Source: Lichenicola cladoniae
Lineage (GTDB): Bacteria; Pseudomonadota; Alphaproteobacteria; Acetobacterales; Acetobacteraceae
Direction of reading: 5' to 3'
NCBI RefSeq assembly: GCF_013201075.1
Contig: NZ_CP053708.1
Coordinates: 1,429,501-1,493,500 of the forward strand
Length of the DNA: 64,000 bases
Part shown: piece after piece, positions 1 to 64,000 of the stretch
Position numbering within the stretch: position 1 is the first letter of the stretch
How the letters are laid out: the number at the start of each line of letters is the position of its first letter
Translations under genes and position numbers: made by a program
Notes under the pieces: model-generated
Seen by the model: the letters and a program-made list of their open reading frames with translations, nothing else
Databases searched by the model: none
What the model was told of the DNA's origin: nothing

Positions 1-540
1 CTTACCCTGACGCGCGGGCCAGCACCACGCGGGGTCGCTCCACCGGCATCGCCGCGCCCGACGATGCTGATCACGGCCGCGACCGGGCTCACCATGCATG
101 GTCCGGTCTCGTTGATCGTCGCCGGCGAGACACGGCGAAACGAGTTCTCGCCGCTGAGCCGGATCAAGTCGCTGAACTATCTCGACAGCGTGCTGGCACG
201 GCAGGAGGCGTCGCGGAAAGGGGCTGACGACGCGATTTTGCTCAACACGCGCGGCATGGTCGCCGAGACCAGCGCCGCGAACCTGATTGCGCTGATCGAC
301 GGCGTGCTGGTGACACCGCCGGTCGGTGACGGCGCGCTCCCCGGCATCGCGCGCGGGCTGCTGATCGACAGAGGACTGGTGATGGTTGCGCCGATCGGCC
401 CGGACCGTCTTGGCCATGCCGAACTGCTGGTTGTGTGCAACAGCCTGGGCCTGCGCGGTGTCGTTTCGCTCGATGGACGCAGCCTGGAAGTGCGTCCCGA
501 CCTGATCGAGCGTCTGACGATCGGGATCAGGGAACCGTGA
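1..540 (+). CDS. pabC: Aminodeoxychorismate lyase, 5'-truncated
   Basis: Class IV PLP-dependent aminotransferase-fold protein. The reading frame is open from base 1, so the N-terminus lies outside the window. The visible part begins LTLTRGPAPRG, typical of PabC/BCAT-fold enzymes, followed by SRIKSLNYL and the segment with MVAETSAANL (the E-x-S-x-x-N family motif near the cofactor), then LPGIARG. In the folate pathway PabC converts 4-amino-4-deoxychorismate to p-aminobenzoate and pyruvate. A D-amino-acid or branched-chain aminotransferase cannot be fully excluded without the N-terminus. Its 3' end overlaps the convergent cheR by 14 bp. Confidence 0.75.
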   Translation, partial: LTLTRGPAPRGVAPPASPRPTMLITAATGLTMHGPVSLIVAGETRRNEFSPLSRIKSLNYLDSVLARQEASRKGADDAILLNTRGMVAETSAANLIALIDGVLVTPPVGDGALPGIARGLLIDRGLVMVAPIGPDRLGHAELLVVCNSLGLRGVVSLDGRSLEVRPDLIERLTIGIREP

Positions 541-1339
541 TGGAGTTCTTCTGAAAGATGCAGTGCTCGCCCGGCATCGATACCAGGGCGGTCGTCAGTC
601 CGAGCACCGTCTCCGCGCCGCCGAGATAGATCACCCCGTCGGGCGCAAGCTGGCGTGAGATCGCCTCGAGGGTCCGGGTCTTGGTTGCATGATCGAAATA
701 GATGAGAACGTTGCGGCAAAAGATGATGTCGAAACGACCGAGGCCGGAAAGGTCGGACAGCAGGTTCCATTCCCGGAACCCCACCATGTCCCGCAGCGCG
801 CGATTGATCCGCCAGCCGGCATCCTCCTTTTTGAAATATTTGACCAGGAGCCGGGCCGGCAATCCGCGCTGGACCTCGAACTGCGAGTAGAGGCCTTCCT
901 CGCCCCGGGCCAGCGGTGTGCGTGCGATATCGGTGCCGACGATCTCGATCACCCGCCCCGCCAGGACGGGCCCCATCTCGCTGATCAGCATCGCCAGCGA
1001 ATAGGCTTCCTGGCCGGTCGAAGCGGCGGCCGACCAGATACGCAGAACAGCACCTTTCGGCCGATCGCGGTGGAGCATCGGCAACAGCACGTCCCGCAGG
1101 TGATCGAAGGGCCGGCCATCGCGAAAGAACAGCGTCTCGTTGGTGGTCATCGCCTCGACCACCTCGCGCTCGAGTCCGGAATCGGTACGCATGCGATCGG
1201 CGAGCACCTCCAGGCTAGGGAATTCCCGGCGCTTCAGGATCGGTTCCAGGCGGGCGCGCACCAGATAGTCCTTGTCGGCACCGAGCGAGAGGCCGGATCG
1301 CAGCTTGAGAGTGGCGGCAATGGCGTTGAAGCTGCTCAC
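527..1339 (-). CDS. cheR: Chemotaxis protein methyltransferase CheR
   Basis: 270-aa SAM-dependent methyltransferase that methylates glutamates of chemoreceptors. The N-terminal helical CheR domain (starting SSFNAIAATL) includes the conserved TTNETLFFRD stretch. The C-terminal SAM domain has the IWSAAASTGQEAYS motif and the FDIIFCRNVLIYFD motif. I chose a GTG start because it overlaps the cheB stop by 4 bp (GTGA). It is the last gene of the leftward cheA-W-Y-B-R cluster. No receptor gene lies beside it, so the receptors must be encoded elsewhere. Confidence 0.95.
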   Translation of the reverse strand: MSSFNAIAATLKLRSGLSLGADKDYLVRARLEPILKRREFPSLEVLADRMRTDSGLEREVVEAMTTNETLFFRDGRPFDHLRDVLLPMLHRDRPKGAVLRIWSAAASTGQEAYSLAMLISEMGPVLAGRVIEIVGTDIARTPLARGEEGLYSQFEVQRGLPARLLVKYFKKEDAGWRINRALRDMVGFREWNLLSDLSGLGRFDIIFCRNVLIYFDHATKTRTLEAISRQLAPDGVIYLGGAETVLGLTTALVSMPGEHCIFQKNSITVP

Positions 1340-2415
1340 AGGCGGATCGCCAGTTCGTCGATCTTCGCGGCGATCCGGTCGAGCGGCAGCACCGCGTGGC
1401 ACAGGCCTTCGCGCGCGACGGCTCCGGGCATGCCCCAGACGACGCTGGTGGCTTCGTCCTGGGCCAGCACGGTCCCGCCTGCCTCGACCACGAGCCGGGC
1501 GCCGGCCGCGCCATCGCGCCCCATGCCGGTCAGGATCACCGTCAGTATCCGGCCCTGGCAGGACATGACCGCACTGCGCAGCATCGGATCGACCGATGGC
1601 CTGCAGGAGTTTTCCTGCGGCGTCTGCGCGAGGCGGGCGACCAGATGCTCGCCGATGGCTTCCACCAGAAGATGCCTGTCGCCGGGGGCGACATAGGCGT
1701 GGTTCGGCCGTAACCGCATGCCGTCTTCCGCTTCCACGCAGGGGCGGTGGCCGATCCGGGCCAGGTGTTCGGCCAGGCTCCGGGTAAAGAACGGCGGCAT
1801 GTGCTGGGTAATGACGATCGGCTGCGCAAGCGTCCGGGTCAGGCCGGCGAGCAGCGTGAACAATGCCTGCGGTCCGCCCGTGGAAGTCCCGATCGCCAGC
1901 AGCAGCGGGCGCGACCTGCCGGCCGGCCGCAACGCGATTGCCGGTCCAGCGGGCGCGGCGAGGGTGGATGGGGCGATGCGCTGTCGCAGCCGGCGTCGGC
2001 CCAGCACCAGGACGCGTGAGCGGATATCGGCGGCAAACGTGTCGCGGGTGTCCGCCATCGGCTTGTGCAGGCAGTCGGCGGCGCCGGCCTGGATCGCCCG
2101 GATCGCGATCGCGGCACCGGCGGTGGTCAACGCGGATGCGACGATGATCCGCACCGTCGGGTCCACCTGCAGCAGCAGGGGCAGGGCGGTCAGTCCGTCC
2201 ATCACCGGCATCTCGACATCGAGGATGATCACGTCGGCCGGGATCAGCCTGAGCGTCGCGACCGCGACGGCGCCGTTGGCGACGCTGGCGACGATCTCGA
2301 TGTCCGGATCGACCTGCAGGGCCCGGATGATCAGGGTCCGGACGACGCTTGAATCGTCGCACACCATGACCCTGACCCCGGACCGGAGCGGCGGGGCTGC
2401 CGGGATCGAATTCAT
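1336..2415 (-). CDS. cheB: Chemotaxis methylesterase CheB
   Basis: 359 aa. An N-terminal receiver domain (VMVCDDSS acidic pair, phospho-Asp in IILDVEMPVMDG) is joined to a C-terminal methylesterase domain. The catalytic Ser is in AIGTSTGGPQA, His in ITQHMPP and Asp in TGMGRDGAAG. It demethylates or deamidates chemoreceptor glutamates when phosphorylated by CheA, opposing CheR. The ATG overlaps the cheY stop by 4 bp and its stop overlaps cheR, so translation of the cluster is probably coupled. Confidence 0.95.
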   Translation of the reverse strand: MNSIPAAPPLRSGVRVMVCDDSSVVRTLIIRALQVDPDIEIVASVANGAVAVATLRLIPADVIILDVEMPVMDGLTALPLLLQVDPTVRIIVASALTTAGAAIAIRAIQAGAADCLHKPMADTRDTFAADIRSRVLVLGRRRLRQRIAPSTLAAPAGPAIALRPAGRSRPLLLAIGTSTGGPQALFTLLAGLTRTLAQPIVITQHMPPFFTRSLAEHLARIGHRPCVEAEDGMRLRPNHAYVAPGDRHLLVEAIGEHLVARLAQTPQENSCRPSVDPMLRSAVMSCQGRILTVILTGMGRDGAAGARLVVEAGGTVLAQDEATSVVWGMPGAVAREGLCHAVLPLDRIAAKIDELAIRL

Positions 2416-2816
2416 GCCGGCGCCGGCGCCGGCGCAGTGGCGGTTGCGCCGGCGATCTTGCCCAACAGGATGTCGGCGTCGAAGGGCTTCATGATGAATT
2501 CCTGTGCGCCCGCCTCCATCGCCGCGACGATATGCTCCGGATCGTTCTCGGTGGTGCAGAGGATCACCCGAGGCTGGTCGGCGCCGAACTCGAGGCGGAT
2601 CGCCTTCAGGCACTCGATGCCGTTCATCCGGGGCATGTTCCAGTCCAGCAGCACGTAGTCCGGCCGGTGGCGTCTGCAGGCTTCCAGGCCCTCGGCGCCG
2701 TCGGACGTCTCGACCACCCGCAATCCCGCATCCTCGAGGATCGTCCGGGCAATCCGCCGGACGGTTCGGCTGTCATCGACGATCAGGCACAGGAGCCCTG
2801 CACTCGGGGCGATCAT
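2412..2816 (-). CDS. cheY: Chemotaxis response regulator CheY-like
   Basis: 134-aa single receiver domain. The acidic pair is in LIVDDSRTVRR, the phospho-acceptor is D58 in VLLDWNMPRMNG, the conserved Thr is in LCTTEND, and the Lys is in MKPFD. A short Ala/Pro tail follows. It is phosphorylated by CheA and is expected to act on the flagellar switch. Spacing to cheW and cheB is overlapping (4 bp each), which indicates one operon. Confidence 0.93.
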   Translation of the reverse strand: MIAPSAGLLCLIVDDSRTVRRIARTILEDAGLRVVETSDGAEGLEACRRHRPDYVLLDWNMPRMNGIECLKAIRLEFGADQPRVILCTTENDPEHIVAAMEAGAQEFIMKPFDADILLGKIAGATATAPAPAPA

Positions 2817-3313
2817 GTCGGCAGTGCCAGCAGGCGTCCGATGTCGAGCACGACCATCAGGTGGTTGGGCAGGCGGAACACGCCGTTGCTGAACTCGCGC
2901 CAGGTCGGCGAGAAATTCGGTGGCGTCTCCTCGATCATGTCGACGCGCAGGCTCAGCACGTCCTGCACCTGGTCGATCAGCAAGGCATAGAGGACGCCTT
3001 CATGTTCCGCGACCAGGGCCACGCAGTCGGCGGTGTCGGCTGCCGGCTCCAGCCCGAGCCGGCAGCGCGTGTCGATGGTGGTCACCACGCGGCCGCGCAG
3101 GTTGATGTTGCCGGCAATTTCGGGCGGCGCCAGCGGCACGCGCACGATCTTGCTGTTGGTGATGACCTCGCGAACCGCCAGCACGGGAACGCCGCACAGC
3201 TGTCCACCGAGTATCAGGGTCACGAAGCCCTGCTCCTGGCGGTCGTCGTCCGGTGCCTCGTTACCGCCGTGGTTACGGTCGCTTGAACGGATCTTGTCGG
3301 CTTGGAAAGACAT
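2813..3313 (-). CDS. cheW: Chemotaxis coupling protein CheW
   Basis: 166-aa CheW-domain adaptor linking receptors to CheA. Typical motifs are present: VTLILGGQLCGVPVLAVREV near residue 30, then PEIAGNINLRGRVVTTID and a C-terminal MVVLDIGRLL. I started at the ATG giving MSFQADKIRS, because further upstream the frame reads into cheA and lacks CheW similarity. The gene sits 14 bp after cheA and overlaps cheY by 4 bp. Confidence 0.93.
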   Translation of the reverse strand: MSFQADKIRSSDRNHGGNEAPDDDRQEQGFVTLILGGQLCGVPVLAVREVITNSKIVRVPLAPPEIAGNINLRGRVVTTIDTRCRLGLEPAADTADCVALVAEHEGVLYALLIDQVQDVLSLRVDMIEETPPNFSPTWREFSNGVFRLPNHLMVVLDIGRLLALPT

Positions 3314-3327
3314 GGCCGGGTTCCCGT

Positions 3328-5922
3328 TCAGGCGGCAATGGATCGGGACAGGCACTGCTCGAGACTGGTCAGCAATTCGTCGCGTTCGAACTTGCGGATC
3401 ATGTCGGTAAAGCCGGCGGCGCGTGCCTCCTGCACGAGGTCGCTGCCGCTCAGCGCCAGCAGGGGCAGATCGACCCACTGGCCGCTCTCCCGCACCGTCC
3501 GGGCAAAACCGAGCCCACCCATGCCGGGCATCTCGATATCGGACACGATCGCCTCGAAGCTGCGTCCGGCCTCGCGGAATTCGAGCGCCCTCTCGGCCGA
3601 GTCCGCGACGGTGACGTCGTAGCCGGCCGCCGCCAGGGTTGGTGCGAGCAGCTGGCGGAAGAAGCTGCTGTCGTCGATCACCAGCAGGCGCGGCTTGCGG
3701 AGGTTCCGCGACGGCGCGGCCCGGAACCAGTTGCCAGACGCGCGGGTGAGCCAGAAGGCGGCATCGACGATGTCGGTGGCCCGGCTGGCGATGACCGCGG
3801 TGCCCAGGAACCCCAGCCGCTGGGAGCCGGGCTCGACCTGCAGATCGGTCGCGACCACATCCAGGATCTTCTCGACCAGCAGGCCGGCCGGCTTGCCGTC
3901 ATTGTCGAACACCAGCACCGGATGCGAGGCAGCGCGGCCGGTGGTGCCCAGGGCGAGGGCCACGATGTCGACCGTGTCGTCGAGCGTGATGATCGGCATG
4001 AGGTTGCCGCGATACTGGACGATGACGCGCCCGCCCGACACTTCCAGCCGGTCCGTCTCGATGCTTTCCAGCCGGGAGATCAGGGAAAGCGGGATCGCCT
4101 TGGGCGCCCCGATCCCGGCCTCCACGAGCAGCATGTCGATCCGGTCGACGTCCGCATGGTCGTCGTCGGGTACGTGCCGGATCTGGCTTTTCTTCGTGGT
4201 GTCCAGGCCGGCATGACGGGCGATCCCGGTGGGATCCAGGATCATGATGACGGCGCCATCCTCGAGGATGGTATTGCCGCCGAACAGCGGGATATGCCGC
4301 AGCACCGGCGACACCGGCTTGACCACGATCTCCTTGGTATCGAACACGCCGTCGACGATCAGGCCGATGCGGACACTGCCGACCGCAATGACCGCCACCA
4401 TGTCCATCGCGGGCACGGTCGCATCCTGCGCCGCGTCCTGAAGCTGCAGCAGCGAACCGAGCCTGATCAGCGGCAGCAGGCGGTCGCGCAGCCTGAGTAC
4501 GGAGGCGCCATCGACGGTCTCGATCCTGGTATCGGAGTCGGCGCGTGGCAGCACCACCTCGACGACGCTGGTCTGCGGGATCGCGAAACGCTCGCCGGCC
4601 ACGCCGACGATCAGGGCCGAAATGATCGCCAGGGTCAGCGGGATCTTGATCAGGAAGCGGCTGCCCTGGCCGAACACGCTGTGCAGCTCGATCATGCCGC
4701 CGATCTGCTCGATATTGGTCTTCACCACGTCCATGCCGACGCCGCGGCCGGAGACCGAGGTTACGGCTGCAGCGGTGGAAAATCCCGGCTGGAAGATGAA
4801 GCGCCGGATCTCTGCGTCGCTCATCGCATCGATCTGGGCGCGGGTGGACATGCCCTGCGCGATCACCTTCTCGGCGATGCGGCGCACATCGATGCCGCGT
4901 CCGTCATCCTCGATCTCGATCACCACGTGGCCACCCTCATGACGGGCGGTGAGGGTGATGGTGCCGACCGGCGGCTTGCCGGCCCGTTCGCGTTCCGCGG
5001 GTGTTTCCAGCCCGTGATCCGCGCTGTTGCGGATCATGTGGGTGAGCGGGTCCTTGATCAGCTCGAGCACCTGCCGGTCGAGCTCGGTCTCGGCGCCATG
5101 CATGACCAGGTCGACGCGCTTGCCGAGATCGTGCGCCAGGTCGCGCACCTGCCTCGGCAGCATGTTCCAGACATTGCCGATCGGCTGCATGCGCGTCTTC
5201 ATCACGCCTTCCTGCAGCTCGGTGGTGAGGTGCGAGAGACGCTGCACCGGGCCGGTCAGCTCGGCATCGCCCCTGGTGCGCAGCTGCTGCAGGAACTGGT
5301 TCCGGGTCAGCACCAGCTCGCTGACCAGCGTCATCAGGGTTTCCAGCACATCGACCGACACCCGGATCGTCTGGCCCCGCATCGGCCCGGAATCGGTTCC
5401 CTGGTCCGGCGGGCCCGGCGGCGCGACCGCGATCGCGTCCGGCACCGGCAGCGCCGGCGCGCCGACCAGCGCGAGCGTCGATGTCGGGACCGGGATGATC
5501 GCGAGCGAGACCGGGCGCGGCACGGCCGGGCTCCGGCCTTCGGCCAGCGCATTCAGTTCGGCGATCAACGGCAGGTCGTCACCGGGCGGTTCGGCTTCGG
5601 TGCGGGTGATGGTGTCGACGATCAGGCGTATCCGGTCGATCGCCGACAGGATCAGGCCGATGCCGTCGGCGGTGACGGTCAGGCTGCCGGTTCGAAGCTT
5701 GTCGAGCACGGTTTCGCTGGCATGGGCGACCCGTTCCAGCCGGGGAAGCCCGAGAAAGCCGCAGGTACCCTTGATGGTGTGGACAAGCCGGAAGATCAGC
5801 GACAGGGTCGGCTGGTCGTTCGGTGTACGCTCCAGCCGGACCACGGCGAGGTCGAGTTCCGAAAGGCTTTCGGAGGTTTCGGTTAGAAAATCGGCCAGGA
5901 GATCGTCCAAGCGGCACTCCAT
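3328..5922 (-). CDS. cheA: Hybrid chemotaxis histidine kinase CheA-REC
   Basis: 864-aa kinase. Domains in order: Hpt (about 1-110, phospho-His H48 in RLVHTIKGTCGF), an Ala/Pro-rich linker, dimerisation domain, HATPase (N-box MIRNSADHGLE, G1 IEDDGRGID, F-box IFQPGFSTA, G2 GRGVGMDVV), a CheW-like domain (from about 480), a second CheW-like stretch, and a C-terminal receiver domain (about 745-864, RLLVIDDSSFFRQ with phospho-Asp in AIVSDIEMPGMGG). The extra receiver is found in some alphaproteobacterial CheA proteins and may act as a phosphate sink; that role is inference. It is the first gene of the leftward operon, divergent from the DUF3553 gene across 119 bp. Confidence 0.95.
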   Translation of the reverse strand: MECRLDDLLADFLTETSESLSELDLAVVRLERTPNDQPTLSLIFRLVHTIKGTCGFLGLPRLERVAHASETVLDKLRTGSLTVTADGIGLILSAIDRIRLIVDTITRTEAEPPGDDLPLIAELNALAEGRSPAVPRPVSLAIIPVPTSTLALVGAPALPVPDAIAVAPPGPPDQGTDSGPMRGQTIRVSVDVLETLMTLVSELVLTRNQFLQQLRTRGDAELTGPVQRLSHLTTELQEGVMKTRMQPIGNVWNMLPRQVRDLAHDLGKRVDLVMHGAETELDRQVLELIKDPLTHMIRNSADHGLETPAERERAGKPPVGTITLTARHEGGHVVIEIEDDGRGIDVRRIAEKVIAQGMSTRAQIDAMSDAEIRRFIFQPGFSTAAAVTSVSGRGVGMDVVKTNIEQIGGMIELHSVFGQGSRFLIKIPLTLAIISALIVGVAGERFAIPQTSVVEVVLPRADSDTRIETVDGASVLRLRDRLLPLIRLGSLLQLQDAAQDATVPAMDMVAVIAVGSVRIGLIVDGVFDTKEIVVKPVSPVLRHIPLFGGNTILEDGAVIMILDPTGIARHAGLDTTKKSQIRHVPDDDHADVDRIDMLLVEAGIGAPKAIPLSLISRLESIETDRLEVSGGRVIVQYRGNLMPIITLDDTVDIVALALGTTGRAASHPVLVFDNDGKPAGLLVEKILDVVATDLQVEPGSQRLGFLGTAVIASRATDIVDAAFWLTRASGNWFRAAPSRNLRKPRLLVIDDSSFFRQLLAPTLAAAGYDVTVADSAERALEFREAGRSFEAIVSDIEMPGMGGLGFARTVRESGQWVDLPLLALSGSDLVQEARAAGFTDMIRKFERDELLTSLEQCLSRSIAA

Positions 5923-6041
5923 CGGGCTTGCTGTTGCCGCCGATGATGCGCATGCGCTTACGAACGAATGGTAAATGCGAGGACGATCTACGCGACCCGG
6001 CGCAGTCGAACCGCCGGTCCGGCAACCGCGTTCAGGAGACC

Positions 6042-6227
6042 ATGGTGGATAGCGTCCCTTTCAGATCCTTGGTCGAGCCGGGCCAGTGGGTGCGTCATCC
6101 GGATCGTCCGGAGTGGGGCGACGGGCAGGTGCAGTCCGCCGTCGGCCCTCGGATCACGGTCAATTTCGAGCACCAGGGCAAGGTGTTGATCAACGCAGCC
6201 CTGGTCGACCTCGACATTCTGGGCTAG
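6042..6227 (+). CDS. DUF3553 family protein
   Basis: 61-aa protein. The [20 protein letters not shown] core and following [11 protein letters not shown] stretch match the small DUF3553 (UvrD C-terminal Tudor-like) family common in Alphaproteobacteria. Its function is unknown; the fold suggests binding to nucleic acid or protein. Start ATG is preceded by CAGGAG. It lies 62 bp before moaA in the same direction and could share its transcript. Confidence 0.8.
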
Positions 6228-6289
6228 CGCCCAATCTGTTAGCCAGTCGTGCAGGCCGGCATTCGCCGATGCACGCTTTGCAGGAATTC

Positions 6290-7300
6290 ATGAACGCGCC
6301 CCTGATCGACCCTTTCGGCCGGCATGTCAGCTATCTCCGGGTTTCCGTGACCGATCGCTGCGACATGCGCTGCGTCTACTGCATGGCCGAGGACATGGTG
6401 TTCCTCCCAAAGCCGGAGGTGCTCACGCTGGAGGAGCTCTCCAGGTTGTGCGGCGCGTTCATCAAGCTGGGCACCCGCCGGATGCGGGTCACCGGCGGCG
6501 AGCCTCTGGTCAGGCGCGGCATCGAGGATTTCCTGCACGAACTCGGCAGCTGGCTGGGACGGCCGGACGGCCAGCCGGGTCTCGACGAGGTGACCATCAC
6601 CACCAATGGCAGCCAGCTTCAGCGCTTTGCGTCGATCCTGCGCAAGGCCGGCGTGACTCGGGTCAATGTCAGCCTGGACACGCTGGATGCCGATCGGTTT
6701 CGCGCCATCACCAGGCTCGGGCGGCTCGAGCGCACCCTCGAGGGCATCGAGGCCGCACGGTCCGAGGGGCTGGGCGTGCGGGTCAACATGGTGGCGATGC
6801 GCGACACCAACGAGGACGAGATCGACGCCATGGTCGCCTGGTGCGGGCAGGTCGGTGCCGATCTGTGCCTGATCGAGACCATGCCGATGGGCGATACCGG
6901 CGAGGATCGCACCGACCGGTATCTGCCGCTGTCGCTTGTGCGGGCGAGGCTGGAACGCCGCTGGACGCTGCAGGACATCCCGTACCGGACCGGCGGCCCG
7001 GCGCGCTACGTGCACGTCGCCGAGACCGGTCGGAGGCTCGGCTTCATCACGCCGATGACCCATAATTTCTGCGAGAGCTGCAACCGGGTGCGGCTGAGCT
7101 GCACCGGAACCCTCTATATGTGCCTCGGCCAGGACGACGCGGCTGACCTGCGCCGGCCGCTCCGCGCCGGTGTCAGCGACCTCGAGCTGATGGGCGAGAT
7201 ACGCGAGGCGATCACCCGCAAGCCGAAGGGCCACGACTTCCTGATCGACCGCGAGAACACCAAGGGGGTCGCGCGCCACATGAGCACGACCGGAGGCTGA
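6290..7300 (+). CDS. moaA: GTP 3',8-cyclase MoaA
   Basis: 336-aa radical SAM enzyme for the first step of molybdenum cofactor synthesis (GTP to 3',8-cyclo-7,8-dihydro-GTP). The N-terminal [4Fe-4S] triad is in [12 protein letters not shown] and the C-terminal cluster triad in [20 protein letters not shown] (first C of the CxxC onward). The GGEPL motif of radical SAM proteins is present. I chose the ATG at 6290 because AGGA lies 5 bp upstream and it gives the usual length; an in-frame ATG at 6269 is the alternative. Confidence 0.95.
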
Positions 7301-7307
7301 GGCCGCT

Positions 7308-7490
7308 TCAGTAGCCGTGCGGCGTCATCAGGGACGCGGGCGGGGTCGCCAGGGCCGGCTTGGCATTGGCCGATGGTGCGGACGCGGGGGCCAGCACCGG
7401 GCTGGCGGCGCAGCCGGAGAGAGCCAGGCTGGCCACGAGGCCGGCTGAAACGAGAAGCGCCCGGGCGGCGCGGCAGATCTGGCGAAACAT
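7308..7490 (-). CDS. Small lipoprotein
   Basis: 60-aa protein beginning MFRQICRAARALLVSAG. A short positively charged N-terminus precedes a hydrophobic stretch ending in the lipobox LSGC, then an Ala/Pro-rich mature part of about 35 residues. It is expected to be lipid-anchored. No family assignment can be made. It converges on moaA with a 7-bp gap. Confidence 0.6.
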   Translation of the reverse strand: MFRQICRAARALLVSAGLVASLALSGCAASPVLAPASAPSANAKPALATPPASLMTPHGY

Positions 7491-7571
7491 CGAAACATCC
7501 TCAAGAACCATGCGCGGCCGGACCTAGCATGCCCCGGGGCCGGCCGGTATCGGGCGGCAGGAACTGCGTGT

Positions 7572-8447
7572 TCAGGAATCCGAGGGCGGATCGGGCATCG
7601 CGTTGAGCGCGTCCTCGAGCCTGACGGTGAACTGGCCCGGCTTCAGGGGCTTCGGCTGATCCGGCGATGGGGCCCAGCCGGTCATCATCGCGAGCTTCAA
7701 CGGCATCGCAATCCTGCCATCCTCGCCCTGCGGCAATCGGCCCAGCGTACCGGCGAACAGCGCGCCCGGCGGGATCCTCCGGTCGCGCAACGCCACTGCA
7801 TTGGCTTCACCGGCCGCACGCAGGTCGTTCAGCAACGCCAGCGGATTGGCGTAGCTGAGGTGGATCTCGTCGGAATCGGCGACCGGCAGCGCGAAGCCCG
7901 CCCGCTGCAGCAGCGATGCGCAGTCCCGGAGCTCCGGAAACGGCGAGATCCGCGCGGACGCACCGCCGAGCAGGTCGGCCTCGGCGCCGAGCAGGGCTGC
8001 ACGAAGCGGGGCCAGGGTCGGCAGGATCGGCATCGAGGCCAGCAGCAGCCCGTCCGGTCGCAGCGCCCGCCGAAGCTGGATCAGCGCGCCGGGCAGGTCG
8101 TTGACCCAGTGCAGCGATACGTTGGCGACGATCAGGTCGAAGCTCCCCGGCGCGAACGGCAGCCATTCCTCGTCGGCGGCAACTGCCAGCCCGCCGTTGC
8201 GCGCAGCCATACGTGCCGAGAGGTCGCAGGAGACGGTCTCGATCCCGCGCGCCCGCAGCATGGGTGCGACCACGCCGCGGCCACCGACATCGAGGGCCCT
8301 GGCGAAGCGATGCTTGATGTCGTCCAGCCGGTCCAGCAGCCGCGTCGCCGCGTCGGCTAGGATATCGGACACGCTGTCGACACTGGCATGGGCGCGATCG
8401 CGATGCAGCCGCACCGCGTTCCGGTCGAAGATGACGCTCTCGTCCAT
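7572..8447 (-). CDS. SAM-dependent methyltransferase, BioC/NDUFAF5-like
   Basis: 291-aa class I methyltransferase. The SAM-binding motif is ALDVGGRGVVAP, followed by VSCDLSARMA and the FDLIVANVSLHWVNDLPG motif that marks the BioC/NDUFAF5 group. The N-terminus (VIFDRNAVRLHRDRA) is also typical. Alphaproteobacterial members resemble mitochondrial NDUFAF5; BioC members methylate malonyl-ACP. Substrate is unresolved. It is divergent from comF across about 180 bp. Confidence 0.75.
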   Translation of the reverse strand: MDESVIFDRNAVRLHRDRAHASVDSVSDILADAATRLLDRLDDIKHRFARALDVGGRGVVAPMLRARGIETVSCDLSARMAARNGGLAVAADEEWLPFAPGSFDLIVANVSLHWVNDLPGALIQLRRALRPDGLLLASMPILPTLAPLRAALLGAEADLLGGASARISPFPELRDCASLLQRAGFALPVADSDEIHLSYANPLALLNDLRAAGEANAVALRDRRIPPGALFAGTLGRLPQGEDGRIAMPLKLAMMTGWAPSPDQPKPLKPGQFTVRLEDALNAMPDPPSDS

Positions 8448-8625
8448 GTGGGTTCCAGCCGCCTTGTTGACGGTCTGGCATGTGCGCCCGGCACCGGCGT
8501 CTGCCAACCCCGGTGCAGCCTCCCGAATTCACACTGACCTCGCTTGCGGTAATGGGCGACAAGTCCGACACTCGTTTCGGGTCCGAACCGACGATCGGCA
8601 TCGGGTGCCACCGGGAGGCGTGATC

Positions 8626-9390
8626 GTGTCCATGCAGGGTTTCGCCATGCGCACCGGCTTCCATGCCGGCCGGGCTATTCTGGACCTGCTGCTGCCATCG
8701 CATTGCCCGACCTGCGATACGGTGGTGGATGCGGCTGGCCGGTTCTGCACCGAATGTTTCCGCAAGGCTGCGCTGATCATGGCGCCATGCTGCGTGCGCT
8801 GCGGCATCGCGTTCGAAAGCGCCGGCGCAGCTGGCCTGTCATTAAGCTGCCATGACTGCCTGAACGAGCCGCCGCCGTGGCGTCACGGACGAGCCGCCTT
8901 CACCTATGACGAGTTCTCCCGCCGGCTCGTGCTGCCGTTGAAATATAACGATCGCACCGAGAACGCGGCCGTGCTGGCCACACACATGCTGCGGGCCGGC
9001 CGGAGCCTGCTCGACGCCTGCGACCTGCTGGTGCCGGTGCCGTTGCACCGAAGGCGCCTGTTCAGCCGGCGCTACAACCAGGCGGCGCTGCTGGCCAGGG
9101 CGCTCGGGCGGCTGGCCGATCGGGCGGTGCTCGTCGATGCACTGGTCAGGCTGCGACCGACGGCACCGCTGGTAGGCCAGACCCCGGCGGAGCGACGGCT
9201 GGCAGTGGCGGATGCGATCGGCCCGAAGTTCAACCGGGTGAAGTCGTTCCGGGGGCGCCACGTGCTGCTGGTCGACGACGTGCTGACCACAGGGGCAACG
9301 GCGAGCGCCTGCACCAACGCGCTCCTTGCGGCCGGCGCGGCCTCGGTGGACGTGCTCGCCGCAGCACGTACGGTGCGCGATCTGCGCTGA
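8626..9390 (+). CDS. comF: ComF family phosphoribosyltransferase-like protein
   Basis: 254 aa. N-terminal zinc-ribbon-like part with paired cysteines (HCPTCDT, FCTEC, CCVRCG, SCHDC), then a type I PRTase-like domain: LVPVPLHRRRLFSRRYNQA and the PRPP-loop-like VLLVDDVLTTGATASAC. ComF proteins are linked to DNA uptake and to unresolved nucleotide metabolism. SD GGGAGG at 8613-8618 supports the GTG at 8626; ATG 8632 is the alternative. Confidence 0.88.
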   Translation: MSMQGFAMRTGFHAGRAILDLLLPSHCPTCDTVVDAAGRFCTECFRKAALIMAPCCVRCGIAFESAGAAGLSLSCHDCLNEPPPWRHGRAAFTYDEFSRRLVLPLKYNDRTENAAVLATHMLRAGRSLLDACDLLVPVPLHRRRLFSRRYNQAALLARALGRLADRAVLVDALVRLRPTAPLVGQTPAERRLAVADAIGPKFNRVKSFRGRHVLLVDDVLTTGATASACTNALLAAGAASVDVLAAARTVRDLR

Positions 9391-9490
9391 ACCGCGATCG
9401 AGACATGTCCGGCCTCTTGTCAGCGCAGCATGCGCGCACGATTCTGCAGGAAGGCCTGTGACTCCCCCAGGCGATGGCTGGATGCAGAGA

Positions 9491-9751
9491 ATGGCCGAGA
9501 TCGAGATCTACACCCAGTATGGCTGCCCCTATTGCACGCGGGCCGTGGCATTGCTGACCAGCAAGGGCGCCGCGTTCCAGGAGATCAAGGCGCCGAACGG
9601 CTCGCCCGAGCGGGCAACATCGGTACAGCGCTCCGGCGGCCGCACCAGCGTGCCGCAGATATTCATCGACGGACGCCATATCGGCGGGTGCGACGACCTG
9701 ATGGCGCTGAACGCGAAAGGTCAGCTCGACCCGTTGCTGCAGGCCGCCTGA
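9491..9751 (+). CDS. grxC: Glutaredoxin 3 (GrxC)
   Basis: 86-aa glutaredoxin with the CPYC redox site (residues about 12-15, IYTQYGCPYCTRA), the TSVPQIFIDG cis-Pro loop and the GGCDDL glutathione-binding motif. It reduces disulfides and glutathionylated proteins with GSH. The start MAEIEIYTQ fits family length; an in-frame ATG 9 bp upstream is possible. It is co-oriented with the DUF1178 gene (19 bp gap), an arrangement known from related genomes. Confidence 0.92.
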   Translation: MAEIEIYTQYGCPYCTRAVALLTSKGAAFQEIKAPNGSPERATSVQRSGGRTSVPQIFIDGRHIGGCDDLMALNAKGQLDPLLQAA

Positions 9752-9770
9752 TCGATAACCGGACCGCGCG

Positions 9771-10262
9771 ATGATTCATTACCAGCTTCGTTGCCGGACC
9801 GGACACGAGTTCGAGGGATGGTTCCGCGACAGCGTATCGTTCGAGCTGCAGTCGGAGACCGGGCTCCTGACCTGCCCGAACTGCGGCACGACCGCGGTCT
9901 CTCGTGGCCTGATGGCGCCTGCCGTGCGGACCAGGCGAGCGTCCGAGCCTGCCCCTCCGGCGTCCGGTGGCATTCCGGCCCAGGCGGTCGTGCCGTCGCT
10001 TCAGGTGCAACAACCGCAGGCCGGGAGCGAGGCCGCGTTGCCCGACGAGATGCGCGCGATGCTGCAGCGGATCCGGGTCCAGGTGGAACGCGATTGCGAC
10101 AATGTCGGCGACGCGTTCGCGGCCGAGGCCCTGCGCATGCATCGGGGCGAGGCGTCGGTGCGGGGGATCTACGGCAATGCCAACGAGGATGACCGCGAGG
10201 CCTTGGCCGACGAGGGCATCCAGGTCATGCAGATCCCATGGCTGAAGCCCGCCGAAGGCTGA
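9771..10262 (+). CDS. DUF1178 family protein
   Basis: 163 aa. It begins MIHYQLRCRTGHEFEGWF, with a CPNCG zinc-ribbon pair near residue 36, a variable linker, and a conserved C-terminal half (YGNANEDDREALADEGI). This is the DUF1178 family of Alpha- and Betaproteobacteria, of unknown function. It overlaps no neighbour but lies 2 bp before the DUF2147 gene. Confidence 0.88.
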   Translation: MIHYQLRCRTGHEFEGWFRDSVSFELQSETGLLTCPNCGTTAVSRGLMAPAVRTRRASEPAPPASGGIPAQAVVPSLQVQQPQAGSEAALPDEMRAMLQRIRVQVERDCDNVGDAFAAEALRMHRGEASVRGIYGNANEDDREALADEGIQVMQIPWLKPAEG

Positions 10263-10264
10263 GC

Positions 10265-10720
10265 ATGCAGCCGTGGCTGGTGTCGTGCCTGGCCGGACTG
10301 GTGATCGGTGTAGCGGTCGTTCCGGCTCATGCGGAACCACCCTTGCCGGCATCCGCCGTGCTCGGGCGATGGCTGACCAGCGACGGGGATGGCGTATTCC
10401 AGCTGGAGCGTTGCGGCCCGGCGCTCTGCGGCTGGCTGGTCGGCATGCGCTATACCGGAACGATGCCGCTGGACGTCTGGAAGCGCCCGCAATGCGGCAT
10501 GTCGCTGCTGAGCGGCTTCGAGCCCGGCGACGAACCGGGTCGCTGGAACGGCAGGATTCTCGATCCGGATAACGGCCGCACCTACCAGGCGGAGATATGG
10601 TCGCCGGCGCCGGACGTACTCAAGCTGCGGGGCTACCTGCTGATGCCGATGTTCGGCGAAACCCAGGTCTGGAGCCGGTATCGCGGAACGATCGGTCCCG
10701 CCTGCAAGCTGCCCGGTTGA
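10265..10720 (+). CDS. DUF2147 domain periplasmic protein
   Basis: 151 aa with an N-terminal signal peptide (hydrophobic stretch ending VPAHA, cleavage near residue 24). The DUF2147 core follows: VLGRWLTSDGDGVFQLERCG, CGWLVGM and the C-terminal YLLMPMFGETQVWSR. Family members are small exported proteins of unknown role. It starts 2 bp after the DUF1178 stop, so co-translation is likely, and converges on ubiG. Confidence 0.85.
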   Translation: MQPWLVSCLAGLVIGVAVVPAHAEPPLPASAVLGRWLTSDGDGVFQLERCGPALCGWLVGMRYTGTMPLDVWKRPQCGMSLLSGFEPGDEPGRWNGRILDPDNGRTYQAEIWSPAPDVLKLRGYLLMPMFGETQVWSRYRGTIGPACKLPG

Positions 10721-10724
10721 GCGG

Positions 10725-11486
10725 TCAGCCGTTGGTCAGCGCCACGATGTAGTTGACGCCAAGGCGTCGGCTCTCCCGCCAGCTCCTGGGGGGCGCCGGC
10801 ACCATTCCGGCGACATCCACCACACGCAGGCCGGCGGATGCCGCGAAACGCCCGAGTTCGGCGGGGGTGATGAACCGGTTCCAGTCGTGCGTGCCTGCCG
10901 GAAGCAGCTTCAAGACGTATTCGGCGCCGATCTTGGCCATGGCCAGCGACTGCCAGGTCCGGTTCAGGGTCGAGAGCACGACGATGCCGCGTGGCTGGAG
11001 CAGCCCGGCCAGCAGGCCGAGGAAGGCGGCGGGATCGGTGACATGCTCGATCACCTCGAGTGCGGTGATCGCATCGAAGCGCTGGCCTTCGGCCAGGAGC
11101 GCCTCGGCGCTGGAGGTACGGTAGGCGAGGGCGCCGGTCACCGGATGCAGGACCGCATGGGCATGCGCCGCCTCGATCGCCTCGGCCGAGGCATCCACGC
11201 CGAGCACGTCGTAGCCGAGATCGGCCAGTGCCTCGCTGGCCAGCCCGGCGCCGCAGCCGATATCGAGCAGCCGGACCGCCCGGTCCGGATGCAGGGTCTG
11301 CAGCGGTGCCAGGTGGCGGTCGGCCCAGGCCACGCGCAGCGGGTTCATCTCGTGCAACGGCCGCATCGGCCCGCGTGGGTCCCACCACCGGGCGGCGAGG
11401 CGGCCGAACCGGGCGATCTCCTCCGGTGATACCGAGGCCGAAACCCGGGCACCGTCTTGATCGGGCATCGAACTGTCTGCTTGCAT
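10725..11486 (-). CDS. ubiG: Ubiquinone biosynthesis O-methyltransferase UbiG
   Basis: 253-aa class I methyltransferase carrying both O-methylations of the ubiquinone ring. Key features: FGRLAARWWDPRGPMRPLHE near the N-terminus, SAM motif LLDIGCGAGLASE, ITALEVIEHV, and THDWNRFITPAEL, the UbiG membrane-binding and substrate region. Divergent from lysC across about 120 bp. The pairing ubiG/lysC is a common alphaproteobacterial gene order. Confidence 0.95.
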   Translation of the reverse strand: MQADSSMPDQDGARVSASVSPEEIARFGRLAARWWDPRGPMRPLHEMNPLRVAWADRHLAPLQTLHPDRAVRLLDIGCGAGLASEALADLGYDVLGVDASAEAIEAAHAHAVLHPVTGALAYRTSSAEALLAEGQRFDAITALEVIEHVTDPAAFLGLLAGLLQPRGIVVLSTLNRTWQSLAMAKIGAEYVLKLLPAGTHDWNRFITPAELGRFAASAGLRVVDVAGMVPAPPRSWRESRRLGVNYIVALTNG

Positions 11487-11608
11487 GTTGCTGCCTCCGT
11501 CCCAGGAAGCTATGTGAGCCGCCTGCCTTGCGCCGGCAATGCCGACGCGTTCCCTGCCGGGCCCCGCTCTCGAACCCGTACTCTCGCGTCCCTGGAGATC
11601 CTCCGTTC

Positions 11609-12862
11609 ATGGCCCGCATCGTGATGAAGTTCGGCGGCACGTCGGTGGCCGATCTCGACCGCATCCGGTCCGTGGCAGCGCGGGTCAAGCGTCAGGTCGA
11701 CCTGGGTGACGAAGTGGCGGTCGTGGTGTCGGCGATGTCGGGCGTCACCAACCAGCTCGTCGGCTACTGCCAGTCGCTGTCGCCGCTGCACGATGCGCGC
11801 GAATACGATGCCGTGGTGGCGACCGGCGAGCAGGTGACCAGCGGGCTGCTGGCGATCGCCCTGCAGGCTATCGGTGTTGAGGCCCGCTCCTGGCACGGCT
11901 GGCAGGTGGCGTTCCGGACGGATGGCGCGCATGGCAAGGCCCGGATCGAGGCGATCGAGGCCGGGCAGCTGATCGCCAGGATGCAGGCCGGCCAGGTGTC
12001 GGTGGTGGCGGGGTTCCAGGGTATCGGCCCGGACAACCGCATCACCACGCTTGGCCGCGGCGGCTCGGACACGTCGGCGGTGGCGCTGGCCGCGGCCTTG
12101 AAGGCCGATCGTTGCGACATCTATACCGATGTCGACGGCGTCTATACGACCGACCCCCGGATCGTGCCCAGGGCGAGACGGCTGGACAAGATCGCCTACG
12201 AGGAAATGCTGGAACTGGCGTCGGTCGGTGCCAAGGTATTGCAGACCCGCTCGGTCGAGCTGGCGATGAAGGAGCGGGTGCGGATCCAGGTGCTGTCGAG
12301 CTTCGTCGATGGTCCGGCGCCCTACGAGGACGGAACGGACAGCCTGCTCCCCGGCACGCTGGTGGTTGACGAGGACGAGATCGTGGAAAAGGAAATTGTC
12401 GCCGGGATCGCCTACTCGCGCGACGAGGCGAAAATCACCGTGCGCAAGGTGCCGGACCGGCCCGGAGTTGCGGCGGCGGTGTTCTGGCCGCTGTCCGAGG
12501 CGCACGTGAACGTCGACATGATCGTCCAGAGCACCGGCTCCGACGGCACCACCGACATGACCTTCACCGTCGGCAAGTCGGACCTGGCGCTGGCGATCCG
12601 GGTGCTGGAAGCGGCGCACGGCGACATCCAGTACGGCGAGATGCTGACCGATGCGGACGTGGCCAAGATCAGCGTGGTCGGTGTCGGCATGCGCAGCCAT
12701 GCCGGGGTGGCGAGCACCATGTTCCGTACCCTTTCGGATCGCTCGATCAATATCCAGGTTATCTCCACCAGCGAGATCAAGGTCAGCGTGCTGATCGGCG
12801 CCGACTACACCGAACTCGCGGTTCGTGCCCTGCATAGTGCCTATGGCCTGGATGTCTCCTGA
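11609..12862 (+). CDS. lysC: Aspartate kinase
   Basis: 417 aa. Catalytic kinase domain with KFGGTSV at residues 7-13, VVSAMSG, TTLGRGGSDTSAVALA and the DVDGVYTTDPR segment, then two ACT domains (about 270-417) that usually bind lysine/threonine for feedback control. Phosphorylates aspartate, the first step to Lys, Thr, Met and diaminopimelate. Start ATG is preceded by GGAG. Confidence 0.96.
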   Translation: MARIVMKFGGTSVADLDRIRSVAARVKRQVDLGDEVAVVVSAMSGVTNQLVGYCQSLSPLHDAREYDAVVATGEQVTSGLLAIALQAIGVEARSWHGWQVAFRTDGAHGKARIEAIEAGQLIARMQAGQVSVVAGFQGIGPDNRITTLGRGGSDTSAVALAAALKADRCDIYTDVDGVYTTDPRIVPRARRLDKIAYEEMLELASVGAKVLQTRSVELAMKERVRIQVLSSFVDGPAPYEDGTDSLLPGTLVVDEDEIVEKEIVAGIAYSRDEAKITVRKVPDRPGVAAAVFWPLSEAHVNVDMIVQSTGSDGTTDMTFTVGKSDLALAIRVLEAAHGDIQYGEMLTDADVAKISVVGVGMRSHAGVASTMFRTLSDRSINIQVISTSEIKVSVLIGADYTELAVRALHSAYGLDVS

Positions 12863-12863
12863 C

Positions 12864-13958
12864 ATGAATATCACCGACCCCGCCTACGTTGCCGCACGCG
12901 CCGAACTCGACCTCCTCTGGGCGCGGGGCACCGCGTTCCTCGGCAGCCGGGTGGCGATCCTCGGCGGCGCGATGAGCTGGGTCAGCGAGCGGAACCTGGT
13001 CTCGGCCATCTCCAATGCCGGCGGGTTCGGGGTGATCGCCTGCGGTGCGATGGGCCCGGCGCTGCTCGAGGCCGAGATCGCCGCCACCAAGGCACTCACC
13101 GACAAGCCGTTCGGCGTCAACCTGATCACCATGCATCCAAAGCTCGACGACCTGATCAAGGTCTGCGTCGCGGCAGGGGTGACCCACGTGGTCCTGGCCG
13201 GCGGCGTGCCGTCCGGCTCGGCGATGCGGGCGCTCAAGGATGGCGGCGCCAAGGTGATCGGCTTCGCGCCGGCGCTGGTGCTCGGCAAGCGGCTGATGAA
13301 GCTGGGCGCCGACGCGCTGGTGATCGAGGGCTCCGAGGCGGGCGGCCATATCGGGCCGGTCTCGCTGACCGTGCTGGCGCAGGAAGTGCTGCCGCATCTG
13401 CGCGACCTGCCGATCTTCGTAGCCGGTGGGCTCGGCCGTGGCGATGCGATCCTCGGGCTACTGGAAATGGGCGCCGCCGGAGCGCAGCTCGGCACCCGCT
13501 TCGCGGCATCCACCGAAAGCGTCGCGCATGCCCGGTTCAAACAGGCGTTCGTCCGCGCATCCGCCCGCGATGCGCTGCCGTCGGTGCAGCTCGACGAGCG
13601 TTTCCCGGTGATCCCGGTGCGCGGCCTGGTCAATGACGGCACCAAGCGGTTCCTGGTGCATCAGGCGGAGACGCTCCGCCGGTTCCAGAGCGGCGAGCTG
13701 ACCAAGGAAGCGGCACAGCTCGATATCGAGCATTTCTGGGCCGGATCGCTCCGCCGCGCGGTGGTGGATGGCGATATTGAGGGCGGGTCGGTGATGGCGG
13801 GCCAGTCGGTCGGCATGGTGACGTCGATCCAGCCGATTGCCGAGATCCTCGAGGAGCTGGTCGGGCAGGCGGTGCAGGCCCTGATGCGGCGCCAGCCGCA
13901 GGGTGCGGGAACGGGTTTGCCGCAGCGGGTCGACGCAGCGTCTCCGCAGGCGGCTTGA
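12864..13958 (+). CDS. Nitronate monooxygenase / FabK-like flavoprotein
   Basis: 364-aa TIM-barrel flavoprotein of the NMO/2-nitropropane dioxygenase family. Features: GGAMSWVSERNLVSAISNAGGFGVI, then VLAGGVPSG, ALVIEGSEAGGHIG, PIFVAGGLGRGDAI and GAQLGTRFAAS, the usual FMN-phosphate loops. FabK enoyl-ACP reductases share the fold, so substrate is open. The start is one base after the lysC stop; an upstream in-frame ATG (12852) lies inside lysC. Confidence 0.85.
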   Translation: MNITDPAYVAARAELDLLWARGTAFLGSRVAILGGAMSWVSERNLVSAISNAGGFGVIACGAMGPALLEAEIAATKALTDKPFGVNLITMHPKLDDLIKVCVAAGVTHVVLAGGVPSGSAMRALKDGGAKVIGFAPALVLGKRLMKLGADALVIEGSEAGGHIGPVSLTVLAQEVLPHLRDLPIFVAGGLGRGDAILGLLEMGAAGAQLGTRFAASTESVAHARFKQAFVRASARDALPSVQLDERFPVIPVRGLVNDGTKRFLVHQAETLRRFQSGELTKEAAQLDIEHFWAGSLRRAVVDGDIEGGSVMAGQSVGMVTSIQPIAEILEELVGQAVQALMRRQPQGAGTGLPQRVDAASPQAA

Positions 13959-14037
13959 ACGGTCATGCGAAGGCCGCGCGTTTGAACAGGACCGGCACCG
14001 GATCCTGCTCTACTGTCCCGCCAACCGAGGCGGGACG

Positions 14038-15111
14038 ATGACCACGATAGAACAGGCCGATCAGTCCCGACCCGGCATCGTCGATACCAGCAAGTTGCCT
14101 GTCGGGGCTGCCCTCAGGATGAAGCGCGAGCAGCTCGGCTGGATGCTGCCTGACGTCGCCGCCTGGCTTCGGATCAAGCTGTCGTATCTCGAGGCGCTGG
14201 AGAGCGGACAGGTCGGGAAGCTGCCCGGGAACACCTACGCGCTCGGCTTCCTGCGCGCCTATGCCGGCATGCTCGGCCTAGATGCCGAGGATATCTCCCG
14301 GCGGTTCCGGCACGAGACGAAGGACATCAACCGCAAGCCCGAGCTGGCCTTTCCCGCGCCGGTGCCGGAGCGGGGCGTTCCCGCCGGGGCGGTGCTGTTG
14401 CTGGGCGCGGTGCTGATCGCCGGCGCCTACGTCGCCTGGTACGAGTTCACCGGGCACGAGCAGGTCCAGCCGCACGACGTGCCGCCGGTGCCGACGGCGA
14501 TGCTGCCCGGTGCCCCATCCAAGGTGCCCGCCGCTTCGCCCCAGGTGGCTACGGTCATGCCCGGACCAAATCAGGTTCCGTCGCCGCTGCCGCCGTCCGC
14601 CGCAGACGACGCGCCCGCGACGCAACCGCCCGTTTCAGCCGAGGCGTCCAGGCCGGCCATGGCCGAGCCGGTCCCGGCAGCACCTCCCGCGGCCAAGACT
14701 GTGCCACTACCCGCGCCGGTTCCGGTTGCGCCGCCCGCGGCCGCACCGGCCGTCGCACCGCCGCCCGCCGCCGTGACGGTCCCGGCCGGGATCCCCGGCC
14801 AGATCACCCTGAAGGCGCTGGCGACAAGCTGGGTGCAGGTGCGCCAGGTGGGCGGCAAGGTGCTGTACGACCATGTGCTGCAGCCGGGCGAAAGCTGGGC
14901 GGTACCGGCCGACGCGGGCGCGGTCACGCTGACGACCGGCAATGCCGGCGGCCTGACGCTGATGGCCGACGGCACCACCACCCCCGTCCTCGGCCGCAAC
15001 GGCGCGGTCCGTCGCAACATCCCGCTCGACGCGTCCTCGATCCGGGATGGTTCGATCGCGACCGACTCCGTGGCACCCAAGGTGGCCAAGCCGGTTCCCG
15101 CGTCCAACTGA
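14038..15111 (+). CDS. RodZ-like helix-turn-helix membrane protein
   Basis: 357 aa. N-terminal HTH_25-type domain (about 20-95; LRMKREQLGWMLPDVAAWL, SYLEALESG, YALGFLRAYA), one transmembrane segment (about 120-140), a long Ala/Pro-rich periplasmic linker (about 150-255), and a C-terminal DUF4115 domain (TLKALATSWVQVR, LQPGESWAVP). This architecture is that of RodZ, a cell-shape protein that binds MreB. It precedes ispG, the usual neighbour of rodZ in Proteobacteria. Confidence 0.85.
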   Translation: MTTIEQADQSRPGIVDTSKLPVGAALRMKREQLGWMLPDVAAWLRIKLSYLEALESGQVGKLPGNTYALGFLRAYAGMLGLDAEDISRRFRHETKDINRKPELAFPAPVPERGVPAGAVLLLGAVLIAGAYVAWYEFTGHEQVQPHDVPPVPTAMLPGAPSKVPAASPQVATVMPGPNQVPSPLPPSAADDAPATQPPVSAEASRPAMAEPVPAAPPAAKTVPLPAPVPVAPPAAAPAVAPPPAAVTVPAGIPGQITLKALATSWVQVRQVGGKVLYDHVLQPGESWAVPADAGAVTLTTGNAGGLTLMADGTTTPVLGRNGAVRRNIPLDASSIRDGSIATDSVAPKVAKPVPASN

Positions 15112-15333
15112 GCCCGACCTTCGGTGTGCTTGCAGGTGCACCGGTGGAACGCCATGTCGTTCATGTCACGGCAGCGGCACTGGCTCTGGTCAATCAGGCC
15201 CGATCCTGGCAGGAAGCGGGCTCGCGCATGGTGCCTTGTCGCCGACGCCGTGCAGCGAAGGCCCAGCGGCAGACGCCACACCGACGCCTGGACCTCGCTT
15301 GGATGGCCCGGGCGCGTCAGGGGAGCAGATCAC

Positions 15334-16497
15334 ATGAGCTACCGTCCGTATCAGCAGATCGAACGCCGCAAGTCGCGCCAGATCCATGTCGGGCGCGTGC
15401 CGGTCGGGGGCGATGCGCCGATCACCGTGCAGACCATGACCAACACGCTCACCACCGACGCACAGGCGACGATCGCGCAGATCCGCCTGTCCGAGATCGC
15501 CGGCGTCGACATCGTCAGGGTGTCCTGCCCGGACGAGGAGAGCACCGCGGCCCTGGCCGAGATCGTTCGCGAAGTGAACGTCCCGATCGTGGCCGACATC
15601 CATTTCCATTATAAGCGCGCGATCGAGGCCGCCCGTGCGGGTGCCGCCTGCCTGCGCATCAATCCCGGCAATATCGGCTCGCCCGAGCGGGTCCGCGAAG
15701 TGGTGAATGCCGCCCGCGAGCATGGCTGCTCGATCCGCATCGGCGTGAATGCCGGCTCGCTGGAGCGGCACCTGCTGGAGAAGTACGGCGAGCCGAACCC
15801 CGAGGCGCTGGTCGAGAGCGCGCTCGAGCACGCCAAGATCCTGCAGGATCTCGATTTCCACGAGTTCAAGATCAGCGTGAAGGCGTCCGACGTGTTCATG
15901 GCGGTCGCCGCCTACCAGCAGCTCGCCGACGTGTGCGACCATCCGCTGCATATCGGCATCACCGAAGCCGGCGGAAAGCGCGCCGGCACCGTGAAGAGCT
16001 CGATCGGCCTCGGCAACCTGCTCTGGGCCGGGATCGGTGACACCATGCGTGTCTCGCTGTCGGCCGAGCCCGCCGAGGAGGTCCATGTCGGCTGGGACAT
16101 CCTGAAGTCGCTGGGCATCCGCCATCGCGGCGTGAAGATCATTTCCTGCCCGTCCTGTGCCCGCCAGGGCTTCAACGTCATCCAGACGGTGGCCACTCTC
16201 GAGGAGCGGCTCGCGCATATCGAGACGCCGATCACCCTGTCGATCATCGGCTGCGTGGTGAACGGGCCCGGCGAGGCGCTGATGACCGATATCGGCGTGA
16301 CCGGCGGCGGCTCCGGCCGTCACATGGTCTATGCGTCCGGCAAGCAGGACCACACCATGCCCGCCGAGGCGATGGTCGAGCACATCGTCGAGCTGGTGAC
16401 CGAGAAGGCCGCGATATTCCAGGCCGAGATCGATGCCAAGAAGGCCCTCGATGCCGCGGCGGCCTCGCGCGTCTCGGCGGTCCTGGCCGCGGAATAG
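15334..16497 (+). CDS. ispG: 4-hydroxy-3-methylbut-2-enyl diphosphate synthase
   Basis: 387-aa [4Fe-4S] enzyme of the MEP isoprenoid pathway, converting MEcPP to HMBPP. N-terminal TIM barrel ([31 protein letters not shown]) and C-terminal cluster domain with [10 protein letters not shown] and the [12 protein letters not shown] motif. Start ATG follows GGGAGC. The 222-bp gap before it holds no clear gene. Confidence 0.96.
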
Positions 16498-16510
16498 CAG
16501 AAAGCCGGTC

Positions 16511-17761
16511 ATGGACGCCCTGCAGCCGGTACGCGGCACCCGCGACCTCATCGGCGAGGATCAGCGCAGGCATGCGCACGTCGTCGACACTGCCCGCCGC
16601 ATTGCCGGACTGTATGGCTTCGACGAGTGGAGCATGCCGATCTTCGAGGATACGCGGGTGTTCTCGCGCAGCCTCGGCGAGACCTCCGACGTCGTGTCCA
16701 AGGAGATGTACAGCTTCACAGACCGGGGCGGCGACGGCATCACCCTGCGTCCCGAGGGTACTGCCGGGGTCTGCCGCGCGCTGGTCAGCAACGGGTTGAC
16801 CCAGTCGCTGCCGCAGAAGGTGTTCTATGCCGGCCCGATGTTCCGCTACGAGCGGCCGCAGAAGGGCCGCTACCGGCAGTTCCACCAGATCGGCGCGGAG
16901 CTGATCGGCCCCGGCGAGCCGCTGGCCGACGCGGAGGCGATCGCCCTCGGGCGCGACATCCTGGCGGCGCTGGGCATCGTCGACCAGACCGTGCTGGAGC
17001 TGAACACGCTCGGCGACGCCGAAAGCCGGGATTCGTGGCGCCAGGCACTGGTCGGGTATTTCACCGAGATGAGCGGGCAGCTTTCCGAGGACAGCCGCGC
17101 CCGCCTGGAGCGCAATCCACTGCGCATCCTGGACAGCAAGTCGCCGTCCGACCAGGCGCTGGTGGCCGATGCGCCGCTGATCGAGGCGTTCCTCACGCCG
17201 GCGGCCCGCACGTTCTGGGACGGGCTGCGGTCCGCGCTGGACGGGTTCGGGGTGGCCTACCGGGTCAACCCGCGCATCGTTCGCGGCCTTGACTATTACA
17301 GCCACACCGCCTTCGAGTTCGTGACCACCAACCTCGGCGCGCAGGGCACCGTGCTGGCCGGTGGGCGATACGACGGCCTGGTGGCCGACATGGGCGGCCC
17401 GCCGACACCGGCGATCGGCTGGGCAGCCGGGATCGAGCGGCTGTCGATGCTGCTGCCGGCCTCGCCGATAGCCGCGGTGCCGGTCGCGGTGGTGCCGGTG
17501 GGCGACGCGGCACTTCCGGCGGCGGTGGATGTGATGCAGGCGCTGCGACAGGCCGGCATCCGGACCGAGATGAGCTACCGCGGCAATGTCAAGCGCCGCA
17601 TGGAGCGCGCCAACCGGATCGGCGCCGGCTTCGCGGTGATCCTTGGCGAGGAGGAGGTGGCGCGCGGTGTCGCCCAGGTGAAGGATCTGGCCCAGGGCAC
17701 GCAGCAGGAGGTGGCGCTCGGCGCCGTCGCCGCGCACATCGCATCCGTCCGACCGGCATAA
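16511..17761 (+). CDS. hisS: Histidyl-tRNA synthetase
   Basis: 416-aa class II synthetase. N-terminal [11 protein letters not shown], motif 2 [18 protein letters not shown], histidine-A motif [13 protein letters not shown], motif 3 near [11 protein letters not shown], and a C-terminal anticodon-binding domain. Starts 13 bp after ispG and is followed by prfA after 9 bp, so ispG-hisS-prfA is probably one operon. Confidence 0.96.
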
Positions 17762-17770
17762 GATCGCACC

Positions 17771-18826
<1,056 letters not shown>

Positions 18827-18839
18827 GACCAACCAGGCG

Positions 18840-19822
18840 TCACGCTTCGGCAGGGGCTTTCATCGCGCTTGATGCGCCGAGGCGCATCCGGAACCAGCGA
18901 TCGGCAGGCGACGACAGAAGCCGGTCGACCAGCCGGCCAAGGCACGGGTCAGGTAGATCTCGTGCAACGCTTTCCGTCAGGAGCAGCATGCTTCCGCTTC
19001 CGAGCATTCGATAGACAGCGTCCTCCCACAGGAAAAACCCGGCAAGGCAGGCCGTCGCGAGATATCCGGCTGCCATGGCAAGACGGCTATCGTCTCGACC
19101 CGGCATTTTCGAGACCAGCAATGCCTTGCAGACGCCCATCGAGATTGCGGAGATCCCGGGAAGATAGGCTTTCTCCCGCCAGATTTCGGAGCATGTGCGA
19201 TGACGTGCAGTAGAAGCGGCAACGAAAGTGCCAGTGCTGCAAACAGGATCGTCTGTAACATCCAGTATCGCCCAACCAGCAGGCATACCAGCGGGAAGCC
19301 GAGATGGAACACCTCCTCGACCGACAGCGACCACGTCACGTCCCATCCACCCGGCAGGGAGCCGGTGTGTCCTTCATACCAGTTCAGGTGGAATGCGAAT
19401 GCCGCCAGGATAGCGCGTGGCAATGACTGGTCGGCACGGGTGATCACGTAGTTGGACACCCCGCTTGGATCGAGCGATGCGAGAACCGCGACGAGCAGGA
19501 CAAGACACGGAAGAATCCGTGCCGCACGCCGGATATAGAAAATCCTCGGATCGAGACGAGCGAGGCTGGTCCAGCGCCTGATCGAGTTGGTTGCGATCAG
19601 GAAGCCGGAGACGACGAAGAAAACGAACACCGCTTCGTAGCCGTCCGAGCTTAGCCCGATCAGGAATCGCTTCGGCAGGATTGCCGACAGGCTGGTCTGC
19701 ATCACCGGGATCCTGAGGGACGTGTGATGGATGACGACCAGAACGATCGAGATCCCGCGGATGAGGTCGATCCCCACGTTCCTGCCGGCAGGATGGTCGG
19801 TTCCAGGCGGGCGAAACGACAT
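18840..19822 (-). pseudogene. Acyltransferase-3 family protein, frameshifted
   Basis: Membrane acyltransferase of the OafA/acyltransferase-3 type. The upstream part starts MSFRPPGTDHPAG and reads GIDLIRGISIVLVVIHHTS, VFVFFVVSGFLIA, FYIRRAARILP and WSLSVEEVFHLGFPL. Near 19183-19190 that frame loses similarity, while the next frame continues smoothly with IWREKAYLPGISAIS and further hydrophobic stretches to the stop at 18840. Adding one base there would restore a single protein of about 326 aa. It is either a true pseudogene or a sequencing error. It converges on prfA. Confidence 0.75.
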
Positions 19823-19969
19823 GAGTGGCCTTGGGGATCGGACGACAGGCGACAGTGATCACATCGACGGGCCCGCACGTCCAACGGTCATTGGACAATC
19901 GCCTCCGCGTCTGCAACCAGCATTACGCGGCCCTGGATCGGGCCGGTCGCTACCTGATCGGAGTTCGGC

Positions 19970-21118
19970 GTGATCACGCTTGCCGCCATTGCTGCCGGGT
20001 TCTGCCTGTTCACGACGATGGTGCATCTGGTGAGCCTGGCGGTCGTCAGCGTCAGGTGCCGCGAGCGGCCGGACCGGCTCGCCGCCTCCGCGGGTGCGCC
20101 TCCGGTGACGATCATCCGGCCGGTCTGCCGCATCGACAACTTCGAGCGCGAGACGCTGGCCTCCACCTTCGCGCTCGACTATCCGGACTACGAGATCGTC
20201 TTCTGCGTGGCACGCGCCGACGATCCGGTCGCCGCCATCGTCCACGAGCTCATGGCCGAACATCCCGGTGTCCCGGCGCGGCTGCTGGTCGGCGAGGACC
20301 GGCGCAGCTCGAACCCCAAGCTGAACAACGTGCTCAAGGGATGGGATGCCGCCCGCCATCGCTGGATCATCATGGCCGACAGCAACGTGCTGATGCCGCC
20401 CGACTACGTGCAGCGCCTGATGCGGCGCTGGCGGCGGGATACCGGGCTGGTCTGTTCGATGCCGATCGGCTCGCGGCCCGGCAATTTCTGGGCGTCGCTC
20501 GAATGCGCGTTCCTCAACACCTTCGAGGCGCGCTGGCAGTATGTCGGCGAGACCCTCGGGTTCGGCTTCGCCCAGGGCAAGAGCATGCTGTTCGAGCGCG
20601 GCGTGGTCGATCGCGCGGGCGGGTTGCTGAGGGCGCTCGGCAGCGAGGCGGCCGAGGATGCGGCGTTCACCAGGCTGATCCACGAAGCCGGCCTGCGCGT
20701 GCACCTGGTCGATACACCGTTCGAGCAGCCGCTCGGATGCCGGACGTTCGCCGAGGTCTGGGGCAGGCAGCGCCGGTGGGCGACGCTTCGGCGCACGACC
20801 TTCCCGCTCATGTTCGCGCCCGAGATCCTGACCGGCGCCTTGTTCCCGATCCTGGCCGGGATCTACGCGGCGCGAGCCGACGGCCATAGCGAGACGCTGG
20901 CGGTGGGCCTGCTCTGTGTCCTGTGGTTCGGTGCCGAGGCCCTGCTGGCGCGGTCGGCGGGGTGGCATTTCCCGGCGCGGATGCTGCTCGCCTGCGTCGT
21001 GAGGGATGCGCTCGTGCCGGCACTCTGGGTCGAGGGCTGGCTACGCCATGAGTTCAACTGGCGCGGCAACGAGATGGATAGCCGCCGGCCGCACGGCGAT
21101 GAGGTCGATGCCGGCTGA
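19970..21118 (+). CDS. GT21 glycosyltransferase (ceramide glucosyltransferase/HpnI-like)
   Basis: 382-aa GT-A enzyme with an N-terminal membrane segment and a C-terminal membrane pair. GT21 signature elements are visible: RPVCRIDNFE, the D1 region, IIMADSNVLMPPDY (D2), EAAEDAAF (D3) and GRQRRWATLRR, the (Q/R)xxRW motif. Family members glucosylate ceramide or, as HpnI, transfer GlcNAc to bacteriohopanetetrol. Which lipid is used here is unknown. Confidence 0.8.
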   Translation: MITLAAIAAGFCLFTTMVHLVSLAVVSVRCRERPDRLAASAGAPPVTIIRPVCRIDNFERETLASTFALDYPDYEIVFCVARADDPVAAIVHELMAEHPGVPARLLVGEDRRSSNPKLNNVLKGWDAARHRWIIMADSNVLMPPDYVQRLMRRWRRDTGLVCSMPIGSRPGNFWASLECAFLNTFEARWQYVGETLGFGFAQGKSMLFERGVVDRAGGLLRALGSEAAEDAAFTRLIHEAGLRVHLVDTPFEQPLGCRTFAEVWGRQRRWATLRRTTFPLMFAPEILTGALFPILAGIYAARADGHSETLAVGLLCVLWFGAEALLARSAGWHFPARMLLACVVRDALVPALWVEGWLRHEFNWRGNEMDSRRPHGDEVDAG

Positions 21119-21132
21119 GGAAGCGCCGGTGC

Positions 21133-21603
21133 CTATGAAACCGGTGCGGCGCAGGACGAGGAACGACCGGGCTGGATATCGACGGCGGTCGGGTCGGTCG
21201 GGTCGGCCAGGTAGAACAGGCTGAAATTCTCGGCACTCAGGGCGGCGAATACATGGCCCTCCGGCTGGTGCAGCACGCCCTGGCCACTGACCTCGTGGAT
21301 TTCCGGCGCGCCGGCATGGTTGCGGATGGTGATCTCGCCGCACAGCACGTACTGGTGCGCGGTACCCTGGCCGGCGACGTCCGCGACTTCGACCGGCATG
21401 CTGGCCTGGGTGGTGCGGTCGTCGAGCCGGAATGTGCCGACCAGCGTGCCATCGACGTAGAGACGACTGATTTCGCTGATCTCCTGGCTCGCCTTGCCAT
21501 CCACCACGGTGAACCCGACGGCGTGTGCGTCGCCGAGGAGCAGCCGCAGGCAGACCAGCGGGCCCAGGACGAGAATCGAGCGGAGGTGAGGATGTCGCAT
21601 CAT
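21133..21603 (-). CDS. Secreted hypothetical protein
   Basis: 156 aa with an N-terminal signal peptide (hydrophobic stretch ending GDAHA). The mature part is beta-rich and includes GQGTAHQYVLCGEITIRN and GQGVLHQPEGHVFAALS, suggestive of a cupin-like barrel, but no family is recognised with confidence. Two adjacent ATG codons are possible starts. It is divergent from prmC. Confidence 0.6.
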   Translation of the reverse strand: MMRHPHLRSILVLGPLVCLRLLLGDAHAVGFTVVDGKASQEISEISRLYVDGTLVGTFRLDDRTTQASMPVEVADVAGQGTAHQYVLCGEITIRNHAGAPEIHEVSGQGVLHQPEGHVFAALSAENFSLFYLADPTDPTAVDIQPGRSSSCAAPVS

Positions 21604-21646
21604 GAGATCGCCAGGATAGTTCAGCCTTGAGCTAAGGAGGATCAAC

Positions 21647-22507
21647 ATGACGCAGCGATTGGCAAGCGATCTCCTGGCCGAGGCGGAGCGTGCACTGGCG
21701 GATGCGGGGATCGGCCAGCCGCGGCGGGAGGCACGGTGGCTGCTCGCGCACGCACTCGGTCTGGAGCCGGCCGGGCTGCTGGGGCTGGGCCGTCACGCAC
21801 CGGTCGAGGCCGACGCGTTCGTGCAGCTGGTGCGACGGCGTTCCGCACGCGTGCCGCTCGCCTACCTCACCGGGCGGCAGGGCTTCTGGACCCTGGACCT
21901 GGCCGTGTCGGACGCCACGCTGATCCCGCGGGCAGACAGCGAGACGCTGATCGAGGCGCTGCTGCAGGCGAGGCAGGACCGCGGCCAAGTGCGCCGCATC
22001 CTCGATCTCGGCACCGGCACCGGCTGCCTGCTCCTGGCAGCACTGGCCGAATATCCGCAGGCCTGGGGGGTCGGCATGGACCTGTCCGAGGCGGCGGCCA
22101 GGCTTGCGTCGCGGAATGCCGCCGGCAACGCGCTGGCGGACCGCAGCGCCTTCCTGTGCGGCGACTGGGCCGATGCTGTCGGACTGCCGGGCGGGGGGTT
22201 CGACGTCGTCCTGAGCAACCCGCCTTATATCCCGCATGACGATATCGCGACCCTGATGCCAGAGGTGGCGGTACACGAGCCGATGCAGGCGCTCGACGGC
22301 GGCGATGACGGGCTGGCGGCCTACCGGCTGCTGATGCCGATCCTGGCACGGCTGTTGGCCCCGGCCGGCCTCGCGGTGCTGGAGATCGGGATCGGTCAGG
22401 CAACTGACGTTTCACGGCTTGGAACGGAGGCCGGACTGGCAACCGTTGCAGTCCGCGCGGACCTTGGCGGAGTCGACCGGGCCGTGCTGCTCACCCGGAC
22501 CTCGTAA
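21647..22507 (+). CDS. prmC: Release factor glutamine methyltransferase PrmC
   Basis: 286 aa. N-terminal helical domain (REARWLLAHALGL, PLAYLTGRQGFWTLDL) and C-terminal SAM methyltransferase domain with IPRADSETL, ILDLGTGTGCLLLA and the catalytic NPPY in VLSNPPYIPHDD. It methylates the GGQ glutamine of RF1 and RF2. SD TAAGGAGG lies 7 bp upstream. Confidence 0.95.
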   Translation: MTQRLASDLLAEAERALADAGIGQPRREARWLLAHALGLEPAGLLGLGRHAPVEADAFVQLVRRRSARVPLAYLTGRQGFWTLDLAVSDATLIPRADSETLIEALLQARQDRGQVRRILDLGTGTGCLLLAALAEYPQAWGVGMDLSEAAARLASRNAAGNALADRSAFLCGDWADAVGLPGGGFDVVLSNPPYIPHDDIATLMPEVAVHEPMQALDGGDDGLAAYRLLMPILARLLAPAGLAVLEIGIGQATDVSRLGTEAGLATVAVRADLGGVDRAVLLTRTS

Positions 22508-22850
22508 AAAAGGTTTGGCAGGGACCGTGTCCATCGCTACGGTCCCGATCGCGCCATGCCGGGCATGACGATTCCTGTCACCTTAATCAACATGAACGAT
22601 ACGGGATCGCTGGCGTGCGCCGCCGGTGGGTAGACTGGTCAGATGACGGACGATCCCCTGGATCGTCTGTGGACCGGTCGCCGGGCCGGCCAACTGGCAG
22701 ACGACACGGCGCCATGGGGCGCCACGGGCAGCCATGGGACCATCCTGGCTCGGGCCGCCTGCTCCCAAGGATCGGACAGCGTACGGGGTAACCATCCCCA
22801 CGGTATTCGGGCGTCCGGAACCGCGATCAGGAAAGTGCTGTGACAAACTA
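22508..22850 (+). other. Intergenic region with two short hairpins
   Basis: About 340 bp between prmC and the DUF4167 gene with no supported gene. It holds an 8-bp stem (22521-22528 with 22539-22546, 10-nt loop) without a T-run, just after prmC, and a second perfect 8-bp stem with a 3-nt loop (22649-22656 with 22660-22667). Short open frames here lack start signals and family features. Confidence 0.5.
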
Positions 22851-23327
22851 ATGAACATGAAACGCATGCGTGGCCGCAACCATCGTCCGGGAGGCGGCGG
22901 CAGTGGCGGCAGCACCCCGATCCGCCACAATACCGGGCAGATCCCGCTCAACCGGAACCATGTCTTCGACAGCAATGGTCCCGACCTGCGCATCCGGGGT
23001 ACGGCCCAGCAGCTTTTCGAGAAGTATCTGCAGCTCGGTCGCGACGCGACCAGCTCGGGCGACCGGGTCATGGCGGAAGGATACTTCCAGCATGCGGAAC
23101 ATTATTTCCGCATCCTGAACGCGATCGCCCAGGCGACGCAGCAGAGCCAGGCCAACCAGCAGCAGCCGCATCACAACCAGCGGAACAACCGCCAGCACTC
23201 CGAGGGCGGCGAGCAGCAGGACGATCGCAACGGTGGCGAGCAGCCGCCGATGGCGAACGGTCCGGCCGAGCAGGTGATGCAAGAGGAACATCGGTCCCAG
23301 CCCGAGTTCTCGTCCGCCGACAACTAG
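22851..23327 (+). CDS. DUF4167 domain protein
   Basis: 158 aa. Basic Gly-rich N-terminus (MKRMRGRNHRPG), then the conserved core NHVFDSNGPDLRIRGTAQQL followed by LEKY-like and FQHAEHYFRI motifs typical of alphaproteobacterial DUF4167 proteins, and a Gln/Asn-rich low-complexity tail. Often found next to prmC in this class. RNA binding is suspected for the family but unproven. Confidence 0.88.
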   Translation: MNMKRMRGRNHRPGGGGSGGSTPIRHNTGQIPLNRNHVFDSNGPDLRIRGTAQQLFEKYLQLGRDATSSGDRVMAEGYFQHAEHYFRILNAIAQATQQSQANQQQPHHNQRNNRQHSEGGEQQDDRNGGEQPPMANGPAEQVMQEEHRSQPEFSSADN

Positions 23328-23418
23328 AGCCGTCCCCGATCGTGCCGCGGCTCGATCGGGACCGCGGGCTGGACCGACGGGCTGGGGATTGTGTCCGTGT
23401 CGCCTCGGCCGGACAGTC

Positions 23419-24561
23419 CTAGCCCGGCGATCTCCCGGGGAACGGGGTATCCGGGCGCATCGGAGCGGCTGGCCCGCCAGCGGCGTCTTCCATCATGATG
23501 CGTGTCTGGGGCAGTGCGTCCGGACAGGTCGTCTGCAGGAACAGCAGCATCCTCTCCCGCACGAAGCAGCGCAGGTCCCAGGTCTGGGGGGCGTTGCGGC
23601 CGCTGACCAGCATGCGCAGCTCGACCGTGTCCTGCTTCATGTCGCTGACCTGCAGGTTCACCACGTTGCCGTCCCAAAGCGGGGTCTCCAGCACGATCTC
23701 GTTGAGGTGCGTGCGCAGCAGGTCCACCGGCACCCGGTAGTCGAGATAGAAGAACACCGATCCGATCAGCGACGCCGACTGGTGGGTCCAGTTCTGGAAC
23801 GGCTTCTCCAGGAAGTAGGCGATCGGCAGGATCATCCGGCGCCAGTCCCAGAGCCGGACCACCACGTAGGTCGAGGTGATCTCCTCGATCCAGCCCCATT
23901 CGCCCTCGACGATCACCGCGTCCTCGATCCGGATCGGCTGGGTGATGGCGATCTGCACGCCGGCGATCAGGTTGGTGAGCAGCGGCCTGGCGGCGAGACC
24001 GACCACCAGCGAGGCTGCGCCGGCGGAGGCGAACAGGCTCAGCCCGTACTGCCGGACCGGTTCGAAGGTCATCAGCGCGGCCGAGATGGTGAACACGAAC
24101 AACAGCAGGTCGGCGGCGCGTTTCAGGATGCGTATCTGCGTGACGTGCTTGCGCGCCAGCAGGTCGTCCCCCTCGCCGGTCTCGAAGCGGGCCAGGTAGA
24201 GCGTTGCGGACACCCTGATGGCGAGCGCCGCGGTCCAGCCGAGCAGAAGCACGAATGCCACCAGCAGGACCTGTCCCAGCGTGGTGAAGGCCCGGGACGA
24301 CAGGCCGGCGGCAGGCAGCGACGACCCGACCGCGACCACGACCACCAGCACCCGCAACGGCCGCCGGACCTCGGTCGCGAAGGTGCGGAAGAACTCGCGC
24401 CTGGGACCGGGTATGCGCAGGAACAGGTTCACCAGCACCCGGCTGCCGAACAAGGCGAGGCCGCCGGCCAGGATCAGGACCAGCGCGGATGCCAGGGGCG
24501 CCGGGGCCCAGTCGAACCAGTCGTGAACGGTGCCGATGATGTCGAGGAAATGGTGTCGCAT
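23419..24561 (-). CDS. Mechanosensitive ion channel MscS family protein
   Basis: 380-aa membrane protein. Four hydrophobic segments in the N-terminal half precede the MscS pore and beta domain: SLFASAGAASLVVGLAARPL, GVQIAITQPIRIEDAVIVEG, then WIEEITSTYVVVRLWDWRRM and ILPIAYF. Small-conductance channels of this family open on hypo-osmotic shock; shorter members occur as accessory homologues. Start MRHHFLDIIG. Faces the tRNA-Met gene and the prophage junction. Confidence 0.85.
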   Translation of the reverse strand: MRHHFLDIIGTVHDWFDWAPAPLASALVLILAGGLALFGSRVLVNLFLRIPGPRREFFRTFATEVRRPLRVLVVVVAVGSSLPAAGLSSRAFTTLGQVLLVAFVLLLGWTAALAIRVSATLYLARFETGEGDDLLARKHVTQIRILKRAADLLLFVFTISAALMTFEPVRQYGLSLFASAGAASLVVGLAARPLLTNLIAGVQIAITQPIRIEDAVIVEGEWGWIEEITSTYVVVRLWDWRRMILPIAYFLEKPFQNWTHQSASLIGSVFFYLDYRVPVDLLRTHLNEIVLETPLWDGNVVNLQVSDMKQDTVELRMLVSGRNAPQTWDLRCFVRERMLLFLQTTCPDALPQTRIMMEDAAGGPAAPMRPDTPFPGRSPG

Positions 24562-24698
24562 AAGTCTCCGATGCTTGAACTGGTGAGTGCCTGGCCAGCG
24601 CCGTGCCATGTCGACCAGGCCGGGCCAACCTCCGGACCCGAGCCCGGCGCCGTTGACTTGACCCTGCCATCTTTGTATCCCACCGCTCCCGGCGCGAT

Positions 24699-24773
24699 GG
24701 CGGCGTAGCTCAGCGGTAGAGCAGGAGAATCATAATCTCTTGGTCGGCGGTTCAAATCCGTCCGCCGCTACCA
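24699..24773 (+). tRNA. tRNA-Met (CAT anticodon), elongator type
   Basis: 75 nt including the encoded CCA. Acceptor arms GGCGGCG (24699-24705) and CGCCGCT (24763-24769) pair with a G-U at position 1-72. Anticodon stem GGAGA/TCTCT encloses loop ATCATAA, giving CAT. The T-arm has GGTTCAAATCC. It lacks the three G-C anticodon-stem pairs of initiator tRNA and the overall sequence matches alphaproteobacterial elongator tRNA-Met; a tRNA-Ile2 with lysidine is less likely. Its 3' end abuts the prophage integrase. Confidence 0.93.
24749..24773. other. Candidate attL core at tRNA-Met 3' end
   Basis: Integrases next to tRNA genes usually recombine within the T-arm/3' end, which stays intact. The tRNA is complete here, so the phage-side attachment would duplicate its last 20-50 bp. 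The second copy is outside the window, so exact limits cannot be set. Confidence 0.45.
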
Positions 24774-24832
24774 ACGTGCCGGGTTCTTATCAGACACTTA
24801 CCCGATAATGCTGCGCCGCACCATTGGTGCGT

Positions 24833-25942
24833 TTAGCAGTCGAGAATTTTCGGTTTAGCACTCGGCGTTCTGTTCATGTTCCGTTGCTGGTGCCGCTCCA
24901 CCTTGCGGGCTGCACCCTTGGCACGGGTCTTCTGCTCGGCCTCACGGACGTATCGGCTGACCATGTTCGAGGTCGTGTGGCCGGTCACCGACATGATCTC
25001 GCGCTCACTGCACCCGGCCTCGGCCATCCATCGCGCGGCCGTGGCTCGGAGCCCATGGGTAACTAGGCCCTCCAGTCCAGCGTCCTTGATCGCCTTCGCC
25101 ATCAGGTGCCGGAAATGGTCGAGCATCCACGGCTTGCCGTCCGGTCTGGTTAGGATGGTGGTGGCCGTCTTCGGTGCCGAAGAGAGGGCGACCCGGGCCC
25201 GGGCGTGCAGCGGCACCCAGACCTTCGCGCCGGTCTTCAGCTGCACGACCTCAACCGCGGAGCCGTCGAAGGCGGCCCAGGTCATCGCCACAAGGTCCTG
25301 GCCGCGTTGACCAGTCCCAACCGCCAGCAGGATCGCTAGACGGACCTGCGCGGGCGTTGTCTCGGCGTTGAGCACCTGGTCGAGCTCGACGTCGGTCCAG
25401 GACCGATATCCGACACCCGTCTTCAGCCGCTTCGGTCGTAGAGCAGGGTTGTCTTTCCGCCAGCCGCGGTCGACCGCCCAGCTCAGAAGTAGCGACAGGA
25501 CCGCGACCATTCGGTTAGCCCGGCTCGGCGTCTTGACCGGAGGCGCACCTTCCACGCTCGGCTTGAAGGCGTACCTGTCTCGCAGGGCGAACACGAATTC
25601 GCGCGGCAGCGTCTTGACCGGCAGGTGGCCGAACAACCCCTCGAGCGGCTTCATCGCCTTCTCGTAGTCGCGCTTCGTGCTCGCCTGCTTCTCCGACCAC
25701 TCCGGCGACTTGCGGTAGGCAATGATCAGCGCCCGCATCGACCCCGGCAGAACGCCGGCTGCGGTGGCTGCCTTGGCGTCAGCTGCCTGGGCGGCCGCAT
25801 GCATGTCCTCATACGCTCGTAGGAACGCCGGCTCACCCGGGTAGCCCGGGATGCGCCGCCGCAGCTTGCCACGGCGGTAGTAATAGTAGATCCGACCTTT
25901 GACCGCGATTGCGTCGAGGTATGGGAGATCGATCAGCGCCAT
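24833..25942 (-). CDS. int: Prophage tyrosine integrase
   Basis: 369 aa. N-terminal SAM-like core-binding domain (about 60-160) and catalytic domain with the tetrad: Arg in VGTGQRGQDLV, Lys in LKTGAKVWV, His-x-x-Arg in VTHGLRATAARW, His in SVTGHTTSNM and the nucleophile Tyr in VSRYVRE. Lysine-rich tail. It ends 60 bp from the tRNA-Met CCA, which supports integration there. The start ATG directly abuts the stop of the excisionase-like gene. Confidence 0.95.
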   Translation of the reverse strand: MALIDLPYLDAIAVKGRIYYYYRRGKLRRRIPGYPGEPAFLRAYEDMHAAAQAADAKAATAAGVLPGSMRALIIAYRKSPEWSEKQASTKRDYEKAMKPLEGLFGHLPVKTLPREFVFALRDRYAFKPSVEGAPPVKTPSRANRMVAVLSLLLSWAVDRGWRKDNPALRPKRLKTGVGYRSWTDVELDQVLNAETTPAQVRLAILLAVGTGQRGQDLVAMTWAAFDGSAVEVVQLKTGAKVWVPLHARARVALSSAPKTATTILTRPDGKPWMLDHFRHLMAKAIKDAGLEGLVTHGLRATAARWMAEAGCSEREIMSVTGHTTSNMVSRYVREAEQKTRAKGAARKVERHQQRNMNRTPSAKPKILDC

Positions 25943-26182
25943 CTAACCAAGCGCTCGCAACCACTCGTTTCCAGACTCTGCCGGTAGCCGACCAGCGAGC
26001 CGCTCAACGTAAGTATCCAGGTCGTCGATCAGCCACGCCTTTCGGCCAGGCGTCAACCGGAATGGCTGGGGCGCCCGATGCGCGCTCACCTCGATGCGCC
26101 AGGTCGACACGCTCAGGCTGACATAGCTGGCAGCCAACTCTTCGCTCAGCGCGCGCGGCCAGCCTGGCAGGCGATCAGCCAT
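25943..26182 (-). CDS. Excisionase-like small DNA-binding protein
   Basis: 79 aa. A short N-terminal HTH-like segment (LSEELAASYVSLSVSTWRIEV) is followed by a beta-wing-like stretch (PFRLTPGRKAWLIDDLDTYV), as in AlpA/Xis-type winged helix proteins. Its position immediately upstream of int, with no gap, supports a role as recombination directionality factor. Sequence evidence alone is modest. Confidence 0.65.
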   Translation of the reverse strand: MADRLPGWPRALSEELAASYVSLSVSTWRIEVSAHRAPQPFRLTPGRKAWLIDDLDTYVERLAGRLPAESGNEWLRALG

Positions 26183-26363
26183 CGCACCGATCCTCCTCGC
26201 ACTCGCAGCTATAGTGGTCGATCGCGGCGAATCGGTCGGCCTGGGTGCGCGACGTGATGTCGAAGCCCGCCTGGTGCAGCTCGTTCAGGATCAGGCTCGC
26301 GTCGTGGGCGGTGTGGCCGCTGGCTTGGATCAGTGCGGCGACGCGGGGATCGGGTGTGGTCAT
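26175..26363 (-). CDS. Small hypothetical phage protein
   Basis: 62 aa (MTTPDPRVAALIQASGHT...). The start is fixed by a 4-bp ATGA overlap with the upstream gene's stop. The C-terminus is acidic with three cysteines (SCECEEDRC), possibly metal-binding. It overlaps the excisionase-like gene by 8 bp. No family recognised. Confidence 0.6.
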   Translation of the reverse strand: MTTPDPRVAALIQASGHTAHDASLILNELHQAGFDITSRTQADRFAAIDHYSCECEEDRCDG

Positions 26364-26539
26364 GGCCATTTCCCCGGCACACGGAGGCGAGTGCCCGCGT
26401 CGTAAGCGCCCATGACTGCGAAGAAGATGGCGAGATTCCACCACCACTGCATTCCCGGGAACGCATGGTCGACACACCAAGCAATCGCGGTTCCGCCGCT
26501 TATTCGCAGGACGGCGCTTGCTACTCTGCGAGAGGTCAT
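26360..26539 (-). CDS. Small membrane protein
   Basis: 59 aa starting MTSRRVASAVLR. Two hydrophobic stretches (about 10-22 and 33-47, WWWNLAIFFAVMG) suggest membrane insertion. ATGA overlaps on both sides place it in the leftward operon. No family recognised. Confidence 0.6.
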   Translation of the reverse strand: MTSRRVASAVLRISGGTAIAWCVDHAFPGMQWWWNLAIFFAVMGAYDAGTRLRVPGKWP

Positions 26540-26919
26540 GCGCCGGGCTCCCCATCCTGGCCGGTCGTGGCTGGTGGCGCGGGCACCTTTTGTCTCGGCA
26601 TCCAATGCGTCCAACCGTGCCCTCTGATTTCGGCCATTGCATAAGCGGGCGATACGAAGTCCGTCAGATTGCTCCCAACCCAAATCAACGAATGGTCATC
26701 GGGACACGTCTCGATCGGCCGCCACCCGCTCGGCGCAGCGGCGTCGGCTGCGGTGCGTGTGTTCCACATTGCTACCGGCGAACAAACATCGGTTCCGGCG
26801 CACTTCATTGGATCACCAGAACAAGTCGCCTGAGCGGTTCCGTTGAAACGGAACGTCTTTGCTAGGGAACCGCAGAAGGGGCAGGGCAGGAGCGCCACCC
26901 TCGGATCGGGCGCGGTCAT
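26536..26919 (-). CDS. Lar-like zinc-ribbon phage protein
   Basis: 127 aa. The N-terminal CPFCG...C pattern (PCPFCGSLAKT, CAGTDV) resembles the Lar restriction-alleviation zinc ribbon, and the C-terminal half has the GWRPIETCPDD and THWMPRQ motifs of DUF551-type phage proteins. A role in protecting phage DNA is known only for Lar itself and is inference here. Confidence 0.6.
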   Translation of the reverse strand: MTAPDPRVALLPCPFCGSLAKTFRFNGTAQATCSGDPMKCAGTDVCSPVAMWNTRTAADAAAPSGWRPIETCPDDHSLIWVGSNLTDFVSPAYAMAEIRGHGWTHWMPRQKVPAPPATTGQDGEPGA

Positions 26920-26959
26920 GGCGTTACCTCGCGAGAAGATTGATTATCGAATGTAAGGT

Positions 26960-28753
26960 TCATTCTGCCGCAGCCTTCATCGGGGCTTGATCAAGAGCGT
27001 GCACATTGTTCGCCTGCGCCAAAAGGCGAGCCATTCGTTTTGGAACCGAGTTTCCAATCAGGAACATCGTCTCGGTCTTTGTCAGCCGGCGGCGAACACC
27101 GTCGATCTCGATCCACTCCGGCATCGAGAGTTCGTGGGCACGCGCCGCCTCCATCGGATCGAGCATCCGCATGCCGATGTCCTGGACGACACAGGGCGTT
27201 CCGCCGATCGTGGTCGTGACGACGCCGAACCGCGCCTTGGTCGACAGGGTGTCGAGCGGATCGTTTGCAGCCTGCGAGACGCCGCCTTGGCTGTAGTATT
27301 TGGTCATGAAGGCCGCGACGCAGGACACGTGCGTGCCGCCGCCGGCCGTCAGCGTCGGTACGGGTGCCTCGACATCGTTCGCCGTGCTCGTGCCTCGATG
27401 ATGCGCCAGGAAGGCACCTGCGATCTGCTGCTGCGATCCCACAGTCGTCAGGGTCGATACCGGCGCATCCATGCGTACGCCGATCGCATTGAGGTTGTGC
27501 TGCGCCATCCATGCGGCGACCAGCGCATGCTTAGCGCCGCCGGCGACCTGCGTGCCGATCGGCTCATCGATGTCGAGTGCTCTCGGTGCCTGGCCAGATC
27601 GCTCGCCGTAACCGGTCTGGGCCATGAAGGCGGCGGTCAGGCCGATTGGGATCGCGCACCCCGCCCGCTTGCTGTGGCCGTTCGCAGTGACGGTCGCCAG
27701 CGGCTCTCGCACGTCGATGCCGGTAGAGTTTTGCCGGAACTTGGTCACATGCGGCGCGACAAGCGCCATCTCGCCGCGGTGCGCCGTCGTCACCGTGCGC
27801 AGTGGATCCGCCAGATCATAGATCCGCGGTGCGCCGGTATGAGTGATCGGCATCAGGAACGGGTTCGCATTATTCAGCACGAACTTCGCCATGCCGACCG
27901 CGATCCGCCGGTGGGTCGCATCTGCCAGCGGCTTCTTCCGCTCGAAGATGCTCGGCATCGGGATCGACCAGTCGATGATCGTGTGCGCGCCGACCCATGG
28001 CTCGAGCCCAAGTGCCGCAGCCTGGTCGCGAGGCGCATGCGTCCGGACTGGCCAGTCGATCGCGGCACCGTCGCAGCGCGCGACCGCGAACCAGCGGCGC
28101 CGACTAGTCGGCACGCCGAAGTCCGCGCAGCACAGGTCTCGATCCTCGTACGCATACCCGAGCTTGCGAATGGAGGAGACGAGATGCCGGAACGAGCGGC
28201 CCAGGTTCTTCGGATCCCGGCCGAGCTGCTGCTCGCGGACGGGCACGCGCTCGCCCTTCGCTGCGACCGAGCCGTCCATCTTGATGACGCGCCCCGTGGC
28301 CTTGTCGCGCTTGGCGATCAGCGGACCCCAGCCGCGAATCTCGCGGACGTTCTCCATCATCAGCACCGTGGGACGCATCTTGCCCATCCAGCGCAGCACC
28401 TGCCAGGGCAGCGACCGAACGCGGGCGCTGCGCGGTGCGCCGCCCTTGGCGACCGAGTGGTCCCGGCAATCGGGCGATGCCCACAGGATCTTCACCCTGC
28501 GGCCACCGGTGGCCTGGATCGGATCGACGTCGAAAATATCACCCTTCACATGCTTCGTGTGGGGGTGCACCGCGGCATGTGCTGCCAGTGCGACCGGGTT
28601 GTGGTTGTTCGCCACATGGACCGGGCACCCGGCCTCCTCCAGGCCGTCACACGCGCCGCCACGACCGGCGAACAGCACGACAGTGATCGCGGCATCCAAC
28701 TCCCATTGCGGGAATATCCGTTTGGACTTTTGGTCGCGACTACGGTTGCTCAT
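26960..28753 (-). CDS. Phage DNA cytosine-C5 methyltransferase with repeat-built recognition domain
   Basis: 597 aa. m5C motifs: I (VVLFAGRGGACDG, about 26-38), IV with the catalytic Cys96 in WASPDCRDHS (PDC in place of the usual PCQ), VI MMENV (132-136), VIII SRRRWFAV (217) and X near IGNSVPKRMA (566). Between VIII and X, residues about 316-510 hold six degenerate repeats of a DPLxTxT-x-G-x-HALV unit at 33-46-residue spacing, where the target-recognition domain belongs. It could protect phage DNA from host restriction. It is the longest gene of the leftward operon. Confidence 0.9.
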   Translation of the reverse strand: MSNRSRDQKSKRIFPQWELDAAITVVLFAGRGGACDGLEEAGCPVHVANNHNPVALAAHAAVHPHTKHVKGDIFDVDPIQATGGRRVKILWASPDCRDHSVAKGGAPRSARVRSLPWQVLRWMGKMRPTVLMMENVREIRGWGPLIAKRDKATGRVIKMDGSVAAKGERVPVREQQLGRDPKNLGRSFRHLVSSIRKLGYAYEDRDLCCADFGVPTSRRRWFAVARCDGAAIDWPVRTHAPRDQAAALGLEPWVGAHTIIDWSIPMPSIFERKKPLADATHRRIAVGMAKFVLNNANPFLMPITHTGAPRIYDLADPLRTVTTAHRGEMALVAPHVTKFRQNSTGIDVREPLATVTANGHSKRAGCAIPIGLTAAFMAQTGYGERSGQAPRALDIDEPIGTQVAGGAKHALVAAWMAQHNLNAIGVRMDAPVSTLTTVGSQQQIAGAFLAHHRGTSTANDVEAPVPTLTAGGGTHVSCVAAFMTKYYSQGGVSQAANDPLDTLSTKARFGVVTTTIGGTPCVVQDIGMRMLDPMEAARAHELSMPEWIEIDGVRRRLTKTETMFLIGNSVPKRMARLLAQANNVHALDQAPMKAAAE

Positions 28754-28995
28754 GCGCCCAAATCCCGAGAATTATCCGTATCGGGCGTTGTTGCTTTCGC
28801 AATCTGCGCAGTGATCGGGCTCGCAAGAGTCTTCCACGGATTGCTTTCCGCGCCCGATCCAGCGCATCCGCTCGCATGTTGAAAGTCCTCCATCACGCGA
28901 GAAACGATCTGCGGACGCCTGCAAATCCGGCAGCGAAGGTAATCGCCATCAAGCTCCCAGCGCGTCCCGAACTTTATGAGCTCCGGCTTGCTCAT
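28750..28995 (-). CDS. Small zinc-binding phage protein
   Basis: 81 aa (MSKPELIKFGTRW...). A CRIC pair at about 22-25 and H-x-x-x-C (QHASGC) at about 40-44 form a possible C2HC zinc site. ATGA overlaps link it to the methyltransferase downstream and to the next gene upstream. Function unknown. Confidence 0.65.
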   Translation of the reverse strand: MSKPELIKFGTRWELDGDYLRCRICRRPQIVSRVMEDFQHASGCAGSGAESNPWKTLASPITAQIAKATTPDTDNSRDLGA

Positions 28996-29180
28996 CCCCC
29001 GGCGCTCCCGTCATCGCTGGTCGGGGCAATGGGCCAATAATGTTCACACCCACGGTTAGTAATGTGGTGAAAATCGGACCATGACTGCCAATTCGAGGGA
29101 CGCGTCCCCGATGCCTCATTGCGGTAGCAAGTCGAGCGGATCGGGCACGCGTTGTCCGCACACATGGATATGTCAGGCAT
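28992..29180 (-). CDS. Small Cys-containing phage protein
   Basis: 62 aa beginning MPDISMCADNACPIRSTCYR, a motif seen in many short phage proteins (MCxxxxCPxRxxCYR), with the WQSWSDF segment that usually follows. Likely binds a metal; role unknown. ATGA-coupled to both neighbours. Confidence 0.7.
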   Translation of the reverse strand: MPDISMCADNACPIRSTCYRNEASGTRPSNWQSWSDFHHITNRGCEHYWPIAPTSDDGSAGG

Positions 29181-30121
29181 CAGGCGCTCCCGTCATCGCT
29201 GGTGGGTGGGGTGGTGATCAGGGCGCGGATGGTATGGAGCGCATGGTCTGCTGTGAATGGACCATCGTTGCACAAACCTTCCCATGTTGCTGTTTTCCAT
29301 GATCCCCACGGCGCGAAGTAGCAGTCTATGATTTCCTTGACGCGCTTTACGTCAACCTCACAGATCGCCGCTGCGCTGTCTGTGGTGGGTGCCTGGGGAG
29401 GGTGGGTGTAGAGCGAGATCACGGCCTCACCTTCCAACTGCCATTCTGCGGCTGTGATCGGATCGGTCGTGAAACTGTCCGCGTCCACTTCGGCATCTTC
29501 CAGCGTCCATGCGTAAGGCTTCTCCACGCTCGCGACTTCCTGCGCTGGCGATGCTGCCACCGTCTCTGCGGAGCGGGCGGCGTCGATGGCGGCGTCTAAG
29601 TCCTTTGCGTAATCGGATGGTGTGCGTCCAACCATCACTCCGAAGCCTGGGACGCCTTGATAGATAATCCGGTTATCACGCAGCCAACGATACCGAGCCG
29701 CATCCCGCACCACCGCATCGTCCGGCGCCGGGGAAGTGGCAGCGATCAGGGTTTGCTTCGGGCGCCAAGCCATGACCTCGCGCACTTGATCAACACACCA
29801 GCCCGCGTCGGGATGATAAGCGCAATCACAAATGATCGTGGACAGTCCTTCCCGGCCCGGAGCCAGGACCTCGACCACGGTGCCGTCCGCTGGAGCATCA
29901 CGCAGATCGAGCCAGTCCGGCGCTGGGGGAGTGGCGGGATAGGCTGCGGCCATTTCGTGAAATACCGCGGTCATCAAGTTTTTGGCCCAGTCCGGCACTT
30001 CAGCCCATGTGATTACGTTTGCATTACTTGATGCGTAGTCAAATGCAGGAGCTACCCTTTCATAAGTCTCATGAAAGAGTTGTGCTCGCGCCGCCGCTTC
30101 AATCCGTTCCTGCTCGGTCAT
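29180..30121 (-). CDS. Hypothetical phage protein
   Basis: 313 aa starting MTEQERIEAAARAQLF. Composite small-protein features: a DUF551-like segment (DWLDLRDAPADGTVVEVLAP...VMAWRPKQ), an ARYRWLRDN motif common in phage proteins, and a YTHPPQAP stretch. This looks like a mosaic of short phage modules. No enzymatic motif seen. Confidence 0.65.
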   Translation of the reverse strand: MTEQERIEAAARAQLFHETYERVAPAFDYASSNANVITWAEVPDWAKNLMTAVFHEMAAAYPATPPAPDWLDLRDAPADGTVVEVLAPGREGLSTIICDCAYHPDAGWCVDQVREVMAWRPKQTLIAATSPAPDDAVVRDAARYRWLRDNRIIYQGVPGFGVMVGRTPSDYAKDLDAAIDAARSAETVAASPAQEVASVEKPYAWTLEDAEVDADSFTTDPITAAEWQLEGEAVISLYTHPPQAPTTDSAAAICEVDVKRVKEIIDCYFAPWGSWKTATWEGLCNDGPFTADHALHTIRALITTPPTSDDGSA

Positions 30122-30582
30122 GGTGTTTTCTCCGGCTTGGTGCTGGTGATCAGGGCGCGGGCGCGGGTTCGAATGCTTTGTGCCAACCATGCAGCGGCTT
30201 CTTGATACGGCTTGCGTGGGCTTTCGGCTATCATTCGGTCGCACATGCGCGCCGCTTCCTCGAAGGCCTCCGCACGGATCGCCGCTCGCGTGTCGGGCGC
30301 CTGGGGAGGGTGGGCGCGCAATGCTGTGCACTCAGGTCCATTGCACGGCTCGTTGTTGTAGAAGCCTGTTCCGTCGCAAATCCAGCAGTTGCGCGCTGCG
30401 TCTTCCAGCGTCGGCCCATGCAGATCGGGCGAGGTGATGGTAGCCAATGCTGCGTCCCGACTAGATTTCCAGTCTTCAGTCTCACGCTCTCCGCTCGGGT
30501 ATTCACTGTTATATCCCTCGCCAGAAGCTTCCCATCCAGCAAGGTATGCCGCTTCAAGCGCCGTCATCATCTCATCAGCCAT
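30118..30582 (-). CDS. Hypothetical phage protein with Cys pairs
   Basis: 154 aa starting MADEMMTALEAAYLAGW. A CWICDGTGF...C-x-x-x-EC zinc-ribbon-like motif lies at about 60-85 and an EAFEEAARMCDR helix follows. It shares a HPPQAP segment with the downstream gene. ATGA overlap with that gene. Confidence 0.6.
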   Translation of the reverse strand: MADEMMTALEAAYLAGWEASGEGYNSEYPSGERETEDWKSSRDAALATITSPDLHGPTLEDAARNCWICDGTGFYNNEPCNGPECTALRAHPPQAPDTRAAIRAEAFEEAARMCDRMIAESPRKPYQEAAAWLAQSIRTRARALITSTKPEKTP

Positions 30583-30584
30583 AA

Positions 30585-30665
30585 TTACCACCACCCAATC
30601 TGCGCGCGGCGTGCGCGCCTGTTGCGCCAGTAGAGGGCGATGTCGCGGATCATACTGATCAGCAT
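30585..30665 (-). CDS. Very small basic peptide
   Basis: 26 aa (MLISMIRDIALYWRNRRARR then six residues). It fills the gap between two leftward genes exactly: its ATG overlaps the upstream stop by one base, and its stop is 2 bp before the next start. The packing and arginine-rich amphipathic sequence support a real gene, but it is too short for certainty. Confidence 0.45.
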   Translation of the reverse strand: MLISMIRDIALYWRNRRARRAQIGWW

Positions 30666-31048
30666 TATGGCGATGCACTCCGAGACGACTGTCTATCGAA
30701 GAGCGACGCCTGCGCTGGGGCGATTGCGGGCGGTGCTGAACGGCGGCGCCAGCCTGGCGCGGCCAAGTCGATCGCGGTCAGCAGCTGGTCCATTCCCGGC
30801 CAGTCTTCAAACTCGTCCTTGATGGCTTCTCCGCGCAGGAGAGAGCCCGCACCGTATTCACTCCATGCCATGACGATCGCGCTGTTGATCACACACCCGT
30901 TTGGCTCGAGGCCGGCCGCGGCAAGAGCAGCGAGGACGCGATCGGCTTCCTCAATGGGAGTGCCAGCAGGCTCGGCGCCGAGCATCTGCTTATCGAGGAC
31001 GCCGGCGATGACGTCGCGGGCGCATGGGCGGGCGTCACCTTCCTTCAC
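30665..31048 (-). CDS. Hypothetical phage protein
   Basis: 127 aa from a GTG start (VKEGDARPCARDVIAG) that overlaps the upstream gene by 14 bp. Helical middle (IEEADRVLAALAAAGLEP) and a Pro/Ala-rich C-terminus. No family recognised. Reading further upstream would run through the preceding gene, so the GTG is preferred. Confidence 0.55.
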   Translation of the reverse strand: MKEGDARPCARDVIAGVLDKQMLGAEPAGTPIEEADRVLAALAAAGLEPNGCVINSAIVMAWSEYGAGSLLRGEAIKDEFEDWPGMDQLLTAIDLAAPGWRRRSAPPAIAPAQASLFDRQSSRSASP

Positions 31049-31271
31049 GGCGCGCCCTCCTGCATTCCGCGGACTGCGCCATGGCGAGTTCTTGGGCTTT
31101 GCGAGCGGCTGCCAGCAGGATGGAAGCCTGCATATCGGCCGGCACGTGGGCCTCATCGAGCTGGCGCTTCAGGCCGTTGATCTGCGCCGACACGATCGCC
31201 TCGGCCTTAGCTGCCAGATCGCGCAGCCGCTCGTCGATTACAGGGTGCAGAGACCCGTCCGGCGCGGTCAT
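31035..31271 (-). CDS. Small coiled-coil phage protein
   Basis: 78 aa, mostly helical (RLRDLAAKAEAIVSAQINGL), possible coiled coil. Starts MTAPDG, like two other genes of this operon. ATGA overlap with the upstream membrane peptide. Confidence 0.6.
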   Translation of the reverse strand: MTAPDGSLHPVIDERLRDLAAKAEAIVSAQINGLKRQLDEAHVPADMQASILLAAARKAQELAMAQSAECRRARREGR

Positions 31272-31405
31272 GGAATCTTCCTCCGATCCGGGCCCGATCG
31301 CCGCTCAGTCTGGTCCCACGGCTTCTTCAGCATGCGGTGCCATTCCCAGGCGCAGAAAGCGTAGCCTGCAACTGCACCGATGAGCAGCCCGACCAGGATG
31401 CTCAT
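31268..31405 (-). CDS. Small single-pass membrane protein
   Basis: 45 aa: MSILVGLLIGAVAGYAFCAW forms one transmembrane helix, followed by a basic tail (RRSGPDRRKIP). ATGA overlaps on both sides. Function unknown. Confidence 0.6.
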   Translation of the reverse strand: MSILVGLLIGAVAGYAFCAWEWHRMLKKPWDQTERRSGPDRRKIP

Positions 31406-31809
31406 GACCGGCCGCCCTGCAGCAGCTTGAAGCGCGGGTTGGCTCGCAGCGTGTCTGCCCCGTCTGACCGCTCGCACCGGTCGCTAAGCGCTAGGGCCGC
31501 GCTGAGTAACAACTTCGCTTCGGCCACGGCTGCCGCCACGCGCTCCGGTGCAGCGGCCGGATAGCTGAAGGCCTCCACGTCGGCACGGAGAGCGGACAGC
31601 CCGGCCGAGACCTGGATCCAATGCCGTGCGGCGATAGCGGCCTCGATGCTGACTAGGCGATCGGCAATATGCTCGTGGTGGCGCGTGGTTGGTGCATAGC
31701 GGGCGCTAAGGCAGCCGATGCGGTCGACACAGCCAAGGACGTCTGCCGTCGGCATTTGTGCGGCCAGGCGGCGCACGACGGGCCATTTGATGAGTGAAGC
31801 GTAAGCCAT
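31402..31809 (-). CDS. Hypothetical phage protein, first gene of the leftward operon
   Basis: 135 aa starting MAYASLIKWPVVRRLAAQ. Helix-rich, no recognised domain. No further tightly coupled gene lies upstream, so a promoter for the leftward small-gene operon probably lies in 31810-31950. Confidence 0.6.
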   Translation of the reverse strand: MAYASLIKWPVVRRLAAQMPTADVLGCVDRIGCLSARYAPTTRHHEHIADRLVSIEAAIAARHWIQVSAGLSALRADVEAFSYPAAAPERVAAAVAEAKLLLSAALALSDRCERSDGADTLRANPRFKLLQGGRS

Positions 31810-31891
31810 CGGGGAAACTCCGTTACTGGCGTTGGCGCATCCGTCGGTAAAACCGGCGGATTCGTCAGCGTCAGGCGCTGAGGAGTGTGCG

Positions 31892-31921
31892 GCGGAGGAA
31901 GCCGTTGCTGGCTCCCTCCGC
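31892..31921. repeat. 12-bp inverted repeat
   Basis: Arms GCGGAGGAAGCC (31892-31903) and GGCTCCCTCCGC (31910-31921) pair over 12 positions with one mismatch around a 6-nt loop. No T-run follows on either strand, so a Rho-independent terminator is doubtful; it could be a regulatory hairpin in the leader of either neighbour. Confidence 0.5.
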
Positions 31922-31952
31922 TCCGTCCACCATCGGTCGTGCAACCAACCCG

Positions 31953-32129
31953 ATGGAGACCTCTGTGACCAAGGAACCCGAAAAGCCGTCAACGCCCTTT
32001 AAGCCGAAGGGCGACAGTGTTCCCAAGCCGACGCCGGGCGGCATGGCCAACGATTCCAAGCCGGACAAAGACGGTCCGAGACGTCCAACTGGCACACAGC
32101 AGCCAGACCGGACGAAGTCTAAGAAGTAA
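31953..32129 (+). CDS. Possible Pro/Lys-rich small protein
   Basis: 58 aa beginning METSVTKEPEKPSTPFKPKG, low complexity and very hydrophilic. GC-rich third positions support coding, but no clear ribosome site precedes the ATG. It is rightward among leftward genes and converges on the membrane-protein gene after 13 bp. Confidence 0.35.
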   Translation: METSVTKEPEKPSTPFKPKGDSVPKPTPGGMANDSKPDKDGPRRPTGTQQPDRTKSKK

Positions 32130-32142
32130 GCGCGGCCTGCTA

Positions 32143-32661
32143 TTAGCGCATCGAATAAGCCAACATCGCCAGCAGAGGCATGGACGCGAAGTTGATCCAG
32201 GCCACGCGCAAAAATCGCGCGCGGACCTTGATCAACGCGCTGTTCTGAACGATCGACAGGTTCGAACCGACTGCCAGACTCTCCAACAGCAGCAGTTCGC
32301 TCTTGTGCTCGTGGTCCAGGATCTGGAGCGGATTGAAGCTCGGCCAGCGCCAGGCATTCGTGACCCACAGCACTGCGATGCTCAAGGCTGCGGTGATGGT
32401 GATCGATGTCACCACGGTGACGGCGACGGCCGGCAGGTGTGTGGTCAAGGCTGCCGCGGCGAGGGCCACCCCGATTGTCACGCTCCAGCCGAGCAGGCTG
32501 GTTGCCTGCACCCGCAACCCATCCAGAGCCAGGCTCTGCTGTGTCAGGGTCATCTCGCCCTGACGAAATGCTTCTTTCGCGCGCCACAAGCGAAATGGAG
32601 CGCCGACCGCTCCAAGCTCCGGATCTGGCGGTGCGGGTGGCGGGGGCGGTATCTCGAGCAT
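32143..32661 (-). CDS. Membrane protein controlled by phage operators
   Basis: 172 aa starting MLEIPPPPPAPPDPELG. A helix precedes two adjacent transmembrane segments (about 58-80 and 82-105), and a cytoplasmic helical tail follows with a weak third hydrophobic stretch at the end. Two repressor-type operators lie 100-150 bp upstream, one within a candidate promoter, so it should be repressed in the lysogen. A role in lysis timing or exclusion is conceivable but not shown. Confidence 0.6.
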   Translation of the reverse strand: MLEIPPPPPAPPDPELGAVGAPFRLWRAKEAFRQGEMTLTQQSLALDGLRVQATSLLGWSVTIGVALAAAALTTHLPAVAVTVVTSITITAALSIAVLWVTNAWRWPSFNPLQILDHEHKSELLLLESLAVGSNLSIVQNSALIKVRARFLRVAWINFASMPLLAMLAYSMR

Positions 32662-32762
32662 TGCAAAACTCTCCCGTGGCGCGTTTGGCCCATTCCTGAG
32701 GCAATTTATACGCCATGCTGTCGATCCTCCGGCCGTCGCGGGGTGCGGCGGTGTGAAGACTA

Positions 32763-32778
32763 TGTGCGTGGACGCACT
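32763..32778. promoter_or_regulatory. Operator OD1, TGTGC-N6-GCACT
   Basis: TGTGC GTGGAC GCACT. Same layout as the immunity operators. On the leftward strand it lies in the 17-bp spacer between TTGCAG and CATAGT, a candidate promoter of the 172-aa membrane-protein gene. Confidence 0.65.
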
Positions 32779-32794
32779 GGCCTGCAAGCATAAA

Positions 32795-32810
32795 AGTGCG
32801 CAGACGCACA
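32795..32810. promoter_or_regulatory. Operator OD2, AGTGC-N6-GCACA
   Basis: AGTGC GCAGAC GCACA. It is centred 32 bp (about three helical turns) from the neighbouring operator, suitable for cooperative repressor binding. Confidence 0.65.
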
Positions 32811-33033
32811 ACTTTCTACATGAGAAAGCCGGCGCCTCATGGAGGCCCGGCTTGGGACCGAATTCCGTTAAGCTAGAGCCACTGCAACCAGGACAGGTTC
32901 TTGAGCCCACCTGGCCATGCGAACAGCCTAATGACTGCCAGGTTGGACGCCTTCATGCGACCCTGCGCATGGCTACGCCGCTCGAATCCCAACATCCGCA
33001 ATGGCGTCTAAAAAACGAGGCACTTGCCAGGGA

Positions 33034-33048
33034 GAACAGAATAGGAAC
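33034..33048. promoter_or_regulatory. LexA-type SOS box GAAC-N7-GAAC
   Basis: GAAC AGAATAG GAAC, the direct-repeat form (GTTC-N7-GTTC on the other strand) bound by alphaproteobacterial LexA. A TATAGC-like -10 lies about 10 bp downstream on the plus strand, so the box overlaps the likely -35 region of a rightward promoter. Confidence 0.6.
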
Positions 33049-33098
33049 AAACTCCTGTTATAGCGCCGCTCTCTAGAGGCGGCCTGGGAAGGGTGTCC

Positions 33099-33347
33099 AT
33101 GCCAACCGGGAAGCCTACTGAAGGCGGCAGCAAGTGCCAGCCAATCACCTCAGGGCCTTCCATAACGCCTACGAAGGCTGGACCTGACGGCCGCTTCGAC
33201 AATGTCGAAAGTAAGCGCCTGCTCCGGCTCCTCGAGGTCCCTCCACATGTCGACAAGAGCAACCTCCCTATTAGGATGCGGGCTTTGGGAAGACTTGCCA
33301 GAGCCTACCAGCTGAGATCTCTCTTTAAGGTCGTCCATTCCGACTGA
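33099..33347 (+). CDS. Possible SOS-controlled small protein, antisense to repressor end
   Basis: 82 aa starting MPTGKPTEGGSKCQP, basic C-terminal half (RLLRLLEV, IRMRALGRLARAYQ). A strong SD (GGGAAGGG, 33086-33093) lies 5 bp before the ATG, and a LexA-type box lies 50 bp upstream. It overlaps the last 65 codons of the repressor gene on the other strand, which makes coding status uncertain. If real, position and control suit an antirepressor. Confidence 0.35.
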   Translation: MPTGKPTEGGSKCQPITSGPSITPTKAGPDGRFDNVESKRLLRLLEVPPHVDKSNLPIRMRALGRLARAYQLRSLFKVVHSD

Positions 33348-33524
33348 GGCTGCGAATGCCTGCAGCTTGTCCAGGTTTGGACGCTCGAGCATTCCCGTTT
33401 TGCTTCTTTTGATCTTCGACAGGATATCGGGTCCGAGCCCAGCCGCCTTGGCTAGGGCGGTCTGGTTAAGCCCGGTCCGCTCGATCAACAGGCGCACGAA
33501 AGCCTGATCTTCCGTCTCACTCAT
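33150..33524 (-). CDS. XRE-family prophage repressor (CI-like, no autoprotease)
   Basis: 124 aa. HTH (RTGLNQTALAKAAGLGPDIL with SKIKRS following, about residues 15-45), then a short helical C-terminal part. At this length there is no S24 peptidase domain, so RecA-stimulated self-cleavage is not expected. Divergent from the Cro-like gene with three operators between them; one operator ends 2 bp before the chosen ATG. An in-frame ATG at 33542 would place the operator inside the gene. Confidence 0.8.
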   Translation of the reverse strand: MSETEDQAFVRLLIERTGLNQTALAKAAGLGPDILSKIKRSKTGMLERPNLDKLQAFAASVGMDDLKERSQLVGSGKSSQSPHPNREVALVDMWRDLEEPEQALTFDIVEAAVRSSLRRRYGRP

Positions 33525-33525
33525 A

Positions 33526-33541
33526 TGTGCATTCTCGCACA
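33526..33541. promoter_or_regulatory. Immunity operator O3, TGTGC-N6-GCACA
   Basis: TGTGC ATTCTC GCACA, symmetrical out to TATGTGC/GCACATA. It overlaps the start region of the repressor gene, consistent with autoregulation. Confidence 0.75.
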
Positions 33542-33574
33542 TACCTGGAACTCGGTCTCTTGCACAAAGCTGAA

Positions 33575-33590
33575 AGTGCTTCCAAGCACA
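33575..33590. promoter_or_regulatory. Immunity operator O2, AGTGC-N6-GCACA
   Basis: AGTGC TTCCAA GCACA between the divergent repressor and cro-like genes; centres to O1 and O3 are 31 and 49 bp apart. Confidence 0.75.
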
Positions 33591-33598
33591 TTCTCAGC

Positions 33599-33627
33599 TT
33601 GACGATGTGCGCACGCGCACATAGATT
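33599..33627 (+). promoter_or_regulatory. Rightward early promoter (PR-like), near-leaderless
   Basis: -35 TTGACG (33599-33604), 17-bp spacer filled by O1, -10 TAGATT (33622-33627). A start point 6-7 bp downstream falls at about 33634, the cro-like ATG, so the transcript would be leaderless. Confidence 0.7.
33606..33621. promoter_or_regulatory. Immunity operator O1, TGTGC-N6-GCACA
   Basis: TGTGC GCACGC GCACA. It occupies positions 2-17 of the 17-bp spacer of the rightward promoter, so bound repressor would block RNA polymerase directly. Confidence 0.8.
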
Positions 33628-33633
33628 GTGCGT

Positions 33634-33843
33634 ATGAGCGATCTCCTTACTCCCTCTGATATTGAGCATCGAGCACGCGCTGCTGGTGTGACCATGCAGG
33701 CCGTGTGCGAGAGGGCTCGGATCGCTCCGAGCACCTTCACTCGGTGGAAGGCGCATAAGAGCGAACCCACGCTTGCTGTATACAAACGCCTTCATGCTGT
33801 CGTTGCTGGCCTGAGCCAGAAACAGCCAGCGAGCGCAGCATGA
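33634..33843 (+). CDS. Cro-like small DNA-binding protein
   Basis: 69 aa starting MSDLLTPSDIEHRARAAGVT. HTH: VTMQAVCERARIAPSTFTRW. First gene of the rightward early operon, divergent from the repressor. No SD precedes the ATG, in keeping with a leaderless mRNA. An in-frame GTG at 33628 would sit too close to the -10. The stop overlaps the next ATG (ATGA). Confidence 0.75.
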   Translation: MSDLLTPSDIEHRARAAGVTMQAVCERARIAPSTFTRWKAHKSEPTLAVYKRLHAVVAGLSQKQPASAA

Positions 33844-34238
33844 CGATCGTCGAAGTGCGCCTGGAAGCCCTGCGTCTCGCGCGGGAGTTGGCGCCGCAAT
33901 ATGCGGACTATAAAGCATCGTTGGCCGCGATCTTTTCTCTCGCGGCCAACATCGAAGCCGCTTTACTCGGCGCCTCCGGTCTTTTGGTTTGCGTCGACGG
34001 CTTGGATGATCTCTTTGATGAGCTCCAGCTGGTAAGCGCGGTCTCCGCCGAGAACAAGCGTGTTAGCGTTGGCGATCTTCCCGTCGGCGACGGCGATGGA
34101 ACGGGCCAAGGCCCAAATGAGGCCTTCCTTGGTATTGATGTCGAGTATCTGCAGGTTCCTGTTGCTGGAGTGAGCACCACAACAGTCGCCGATGGCGAGG
34201 GATCTGTCACGGCTCCCTCGCCGGGTTGCGCAGCATGA
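33840..34238 (+). CDS. Hypothetical early protein, C-terminal part doubtful
   Basis: 132 aa if read to the stop. The first 45 residues (MTIVEVRLEALRLARELAPQ...) look genuine and the start is ATGA-coupled to the Cro-like gene. From about residue 46 codon use degrades while the opposite strand shows a better-coding frame, so the real gene may once have ended earlier or the two overlap head-on. Confidence 0.45.
   Translation: MTIVEVRLEALRLARELAPQYADYKASLAAIFSLAANIEAALLGASGLLVCVDGLDDLFDELQLVSAVSAENKRVSVGDLPVGDGDGTGQGPNEAFLGIDVEYLQVPVAGVSTTTVADGEGSVTAPSPGCAA
33963..34154 (-). CDS. Small leftward protein lacking a standard start
   Basis: About 63 aa reading QILDINTKEGLIWALARSIA then a charged helical stretch to QKTGGAE. 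Strong GC bias in third positions and a natural amino-acid profile support coding. The frame holds no ATG, GTG or TTG upstream before a stop near 34250; CTG at 34154 is the best available start. It is antisense to the rightward gene above. Confidence 0.4.
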   Translation of the reverse strand: MQILDINTKEGLIWALARSIAVADGKIANANTLVLGGDRAYQLELIKEIIQAVDANQKTGGAE

Positions 34239-34244
34239 CGCGCG

Positions 34245-34592
34245 CTACTCAAGTTGCCACCATTTGCGCGCTTGCCGGTTGCGTGCTTGTCGCGTTGAGG
34301 CATCGATCCTCTCTGCGCTCTGCACAAAGTTCTCAAGCTCAGCATCGATTCTTTGCTGCAGTGATGTCGTCGCTGGATTTCTGGGCATGTGATGATCGAT
34401 ATTTGCGCGAACCGATTCACAAAGTTCGGACAAGGACAGCCCCGGAAAGGCGCCCGTCGCCGCGAGCTCGGTCATGAGCGCGATGGTGACTGTCTTATTC
34501 ACGAGCGCGGTAGCCAAAGCCGCTTCGGCAATTATCAGGGCCCTCTCGCCAACGTCCATAGTCTTCTCCATGGGTCGTGTTGCAACACTCAT
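34245..34592 (-). CDS. Leftward hypothetical protein
   Basis: 115 aa (MSVATRPMEKTMDVGERALI...). Helix-rich, with FPGLSLSELCESVRANIDHH. No family recognised. It belongs to a set of three leftward genes (33963-35045) inserted within the rightward early region. Confidence 0.55.
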   Translation of the reverse strand: MSVATRPMEKTMDVGERALIIAEAALATALVNKTVTIALMTELAATGAFPGLSLSELCESVRANIDHHMPRNPATTSLQQRIDAELENFVQSAERIDASTRQARNRQARKWWQLE

Positions 34593-34643
34593 GGTGATGA
34601 AGGCGGAGTGGCTGTGCAAGCAGTCGCTCCGTGGGCCTGCAGC

Positions 34644-34748
34644 ATGATCCCGATCCCGAACAACCCTCTCGTCGGCATTCTCAACGCGCTCGTGCTGTGC
34701 TTAGCGTTCTGGATTGTCGTCGCCGCAATCGTTTGGTGGGCACTGTGA
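34644..34748 (+). CDS. Possible small membrane peptide
   Basis: 34 aa, MIPIPNNPLVGILNALVLCL then a hydrophobic stretch ending IVWWAL: a single transmembrane helix. A GTG at 34608 would extend it in frame. No strong SD. It sits between two leftward genes; coding status uncertain. Confidence 0.35.
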   Translation: MIPIPNNPLVGILNALVLCLAFWIVVAAIVWWAL

Positions 34749-34757
34749 CGGCCCCGC

Positions 34758-35045
34758 TCAGTTGGGTCGGGAGGGCGGTGTCAGCGCCAGAACACGTCTC
34801 GCAGACGTTTGCAGTACCTCCGCAAGATCTAGGCACTGCTGTGGCGTCAAGATCACCTGGAGATGTCGTCCTCCGGCTCCTTCGTCTTCGGGACTTGCTA
34901 TGTAATTCAGGCGAAGAACTGTTGCCACTCCAGCTGCAATCGCTACGGACCATCCCATGACTGGATTCGTCACGATGCGGCCTTTGGCGTCGAGATCGAA
35001 CTTGTCGGACACGAAGTTCTCCGTGGTGGGTGTTGCAGTTCCCAT
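34758..35045 (-). CDS. Leftward hypothetical protein
   Basis: 95 aa (MGTATPTTENFVSDKFDLDA...). C-terminal segment VILTPQQCLDLAEVLQTSAR is helical. No family recognised. Ends 9 bp from the small membrane peptide and is divergent from the gcrA-like gene. Confidence 0.55.
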   Translation of the reverse strand: MGTATPTTENFVSDKFDLDAKGRIVTNPVMGWSVAIAAGVATVLRLNYIASPEDEGAGGRHLQVILTPQQCLDLAEVLQTSARRVLALTPPSRPN

Positions 35046-35099
35046 GGTGAGCCGCGCGGGTCGGATCAGCAATGATCTGGCCCGCAGGACGGTCGTCTG

Positions 35100-35681
35100 A
35101 TGCCCAGCACCGCCGAACGCTGGACACCGGAGCGCGACCAGGTTCTCCGCGAGCTATGGCACGCCAATCTCTCGACGCAGCTCATAGGCCAGCAGATGGG
35201 CGTGACGAAGAACTCGGTCATCGGCCGTTCGCATCGGCTCCAGCTGACCAGCCGGCCATCGCCGATCAGGGCCAGCTGGGGAGGCGCGCCGAAAGGCAGC
35301 ATCACCCCGCAAGCCGGCCGAGTGGCTTTCGCTCCGGTGGCCGCGCCTACGCTGCCGGTCGCTCCAGCCGTTGTCCCCGAACCTAGACCAACTATCATGC
35401 CTGCGGCGTTGCCAAGCCCGGAACCGAAGCCGGCCCGGTCGCCTGTGGTTTTGCCAGCGCAGCAGGTCGCAGCACCCGCGTCGAGCCGTATGGCAAGCCT
35501 GCTGCCGGCTCCGAGGGGCCCAATCGCCCCGCCGAGCTCCTGCCAATGGCCGATGCACGGCTCGACCGGCCGCAGCATGATCAAGTGCGGGGCGGCTCCG
35601 GCTCCGGCGAAGCCATACTGCCTCGAGCACCTTGAGCGAGCGCATGTACGCGCGCCTCGGTCTCCCGGTGCTGACCAGTGA
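35100..35681 (+). CDS. gcrA: GcrA-like cell-cycle regulator, phage-borne
   Basis: 193 aa. The N-terminus has the GcrA DNA-binding domain: RWTPERDQVLRELWHANLST, QMGVTKNSVIGRSHRLQL; then a Pro/Ala-rich linker; and the C-terminal zinc-like module CQWPMHG...IKCGAAP...PYCLEH. In Caulobacter GcrA binds sigma70 and activates promoters carrying m6A-marked GANTC sites. A phage copy could redirect host S-phase transcription or drive phage promoters. SD is weak. Confidence 0.88.
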   Translation: MPSTAERWTPERDQVLRELWHANLSTQLIGQQMGVTKNSVIGRSHRLQLTSRPSPIRASWGGAPKGSITPQAGRVAFAPVAAPTLPVAPAVVPEPRPTIMPAALPSPEPKPARSPVVLPAQQVAAPASSRMASLLPAPRGPIAPPSSCQWPMHGSTGRSMIKCGAAPAPAKPYCLEHLERAHVRAPRSPGADQ

Positions 35682-35861
35682 CCGGACGTCCTGCAGCATC
35701 ATGCCGTGCACGTCGCGCTTCCGGCGCGCGCGCATCGAGCATGAGCTGCAGGACCAAAGATATTGGGACCATGGTTCCGTATCGGGTTTCACCTCGCATC
35801 GCTGTTTCTCCACTGCAGTCTGTCGATCGCAAGACAGACCATGCTGTGGAGCTCGATCGTA

Positions 35862-36194
35862 ATGTCGTTTTTCTCCCCCGAGATCTCGGAGCGTCGCTCC
35901 GTGACCAGTGAAGCCTGCGAAATGCGCCTCATCGTCCAGCAGGCTGTCGATACCCGGCGGTCCCTCGGCTATGACCGCGCCGTCGATGGCGCTGCCCGGG
36001 ATCTCAACATGAAGCCCCGGCGTGTGCTCGCGATCTTGCGCAGCGAGATCAAGCGCGTCTGGGCCGACGAACTATCTGCAGCGCGACGCTGGTATCGCTT
36101 GAACGGCGACCGCCAGGCGCGACTGGACCATGAACAAGCGGCTCTTCGCCGAGCCCTGATCCAGGAATGGGAAAGCACATGGCCGAATGGCTGA
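35862..36194 (+). CDS. Hypothetical early protein
   Basis: 110 aa from ATG 35862 (MSFFSPEISERRSVTSEACE), with GGAG about 10 bp upstream. Basic and helical (MKPRRVLAILRSEIKRVWAD); possible nucleic-acid binder. The 180 bp before it hold no supported gene and may contain a promoter. Confidence 0.6.
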   Translation: MSFFSPEISERRSVTSEACEMRLIVQQAVDTRRSLGYDRAVDGAARDLNMKPRRVLAILRSEIKRVWADELSAARRWYRLNGDRQARLDHEQAALRRALIQEWESTWPNG

Positions 36195-36364
36195 TGCGGC
36201 GACGAGTTCACAAGCTCCGAAGCTATGCAAATCGATTACTGAAGAAGGCAATCCGTCTGCGGACAAAGTCCGATGAGCTCACCTCGCGGGCGGCGGAGCT
36301 GGAGCGGGAAATGCAACGGTGCTGGTTAAATCCAGTGATCGACCGCAGGGGAGGATCGAGATGA
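36179..36364 (+). CDS. Small coiled-coil basic protein
   Basis: 61 aa starting MAEWLMRRRVHKLRSYANRL; heptad-like helix with many Arg/Lys. Overlaps the upstream gene by 16 bp and the downstream start by 4 bp (ATGA). Function unknown. Confidence 0.55.
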   Translation: MAEWLMRRRVHKLRSYANRLLKKAIRLRTKSDELTSRAAELEREMQRCWLNPVIDRRGGSR

Positions 36365-36738
36365 CTGTAAGAGGCATTCCAGCGTCCGGGGCTTGCGAGC
36401 AGGAGCGTTACGCTCACTGGCTCGACCTCGAAGAGGAGCTGGAGAAGCATCACGCTCCGGAAGCGCTCACCTCGGCCCTGTTCGACCTGGTTATGGGGAA
36501 ATCCGCACGGACCCTTGATCGCGTGGGGGTCATCGGGACAATTAACACTGCTGTAAAGTCTCTGGGCAGCCAGGCAGCGTTCGCCAAAGCCGCGCACGTC
36601 TCACAACCGCATCTCAGCCTGATGCTAAGCGGCCAGCGCGACTTCAACGACCAGGTGCTCATTGCGGCGGGTATTCGCCGATACCGGGTCGACATCGAAC
36701 GGTTCGACCTGATCGAGCAGCAGGCCCATCATGGCTGA
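36361..36738 (+). CDS. HTH-domain early protein
   Basis: 125 aa. The C-terminal half carries a Cro/YdaS-type HTH: LGSQAAFAKAAHVSQPHLSL then MLSGQRDF. Possible transcription regulator of early genes. ATGA-coupled upstream; overlaps the gapR-like start by 8 bp. Confidence 0.65.
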   Translation: MTVRGIPASGACEQERYAHWLDLEEELEKHHAPEALTSALFDLVMGKSARTLDRVGVIGTINTAVKSLGSQAAFAKAAHVSQPHLSLMLSGQRDFNDQVLIAAGIRRYRVDIERFDLIEQQAHHG

Positions 36739-37009
36739 CGAGACGCCCGCCGAGGAGCATAACAGCGGATCATCCGTCGGCGGTATTGCTGCCGATCGGT
36801 TGCGCAGCATCATCGAGCGCGTTGAGCGGCTCGAAGAGGAGCGAAAAGCCCTCGGGTCCGACATCAAGGACATCTTCGCAGAGGCTAAGAGTGCTGGGTT
36901 CTCGGTGCCGACGATAAAACAAATCATCCGCATCCGGAAGCAGGAGCCAGCTGACGTCGAGGAACAGGAAACATTGCTCGACATCTACAAGCGCGCCTTG
37001 GGCCTATAG
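36731..37009 (+). CDS. gapR: GapR-like (DUF2312) DNA-binding protein
   Basis: 92 aa. DUF2312 signature: AADRLRSIIERVERLEEERK, then DIKDIFAEAKSAGFSV and IKQIIRIRKQ. Caulobacter GapR is a clamp-like nucleoid protein that binds overtwisted AT-rich DNA ahead of forks and supports topoisomerases. A phage copy may aid phage replication; that is inference. Confidence 0.9.
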   Translation: MADETPAEEHNSGSSVGGIAADRLRSIIERVERLEEERKALGSDIKDIFAEAKSAGFSVPTIKQIIRIRKQEPADVEEQETLLDIYKRALGL

Positions 37010-37013
37010 CGCC

Positions 37014-37547
37014 ATGATTAAGCAAATGGAGTGGCGCCTGTGCCGGTCGTTTCCGACATATGAAGTGTCGGATTGTGGCGATCTGCGGCGCATTGCTGAC
37101 CGCGACGTCAATCAACCTGGTCGAAGGCTGCGCGGGATGATCGACGCTGACGGCTACCTGCGATACTCAGTAACCGCGCACGACGGCTCAGGCCATACTG
37201 CCTTTGCGCATGTGTTGGTTGCAGAGGCCTTCCACGGGCCGAAACCTTCAGATTGCCATCAGGTGGCGCATAGAAACGGTTCAAGGCTGTTGAACACGCC
37301 GTCGAACTTGCGATGGGCAACCTGTAAAGAAAATCATGACGATAGAATCGTCCATCAGACAGACGCGGCAGGCTGCCGAAACGGCAGGGCTACGATAACT
37401 GATGACGATGTCAGGTTCATTCGTGTCCGATACAGAGAGATCAAGCTCAGGCGCCTACCTGTCAAAGAACTGGATGATCGTTTCGGTCTGTCCCGTTCGC
37501 AGGTCATAAGGATCGCCCGTGGACAGGCATGGAGTCACGTCACATGA
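37014..37547 (+). CDS. NUMOD4/HNH free-standing homing endonuclease
   Basis: 177 aa. NUMOD4 motif WRLCRSFPTYEVSDCGDLRR, HNH nuclease core (CHQVAHRNGS, NTPSNLRWATCKENHDDR) and a C-terminal HTH (DRFGLSRSQVIRIARG). Selfish endonuclease inserted between gapR-like and rusA-like genes. Its stop overlaps the next start by 4 bp. Confidence 0.9.
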   Translation: MIKQMEWRLCRSFPTYEVSDCGDLRRIADRDVNQPGRRLRGMIDADGYLRYSVTAHDGSGHTAFAHVLVAEAFHGPKPSDCHQVAHRNGSRLLNTPSNLRWATCKENHDDRIVHQTDAAGCRNGRATITDDDVRFIRVRYREIKLRRLPVKELDDRFGLSRSQVIRIARGQAWSHVT

Positions 37548-37987
37548 CCTACGTGATCACCTTCCGTCTGTCTGCTCCATTCCCGCTGCTCAACCAGCAG
37601 CACAGGATGCACTTCCGCCGATACAAGCAACTGCAGACCCGGATCATGCACGAGATCGCGGATGTAACGCGTGGGCGCCGGCCGGCCGAGCCTTTCCCGT
37701 TCGCGCTCGTGCGCGTCGAGCGGCACTCGTGCGGGCAGCCTGATCACGATGGCCTGGTCGGGGGCGTCAAGCCGGTGCTGGATTGCCTGACGACGCCGAA
37801 GCAGCTAGTCGCCCGCAAGCCGACAAGCCGGGCGAGGGTGCGCAACCCGATGGGCCTGGGCTTCGTGGTCGATGACAGCCCGGATCACATCCTGCTCGAG
37901 GTGGTGCACGTGAAGACGCGGCACGCCGACCAATGCACGCTGGTGACGATCACCGAAGCCGTGCGCCAGATGCAGGTGGCGGCGTGA
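37544..37987 (+). CDS. RusA-like Holliday junction resolvase
   Basis: 147 aa (MTYVITFRLSAPFPLLNQQH). RusA-like acidic residues: D in CGQPDHDGLVGGVKPVLDCL and the VVDDSPDHILL motif, followed by a beta strand. RusA enzymes cut four-way junctions during phage recombination or before packaging. Similarity is by motif spacing only. Confidence 0.65.
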   Translation: MTYVITFRLSAPFPLLNQQHRMHFRRYKQLQTRIMHEIADVTRGRRPAEPFPFALVRVERHSCGQPDHDGLVGGVKPVLDCLTTPKQLVARKPTSRARVRNPMGLGFVVDDSPDHILLEVVHVKTRHADQCTLVTITEAVRQMQVAA

Positions 37988-38214
37988 GGCTCGCTGGGGG
38001 CTCCCGCATGCTGGTGTGCGCCGAGTGCGGCCTCCGATGCGATGGGCCGTATGGCTTCCGTTCGCATTGGGCGCAGAAGCACCACCACCCAGGGCGTGTT
38101 CGCGCGCATCCGATCCCGGAGAAGCTGTTTCCGCCGGCGGCGCAGGCGCTGATGGACTTGCACAACGAAGCCCGGGCTCGCGCGATCGCCAAGCTGCAGC
38201 AGGGCCGGCGATGA
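37984..38214 (+). CDS. C2H2-type zinc-finger small protein
   Basis: 76 aa from a GTG that overlaps the upstream stop (GTGA); ATG 38008 is the alternative. One finger: CAECGLRCDGPYGFRSHWAQ then KHH. Likely DNA- or protein-binding. ATGA overlap downstream. Confidence 0.6.
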   Translation: MRLAGGSRMLVCAECGLRCDGPYGFRSHWAQKHHHPGRVRAHPIPEKLFPPAAQALMDLHNEARARAIAKLQQGRR

Positions 38215-38453
38215 GGTCATCTGGATACGCGCGCGTCGAGGCGTGCCTGCAGCTGGTTTCCAGCAACCGCGACTGCCCAGGCTGCAAGGGTCAGGGATGG
38301 GTCCTCACGACTTGGACCGGCGGTGATTTGTTCAGTCGCCGGACGGTACCGTCATACGCGCAATGCCGGCATTGCGAAGGCCTCGGCCTGGTGCCGGAAA
38401 TAACCCTCTCAACGATGAAAGGCCCCGCTGTGCAAAGCGGAGCCTTTCGATAG
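38211..38453 (+). CDS. DnaJ-type zinc-ribbon small protein
   Basis: 80 aa. Two CxxCxGxG-like units, CPGCKGQGW and CRHCEGLGL, 30 residues apart, as in the DnaJ cysteine-rich domain. Function unknown. Confidence 0.65.
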   Translation: MRSSGYARVEACLQLVSSNRDCPGCKGQGWVLTTWTGGDLFSRRTVPSYAQCRHCEGLGLVPEITLSTMKGPAVQSGAFR

Positions 38454-38473
38454 ACACACAGGACGCGACCCTG

Positions 38474-39058
38474 ATGGAATATACGGTAGCGGCGATCCCG
38501 ACGACATACAACGGCAGACGATACCGGAGCCGACTTGAGGCGAAGTGGGCTGCTTTTTTCGATTTACTGAAATGGTCAGCCGAGTATGAACCTTTTGATC
38601 TTGGAAAATGGTCGCCTGACTTTCAAATCTATTCACCTGAAAGCCGAGGTCTTATTGAAGTTAAGCCCTGGGTCAATCAATCGATTGAAACGTGTGATCG
38701 AGTCGTCGAAGCTTGCTGCAGGCACGGGTTTGACGATTTCGGCGATTACGCGTGGCTTACGAACGTGGCGCCGACTTTCGAGAGTAGTTTCGCCCATGTC
38801 GGTTGGATCGCCAACCTGCGGGAAGACGACAAGACTTGGACTCCTGTTCACATCGGTTGGTTTCGTTCGCCGGATGAAAAACATGTGAGCGCCGACCTAG
38901 TTCATGTCTCGTCTGATTACTGGGTTTCTTGGATGCGTGCCGACGCCAATCGGATGGGTCTTGATGACGAGCCCATGCCGCAAACTGATTTAGTCAAAAG
39001 TCTTTGGTCGAGAGCGTCGAACGTCTGCCAGTGGCATGCGAAGGCCACAATCACATGA
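38474..39058 (+). CDS. PD-(D/E)XK nuclease-like phage protein
   Basis: 194 aa. Catalytic-type pattern: YNGRRYRSRLEAKWAAFFD, then YEPFDLGKWSPDF and the LIEVKPW strand, i.e. E...PD...ExK of the nuclease superfamily. Probably acts in phage DNA processing or as an early attack on host DNA; target unknown. Base composition is noticeably more AT-rich than neighbours, suggesting a separate origin. Confidence 0.7.
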   Translation: MEYTVAAIPTTYNGRRYRSRLEAKWAAFFDLLKWSAEYEPFDLGKWSPDFQIYSPESRGLIEVKPWVNQSIETCDRVVEACCRHGFDDFGDYAWLTNVAPTFESSFAHVGWIANLREDDKTWTPVHIGWFRSPDEKHVSADLVHVSSDYWVSWMRADANRMGLDDEPMPQTDLVKSLWSRASNVCQWHAKATIT

Positions 39059-39957
39059 CCGATCTTCCAGCCCCACTCACCCCGCCAGATTGCGACCTCC
39101 GTGGCTACGACTACATGCCGCTGTTCGGATCCAGGCTGTTCGGCTCCCGGCTCTACACTCGAGCATTGCGTCAGCCGCGCGCTGGCTTGGCTGCGATCAA
39201 ACTGTGGTGGATGGCGTGGCAGCAGTGCCCCGCCGGCAGCCTGCCTGACGACGACGACGACCTTGCGATGCTGGCCGACTTCGGTACGGACGCGAAGGGG
39301 TGGCGCGCTGTCCGCGAACTGGCGCTGCATGGGTTTGTGAAGTGCAGCGATGGTCGCTTCTACCATCCAATTCTCTGCGAAGAAGCAAAAAGCGCTTTTG
39401 AGAGGCGCAAGAAGGAGCGCGAGCGAAAAGCACGGCTGCGGTCGAAGAAAGATGGGACAGACGATGATGGTGTCAAGATTGGATCTGGGGACGTCCCTCC
39501 CTCTGTCCCACGGGACATCCCCGGGACAGACCTAGGAAGTGCCGTGTCCAGTGATGGTAGAGGACAGGACAGGACAGGACAGGACAAAGAAGAAGAGAAG
39601 AAAGAGGTCGCTTCGCTCCCGGCGCGCGGGCGCGCTCCGAGCGCGCACGACTCGCATGGCAGTCGCCTTTCGAAGGACTGGATTCCGGGCCGTGAGGACG
39701 AGCAGTGCGCTAAGGAGCTGGGTCTCGACGTTAGGGCGGTGCTCCCAGCGTTCCGCGACTACTGGGTCGGCAAGGCGGGCAAGGACGCTCGGAAAGCCGA
39801 CTGGTCGGCGACCTGGCGGAACTGGTGCCGGCGCGAGAAGGCAAGCCCGCAGCGTGGCCGCCCCGGGGGTGGCGGTCGCCCTGACCCGGCGATGTCGGAA
39901 GACTGGGATCGTCTTGATCAGGGCCTCGGCATCCAGAGCGCGGGAGCGTTTCAGTGA
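39055..39957 (+). CDS. DUF1376-type replication-associated protein with 5-bp repeat
   Basis: 300 aa. N-terminal DUF1376 winged-helix-like domain (LYTRALRQPRAGLAAIKLWW, SLPDDDDDLAML), a charged linker (ERRKKERERKARLR), and a C-terminal domain with FRDYWVGKAGKDARKADWSA then TWRNWCRR, as in phage replication-initiation proteins. The linker contains five AGGAC units in a row (39561-39585). ATGA-coupled upstream. Confidence 0.75.
   Translation: MTDLPAPLTPPDCDLRGYDYMPLFGSRLFGSRLYTRALRQPRAGLAAIKLWWMAWQQCPAGSLPDDDDDLAMLADFGTDAKGWRAVRELALHGFVKCSDGRFYHPILCEEAKSAFERRKKERERKARLRSKKDGTDDDGVKIGSGDVPPSVPRDIPGTDLGSAVSSDGRGQDRTGQDKEEEKKEVASLPARGRAPSAHDSHGSRLSKDWIPGREDEQCAKELGLDVRAVLPAFRDYWVGKAGKDARKADWSATWRNWCRREKASPQRGRPGGGGRPDPAMSEDWDRLDQGLGIQSAGAFQ
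39561..39585 (+). repeat. Pentanucleotide tandem repeat (AGGAC)5
   Basis: Five perfect AGGAC copies inside the linker of the DUF1376-type gene, encoding a five-residue GQDRT period. A unit length not divisible by three means gain or loss of one unit would shift the frame before the C-terminal domain. Confidence 0.85.
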
Positions 39958-40739
39958 ACGACATCACCACCATCACCCAGGACCAGATCACAGCGGTAGC
40001 GGCAGTTCCGTCGATGTTGCCGGCCAGCAGCGAGCTCGGGTCCACGATCTACTGCCTCGAGCAGGGCCTGCCGCCGGGCAAGGTCGTCGTTGCTGAGGAT
40101 GGCACGGCGACAGTGCTGGGCTTGGCGCCAGCGATGGTCAGCGAGGCTCAGCGACACCTGGAGGCGATCGAGCCGCTGTTGGCCTGTGGCGGGCCCGAGG
40201 AGATGATGGCGTGGCTGTGCCACCTCCGGCACTCGGTCCGGAACGCCCCCGAAACCTGGCGCTCGATTCAAGCCAAGGCCCGGGCAATCTGGGAGGATTG
40301 CTCGGACTTGCCGCGCGGTGTCTGGTGCGACGAGACCAGACGGCTGTGGCGCCGGCAGCCGCCGCGTGGGGACTACCATCCAGGCTCCTACTGGCCGCTT
40401 CCGGGCGAGCTGCACGCGATCCTGCTTCAATACGCCAACCAGCTGCGCCGCGACGCGGCCGGGTGCCGCAGGGTCCTATCTGCCGCGGCGGCTGTAGCCG
40501 AGCCGGTCTGGGAGCGCCCGTCAGACGAGGTGCGTGCCCAGGTCGCCGAAAACCTGCGCCAGCACCGCGCTTGGCTGGAGGAGCAGCGGCTTGCAGCGGG
40601 TGATGAGGAGCGTCGTCCGCGCGGCGATGCGCCGGCGGCCGCGGCTGGCGCGATCGATGAAGGTCCGCCGAATTGGGCAGGGGCAATCGCCCGGGTGGTC
40701 AACGGCGCGAGCGCGGCGCGGACGGAGTTGGCGGCATGA
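39954..40739 (+). CDS. Hypothetical early protein
   Basis: 261 aa from a GTG (NDITTITQDQITAVAAV follows) that overlaps the upstream stop by 4 bp. Helical, with many Trp/Arg (ETRRLWRRQPPRGDYHP) and an Ala-rich C-terminus. Position after the replication protein suggests a replication accessory role; no family recognised. Confidence 0.6.
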   Translation: MNDITTITQDQITAVAAVPSMLPASSELGSTIYCLEQGLPPGKVVVAEDGTATVLGLAPAMVSEAQRHLEAIEPLLACGGPEEMMAWLCHLRHSVRNAPETWRSIQAKARAIWEDCSDLPRGVWCDETRRLWRRQPPRGDYHPGSYWPLPGELHAILLQYANQLRRDAAGCRRVLSAAAAVAEPVWERPSDEVRAQVAENLRQHRAWLEEQRLAAGDEERRPRGDAPAAAAGAIDEGPPNWAGAIARVVNGASAARTELAA

Positions 40740-41470
40740 GCGCGCTGATCCCCTACCTGTTCGAAGGTCACGCGGTTCGTATCTTGGACCAAGCCGGGGA
40801 GCCCTGGTTCGTCGCTCGCGACGTTGCGGCCCTGCTCGGTTATCAGGACACCGATTACGCGATCAGGGCTCACTGCAAAGGGGCCGGGGAAACCCAGGTG
40901 CCTTCGGCTGGCGGTCCTCAACGCGCGAAGATCATCCCCGAGCGCGACGTCTACCGCCTGATCGTTCGCTCGAAGCTGCCGACCGCAGAGGTCTTCGAAG
41001 ACTGGGTGTTCGGCGAGGTGCTTCCGAGCATCAGAAAGACCGGATCCTATTCGCCCACCGCAAGCGTCCCACAGACGTTTTCGCAGGCGCTTCGGCTGGC
41101 AGCCGACCAGGCCGAGCAGATTGAGGCGCAGCGTGCGCAGCTGGCGATAGCTGAGCCGAAAGCTCAGGCGCTCGACCGGCTCGACGGTGCGGAAGGCAGC
41201 ATGTGCATAACCGCTGCCGCGAAGGTGCTGAAGGTCGGGCCCAGGGAACTGCAGGCCTATCTGCGCCAGCACGGATGGACGTATCGCCGGCCAGGCGGCA
41301 GCGCGGTGCTCGGCTACCAGGCCAAGATCGCCGCCGGGATGCTCGAGCACAAGGTCACGAAGTTGGAACGCCCCGACCGCCCTGAGAAAATCGTCGAACA
41401 GGTCCTAGTTACAGCAAAGGGCCTGAGCCGGCTGGCGCAGCTGCTGGTCGCGCCTGGCGCAGCCACTTGA
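40736..41470 (+). CDS. Phage antirepressor, BRO-N plus KilA-C/ANT domains
   Basis: 244 aa. BRO-N domain: FEGHAVRILDQAGEPWFVAR then DVAALLGYQD, RDVYRLIVRSKLPTAEVF, EVLPSIRKTGSY. C-terminal ANT/KilA-C: AQALDRLDGAEGSMCITAAA, RELQAYLRQHGW. Phage antirepressors of this type inactivate repressors or act on host functions. ATGA-coupled to the upstream gene. Confidence 0.85.
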   Translation: MSALIPYLFEGHAVRILDQAGEPWFVARDVAALLGYQDTDYAIRAHCKGAGETQVPSAGGPQRAKIIPERDVYRLIVRSKLPTAEVFEDWVFGEVLPSIRKTGSYSPTASVPQTFSQALRLAADQAEQIEAQRAQLAIAEPKAQALDRLDGAEGSMCITAAAKVLKVGPRELQAYLRQHGWTYRRPGGSAVLGYQAKIAAGMLEHKVTKLERPDRPEKIVEQVLVTAKGLSRLAQLLVAPGAAT

Positions 41471-41541
41471 ACGGCACGGTCGAGGCCGCAAGAGAGGAAT
41501 GTTTTCCTAATGTTCTATGCAGTATAGTGGAGAGACGCTGA

Positions 41542-42246
41542 ATGGAACTCGTGATGTCAATCCTTCCGCCGGGCGAGATTATTCTTGGTGAGCAGCTGGT
41601 TTCGGAAATCGAGGTAACGGTAGTCCCCGCCGGGCGGAGGGGATTGCGGAAAAGCCCGGCGCACCCGCGGCTGCCGATGGACATCTACCGTGACGACTAT
41701 CGAACGATCCTGCCGACCGTCCAACGCCGTCAGCATCTGCAGGACTTGGTCGAAGAAACGGTCGAGCTCGAGCCGCCGGTAACCGAAGTCCGCTATGACC
41801 CCGTTTCGCGAGAGAACTTCACGCGCCTGATCAAAGATGGCGTCTACGGCCGGGCGACGCGTGTCGCTCGAGGGGTGGCCACCCTCCAGCGCTCGGGGAA
41901 GATCGATAGCGAAGAGGTCAAAGCCGCAGAACGATATACGCGCGAATATGAATACGGGATGTCCCGTATGCGCCTAGCGTCGCTTGAGTCTGGGCGCGGT
42001 GGCACTGGCGGGAATGCGCAGGGCGTCTCGGATGCGCAGTTGGACGCCCAAACCTCGGTTCGCCTGGTTCGACAGGCCCTCGGGGCCGAAGCGGAAGCTC
42101 GCCTCCGGCTGCTCCTCATTGAAGACGTGTCCTTCGCGAAGATGGCAGAAGCGTTGGTTCCGGCGAGCAAGAAGGGCGACGAGGAAATGAAGGCGCAGGC
42201 GGCGATCCTGCTGACCGTGTTGGCGGCGCACTACAAATCACGATAA
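41542..42246 (+). CDS. Hypothetical protein, possible late regulator
   Basis: 234 aa (MELVMSILPPGEIILGEQLV). SD GGAGAG 7 bp before the ATG. The middle and C-terminal part are helical (RYTREYEYGMSRMRLASLES, VSFAKMAEALVPASKKGD, HTH-like). Being the last early gene before a terminator suggests a regulator of late genes; this rests on position only. Confidence 0.5.
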   Translation: MELVMSILPPGEIILGEQLVSEIEVTVVPAGRRGLRKSPAHPRLPMDIYRDDYRTILPTVQRRQHLQDLVEETVELEPPVTEVRYDPVSRENFTRLIKDGVYGRATRVARGVATLQRSGKIDSEEVKAAERYTREYEYGMSRMRLASLESGRGGTGGNAQGVSDAQLDAQTSVRLVRQALGAEAEARLRLLLIEDVSFAKMAEALVPASKKGDEEMKAQAAILLTVLAAHYKSR

Positions 42247-42303
42247 AGGGGCTTGGAGATCTCCGGGATTTCGAGTAGGTTTTTACCACGATGAGATGAC
42301 TAC

Positions 42304-42333
42304 GCCCGCTAGGTTCCGCCCGGCGGGCTTTTT
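42304..42333 (+). terminator. Rho-independent terminator
   Basis: Stem GCCCGC (42304-42309) with GCGGGC (42323-42328) followed by five T. Ends the early operon. Confidence 0.85.
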
Positions 42334-42356
42334 CATGTCCAGATCCTGGAAACACG

Positions 42357-42776
42357 ATGCACCCCACGCCAGCCACAGCGCTTCGCGCCGGGGATGTGGT
42401 CGTATGCGGGCGACGCTTCTTCATCGTGGTCGCCGACAGTCGGAAGCCCGCGCAATCGCTCGGCTCGGTCCTCGTCCGGTGCGGCCCGCTCGATCGCCTG
42501 CGCAGTCATGTGCTACCCAGCATCGACGATCTTCGCGGCGCAGGCCTCCCGCTGCGCGATACGGTCGTGTGCTGCGACAGAGTCCGGCCGCTTCCGGCCG
42601 GCGTCGCTATCAGGCTTGGCACGGCGCCGGCCGACCTGCTTCGGCAGATCGCGACAACACTCGAGCGCACCGCCGCTGCTCTCGCAGCCGAAGCGTCGGC
42701 GCCGGTTCGATGCACGATCTGGCGTGAACCAGGTGGTGATCGCGGACGACAGGTCGGCGCGAAAAGCGTTTGCTGA
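42357..42776 (+). CDS. Hypothetical protein, possibly PemK/MazF-like
   Basis: 139 aa (MHPTPATALRAGDVVVCGRR). Beta-rich start with AGDVVVCGRRFFIVV, VLVRCGPLDRLRSHVLPS and RLGTAPADLL followed by a helix. The pattern loosely recalls PemK/MazF SH3-like toxins, but key residues cannot be confirmed and no antitoxin is seen. It is downstream of the terminator, so it needs its own promoter. Confidence 0.5.
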   Translation: MHPTPATALRAGDVVVCGRRFFIVVADSRKPAQSLGSVLVRCGPLDRLRSHVLPSIDDLRGAGLPLRDTVVCCDRVRPLPAGVAIRLGTAPADLLRQIATTLERTAAALAAEASAPVRCTIWREPGGDRGRQVGAKSVC

Positions 42777-42843
42777 CCGGGCCAATACTGGAACAATAAG
42801 CAGTAGCTTACTGATACGATAACGAACCGGCGTTTGGCGTGGT

Positions 42844-42856
42844 CCGCTACATAATA
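42844..42856. repeat. Half-site copy of dif-like element
   Basis: CCGCTACATAATA, identical to the left half of the dif-like site at 42865-42877, with starts 21 bp (two helical turns) apart. Confidence 0.7.
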
Positions 42857-42864
42857 CCTCAGGG

Positions 42865-42892
42865 CCGCTACATAATATCTGTTATGTAAGCT
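42865..42892. other. dif-like recombination site
   Basis: 28 bp: left arm CCGCTACATAA (42865-42875), 6-bp centre TATCTG, right arm TTATGTAAGCT (42882-42892). The inner TACATAA/TTATGTA pair is perfect. Arm-spacer-arm lengths 11-6-11 and the ATAA-N6-TTAT core are those of XerCD dif sites. It lies 35 bp before a XerC/D-like recombinase gene. Confidence 0.65.
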
Positions 42893-42926
42893 GCCTGGGA
42901 TAGAACTGGTGCCTACCGGAGCGGCC

Positions 42927-43790
42927 ATGGAAATCGTGCCGGCTCAGGCAGTTAGCAGTGTCCCGCAGGTCCGCGACGACATGCTTATTCGCATGTGGCT
43001 GCACGGCCGCACGCCGAACACCGTCACCGCTTACGCGGCGGACGCCAACAGCTTCCTCCAGTTCGCGGGGCGGCCGCTCGCCGAGATCGGCCTCGCTGAC
43101 CTCCAGCGGTGGGCCGAAAATCTCAGCGAACAGGCGCCCGCGTCCCGCGCGCGGCGATTGGCGGTGGTGAAGTCGCTGCTCTCGTTCGCCCTCAAGCTCG
43201 GCTACCTGCAGATCGATCCGGGACGGATGCTCCGCATCGAGAAGCCGGCCATCACCAGCGGCGACCACCTTCTGTCTCCGGCCGATGTGTTGCGAATGAT
43301 CGGAATGGAGCCCGACCTTCGCGCGCGCACGATGTTGCGCTTGGTCTACGCCTGCGGCCTCCGGGCTTCTGAAGCGTGCGGCCTTCGCTGGCGCGACATG
43401 ACGGGCACCGACAAGAAGGGTGGCCAGGCCAACATCCTTGGCAAGGGATCGAAATTGAGAACGGCGCTGATCCCAGCGGATCTCTGGCGCGATCTCGCGG
43501 CACTGACCCCGGCGGTCCGGCCCGACTCCCCGGTGGTCCCGGGTCGCCATGGCGGCGCGATGGATCGGCAAGCTCTGCATCGCCTGGTGAAACGAGCGGT
43601 GCGTCGTGCCGGCGTTAACCCTAAGGCCTCGTCGCACTGGCTGCGGCATTCCGCGACGAGCCATGCGATCGCCGGCGGCTGCGACATCCAGACTGTCCGT
43701 GAGCGCCTCGGACACGCGAGCCTCGCGACAACGACGCGGTATGCGCACGCCGCGCCTGACAAAGGCCTGGCGAACTATCTGAAGTACTGA
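42927..43790 (+). CDS. XerC/D-like tyrosine recombinase
   Basis: 287 aa. N-terminal SAM-like domain (WLHGRTPNTVTAYAADANSF, about 30-110) and catalytic domain with Arg in YACGLRASEACGLRW, Lys in GKGSKLRT, His-x-x-Arg in SHWLRHSATSH, His in LGHASLATTTRYAH, and Tyr in the same motif. All catalytic residues are present. The compact size and motifs are closer to Xer than to the phage's own tRNA-adjacent integrase. SD CGGAG supports ATG 42927; GTG 42909 is in frame upstream. Confidence 0.9.
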   Translation: MEIVPAQAVSSVPQVRDDMLIRMWLHGRTPNTVTAYAADANSFLQFAGRPLAEIGLADLQRWAENLSEQAPASRARRLAVVKSLLSFALKLGYLQIDPGRMLRIEKPAITSGDHLLSPADVLRMIGMEPDLRARTMLRLVYACGLRASEACGLRWRDMTGTDKKGGQANILGKGSKLRTALIPADLWRDLAALTPAVRPDSPVVPGRHGGAMDRQALHRLVKRAVRRAGVNPKASSHWLRHSATSHAIAGGCDIQTVRERLGHASLATTTRYAHAAPDKGLANYLKY

Positions 43791-43804
43791 CCGGAGACGA
43801 CATC

Positions 43805-44437
43805 ATGACCGCGACACCCGACGCTCCGCCGGCGGTGCCCGATGGCTACGCCCGCGATGCGCAGGGCCGTCTTGTGCCGCTGTCCAAGGTTCGCCCGGAG
43901 GACCAGCTCGAGGACGCGCTGGTGCGTGGCCTGATCTCTGGCGCGGACGAGCTGCGCGAGTTCATGGGCGGGTTCCGCGACAAGGCCTACGCCGAGATCA
44001 AAAGCCTGATCGATCTGCTCGCCGAGAAGTATGACACGAAGCTGGGGGGCCAGAAGGGCAACCTGCAGCTCACCAGCTTCGACGGCACGCTCCGCGTCCA
44101 GGTGGCGATCGGGGACACGCTGGCGTTCGGGCCGCAGCTCCAGGTGGCCAAGGCTCTGATTGACGAGTGCCTGGTCGAGTGGACCGAGGGCGGTAACGAC
44201 AACGTCCGCGCGCTGATCAATGACGCGTTCGACGTTCGCGAGAAGGGCAAGCTGCCGGTCGATCGCATCCTCTCGCTGCGGCGTCTCGACATCGGCGACG
44301 AGCGCTGGAAGCGCGCGATGGATGCGATCTCCGAGGCGATCCGGGTTGAGAGCTCCAAGAGCTACATCCGGTTCTACCGCCGGGAGAGCCCGGACGCGCC
44401 CTGGACGGCGCTGTCGCTCGACATCGCGAAACTCTGA
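43805..44437 (+). CDS. DUF3164 family phage protein
   Basis: 210 aa. DUF3164 features: LVPLSKVRPEDQLEDALVRG, LIDLLAEKYD, GGQKGNLQLTSFDGTLRVQV and a C-terminal YIRFYRRE. The family is common in Mu-like and other transposable or temperate phages, function unknown. The last codons are partly duplicated 290 bp downstream, beyond the Acb2-like gene. Confidence 0.85.
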   Translation: MTATPDAPPAVPDGYARDAQGRLVPLSKVRPEDQLEDALVRGLISGADELREFMGGFRDKAYAEIKSLIDLLAEKYDTKLGGQKGNLQLTSFDGTLRVQVAIGDTLAFGPQLQVAKALIDECLVEWTEGGNDNVRALINDAFDVREKGKLPVDRILSLRRLDIGDERWKRAMDAISEAIRVESSKSYIRFYRRESPDAPWTALSLDIAKL

Positions 44438-44438
44438 G
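44418..44438 (+). repeat. Direct repeat, copy 1 (end of DUF3164 gene)
   Basis: 21 bp identical at 20 positions to 44708-44728. It encodes the terminal DIAKL and stop of the DUF3164 gene. Confidence 0.85.
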
Positions 44439-44449
44439 GAACAGGCGGC

Positions 44450-44695
44450 ATGGTTCATGTTTTCGACGGCGCGCCCGATGGACGCCAAGCCGACGCGCCG
44501 ATCACCGTAAGCCGGTTTCGACCGCGTTACCGGCCCCTGACCGACGAGGAGAAAGCTCTCCACGACGCGATCAAGGAGAAGGCCTCTGAGCTCGAAGCGC
44601 TCTTCGATCAGGTGAAGCCTGGTCGGTATCGATCGCTGGGACTCACCGCTCTCGAGGAGAGCGTGATGTGGACCGTCAAGGAACTGACCAGCTAG
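44450..44695 (+). CDS. Acb2/Tad1-like hairpin protein (candidate anti-CBASS/anti-Thoeris sponge)
   Basis: 81 aa. After a short N-terminal part come two helices: LTDEEKALHDAIKEKASELE and, after GRYRSL, LTALEESVMWTVKEL. This pattern (charged helix, R-x-L-x-x-T-x-LE-x-x-MW) matches the Acb2/Tad1 hairpin domain of small phage proteins that sequester cyclic nucleotide or gcADPR signals. Assignment is by motif memory, not a search. Flanked by a 21-bp direct repeat. Confidence 0.6.
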   Translation: MVHVFDGAPDGRQADAPITVSRFRPRYRPLTDEEKALHDAIKEKASELEALFDQVKPGRYRSLGLTALEESVMWTVKELTS

Positions 44696-44707
44696 CACTG
44701 CTGAAGA

Positions 44708-44728
44708 TCGACATCGCGAAGCTCTGAG
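44708..44728 (+). repeat. Direct repeat, copy 2 (duplicated gene end)
   Basis: Untranslated remnant reading DIAKL-stop in one frame, just after the Acb2-like gene; one mismatch to 44418-44438. Confidence 0.85.
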
Positions 44729-44744
44729 CCAAGGCCGATCACTG

Positions 44745-45785
44745 ATGAAGCGGATCCTATTCGTCCTGAAGTCCCGCGAGGCAGCCTGGGGCTACAGCGC
44801 CGGCTCGTCCGGGCTGAGCAACTCGGTCCGCTTCGTAGTCGACATGCTGAGCCAGCGCGGCATCGAGGCGAAGTCGGTTGAGGTCGCGGACAACAACGCG
44901 ATCGATGCGGCCGTCACCGCCTATCGGCCCACGCACGTGATCGTCGAGGCGTTCTGGGTCGTTCCCGAGAAGTTCGACGTCCTGAAGACGCTGCACCCGA
45001 CCGTGCGCTGGCTTGTGCGCGATCATTCCGAGACCCCGTTCCTCGCGAACGAGGGCATCGCGTTCGGCTGGACGATCGAGTATCTGCGCCGCGGCGTCGA
45101 GGTCATGTGCAACTCGCCGCGTGCGCGCGCCGACATGCGCGACGTTGCCGCGGCCTGCGGGTTGCCGGAGTCGCTGATTACCTACGGGCCGAACTTCTAC
45201 CCATGCCCGGCGGCGCGGTTCATCGTGCCGAAGCCGGTCAATCGCGAAGCGATCGACATCGGCTGCTTCGGCGCCGTGCGGCCGCTGAAGAACCACATGG
45301 CCCAGGCCATCGCAGCGATTGCCTTCGCCGACGCCGCGCGTGTGAAGCTACGGTTCCACGTGAATGCGACGCGGATCGAAGGCAATGGTGACCCGATCCT
45401 CAAGAACCTGCGTTCGCTGTTCGATGCCACGCCGCGCTACTCGCTCATCGAGCACGACTGGATGTCGCACCACGACTTCCTCGAGGTGATCCGGCAGATC
45501 GACGTGTCGATGCAGGTGTCCTTCACGGAGACATTCAACATCGTCGCCGCCGATGCTGTCGCGATGTCGGTGCCGGTGTTGGCCTCGCCCGAGTTGCCGT
45601 GGCTGGGTGCTTATGCCCACGCCCTGCCGACCTCCACGGCATCTATGGCCAGGTCTCTGATGGCGATCTGGAACGAGAGCCATGCGGAACAGAACGCCCG
45701 GCTGCACCGGCAGAGGCACGAGCTGATCGGCTACAGCCAGCGCAGTGAAGACGTCTGGGTCGGCCGTTTCGGTCCACGCTTCTAG
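44745..45785 (+). CDS. Phage GT-B fold glycosyltransferase
   Basis: 346 aa. Two Rossmann-like halves: MKRILFVLKSREAAWGYSAG at the start and DIGCFGAVRPLKNHMAQA in the middle; the C-terminal half has VSFTETFNIVAADAVAMSVP, the E-x7-type GT4 donor-site motif. Acceptors could be phage DNA bases, capsid or host surface sugar. It lies between the anti-defence candidate and the packaging genes. Confidence 0.8.
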   Translation: MKRILFVLKSREAAWGYSAGSSGLSNSVRFVVDMLSQRGIEAKSVEVADNNAIDAAVTAYRPTHVIVEAFWVVPEKFDVLKTLHPTVRWLVRDHSETPFLANEGIAFGWTIEYLRRGVEVMCNSPRARADMRDVAAACGLPESLITYGPNFYPCPAARFIVPKPVNREAIDIGCFGAVRPLKNHMAQAIAAIAFADAARVKLRFHVNATRIEGNGDPILKNLRSLFDATPRYSLIEHDWMSHHDFLEVIRQIDVSMQVSFTETFNIVAADAVAMSVPVLASPELPWLGAYAHALPTSTASMARSLMAIWNESHAEQNARLHRQRHELIGYSQRSEDVWVGRFGPRF

Positions 45786-45799
45786 GTCGGGAGTTGCTC

Positions 45800-45994
45800 A
45801 TGCTCACGAACGACGAGTGCTCGCTGATCGAGGACGACACGGGCATCACCCCACAGCAGCTTCGGCGCCTCGAGCGGCTCGGTTACGTTCGAAACCCACT
45901 TGAGATGACCATCTCAGCTTCCGAAGTCGTCGCGATGTTTCGAGCATCAGAAGCTCGTCGACCGGTCTTCGGCTGTCCGTCCGAAGCGCACTGA
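45800..45994 (+). CDS. Small hypothetical protein
   Basis: 64 aa (MLTNDECSLIEDDTGITPQQ). HTH-like helices possible (ITPQQLRRLERLGYV, SEVVAMFRAS). No family recognised. Ends 2 bp before the HNH gene. Confidence 0.55.
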   Translation: MLTNDECSLIEDDTGITPQQLRRLERLGYVRNPLEMTISASEVVAMFRASEARRPVFGCPSEAH

Positions 45995-45996
45995 TC

Positions 45997-46338
45997 GTGC
46001 CATCGTCACCGCCCCGCCACATTCAACCCGGCGTCGTGTATGGCGCCGAGCGTGTTCAGCAGTTCGACCAGCGTCGTGGCTCTGCCTCATCTCGCGGTTA
46101 CGACCGCGCCTGGCAGCGCTGCCGCAACGCCTTCATCGCGAGCTACCCGCTCTGCCTGTTCTGCCTGAACAAAGGCATCGTCCAGGCAGCCGAAGAGGTC
46201 GACCACATCAAGTCCATCGAGGCAGCGCCTGAGCTGCGGCTCGACTGGTCGAACCTTCGGTCGCTCTGCAAGGCGTGCCACTCGAGCCGGACCGCCACTG
46301 ACACCGCCGCGACCAGGCGCCACGAGCCATGCGCCTGA
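45997..46338 (+). CDS. HNH endonuclease, packaging-associated
   Basis: 113 aa from a GTG. CLFC and LCKACHS zinc pairs frame the HNH core EEVDHIKSIEAAPELRLDWS then NLRSLCKACH. Such HNH proteins sit next to terminase genes in HK97-like phages and help cos cleavage by the terminase. Preceded by a conserved YDRAWQRCRNAFI helix. Confidence 0.9.
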   Translation: MPSSPPRHIQPGVVYGAERVQQFDQRRGSASSRGYDRAWQRCRNAFIASYPLCLFCLNKGIVQAAEEVDHIKSIEAAPELRLDWSNLRSLCKACHSSRTATDTAATRRHEPCA

Positions 46339-46365
46339 CGTCTGAGCCGGACTAAGCCATGCGTG

Positions 46366-46381
46366 CCCTCCCATAGGGGGG
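46366..46381. other. Candidate cos-region palindrome
   Basis: CCCTCCC-ATA-GGGGGG in the 191-bp gap between HNH and terS. Cohesive-end sites of HNH-associated phages often lie in this gap, but nothing here proves cutting. A termination or regulatory hairpin is the alternative. Confidence 0.3.
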
Positions 46382-46529
46382 TCGCCGGTTGGATCCTCTT
46401 CCGGTTGTGGACCATGACCCCGTGGTTTTCGAGCGCGTGCATAACCACGGGAAAAAGTGGCCGGGCGGTTCCAGCTGCCGATCCGCCAGAAAAGCGGCTG
46501 CCGCGGCCTGAGCGAGTGAGATCGAGACC

Positions 46530-47042
46530 ATGGGACGACCGCGCAAGCCAACGCACCTGAAGGTCGTTGGCGGCACCGCGCAGCCCTGCCGCACCAACAA
46601 GGCGGAGCCGAAGTTGAAAGCCGCGAGACTCGCGGCACCGGCGCATCTCTCCCGACGCGCGAAGTTGGCGTGGGCGAAGGCCTCTCGCCTGCTGCACGAT
46701 ATGGGCGTGCTGACGGTTGCCGACGGGGTCGCGCTCGAGGGGCTCTGCGAAGCAATCGCGGATCAGCGCGATGCGCGCAGCTCGCTGAGCGAGGCCGTCA
46801 GCTACGTGCATCAGGAGCACGGCGCGCCGCGGGAGGTGCAGATCGCTGCGGCCGGATCGCTCACCTACATCACGGTCGGCAACAGCGGCCCGATGATCCG
46901 CATGCGGCCCGAGGTGGCAGCGATCGCAGATGCTGACCGCAGGGTGTCGATGTGGCTCGCGAAATTCGGCCTGACGCCCGCCGACCGGTCGCGCGTCGGA
47001 GCTGCAGGAATGGAGAAGACAAACCCGTTCGCGGCGCTCTGA
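46530..47042 (+). CDS. terS: Terminase small subunit (P27 family)
   Basis: 170 aa. P27-type: RPRKPTHLKVVGGTAQP start, LSRRAKLAWAKASRLL, and C-terminal FGLTPADRSRVG. Binds the packaging site and recruits TerL. The large subunit starts 23 bp downstream. Confidence 0.9.
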   Translation: MGRPRKPTHLKVVGGTAQPCRTNKAEPKLKAARLAAPAHLSRRAKLAWAKASRLLHDMGVLTVADGVALEGLCEAIADQRDARSSLSEAVSYVHQEHGAPREVQIAAAGSLTYITVGNSGPMIRMRPEVAAIADADRRVSMWLAKFGLTPADRSRVGAAGMEKTNPFAAL

Positions 47043-47065
47043 AGCCGGCGAGGCCGAAGGCACCC

Positions 47066-49825
47066 ATGAAGCCCAAGCGGCCGCCGGCGGCGCCACACGT
47101 CGCCCAGGCCGACCGCTACGCCCTGGCGGTGGTCGAGGGCCGCGTGCCGGCCTGCAAGTGGGTGCTCCTGGCCTGTGAGCGGTATCGACGCGACCGCAGC
47201 CGGGAGATCGATCCGGCCTGGCCCTATCGCCTGGACGAGGTCAGGGCCGAGCGCGTGTGTCGCTTCGCCGAGCTCATGCCCCATACGAAGGGGAAGTGGG
47301 CACTGCATAAGCAGATGCTGGTCCTGGAGGACTGGCAGGCCTTCTGCCTGGTCAACCCGTTCGGGTGGGTCCGCAAGGCGGACGGGCTGAGGCGATACCG
47401 GATCGTCCTGATCCTGGTGCCGCGAAAGAACGGCAAGGCGCTCGCCCTCGACACCCCGATCCCTACGCCGTCCGGATGGACTACCATGGGTGATCTACGG
47501 GCAGGCGATTCGGTCTTCGGGCCAGATGGTAGTGTGCGCCATGTGGCTGCGACCACAGCGCCTATGCACGACCGGCCCTGCTACCGGCTCGCCCTTGCCG
47601 ACGGCGAGTCCATTGTCGCGGACGCTGAGCACCAGTGGCTGACTGATGCACGTCAGGATCGCGACCGTCTGAAAGGACGCGGCAGAAAGACGGCAGGAGC
47701 CAAGCCGAGCATAAAGACCACACGAGAGATTGCTCTGACGCTGTTGTGCCGAGAGGAGCGGAACCACCGCCTAACTCTTCCGGCTCCCTTCGAGCTTCCG
47801 GAAGTTTATCTGCCCATCGAGCCGTATACGTTGGGCGCTTGGCTTGGCGACGGGACGACCGCTGCGGGAATCATCACCATCGGGCAGCAGGACGCTGCAA
47901 GCATGGAGGTCATCCTCGGTGAAGTCGGGCAGGTGATCTCGAAGCGCCATGGATGTGCGTACCGGCTTGGCACGGGAGTTCGGTCGGCGGAACGCTTCCG
48001 CTCCGTCCAGGCGCGGCTGCGCGGCTTAGGGGTGTTGGGTAACAAGCACATCCCGCAGAGCTACCTGCGCGCGGGTTCTCGACAGCGGATGGCTCTCCTG
48101 CAGGGCCTGATGGACACCGATGGCTATGTGTCTGCGGCCGGTCAGTGTGAGTTCACCTCGACCTCCAAAACCTTGGCCCAGGGTGTCGAGGAGCTGCTCT
48201 GGGGCCTCGGCTTCAAGCCGCTCGTGACGGAGGGTGTCGCTACCCTGCAGGGGCGAGTGATCAGCGCTAAGTGGCGCATCCAGTTCTGGGCCACGCAAGA
48301 GCGTTCCGTGTTTCGGCTCCCGCGTAAGGCGGCGCGTCTGAAGCCGAAGCTCGTCAGGGCAACCAGGTCGCAGACCAGGCAAGTTTCCGCCTGCGAGCCT
48401 GTTGCCTCCGTGCCGGTGCGCTGCATTCAGGTCGACCATCCCGACGGCATGTTCCTGGTGGGACGATCCTTCGTCCCCACGCACAACTCTGCACTGTCGG
48501 CGCCGGTCGGCCTCTACATGATGGCGGCCGACGACGAGCACGGTGCCGAGGTCTATTGCGGCGCGACGACCGAAAAGCAGGCCTGGGAGGTTTTCCGGCC
48601 GGCGACGCTGATGGCTCGCGGCCGTCCCGACCTGCTCAGCCACTACGGCATCAAGGTCAACGCCTCGAACATCCACATCGCGGCCAACAGCAGCCGCTTC
48701 GAGCCGGTGATCGGCAAGCCTGGCGACGGTGCATCACCGTCCTGCGCGATCGTGGACGAGTACCACGAGCACGATACGCCCGAGCTCTGGGACACGATGC
48801 TCACCGGCATGGGTGCTCGCGAGCAGCCGATGATGTGGGGCATCACGACCGCCGGCGACAACATCGCGGGCCCCTGCTTCGACCTGGTGCTGACCGGGCG
48901 GAAGGTGCTCGAGGGCACGATCGAGAACGAGGAGCTGTTCTACCTCGAGTACAGCATCGATGAGGACGACGAGTGGACCTCTCCGGACGCCCTCCGGAAG
49001 GCGAACCCGAACATGGGCGTTTCCGTCCTGGAGGAATTCCTGCTCGCCCGGCAGCGCGAGGCGATCCGGAATCCGCGCCAGCAGGCCGTCTTCAAAACGA
49101 AGCATCTCAATCTGTGGGTCAACTCGCGGGCCGCCTACTTCAACATGCAGTCCTGGTTCCGGTGCTGCCAGCCCGATTTCGACGAGACGGCCTGGTACGG
49201 CCGTCGAGCGATCATCGGCCTCGACCTTGCGTCGAAGAACGACATCGCCGCGCTGCAGGTGCTGATCCCGCTCGACGATGGGCGCTACGTTACCTTCGGC
49301 CGCTACTATTTGCCGCGCGAGATCCTCGAGCAGACGGGCAAGGAACACTACTACGCCTGGTCCTGCGAGGATCCGGCGCTGCTGATCCTGACCGAAGGCA
49401 ACATGATCGACTTCGAGCAGATCGAGGCAGACATCGACGAGCTGCGGAAGCTGTTCGATGTCGAGGAGCTGACCTTCGACCCCTCGCAGGCAACGATGCT
49501 CACGACACGACTGATGGCAAAGGGGGTCACGGTGACGCAGTTCGACCAGAACGCGCGCAACTTCTCCGAGCCGATGAAGGAAGTTGCCGGCTTGCTCGAT
49601 GCCGGGCGGATCATTCACGGGTGCAGCCCCAAGCATCCGATGAGCTGGATGATGTCGAACGTCACCGCGCGCCAGGACGCCAAGGAGCAGGTCTATCCGC
49701 GCAAGGAGAAGCCGGAGAACAAGATCGACGGACCGGTCGCCCTGATCATGGCGATGGGCCGCGCGCTGCTGACAGGCGTCCGGCAGGAGTCCGTCTACGA
49801 AAGCCGCGGCTTGCTGGTGCTCTGA
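47066..49825 (+). CDS. terL: Terminase large subunit with in-frame intein
   Basis: 919-aa precursor; 569 aa after intein removal. N-extein 124 aa ends VPRKNGK at the Walker A site; C-extein resumes SALSAPVGLYMM, giving RKNGKS after splicing. Downstream: IVDEYHEHDT (Walker B-type with DE), WGITTAGD coupling motif, and nuclease-domain acidic residues near IGLDLASKNDIAAL. I chose ATG 47066 because earlier in-frame ATG lies inside terS. The stop overlaps the portal ATG by 1 bp. Confidence 0.93.
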   Translation: MKPKRPPAAPHVAQADRYALAVVEGRVPACKWVLLACERYRRDRSREIDPAWPYRLDEVRAERVCRFAELMPHTKGKWALHKQMLVLEDWQAFCLVNPFGWVRKADGLRRYRIVLILVPRKNGKALALDTPIPTPSGWTTMGDLRAGDSVFGPDGSVRHVAATTAPMHDRPCYRLALADGESIVADAEHQWLTDARQDRDRLKGRGRKTAGAKPSIKTTREIALTLLCREERNHRLTLPAPFELPEVYLPIEPYTLGAWLGDGTTAAGIITIGQQDAASMEVILGEVGQVISKRHGCAYRLGTGVRSAERFRSVQARLRGLGVLGNKHIPQSYLRAGSRQRMALLQGLMDTDGYVSAAGQCEFTSTSKTLAQGVEELLWGLGFKPLVTEGVATLQGRVISAKWRIQFWATQERSVFRLPRKAARLKPKLVRATRSQTRQVSACEPVASVPVRCIQVDHPDGMFLVGRSFVPTHNSALSAPVGLYMMAADDEHGAEVYCGATTEKQAWEVFRPATLMARGRPDLLSHYGIKVNASNIHIAANSSRFEPVIGKPGDGASPSCAIVDEYHEHDTPELWDTMLTGMGAREQPMMWGITTAGDNIAGPCFDLVLTGRKVLEGTIENEELFYLEYSIDEDDEWTSPDALRKANPNMGVSVLEEFLLARQREAIRNPRQQAVFKTKHLNLWVNSRAAYFNMQSWFRCCQPDFDETAWYGRRAIIGLDLASKNDIAALQVLIPLDDGRYVTFGRYYLPREILEQTGKEHYYAWSCEDPALLILTEGNMIDFEQIEADIDELRKLFDVEELTFDPSQATMLTTRLMAKGVTVTQFDQNARNFSEPMKEVAGLLDAGRIIHGCSPKHPMSWMMSNVTARQDAKEQVYPRKEKPENKIDGPVALIMAMGRALLTGVRQESVYESRGLLVL
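47438..48487 (+). mobile_element. Class 3-type intein with LAGLIDADG endonuclease in terL
   Basis: 350 aa. Starts ALALDTPIPTPSGW with Ala at position 1 instead of Cys/Ser/Thr, and ends VPTHN followed by Ser+1. Class 3 triad residues appear in place: W67 in EHQW (block B), C329 in PVRCIQV (block F) and T348 in PTHN (block G). Homing endonuclease motifs YTLGAWLGDG (130-139) and ALLQGLMDTDG (219-229). Splicing would restore the Walker A motif. Confidence 0.92.
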
Positions 49826-51129
49826 TGGGGCTGCTCTCGTTTCTGGATAACCGCGGCGCGCCGTCCGTTCGTGTAGAGCCCAAGGTCTCCATGCCGGCGG
49901 TGGTGAAGGCCGACAGTTTCGCGTCCGGCTCCTACCCGTCCTGGCTGTCGGCGGGCCTCGGGGCGCTGCCGTCAGCGACAGGCCTGCCGGTCACACCTTT
50001 CACAGCGCTGCAGTCGGCGGCGGTGTTCGGATGCGTCCGGTGCATCGCCGAGGACTGGTCCAAGCTGCCGATCAAAGTGCAGCGGATGCGGCCCGGCGGT
50101 CGCGGCTTCGATGTCCTGCACGATCACTATCTGGCACGCCTGCTGCGCCGGCCGAACCGGTGGCAGGTGCCGGTGCAGTTCTGGTCGTTCGTCTCGACCT
50201 GCCTTTCGCTGCGCGGCAACGCCTACATCGTCATCATTCGCGGCAATGGGGGCGAGCCCAAGGCGCTCGTTCCGATATCGCCTGATCGCGTCAGCGTGCT
50301 GCTCTCGCCAAAGGGCTGGCTGTTCTACCACGTCAGCCACCCGCTCATCGGCGAGGGGCTGACGTTGCACCAGGACGACATGCTGCACCTGCGAGGCTTC
50401 TCGCTGGACGGCTACCTGGGCCTGTCACCGATCATGGCATGCCCGGAAGCGGTTGGCCTGGCGATGGCGACGCAGCGCCATGGCGCGACGCTGTTTCGTC
50501 AGGGTGCGCAGATCCAGGGTGTCCTGAAGGCGGCCGCAAAGCTGTCGCCGGAAGGTGCGGCTCGGCTCGCCAACAGCTGGCGGGAGACATACGGCGGCGT
50601 CGACAACACCGCGAAGACGGCGGTGCTCGAGGAGGGGCTGACGTACGAGAAGATCGGCATGACGAGCCAGGAGTCGCAGTTCCTGGAGGTCCGCGAACAC
50701 CAGGACATCGATATCTGCGGTCTGTATCGCGTGCCTCCGCACAAGATCATGCGTCTCGGTGATGCGCACTATTCGAACATCGAGAACCAGAATCAGGAAT
50801 ACATCGACAACGCGCTCCTGCCGCCGATCAGGCAGGTCGAGGAGCTGATCAGCGACAAGCTGCTGTTCAGCGAAGAGCGCGATGTAATCCGGGCCCGGTG
50901 CGACTTCAACGAGCTGCTGCGCGGCGACCGGAAGAGCCGGGTGGACGCTGGCGTTGCTGCCGTCAACGGCGGCCTGCAGAACGCAAACGAGTGGCGCATC
51001 GACGAAGGCCTGAACCCCTACCCGGGCGGCGACGAATATCGTGTCCCGCTAAACACCGGTGCTGCCAGCAGCGCGCCGGCGCCTGACGACCCGGCACGCG
51101 TCACGGCGCCGGCGACCAGTCCGGCCTAG
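49825..51129 (+). CDS. Phage portal protein (HK97 family)
   Basis: 434 aa. Portal features: FGCVRCIAEDWSKLPIKVQR, PNRWQVPVQFWSFVSTCLSL, GNAYIVI, LSPIMACPEAVGLAMAT, FLEVREHQDIDICGLYRVPP and the DFNELLRGD region. Forms the dodecameric vertex for DNA entry. It starts on the last base of terL; open frame upstream belongs to terL. Confidence 0.93.
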   Translation: MGLLSFLDNRGAPSVRVEPKVSMPAVVKADSFASGSYPSWLSAGLGALPSATGLPVTPFTALQSAAVFGCVRCIAEDWSKLPIKVQRMRPGGRGFDVLHDHYLARLLRRPNRWQVPVQFWSFVSTCLSLRGNAYIVIIRGNGGEPKALVPISPDRVSVLLSPKGWLFYHVSHPLIGEGLTLHQDDMLHLRGFSLDGYLGLSPIMACPEAVGLAMATQRHGATLFRQGAQIQGVLKAAAKLSPEGAARLANSWRETYGGVDNTAKTAVLEEGLTYEKIGMTSQESQFLEVREHQDIDICGLYRVPPHKIMRLGDAHYSNIENQNQEYIDNALLPPIRQVEELISDKLLFSEERDVIRARCDFNELLRGDRKSRVDAGVAAVNGGLQNANEWRIDEGLNPYPGGDEYRVPLNTGAASSAPAPDDPARVTAPATSPA

Positions 51130-51151
51130 AGCCTGAAAGGGCCAATCGACA

Positions 51152-51847
51152 ATGACCCTCATGTCACCGCTGCGCCTCAAAGCCCTGGTCCGGAAGGGCG
51201 AGCGGCCGACGGACGTCACGCTGCGCAAGGAGATGATCAGCACCATCACACAGGTCAGTGACCGTGTGCTCCGGTTCGTGATCAGCACGCCGAACCCCGA
51301 CCGCGAGAACGACACGATCGCGCTCGACGGCTGGGACCTGATCAACTTCCGGCGCAATCCGGTCGTGCTCTGGGGTCATGAGCAAAGCTGCTTGCCGGTC
51401 GGCAAGGCAACCTGGATCGAGATCGATGACGGTGCGCTGAAGGCCGACGTCGAGTTCGTGCCGGGCGACTGGCCGCACATCGGCGACAAGGCAGAGGCCG
51501 TGCTTCGCTGCTGCCAGAACGGGTTCCTGGCAGCCACGAGCGTCGGCTTCCGGCCGCTCGACTACGACATCGCCAACGATCGCGACGATGGCGAGGGCTG
51601 GTGCCCGCCGATGGACTTCAAGCGGCAAGAGCTGCTTGAATTTTCGATCGTGACTGTGCCGGCCAACGCCGAAGCGCTGATCGAGTTCAACGATCTGCTG
51701 GCGCCCGGCCCGACCGGACTGCCGCTCGCTGATGTCGATGCCGACGCACGCGCCGCGCAGGAAGCAGTCGAGAAAGAGCAGCGCTTGCGCGTCGAGCGGA
51801 TCCGCCGTGCGCATCGGCACACCCTCATGCTGGCAACGTCAGCCTAA
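51152..51847 (+). CDS. HK97-family prohead protease
   Basis: 231 aa. Serine protease of the S78 type: RFVISTPNPDRENDTIALDG, catalytic His in VVLWGHEQS, Ser in FLAATSVGF, and LLEFSIVTVPANAEAL. Cleaves the capsid scaffold part during head maturation. Confidence 0.9.
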   Translation: MTLMSPLRLKALVRKGERPTDVTLRKEMISTITQVSDRVLRFVISTPNPDRENDTIALDGWDLINFRRNPVVLWGHEQSCLPVGKATWIEIDDGALKADVEFVPGDWPHIGDKAEAVLRCCQNGFLAATSVGFRPLDYDIANDRDDGEGWCPPMDFKRQELLEFSIVTVPANAEALIEFNDLLAPGPTGLPLADVDADARAAQEAVEKEQRLRVERIRRAHRHTLMLATSA

Positions 51848-51878
51848 CCTGATTCCGGGCCGCACTTCCGCGGTAGCC

Positions 51879-51930
51879 GGTGCCCTCAACCGACCTTTGG
51901 GCAAGGTCGTCGCAGCGCCTTGAGGGCGCC
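51879..51930 (+). ncRNA. Nested hairpin between protease and capsid genes
   Basis: Outer arms GGTGCCCTCAA (51879-51889) and TTGAGGGCGCC (51920-51930) pair over 11 positions with one G-U. Inside is a second perfect 7-bp stem CGACCTT/AAGGTCG (51891-51897/51903-51909) with a 5-nt loop. It may act as a leader structure or processing site that sets capsid expression. No T-run follows. Confidence 0.45.
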
Positions 51931-51956
51931 GCTTTCCCTCCGATGGAGCCTACCAA

Positions 51957-53510
51957 ATGAAACTGTCCGATCTGCTCCGCAAGCGATCCAACCTGATCAC
52001 CGAGGCGAAGGCGCTCCGCATCAAGGAAGAGGGTCTTCCCGACGGCGAGGCGCCTGCCCAGGATGATCTCGACCGTGGCACCGCGATCATGGCGGAGATC
52101 TCCGTCCTGTCCGGCAGCATCGATCGCCTGCAGTCGCTGATGGCACTCGAGGCCGACGCGGCCGACCCCATCACCGATCCGGTCGATGGGGATCCTCTGA
52201 ACGACGAAGAGCGCGGGATGCGCGATATGCAGCTGCGCCGTTTCACGCATCATGGGTCCGGCGAGCCGGCGGCCCTGAAGGAGCGCGGTTTCAAGGCCGC
52301 CCGCTTCATGATCGGGCTCTGGCATGCGAAGTCGGGCTCGATGTCCGGCGCGGCCGCTTTCATCCAGCGTCGTTTCGGCGATGCCGAGGTTGCGAAGGCG
52401 CTCAACACCGCCGGCACCGCAACCGGTGGCGCGCTGATCCCGCAGAACTTCATTCCCGACCTCATCGAGCTGCTGCGCGCGGCGACCGTGGTGCGCGACA
52501 GCGACCCGATGATCATCCCGATGCCGATGGGCAACGCGACGATCCCGCGCCTCGCGGCCGGCGCGACCGCCGGCTACCAGGGTGAGCTGGACGACATCGG
52601 CGTTTCGCAGGAAACGTTCGACGACCTGCAGCTCAACGCCAAGAAGCTCACGGCAATGGTTCCGGTCTCCAACGACCTGATCCGCCGTGCGCCGATCGGC
52701 GTAGAGGCGATCGTTCGGGACGACCTGATCCAAACCCTGGCGCGCCGCGAAGATCTCGCGTTCCTGGTGGGCGACGGGTCCGGCAACAGCCCGATCGGGT
52801 TGCTGAACCTGTGTGCCGCCGCGAACAAGCTGACGGTGCTGCCGTTCACCGACACGACCAACAACGCCCTGGTCGTCGGCGTCGTGTCGCAGGTTCTGCA
52901 GGGCATGCTGCTGCTCCTCGAGCAGGGCTTCTCGCGCATGATCCGTCCGCGCTGGATCATGCCGCCGGTGGTGAAGTCGTTCCTGCTGACCCTGCGCGAC
53001 GGCGTCGGCAACTACGTGTTCAAGGACGAGATCGCCACCGGCACACTGCTAGGCATCCCGTACAAGACCACGGCGCAGCTGCCGACCAACCTGAACACCG
53101 CGGCAAACGGTGCCGCGGTGAACAACGGCGCATACCTGATGCTGGCAGACTTCGCCGACGTGGTGATCGGCGAGACCTACAACATCCTGGTCGATGCCTC
53201 GGACGTTGCCTCCTACAAGGATGGTGGCGGCAACACGGTCTCCGGCTTCCAGCGTGACCAGACCGTGTTCCGTGTGATCAGCGAGCATGACTTCAACATT
53301 CGGCACCAGGCCTCGCTGGCCATCGCCGTTCTGCCCGGCTGGAACCCCGCCGGCTACACCCCGTACGGCGGCGCTGCCTACTACGTGCAGGCACCGAGCG
53401 GCGACGGTTCGGCGGCTGCCTCCACCTGGGGCACTCCGCCGACCGGAAGCAATCTCCCCGGCAACAGCGCGGCGGCAGTTGCCGGCGGAACGCTGCCCGG
53501 CCGCGCATAG
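51957..53510 (+). CDS. Major capsid protein (HK97 family)
   Basis: 517 aa. N-terminal coiled-coil delta/scaffold part (about 1-75; LRKRSNLITEAKALRIKEEG), then HK97-fold domain with GGALIPQNFIPDLIELLRAA, LAAGATAGYQGELDDIGVSQ, LTAMVPVSNDLIRRAPIGVE and RPRWIMPP. A Gly/Ala-rich tail follows. The scaffold part should be removed by the prohead protease. Confidence 0.93.
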   Translation: MKLSDLLRKRSNLITEAKALRIKEEGLPDGEAPAQDDLDRGTAIMAEISVLSGSIDRLQSLMALEADAADPITDPVDGDPLNDEERGMRDMQLRRFTHHGSGEPAALKERGFKAARFMIGLWHAKSGSMSGAAAFIQRRFGDAEVAKALNTAGTATGGALIPQNFIPDLIELLRAATVVRDSDPMIIPMPMGNATIPRLAAGATAGYQGELDDIGVSQETFDDLQLNAKKLTAMVPVSNDLIRRAPIGVEAIVRDDLIQTLARREDLAFLVGDGSGNSPIGLLNLCAAANKLTVLPFTDTTNNALVVGVVSQVLQGMLLLLEQGFSRMIRPRWIMPPVVKSFLLTLRDGVGNYVFKDEIATGTLLGIPYKTTAQLPTNLNTAANGAAVNNGAYLMLADFADVVIGETYNILVDASDVASYKDGGGNTVSGFQRDQTVFRVISEHDFNIRHQASLAIAVLPGWNPAGYTPYGGAAYYVQAPSGDGSAAASTWGTPPTGSNLPGNSAAAVAGGTLPGRA

Positions 53511-53519
53511 GAACAACAC

Positions 53520-53720
53520 ATGTCGGAATCGACGCTACCGGAGCGGATTGTCGAAAAGACCGTCCGCTTCCGCCGGTCCTATCAGTCCTGGAATCGGGGC
53601 GTCGAGGCCGGCTTTCCTGTGCTGACCGCGAACTCGCTCATTGCGCGCGGGATCGCGGTCGACATCTCAACGACGGTGGAGCGCGAGCCTCTCGCGGGCC
53701 GCATCATCAAGAAGGCGTAA
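53520..53720 (+). CDS. Small hypothetical structural-region protein
   Basis: 66 aa (MSESTLPERIVEKTVRFRRS). 9 bp after the capsid gene. Size and position suggest a head accessory protein; no family recognised. Confidence 0.6.
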   Translation: MSESTLPERIVEKTVRFRRSYQSWNRGVEAGFPVLTANSLIARGIAVDISTTVEREPLAGRIIKKA

Positions 53721-53726
53721 CCAGTC

Positions 53727-54131
53727 ATGGACGATGAAAACACCGAGCCGAAGCCGTTCGAGACCGCTGCCGAGCAGCACGGGATCGTCGAGCGCACCAT
53801 CGATCACGTCGAGGGGTTCTTCCATCGTGGGAAGAGCTTCACGCCAGGCCTGACCGAAGTGCCGGATAGCAAGGTTCCGGGTGCCGAGCACTCCCACGTG
53901 CACGGTCCGCAGCAGGCTGCCGTCGATCCGGTGGCCGCTGGTCTCGAGACCGAGCATTCGCCCACCACGATCAACGAGAACCGTGTGGTCAACCGGACCG
54001 GCGAGATCGGTTCCGGACCGCATACCCCGGGCACCACGCCCGCCGTGTCGGATGGATCGCCGGTCGTGGCGCCGGAAGACGACAAGCATCCGGTCGGCGG
54101 CGACCCGGCCGAAGAGAAGGCGGAGGGCTAA
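53727..54131 (+). CDS. Hypothetical head-region protein
   Basis: 134 aa (MDDENTEPKPFETAAEQHGI), hydrophilic, His/Pro-rich and low in hydrophobic residues; probably disordered. Starts 6 bp after the previous stop. Function unknown. Confidence 0.6.
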   Translation: MDDENTEPKPFETAAEQHGIVERTIDHVEGFFHRGKSFTPGLTEVPDSKVPGAEHSHVHGPQQAAVDPVAAGLETEHSPTTINENRVVNRTGEIGSGPHTPGTTPAVSDGSPVVAPEDDKHPVGGDPAEEKAEG

Positions 54132-54147
54132 CGCCCTTCGAGGCTGC

Positions 54148-54777
54148 ATGTACTCCGCGATCGGCGTCGTCACACCGCCTGCCACGCTCCTCAGCCTCGA
54201 CCAGGTGCGGCGACACATCCGCATCGATACCGAGGATGAGGACGACCTGCTCGAGATCTATCTCGGTGCGGCGACGACGATGGCGGAGGAGTTCCTCGCC
54301 CGGGCGCTGGTGACGCAAACCCTGCGCTGGGTGATGGCGCACTCGCCGCCGACCAACCAGTTTCCGATGTTTCCCTTCACGGCTTTCATCCTGCCGCTCT
54401 GGATGCCCTACTCGATGCTGTTCCAGCGTCCGGTGGAGATCCCGCGCTCGCCGGTACAGTCGATCGTGTCGATCGCCACGGGGCAGTGGGGCCAGGCCGA
54501 TACGGTGCTGGATCCGTCCAGCTACCACCTCGATCTGAACACCGAGCCGTCCCGCCTGCACCTGCTGAACGGAGCAGGCAACTTCCCGTCCGACCATCTG
54601 ATCGTCGAGTTCGTCGCGGGCTACGCCGACCCGGCCTCCGTCCCGAAGCCGATCGTCATGGCGATCCTGCTGCTCACGGCCTTTCTCTACGAGAACCGGG
54701 GCGATGCTGGCGGCGACATGCCTCCCGCCGCGACGGCGCTCCTCTGGCCATACAAGATCCAGACCTTCGGGGGCTGA
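54148..54777 (+). CDS. Head-tail connector protein (gp6-like)
   Basis: 209 aa starting MYSAIGVVTPPATLLSLDQV. Phage_connector/gp6 features: VRRHIRIDTEDEDDLLEIYL, AATTMAEEFLARALVTQT, and C-terminal PIVMAILLLTAFLYENRGD. The frame is open upstream but ATG 54148 fits the family. Confidence 0.85.
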   Translation: MYSAIGVVTPPATLLSLDQVRRHIRIDTEDEDDLLEIYLGAATTMAEEFLARALVTQTLRWVMAHSPPTNQFPMFPFTAFILPLWMPYSMLFQRPVEIPRSPVQSIVSIATGQWGQADTVLDPSSYHLDLNTEPSRLHLLNGAGNFPSDHLIVEFVAGYADPASVPKPIVMAILLLTAFLYENRGDAGGDMPPAATALLWPYKIQTFGG

Positions 54778-54780
54778 CCA

Positions 54781-55161
54781 ATGCCTGAAGCCGAAGGCGT
54801 CGAGATCGGCCGGCTTCGTTGGCGCGTGCTGCTAGCAACGCGCGAGCAGTACGCGCAGATGAACGGTGGGGCCGGCATCGATGAGGTGCTGGAGGATCTC
54901 CAGCCGGTGCAGGCTGATGTTCAGCCAGTCGGCGCGATGACCTTCTGGGGCCTGGCGGGTGAGCAAGTCGATGGGCCGATCACCCACAGGATTTTCATCC
55001 GGTGGGTCGACTACCTCGACAACAAGCAAGTCGTGATCCGGCGCTCCAAGCGCCGCGACGGTACAGCGCGAACCGAACTGTTTCGCGTCCGCCGGGTCCG
55101 CGAGATCACCGGGCGCAAGCGCTTCGTCATCCTTGAGGTTGAGCTGGAGAAAGCCACCTGA
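54781..55161 (+). CDS. Head-tail joining/closure protein
   Basis: 126 aa. Beta-barrel adaptor type: LRWRVLLATREQ, ITHRIFIRWVDYLDNKQVVI, FRVRRVREITGRKRFVILEV, as in the phage head-tail joining family. Stop overlaps the next start by 1 bp. Confidence 0.75.
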   Translation: MPEAEGVEIGRLRWRVLLATREQYAQMNGGAGIDEVLEDLQPVQADVQPVGAMTFWGLAGEQVDGPITHRIFIRWVDYLDNKQVVIRRSKRRDGTARTELFRVRRVREITGRKRFVILEVELEKAT

Positions 55162-55691
55162 TGGCCGGCTTCCGGATCAAGGTTGAGAGCGCCACCCTGC
55201 TCTACAACAAGAAGGCCTTGCGCCAGGTGATGCGCGTGGCCGGTAGCGAAGTTGCCGCCACGGCTCGGAAGCTGATCCGAAGCAGTGCCGGCGGTGGTCG
55301 CACGTATCGCGGCCCGGGCGGCTCGGCAGCCAAGTATCGGGGCGGCTACCGCAAGGGCGCGTTCCAGGCCTCAGCGCCGGGCAATGCGCCATCGAACATC
55401 ACGGGCACGCTCGCGAAGTCGATCCGGGTCCGGCCGTTCAAGTCGGGCGAGGGCGTTGCGATCCGAGATTCTGTTTTCTACGCGCTGTTCCTCGAGGCCG
55501 GCGCAAAGGGCGGAGGTCGCGTCAGCAGAGGCGGCATCCGGGTGAAGGGCGGCGGCGGCGTCGGGAAGGCGAGGGTGATGCAGGCCCGCCCATTCCTCTC
55601 TGCCGCCCTCGATGCCCGCAAGAGCAGCCTGGGCCCCCGCATCGCGGCGAGCCTGTCGCAGGACATCAAGCTCGTGAGGATGAAGGCCTGA
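55161..55691 (+). CDS. HK97 gp10-like tail component
   Basis: 176 aa. FRIKVESATLLYNKKALRQV, GTLAKSIRV, YALFLEAGAKGGGR and ARPFLSAALD follow the gp10/neck-protein pattern. Stop overlaps the next ATG by 1 bp. Confidence 0.75.
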   Translation: MAGFRIKVESATLLYNKKALRQVMRVAGSEVAATARKLIRSSAGGGRTYRGPGGSAAKYRGGYRKGAFQASAPGNAPSNITGTLAKSIRVRPFKSGEGVAIRDSVFYALFLEAGAKGGGRVSRGGIRVKGGGGVGKARVMQARPFLSAALDARKSSLGPRIAASLSQDIKLVRMKA

Positions 55692-56155
55692 TGCCCGGAC
55701 ATCCTCCCAATAGCATGGGCGATTATCCGTGGATGCCAACTGGCGAGGTTCGATACCGCCGGCGCTTCCTGGTCGGCCCGCAGCGCCTGATGATCGAGGA
55801 GCTGCGCCGGGAGTATCGCCCGGTAGTCGCCGGTCACTCGCCAGCAAATTGGCAGAACGTCTGTCGCTTCCGCTGGGCCAACGCTCACGAAAGACAGGTC
55901 GCCAGCGAGGCGTGGTTCCGAAGTGAGGTCGAGCGCTTCGCCTCGACGATCACGATGCCAATCCACCGTCGCGAGATGAAAATGAAGCAAGTTCGTTTGC
56001 TGTCGCCGAATGGTACAGACCTCGGTTCCGCATCAATCTCGGATGATGCGGTTGGACCGGAAACGATCCGCCGCGGCGACCTGATCTTCGTGCGCAAGAC
56101 GCACGACGTCTACGAGCATGTCACCTGCTGCATCGTCACGGACGACGCCGGGTGA
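55691..56155 (+). CDS. Hypothetical head-tail interface protein
   Basis: 154 aa (MPGHPPNSMGDYPWMPTGEV). Basic N-terminal half (RRRFLVGPQRLMIEELRRE). No family recognised; placed between gp10-like and tail terminator-like genes, so probably neck-associated. Confidence 0.55.
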   Translation: MPGHPPNSMGDYPWMPTGEVRYRRRFLVGPQRLMIEELRREYRPVVAGHSPANWQNVCRFRWANAHERQVASEAWFRSEVERFASTITMPIHRREMKMKQVRLLSPNGTDLGSASISDDAVGPETIRRGDLIFVRKTHDVYEHVTCCIVTDDAG

Positions 56156-56694
56156 CCCTCGACGAGATCATCGCGCAGCTGAAGACCTACGCGCCGGTCT
56201 TCAACGGCAATGTCGCTGGCGCCGCCGAGTGGGAGCTTGCGGGCGACCAAGTGTGGCTGCCGGCGCCGGCGGCCTACGTGGTGCAGATCGAGGACGAACC
56301 GGGCCCCAACCTGGACCAGACCGGCCTGCAGCAGATCGTGACGCAGACGATCGGGATCATTGTCGACCTGGACAACAGCATCGACCGGCGCGGCCAGGCG
56401 GCATCGACCGATGCGGTCGGGCAGATCCGCACGGCGGTGTTCGGCGCGATCCTGAACTGGCGGCCGGGCAGCGCGAACGCGGCGCGGGGCTTTGCCTATG
56501 CGCGCGGCGGCTATTTGCGATCGAACCGGGCTCGCCTGATCTGGCAGTTCGACTTCGCCATCGAGACGACGATCACCGAGCATGACGGTTTCCAAGTGCC
56601 GTTCGAGCCGCTGGTCGAGGTCCAAGGCACCATCACCAACCAGCCGACCGGCACCACCCTCAGCGTCTTCGACGCGGCCGTTCCGCAGTCCTGA
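56152..56694 (+). CDS. Tail terminator-like protein (Gp37-type)
   Basis: 180 aa from a GTG in a GTGA overlap. LDEIIAQLKTYAPVFNGNVA, IGIIVDLDNSIDRRGQAAST and LIWQFDFAIETTITEHDGF are consistent with the phage tail terminator family of Mu-like phages. Confidence 0.7.
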   Translation: MTLDEIIAQLKTYAPVFNGNVAGAAEWELAGDQVWLPAPAAYVVQIEDEPGPNLDQTGLQQIVTQTIGIIVDLDNSIDRRGQAASTDAVGQIRTAVFGAILNWRPGSANAARGFAYARGGYLRSNRARLIWQFDFAIETTITEHDGFQVPFEPLVEVQGTITNQPTGTTLSVFDAAVPQS

Positions 56695-56708
56695 CCCCCG
56701 GAGCACTC

Positions 56709-56933
56709 ATGCGCATCAAGCCAGCGTCGGGCCTGAAGGTCCGCGACCACGTCACGCGTCAGCTATTGCCCGAGGATGGGATCGATGTGGCGGACACCAA
56801 TGGTGTCCCGCACCATCCCTATTGGCAGCAGCTGATGAACCACGGGGACGTGGTTGCGGAAGAGCCTCCCCAGGAGGCCGCCGCGCTTCCGGCACTGCCT
56901 GACCACAATCCCGACGCCGATTCTGGCTCGTAG
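56709..56933 (+). CDS. DUF2635 family protein
   Basis: 74 aa. MRIKPASGLKVRDHVTRQLL then PEDGIDV and HPYWQQLMNHGDVV match DUF2635, a short protein found just before the sheath gene in Mu-like phages. Confidence 0.8.
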   Translation: MRIKPASGLKVRDHVTRQLLPEDGIDVADTNGVPHHPYWQQLMNHGDVVAEEPPQEAAALPALPDHNPDADSGS

Positions 56934-56945
56934 AGGACGCGCGCC

Positions 56946-58436
56946 ATGAGCAGCACCATCAGCTTCAAGAACTACCCGGCGACCAATCGCACGCATGGCG
57001 TGTTTGCGGAGATCAATCCGCAGGAGAGCGGCGGCGCGCAAAACCAGCGCACGCTCATTCTCGGCCAGAAGGTCGCCGGCGGCACCGCGCCTCCCAACCT
57101 CGCGTTCCTGGCGACCGGACTGAACGATGCGAAGGTGCAGCTCGGCGCGGGCTCGATGCTCGCCCTGATGTACGAGCAGTATCTGGGCCAGGACACGTTC
57201 GGTGAGACGTGGCTCGCGCCGCAGGTCGACCCGGCCGCGGCCGTCGCCGCGACCGCGACGGTGACGTTCGCCGGAACGGCCACGGCCTCTGGCGCTATTT
57301 CGCTGCGTATCGCCGGCGTCCTCGAGCCGCTGTCTGTGGCGTCGGGCACCGCCGCTGCGGCGATCGCGACCGGCTGGGCTGCCGTGGTCAACGCGGACAA
57401 GAACTGCCCGGTCTCCGCGACCGTGGCCGGCGCGGTCGTCACCCTGACCGCTGACAATGCCGGCGTGGTCGGCAACGAGATCGACGTCCGGGCGAACTAC
57501 CTCGGTTCCGCCGGCGGCGAGATCACCCCGCCCGGTCTGACCGTCACGATCAGCTCGGCGCAGCTGACCGGCGGTATTGGCTCGCCCTCGACGGATGTCG
57601 GAACCACGCTCACCAACCTGGGCGACAAGAGCTTCGACTTCATCGTCTGCCCCTATACCGATGCGACAACTCTCGCGACGCTGCTTGCATTCCTCAATTC
57701 GACGACGGGCCGCTGGTCCTGGCAGTCACAGATCTACGGCCATGTGTTCCTCGCCTACCGTGGCACCGCGGCGGCGCTCACCACGTTCGGCAACGGGCGC
57801 AACGAATTCACGGCGTCCTGCATGGGCTTCTACGACAGCCCGACGCCGGCCTGGTTGTGGGCTGCAGACCTGGCTGGCGCCTGCGCCACCAGCTTGCGCG
57901 CAGATCCAGGCCTGCCGCTGCAGGAGCTGGTGCTCAACGTGCTGCCGCCGCCGATCGCCAGCCGGTTCATTCTCAGCGTGCGCAACACGCTGCTCTATGA
58001 CGGGCTGAGCACGTTCGTGGTCAGCGATGCTGGTGTGGTCACGATCGATCGCATGCAGACGTTCTACCAGTTCGACGCATCGGGTGCCCCGGACACGACC
58101 TGGGAGAATACCGAGACGCCGTTCATGGTCGTGGACCTGACGCGCGACATGCGGAATCAGCTGCAGACCAGCTACGGCCGCAAGAAGCTGGTCGTGGACG
58201 GCACGAACATCGCCGGCGGCTCCAACATGGTGACGTCGCAGACGATCCTCGCGACCGTCCTGGCGATCTACAAAGGCTGGTGCACCACCGGGCGGGCGCA
58301 GAATTATGCGCTCTTCAAGGCCGGGGCTCGCGCGGAGAATGCCGGCGGCGGCCGGGTCAACCTGCTGCTGCCGTTCGTGCTGGATGACCAACTACGAGCA
58401 ATCGTCATGTCGATCAGCTTCATCGCAAACTCGTAA
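56946..58436 (+). CDS. Contractile tail sheath protein (Mu gpL-like)
   Basis: 496 aa. FKNYPATNRTHGVFAEINPQ, RTLILGQKVAGG, then an inserted beta domain (about 95-195) and the C-terminal sheath domain (FIVCPYTDATTLATLLAFLN, RMQTFYQFDASG, FMVVDLTRDMRNQLQTSYGR). Shows that the phage has a contractile (myovirus) tail. Confidence 0.9.
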   Translation: MSSTISFKNYPATNRTHGVFAEINPQESGGAQNQRTLILGQKVAGGTAPPNLAFLATGLNDAKVQLGAGSMLALMYEQYLGQDTFGETWLAPQVDPAAAVAATATVTFAGTATASGAISLRIAGVLEPLSVASGTAAAAIATGWAAVVNADKNCPVSATVAGAVVTLTADNAGVVGNEIDVRANYLGSAGGEITPPGLTVTISSAQLTGGIGSPSTDVGTTLTNLGDKSFDFIVCPYTDATTLATLLAFLNSTTGRWSWQSQIYGHVFLAYRGTAAALTTFGNGRNEFTASCMGFYDSPTPAWLWAADLAGACATSLRADPGLPLQELVLNVLPPPIASRFILSVRNTLLYDGLSTFVVSDAGVVTIDRMQTFYQFDASGAPDTTWENTETPFMVVDLTRDMRNQLQTSYGRKKLVVDGTNIAGGSNMVTSQTILATVLAIYKGWCTTGRAQNYALFKAGARAENAGGGRVNLLLPFVLDDQLRAIVMSISFIANS

Positions 58437-58447
58437 GGATCTGATCG

Positions 58448-58846
58448 ATGAGCCAGTCGCTCTATAATGGCCTGACGGCGTCGAACACGCGTCGGGCCGG
58501 CGTTGCCTCCCTGGAGATCGACGGCGAAGCCGTGGATGTCGCGGGGGACCTGACCTACTCGCCATACAGCACCAAGAAGGAAATGCTGGTCGGGCAGTCC
58601 GGCGTGCAGGGCTTTAGCGAAATGCCCGTGACCGGCTTCATCTCGGCCCGGATCCGCGATTCCGGAACGCTGTCGGTAGCCAGTTTCCTGACGAAGACCG
58701 ACAGCTCGATCGTTGCCGTCCTGGCAAATGGCAAGACGGTCTACGGCAACAACATGGTCTGCACCGAGAGCTCGGAGGTCGCCACCGCCGAGGCGACATT
58801 CACGGTCAAGTTTGAGGGCACCGACGTCACTGAGAGCAGCACCTGA
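58448..58846 (+). CDS. Tail tube protein (Mu gpM-like)
   Basis: 132 aa. LTASNTRRAGVASLEIDGEA, LTYSPYSTKKEMLVGQSGVQ and a C-terminal EATFTVKFEG are typical of Mu/P2-type tube proteins. Shares 1 bp with the next gene. Confidence 0.88.
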   Translation: MSQSLYNGLTASNTRRAGVASLEIDGEAVDVAGDLTYSPYSTKKEMLVGQSGVQGFSEMPVTGFISARIRDSGTLSVASFLTKTDSSIVAVLANGKTVYGNNMVCTESSEVATAEATFTVKFEGTDVTESST

Positions 58847-59160
58847 TGGACGCGATCGCATACGACCTGCCCGACCCGGAACTGGTCATCGAGTTCGATC
58901 CGCCGCTGTCGCATGGCGGCATGTCCTGCGACAGCATCCGTCTGCGGGAGCCGACCGGCGCGGAAGTCCGGGCGGCCGAAGGACACCTCCGCAAGGGGAT
59001 CTCGGCCGAGGCGATCCGCATCTACCAGATGTCGCTGATCAGGTCGGTGTCCGGTGTTCCTCAGCAGATCATCGACGCCATGCCGATCTCGAAGATCATG
59101 ATCGCATCGGAATATCTCCAGGCTTTCGTCACGCCCAACCAGGCAACTGGGAACAGCTGA
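58846..59160 (+). CDS. Tail assembly chaperone, zero-frame product (Mu gp41-like)
   Basis: 104 aa. PDPELVIEFDPPLSHGGMSC, LREPTGAEVRAAEGHL and IMIASEYLQAF resemble the phage tail assembly chaperone (Mu gp41) family. It lacks an independent follow-on gene; the -1 frame is open across its end. Confidence 0.8.
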   Translation: MDAIAYDLPDPELVIEFDPPLSHGGMSCDSIRLREPTGAEVRAAEGHLRKGISAEAIRIYQMSLIRSVSGVPQQIIDAMPISKIMIASEYLQAFVTPNQATGNS

Positions 59161-59309
59161 CCGCTCAGCTTTCCAAATGGTTTGGTTGGGGGCCTCGTGA
59201 GTGCTGGGACCTGCCGGTGAGCGAGATCACCTGGTGGCTTGAGCGGGCCAACGAACAGGCGGCAGCCCAGGCTGCGGCTCAGGTGGCAGCGCAGAAGGGG
59301 GGCAGGTGA
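58846..59309 (+). CDS. Tail assembly chaperone, putative -1 frameshift product
   Basis: After slipping -1 near the end of the zero frame, the product continues QLTAQLSKWFGWGPRECWDL and ends in an Ala/Gln-rich helix. The extension has no start codon of its own but reads as GpE-like tail chaperone sequence. The heptamer T-GGG-AAC at 59148-59154 is the best candidate slip site, though it is not a classical X-XXY-YYZ. Confidence 0.6.
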
Positions 59310-60094
59310 TGGCGGTTTACAGCAGCAGCTTCGCCCTCGATGTGCCGGCCTGGCTTGCGCAGCTTCAGCCCGCGTCGTGGCGCGGGCTTGGCTTCGCGGT
59401 CGACAGTTCGAGCTATCGGCGCGGCCGGCGCGTGGCCGTGCACGAATACCCGTTTCGAGATGAAATCTGGGTCGAGGATATCGGCCGGAACGTCCGGGCG
59501 GTGCAGTTCTCGGGTTTCGTGGTCGGGGACGATTGCTACGCGCAAGCGCAGGCACTGCTCGAAGCGTCCGAGACGGCGGGCTCCGGCCAGCTGATCCATC
59601 CGTCGCTCGGAAGCCTGACCGTGGCGCTCACGGCGCCCATGGAGGCGATCGAGCGCAAGGAAATGGGCCGGGTCGTCGAGATCCGGTTCGAGTTCCTGGA
59701 AACCGGCGTTTCGATCTACCCGGACAGCAGCACGTCGACGACAGACGTCGCAAACATGTTCGCGGACGATGCCGACACGGCGACCACCGGTGACTTCCTC
59801 TCCGGCATCGGCCCTGCCCTGACCGAGGGTGCCCAGGTGGTGTCCGCCGGGCTCAGGGTGGCGACGCAGGCCGTAGCCCGGGTCCGGACGCTGGCTGGTG
59901 ATGCGTCGCTCATCACCGGCGCGGTGGCGGGCCTCACAGGGCAGTATGGGCGCTATGCGAGCGGCTCCAGGGGCACAATCCTGGCAGGCATCTCGAACGT
60001 TGAGGGCGCCCTGTCGGCGGTGACGGTCGCCCGGGCCGGCGTCGCCCAGGCCGGCAACACCGTCGCCAATCTGGCCGGGAGCCTCTCCCTATGA
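59306..60094 (+). CDS. DNA circularisation protein gpN, N-terminal part
   Basis: 262 aa. GLGFAVDSSSYRRGRRVAVH, EYPFRDEIWVEDIGRNVRAV and QFSGFVVGDD, GSLTVALTAP, are the gpN (DNA_circ_N) domain of Mu-like phages. In Mu gpN is one longer protein; here the second half is a separate gene overlapping by 4 bp (ATGA). Confidence 0.85.
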   Translation: MMAVYSSSFALDVPAWLAQLQPASWRGLGFAVDSSSYRRGRRVAVHEYPFRDEIWVEDIGRNVRAVQFSGFVVGDDCYAQAQALLEASETAGSGQLIHPSLGSLTVALTAPMEAIERKEMGRVVEIRFEFLETGVSIYPDSSTSTTDVANMFADDADTATTGDFLSGIGPALTEGAQVVSAGLRVATQAVARVRTLAGDASLITGAVAGLTGQYGRYASGSRGTILAGISNVEGALSAVTVARAGVAQAGNTVANLAGSLSL

Positions 60095-60660
60095 CGGTTG
60101 CAGCCGACAACGGGTTTGCCTCCGCGGTCCAGGCGATGATGGAGACGCTGCGAACCGCATGCGCAGATCCTGCAGACGCCGTCCGGCTGCTGTCTTCGCT
60201 GGCTGGTTACGACCCGGGCGGCGTGCCGTCGACGGTGCCCGTCGGTGGCGCGATCTTCACGATCACGGTCTGCATGGGTCGGTTCTTCCGGCGTGCGGCC
60301 CTGTCGTCCCTGGCGCGGGCCTGCGCGACCTACCAGCCGTCGTCCTACGACGATGCGCTGGCGGTTCGGCTGGCGGTAGCGCCGCTTTATGACGCCGAGA
60401 TTCTGGTCGCGGGCGATGCCGAGGAGGACGCCTCGTATCAGGCGCTTCGTTCGTTGCGAGCCGCCGTGCTGGACGACCTGATGACACGCGGTTCCGACCT
60501 GGCCCGGCTCACCACGATCACCACGAACCTGCCGCAGCCGTCTCTCGCTCTGGCCTATCGGCTCTACCGCGACGCCAGCCGGTCGGATGATCTGATTGCC
60601 CGGGCCAACCCGGTGCATCCCGGGTTCATGCCTACGTCGCTTGTCGCGCTGAGCAGCTAG
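60091..60660 (+). CDS. gpN C-terminal part as a separate gene
   Basis: 189 aa with an ATGA-overlap start. LPQPSLALAYRLYRDASRSD and the ending ARANPVHPGFMPTSLVAL match the C-terminal end of gpN-type proteins. Two polypeptides probably assemble into one baseplate component. Confidence 0.75.
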   Translation: MTVAADNGFASAVQAMMETLRTACADPADAVRLLSSLAGYDPGGVPSTVPVGGAIFTITVCMGRFFRRAALSSLARACATYQPSSYDDALAVRLAVAPLYDAEILVAGDAEEDASYQALRSLRAAVLDDLMTRGSDLARLTTITTNLPQPSLALAYRLYRDASRSDDLIARANPVHPGFMPTSLVALSS

Positions 60661-60667
60661 GATCGTA

Positions 60668-61831
60668 ATGGCCGACGAGACCATCACCGTCGTCGGCAAG
60701 CGACGCGGGCAGGGGGGATCAAGCGATCCGAACGAGCTGACCATTACGGTCGGCGGAATGACCTTTGGCGGCTGGCAGCAGGTGCGGGTCGCGCGCGGCG
60801 TCGAGAAGATGCCGAGCGATTTCGACGTCACCCTGACCGAGAGGTTTCCCGGGCAGACGCAGGCCGTGTCGGTGCAGCCGGGCCAGCAGTGTGTGGTCCG
60901 CCTCGGGCGTGATCGGATCCTGACCGGCCGGATCGACCGCTACTCGCCGTCCATTGGACCCGAGCAACACCAGGTGCGGATCAGCGGGCGCGGCAACTGC
61001 CGGGAGCTCGTCGACTGCGCGGCCGGGTTCGACCAGAACGGCCCGACCGGTGGCCAACTGGGCAACGTCTATATCAAGGACATCGCGGCCAAGCTGGCTG
61101 CGCCGTTTGGCATCACGGTCAAAGATACGGTCACTGACCCGGGCATGATCGTTCCGCAGTTCAACATCATCTTCGGCGAGACGGTGTTCGAGATCATCGA
61201 CCGGTGCGCGCGCTACGGCGCCCGCCTCGCCTACGAGGACACCGACGGAAACCTGATCCTGGCGCAGGTCGGCACCACGCGAGCGGCCTCCGGGTTGCAG
61301 CAGGGCGTGAATATCCAGACTGCCAGCGCCGACTTCTCGATGTCCGACCGCTTCAGCGACTACTACGCGACCACCGTCGGCACCGACACGCTGGCCGACG
61401 TCTCGGACAGCGGCTTCATCATCGGCCACGAGACCGACAAGGGTGTCCCGGATTTCCGGCCGACCGTCGTTGTCTCGGCGGAAATGCAGCAGGGCGGAAC
61501 GTTCATCGCCACTGCCCGCGCCCGGTGGGAAAAGGCACGACGCTACGGTCGATCGCAAGCCGTGCGGATCACCTGCGACAGCTGGCGCGACAGTGCGGGC
61601 ACGCTGTGGACGCCGAACACCCTGGTGCCGATCAGCATCCCGGCACTGAAAATCGACGCGACCTGGATCATCGGCGAGGTCAGCTACGTCCGGGGCGAGG
61701 GCGGGACGACCGCTGAACTGTCCCTGATGCCACCGGAGGCCTTCCAGCCCGAGCCGGCAATCATCCAGGCATTCGACTGGCAGGTCAGCCAGGCACTTTC
61801 GGCCGGATCGGCAGCACCGGGCGACGCATAA
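60668..61831 (+). CDS. Baseplate hub protein (Mu gpP-like)
   Basis: 387 aa. LTITVGGMTFGGWQQVRVAR, GRIDRYSPSIGPEQHQVRIS, RGNCRELVDCAAGF and GETVFEIIDRCARYGARLAY match the gpP/gp44 hub family. Forms the central hub below the tail tube. Confidence 0.87.
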   Translation: MADETITVVGKRRGQGGSSDPNELTITVGGMTFGGWQQVRVARGVEKMPSDFDVTLTERFPGQTQAVSVQPGQQCVVRLGRDRILTGRIDRYSPSIGPEQHQVRISGRGNCRELVDCAAGFDQNGPTGGQLGNVYIKDIAAKLAAPFGITVKDTVTDPGMIVPQFNIIFGETVFEIIDRCARYGARLAYEDTDGNLILAQVGTTRAASGLQQGVNIQTASADFSMSDRFSDYYATTVGTDTLADVSDSGFIIGHETDKGVPDFRPTVVVSAEMQQGGTFIATARARWEKARRYGRSQAVRITCDSWRDSAGTLWTPNTLVPISIPALKIDATWIIGEVSYVRGEGGTTAELSLMPPEAFQPEPAIIQAFDWQVSQALSAGSAAPGDA

Positions 61832-61844
61832 AGGACCCCGGACG

Positions 61845-63878
61845 ATGGCCAATGGCTTCAGCGTCACGATCACCGCAAACGACGGCGTCACTGCCACAAT
61901 CGACAAGATCAACAAGAGGCTTCAGGCATTCTCGGCTCCCTACGAGAAGCTGAGCGCGTCGATGGAGAAGTTCGGGAATGTCTCCGGACTGAACAGGGTC
62001 GGCAAGGCGTTCGGCGACATCGGGCGCAGCGCGTTCGACGTGTTCCGCAACGTGACCCGCATCGTCGAGCCGCTAGCCGCGATCACTGGTGCGGCGAGCA
62101 TCGCCGGCATGTATCGGTTGGCCTCGGCCTGGGCCGATTGGGGCAGCCGGCTAGGATACAATGCTGAGCGCATTGGCTTGTCGGCCGACAAGCTGAACAC
62201 CTTCCAGAATGCCGCGCGTCTGGCCGGCGTTTCGGCCGACGCGATGACCGGCGGCATGACGCACCTGAAGGATGCGATGACCGACGCGCTCGCCGGGCGC
62301 AACAACGACGCGATGCAGTATTTCCAGCGCCTCGGCATCAGCATGAAGGCGCTGCACGGCACGGCCGACAGCGTGATGCCGCAGATCATTTCCAAGATCG
62401 GCGCGCTCGAGAAGGTCAACCCGACGCTTGCAGCTCGGGTCACCAGCAGCATCTTCGGTAGTGAGGAGCTGCTGCGGGTGTTCCGGCAGGGCCTGCCGGC
62501 GTTCCAGCAGTACATCGCCCAGGCGAAGCAGCTCGGCGGCATCACGGACGACCAGGTCCGGAAGGCCGACCAGCTGCGGCAGTCGCAGACGGCGCTGACG
62601 ATCTCGGTCGAGCAATTCGGCTACACGCTCGCGGCCGGACTCCAGCCGGTGATCGGGCCGATCGTCGATTTCATGACCAACTGGCTGTCGGTGAATCGGG
62701 ATTGGCTGGCCAACACGATCACCGACGACGTCAGGCAGTTCGTCGACTACCTGAAGGGTGCTAACTGGAAGGGCCTGCGCGACGACTTCAACAAGTGGTA
62801 CGACGCGGTCAAGCACCTGGTCGATGCGCTTGGTGGTCCGAAGGCAGCGCTCGAGGATCTGTTCCTCGTCATGGCGGGCGGCTTCGCGCTCAAGGTGATG
62901 GCGCCGTTCCTGGCGCTCGCCGGTGCGCTGGACGGCGTGCTGTTGAAGTTCGGCCGGATCGTGTTGGCGGCGCGGGCTGCGCAGGCAGCAAGTGTCGCAG
63001 CAGTCGGCGGTGAGGCAGTTGCAGGTGCAGCAGCAGCAGCAGGCGCGGCCGGATCCGGGACGGCGGCGGTGGTGGCCGGTGGCGAAGCCGCCGCCGGCGG
63101 ACTGGCGGGCATGAGTGGGCTCGGGCTCGCGACGCCTCTCCTGATCGGTGCGGCCGTCACCGGGACGATCGCCTACCTGACCGCACACGGTCTGTCCTGG
63201 CTGTTCGGCCAGGGCTGGAATGCCGCCCCGACAGGCCATGCCGTCGCCAACCAGGCGAACCGTGGGCACGATCCGCACTCGGCGATCCATTCGAGCAGCG
63301 GGCCGCAGCGCGGCAACGTTCCGCGCGGGTATCGGAACAACAACCCGCTCAACCTGACCTATGTGCCAGGTCAGATTGGGGTCACCGGGTCAGACGGTCG
63401 TTTCGGCCAATACGGCACGATGTCGGATGGCGTGGCAGCGGCTGAGCGGCAGATGCTGCTCAACCAGAACCGCGGCGCCGGCACGCTGTCGGCACTGATC
63501 TCGAAGTGGGCGCCGCCGAACGAGAACGACACGGCGGGCTACATTGCGCAGGTGGCAGGACAGACCGGGCTCGACGCGAACGCTCCGGTCAACATGCGCG
63601 ACCCGTCGATCGCCTCGAAGGTGATCGGAGCCATGGCAGCGCGGGAGAACGGGCATCCGCTCGACACGGCGTCGCTCACCAGCGGCGTCAATGCGGTGAT
63701 CGGTGCTGGCGCACCTGCTCAGCAGTTCGCGAGCTCCGGCCAGCCTGCCCCGGAAGGGAAGGTCGTTGTCCATGTCCAGACCGACCCAGGCACGAAAGCG
63801 ACGGTGAAGTCGACGACCGGGAACGTGCAGGCGAAGGGGGTGGCGACGTCGTCCATAGCCTCCGGCTACGCCATATGA
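61845..63878 (+). CDS. Tape measure protein with C-terminal muramidase-like domain
   Basis: 677 aa. Helical N-terminal and middle part (TATIDKINKRLQAFSAPYEK, RIGLSADKLNTFQNAARLAG), a hydrophobic segment (about 330-445), then a C-terminal domain beginning RGYRNNNPLNLTY, with FGQYGTMSDGVAAAERQM, similar to the muramidase-like domain of other phage structural proteins. Sets tail length and may breach peptidoglycan. Position after gpP is unusual for Mu-like tails. Confidence 0.8.
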   Translation: MANGFSVTITANDGVTATIDKINKRLQAFSAPYEKLSASMEKFGNVSGLNRVGKAFGDIGRSAFDVFRNVTRIVEPLAAITGAASIAGMYRLASAWADWGSRLGYNAERIGLSADKLNTFQNAARLAGVSADAMTGGMTHLKDAMTDALAGRNNDAMQYFQRLGISMKALHGTADSVMPQIISKIGALEKVNPTLAARVTSSIFGSEELLRVFRQGLPAFQQYIAQAKQLGGITDDQVRKADQLRQSQTALTISVEQFGYTLAAGLQPVIGPIVDFMTNWLSVNRDWLANTITDDVRQFVDYLKGANWKGLRDDFNKWYDAVKHLVDALGGPKAALEDLFLVMAGGFALKVMAPFLALAGALDGVLLKFGRIVLAARAAQAASVAAVGGEAVAGAAAAAGAAGSGTAAVVAGGEAAAGGLAGMSGLGLATPLLIGAAVTGTIAYLTAHGLSWLFGQGWNAAPTGHAVANQANRGHDPHSAIHSSSGPQRGNVPRGYRNNNPLNLTYVPGQIGVTGSDGRFGQYGTMSDGVAAAERQMLLNQNRGAGTLSALISKWAPPNENDTAGYIAQVAGQTGLDANAPVNMRDPSIASKVIGAMAARENGHPLDTASLTSGVNAVIGAGAPAQQFASSGQPAPEGKVVVHVQTDPGTKATVKSTTGNVQAKGVATSSIASGYAI

Positions 63879-64000
63879 GCGACATTCTGGCGGGTCTGAC
63901 CCGCCGCCTGCAGAACGTGGTGCAGGTGATGCGCACCACGGTGGCGCCGATCGACAGCGGGCCCGTGCAGACGGTGCAGGCGAAGTCGAACAGCGCGCAG
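63875..64000 (+). CDS. Baseplate assembly protein (Mu gp45-like), partial
   Basis: First 42 residues only (MSDILAGLTRRLQNVVQVMR...), overlapping the tape measure stop by 4 bp (ATGA). The start resembles Mu gp45/spike proteins, and gp45 normally follows gpP. The remainder lies beyond the window. Confidence 0.6.
   Translation, partial: MSDILAGLTRRLQNVVQVMRTTVAPIDSGPVQTVQAKSNSAQ

Follow-up and report, generated by a model that had tools for sequence, protein, structure and literature searches.

A predicted class 3 intein with a LAGLIDADG endonuclease domain in the Walker A motif of a Lichenicola cladoniae prophage terminase

In the window analysed here, a 64,000-nucleotide stretch of the Lichenicola cladoniae genome (NZ_CP053708.1, positions 1,429,501 to 1,493,500), a phage terminase gene is interrupted in its Walker A motif by a long in-frame insert. 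This raises the question of what kind of element the insert is, how it could leave the protein, and what its position means for the host enzyme. The initial annotation described 350 residues splitting RKNGK from SALS inside the P-loop, with a non-nucleophilic Ala1 and a terminal His-Asn before Ser+1. The translation bears this out: the insert is open over all 350 residues, starts with Ala1 and ends with His349-Asn350, directly followed by Ser+1. The flanks read LILVPRKNGK upstream and SALSAPVGLY downstream, so that Walker A is split between Lys and Ser (RKNGK/SALS, the slash marking the insertion point). Coordinates are collected in Table 1.

The terminase of Komagataeibacter phage phiKM1 has no intein and provides an empty site: the joined exteins are 66.0% identical to it over 533 residues. 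This alignment is gap-free within 25 columns of the junction, and its score is 1860 for the spliced form versus 1566 for the unspliced one. Seven further intein-less relatives all carry GK followed by Ser or Thr at the junction (7/7), with at most one gap nearby in six of them and two in L132. Since phiKM1 and these seven relatives align across the junction, the insert interrupts the P-loop between Lys and Ser. The site is of the TerL1-a type, with the Walker A Lys followed by Ser.

The host gene encodes a terminase large subunit. Both extein domains of the precursor were recognised by Pfam (PF20441 TerL_nuclease, 1.7e-37; PF03354 TerL_ATPase, 6.3e-15), and the protein belongs to phrog_9 TerL (5.5e-151). 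ATPase and nuclease domains are thus in one chain, encoded next to the small subunit and portal genes. The longer start given by the ORF finder, a GTG at 46952, lies within the terminase small subunit gene; the ATG at 47066 is probably the start, in which case the precursor would have 919 residues and the mature protein 569. Third-position GC is lower in the intein (0.74) than in the two exteins (0.90 and 0.89), as might be expected of acquired DNA.

Table 1. Positions of the intein, its host gene and associated features (window coordinates, except for the second intein)
Feature	Position	Strand	Evidence
attL, 58-bp exact repeat including the 3' part of tRNA-Met	24727..24784	+	repeat search
Terminase small subunit gene	46530..47042	+	phrog_83, 1.1e-28
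Terminase large subunit precursor gene, probable ATG start	47066..49825	+	PF20441, PF03354, phrog_9; start choice inferred
N-extein, ending in Walker A ...PRKNGK	47066..47437	+	translation, empty-site alignment
Class 3 intein, Ala1 to Asn350, 350 residues	47438..48487	+	translation, phmmer, alignment, model, Foldseek
Cys48, counterpart of M. smegmatis DnaBi1 Cys48 (disulfide with catalytic Cys118)	47579..47581	+	phmmer alignment, PMC6195587
Block B core D62-A-E-H65-Q-W67	47621..47638	+	alignment
First LAGLIDADG motif LGAWLGDG, residues 132-139 (D138)	47831..47854	+	alignment
Second LAGLIDADG motif LLQGLMDTDG, residues 220-229 (D226, D228)	48095..48124	+	alignment, Pfam
Cys329, block F:4, putative catalytic nucleophile	48422..48424	+	phmmer alignment
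Block G Thr348-His349-Asn350	48479..48487	+	alignment
C-extein from Ser+1: ATPase remainder and nuclease domain	48488..49822	+	Pfam, empty-site alignment
Second intein, 153-aa class 3 mini-intein, P-loop site GRRFGK/TFLM	G000:C1:2340011-2340217; L002; L147:7572-9389	- (genome match)	

To assign the insert to an intein class, we compared it with solved structures by phmmer. The class 3 inteins 6bs8, 6rix and 6riy matched with full-sequence E values of 7.1e-31, 1.3e-29 and 7e-29, aligned over residues 1 to about 71 and about 314 to 350 of the insert (349 for 6riy). W67 aligns with the Trp of 6bs8 and C329 with the Cys of its 'VPVRC' motif, which are Trp67 and Cys118 of M. smegmatis DnaBi1. The placement of W67, C329 and T348 in blocks B, F and G, which the initial annotation had proposed as a class 3 signature, therefore stands, and neither the Trp nor the Cys falls outside its block. 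D62, H65, W67, C329 and T348 are where the annotation put them or where class 3 inteins require them: Trp at B:12, Cys at F:4, and Thr at G:5 followed by His-Asn and a nucleophile (Ser) at +1. Class 3 needs no Cys, Ser or Thr at residue 1, and Ala stands there. W67, C329, T348, D62, H65, H349 and N350 are invariant in the aligned sequences (25/25).

The Ala at residue 1 also excludes a class 1 intein, which has Cys, Ser or Thr at this position. Class 2 inteins have no block F:4 Cys nucleophile and lack the WCT set, so this class was rejected as well. Ala1 alone would suit a class 2-like mechanism, with direct attack of Ser+1 on the N-junction, because class 2 inteins likewise have no nucleophile at residue 1 (PMC5222942). 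However, the block F Cys and the whole WCT set are present and the closest solved relatives by sequence are class 3, which makes such a mechanism hardly credible.

An AlphaFold model of the insert, built on the alignment of 25 sequences, has a mean pLDDT of 91.7 and predicts a HINT domain into which a LAGLIDADG domain is inserted. The first-ranked Foldseek match was PI-SceI, the VMA intein (1ef0, E 9.2e-21), over nearly the whole length; it shares this domain arrangement at 16% sequence identity. PI-SceI itself belongs to class 1, with Cys1, and its host is a eukaryotic ATPase. Among class 3 structures, 6bs8 and 6rix/6riy gave TM scores of 0.79-0.88 by target length (0.85-0.88 for the 6bs8 chains, with 6bs8_C at 0.88), at 18-19% identity. 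The rmsd of these alignments is high (9.8-16.1), because they cross the endonuclease that is missing from those mini-inteins.

The paired LAGLIDADG motifs noted at first inspection were recovered as LGAWLGDG and LLQGLMDTDG, and Pfam LAGLIDADG_3 (PF14528) matches residues 216-266 (E 1.1e-7). D138 and D228 provide the catalytic acids of the two motifs, and D226 is also kept, as is K203 in block D. These residues suggest that the insert has endonuclease activity. Taken together, we conclude with high confidence that the insert is a class 3 intein, carrying a LAGLIDADG endonuclease like that of PI-SceI and predicted to splice, in the Walker A motif of the terminase large subunit of a tailed-phage prophage with a tail-sheath gene.

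The prophage is bounded by two exact copies of a 58-bp repeat. The other copy is in the same genome (G000:C1:1511715-1511772), 57.5 kb away, and these paired att repeats indicate a prophage span of about 57.5 kb. The tRNA-Met gene occupies 24699-24773, with an integrase gene (24833-25942) beside it, and the packaging, head and tail genes sit between the att repeats. Ten window genes were profiled; besides the large terminase subunit, they gave matches to small terminase subunit, portal, head/protease, major head, tail sheath, baseplate hub and tape measure families.

We also observed a second tyrosine recombinase in the prophage (42909-43790, forward strand; Phage_integrase, 2.1e-26), far from the integrase at the tRNA side. 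A glycosyltransferase-like gene (44745-45785, forward strand), with a weak Pfam match below the cut-off, is flanked by a DUF3164 gene on one side and the HNH/terminase genes on the other, and was unexpected in a packaging module. The prophage further carries a gene for a 597-aa C5 cytosine DNA methyltransferase (26960-28753, reverse strand), possibly serving the self-protection of phage DNA.

The general expectation of prophage decay would favour a degenerate intein that has lost splicing, leaving the terminase and so the prophage dead. We consider this very unlikely: the checked splicing residues and the open frame are kept, both extein domains and the scanned structural genes are recognised, and the endonuclease acids are retained. 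A pseudogene was likewise rejected, as the precursor gene has no visible lesion.

For a functional class 3 intein, the terminase would be made as a precursor that is presumably inactive, because its P-loop is interrupted between Lys and Ser. Disruption of ATPase function by a P-loop intein is known for RadA, as cited in PMC6195587. In the published class 3 scheme, the block F Cys attacks before residue 1, the +1 residue takes the acyl group and the Asn cyclises (PMC5222942, PMC7664689); splicing of the Msm DnaB-1 intein is described in PMC5222942. By analogy, we infer that the insert splices in this order. Cys329, in a Cys-His65-Thr348 site, would attack the Lys(-1)-Ala1 bond and form the class-specific branched thioester, and Ser+1 would take over the N-extein through transesterification. 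Cyclisation of Asn350 and an O-to-N acyl shift would then yield the uninterrupted RKNGKSALS P-loop, and packaging would depend on splicing. The endonuclease would cut intein-less terminase genes of related phages at the same site and so spread the element.

The closest characterised systems are mycobacterial DnaB inteins. M. smegmatis DnaBi1 (6bs8) and M. chimaera DnaB1 (6rix) share class 3, Ala1, WCT at 67/F:4/G:5 and Cys48 with the window intein, and both ends of the splicing domain are homologous. The M. smegmatis insertion site is a GK/S P-loop as in the window. In contrast, their host is a replicative helicase, and M. smegmatis DnaBi1 has no endonuclease domain. The terminase of Caulobacter phage phiCbK, also an alphaproteobacterial phage, has a 341-residue intein between Lys130 and Ser472 that by its description resembles the window intein in the terminal HN and a non-nucleophilic residue 1, but this residue is Pro instead of Ala (PMC3556154).

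Terminase is reported as the commonest intein host in mycobacteriophages, including a P-loop Lys/Thr site (PMC5050341). In that study (Kelley et al. 2016), TerL1 has ATPase and nuclease domains as in the window, and site TerL1-a lies between the P-loop Lys and Thr, like the Lys/Ser site here. The authors tied the TerL1 class 3 inteins to DnaB-b, at sites c and e instead of the P-loop site. They showed splicing for five other mycobacteriophage terminase inteins and cutting for two endonucleases (PMC5050341). We found a WCT intein at KNGK/T in phage Easy2Say, 36.5% identical to the window intein. A 2020 paper counted 1701 class 3 inteins in nr, 82.5% with LAGLIDADG (PMC7891396). Both class 3 inteins and inteins in terminase P-loops, such as that of phiCbK at K/S, are thus already published, and the window intein is a further example.

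To examine how general its features are, we collected relatives. The intein matched 748 of 50,697 phage records by tblastn; weaker matches are partial, so that 748 is a number of records with a match, which need not all be class 3 inteins. Loci were taken from genomes (80 kept of 280) and from viral contigs (22 in one scan, the best 80 of 590 in a second), and 12 intein-bearing regions came from named phages. Because the second viral scan covers the best 80 of 590, distant members are under-sampled. Of the ORFs that matched at the N-terminal end, 2 of 205 were left out because they were cut or had no usable C-terminal match. Removal of identical inteins reduced 215 rows to 191: 79 from genome loci, 15 and 75 from the two viral scans, and 11 each from phage records and whole genomes.

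Trp, Cys, Thr, H65 and N350 were present in 191/191 unique inteins, H349 in 190/191 and D62 in 178/191, with 75 rows drawn from the best 80 of 590; the 191/191 counts are partly conditioned, as ADAEH[QL]W is part of one search pattern and a row was used only if it matched the C-terminal profile. All 191 have Ser or Thr at +1, which is already published for class 3, with Bvi IcmO as the sole exception named (PMC5222942). Lys occupied -1 in 79/79 inteins of genome loci, 15/15 of the first viral scan, 9/11 of phage records, 8/11 of whole genomes, and 74/75 of the viral scan unselected on junctions (from the best 80 of 590). An obligatory Lys at -1 was nevertheless rejected, since 6/191 have G, A, E or Q there. 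The terminases of mycobacteriophages Nebkiss (E/S) and Anglerfish (Q/T) are such cases, and the Bvi IcmO intein comes after Phe and has Cys at +1 (PMC5222942).

Some related inteins differ at residue 1. Genomes of the same family (L105, L106, L107) carry Pro1 class 3 inteins in a gpA-type terminase, at P-loop sites with Ala or Gly replacing Lys (GAQVGA/T, GAQVGG/T). The WCT-type terminase intein of Acidovorax phage ACF1 (L259, 463-1512) has Cys at residue 1.

The C-exteins of the 191 inteins form 21 clusters. Representatives of 17 were scanned and matched DnaB, several terminase families, AAA_25, FtsK, primase/helicase and dCTP deaminase, with a few weakly matched or unmatched. Insertion at a Lys outside P-loops was found in dCTP deaminase (EGK/SS) and in exonucleases labelled Cas4-type by the annotation of their phage records (DYK/T, DWK/T). 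The insertion-site lysines of these two enzyme types are catalytic. The E/S and Q/T sites of the two mycobacteriophage terminases named above also lie outside P-loops. A self-excising dCTP deaminase intein is known from cyanophage CL131 (PMC6293099). The same host protein occurs in L003 (5001-6038), a Chloroflexota MAG with a class 3 intein at EGK/SS.

A quick maximum-likelihood tree was built from 127 inteins, for which the DnaB rows were thinned to every fifth (16 of 80). The nearest relative of the window intein is that of L003 (SH-aLRT 91, not starred), whose host protein is unrelated to terminase; their 52% identity, the highest to any relative, is moderate. The tree needs 29 host-label changes, where the least possible is 14 and the shuffled mean 67.1. 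The number of host switches is uncertain because the starred inner branches (33/124) force few of these changes. Among the starred sets that comprise at most half of the tree rows, none contains the window intein.

Cys48 lies in a local RPCY motif aligned with that of M. smegmatis DnaBi1. It was found in 177/191 unique inteins (75 rows from the best 80 of 590), and in 67/75 of the viral-scan inteins from the best 80 of 590, found with patterns that do not cover Cys48. Its absence from 14/191 speaks against a universal Cys48. In DnaBi1, a Cys48-Cys118 disulfide gives reversible inhibition; PMC6195587 calls Cys48 non-conserved and reports that every Cys48 change tried abolished splicing. The conservation argues for a structural or catalytic role of Cys48 in most class 3 inteins, whereas a regulatory role is only possible.

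By analogy with DnaBi1, a Cys48-Cys329 disulfide formed under oxidation might pause terminase maturation, in addition to splicing, and act as a redox-gated packaging switch. The shared RPCY motif, the disulfide shown in DnaBi1 and the conservation of Cys48 in the viral scan and in all seven mini-inteins described below are consistent with this. However, Cys48 may be a plain splicing requirement, as the DnaBi1 changes would suggest, and conservation, with 14 inteins lacking the residue, does not by itself demonstrate regulation. We therefore regard a redox switch as unlikely.

A search of the organism's own genome revealed one further match, a 153-residue class 3 mini-intein in a different terminase family. 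Its gene cluster (L147, L149; G000:C1:2312000-2350000) includes genes for the small terminase subunit, capsid, tail sheath and tail, shows weak matches to portal and scaffold proteins, and adjoins gatB/gatA. Recent copying between the two inteins was rejected, since they are 45% identical at each splicing-domain end.

The mini-intein was found in 7/195 genomes, five of the genus (own included) and one each in two other genera. All seven keep A1, Cys48, D62, H65, W67, the block F Cys, THN and Thr+1, and they form their own 7-row set in the quick tree (SH-aLRT 99), where two of the seven are flagged as long branches. An intein-less copy of the second terminase is present in G005 (L162). For the capsid, the portal and the second-terminase C-extein, dN is below dS, but in most pairs dS is close to 1 or higher and thus saturated. 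The mini-intein changes faster, with 58.6% identity to G004 versus 86.5% for the C-extein, and its dN is below dS wherever dS could be computed. The gatB/gatA synteny is shared by L150, L151 and L152 and is absent from the stretch taken in L154 and L155; L153 is a 9.1-kb contig that ends short of this position.

Based on its distribution, kept residues, dN/dS and synteny, the second cluster looks vertically inherited within the genus. It could also be a recurrent, widespread prophage family, with which the three copies of the second terminase in G005 fit. A domesticated GTA-like element could account for the presence of its capsid protein in 58/195 related genomes, but the terminase C-extein has a near full-length match in seven genomes alone, with partial or weak matches in eight more.

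The window intein is a class 3 intein with clear boundaries and an apparently intact endonuclease, and its prophage terminase can be compared with a clean intein-less relative. Furthermore, two class 3 inteins of this genome, one full-length and one endonuclease-free, form a natural pair, each in the P-loop of a separate terminase. With this pair it can be tested whether a P-loop intein in a packaging motor is merely tolerated or acts as a conditional lock, and whether Cys48 as a redox partner is general to class 3 or a quirk of the mycobacterial DnaB intein. A joint reading, which we hold to be quite unlikely, is that most class 3 inteins specialise in a catalytic or nucleotide-binding Lys before Ser/Thr across unrelated folds (at least six P-loop NTPase families, dCTP deaminase at EGK/SS, Cas4-type nuclease at DYK/T), most with the Cys48-block F Cys pair as a possible redox latch, and that in this bacterial lineage one such P-loop intein lost its endonuclease and was kept in a seemingly vertically inherited phage-like cluster. 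If this were true, splicing would be a standing control on DNA packaging.
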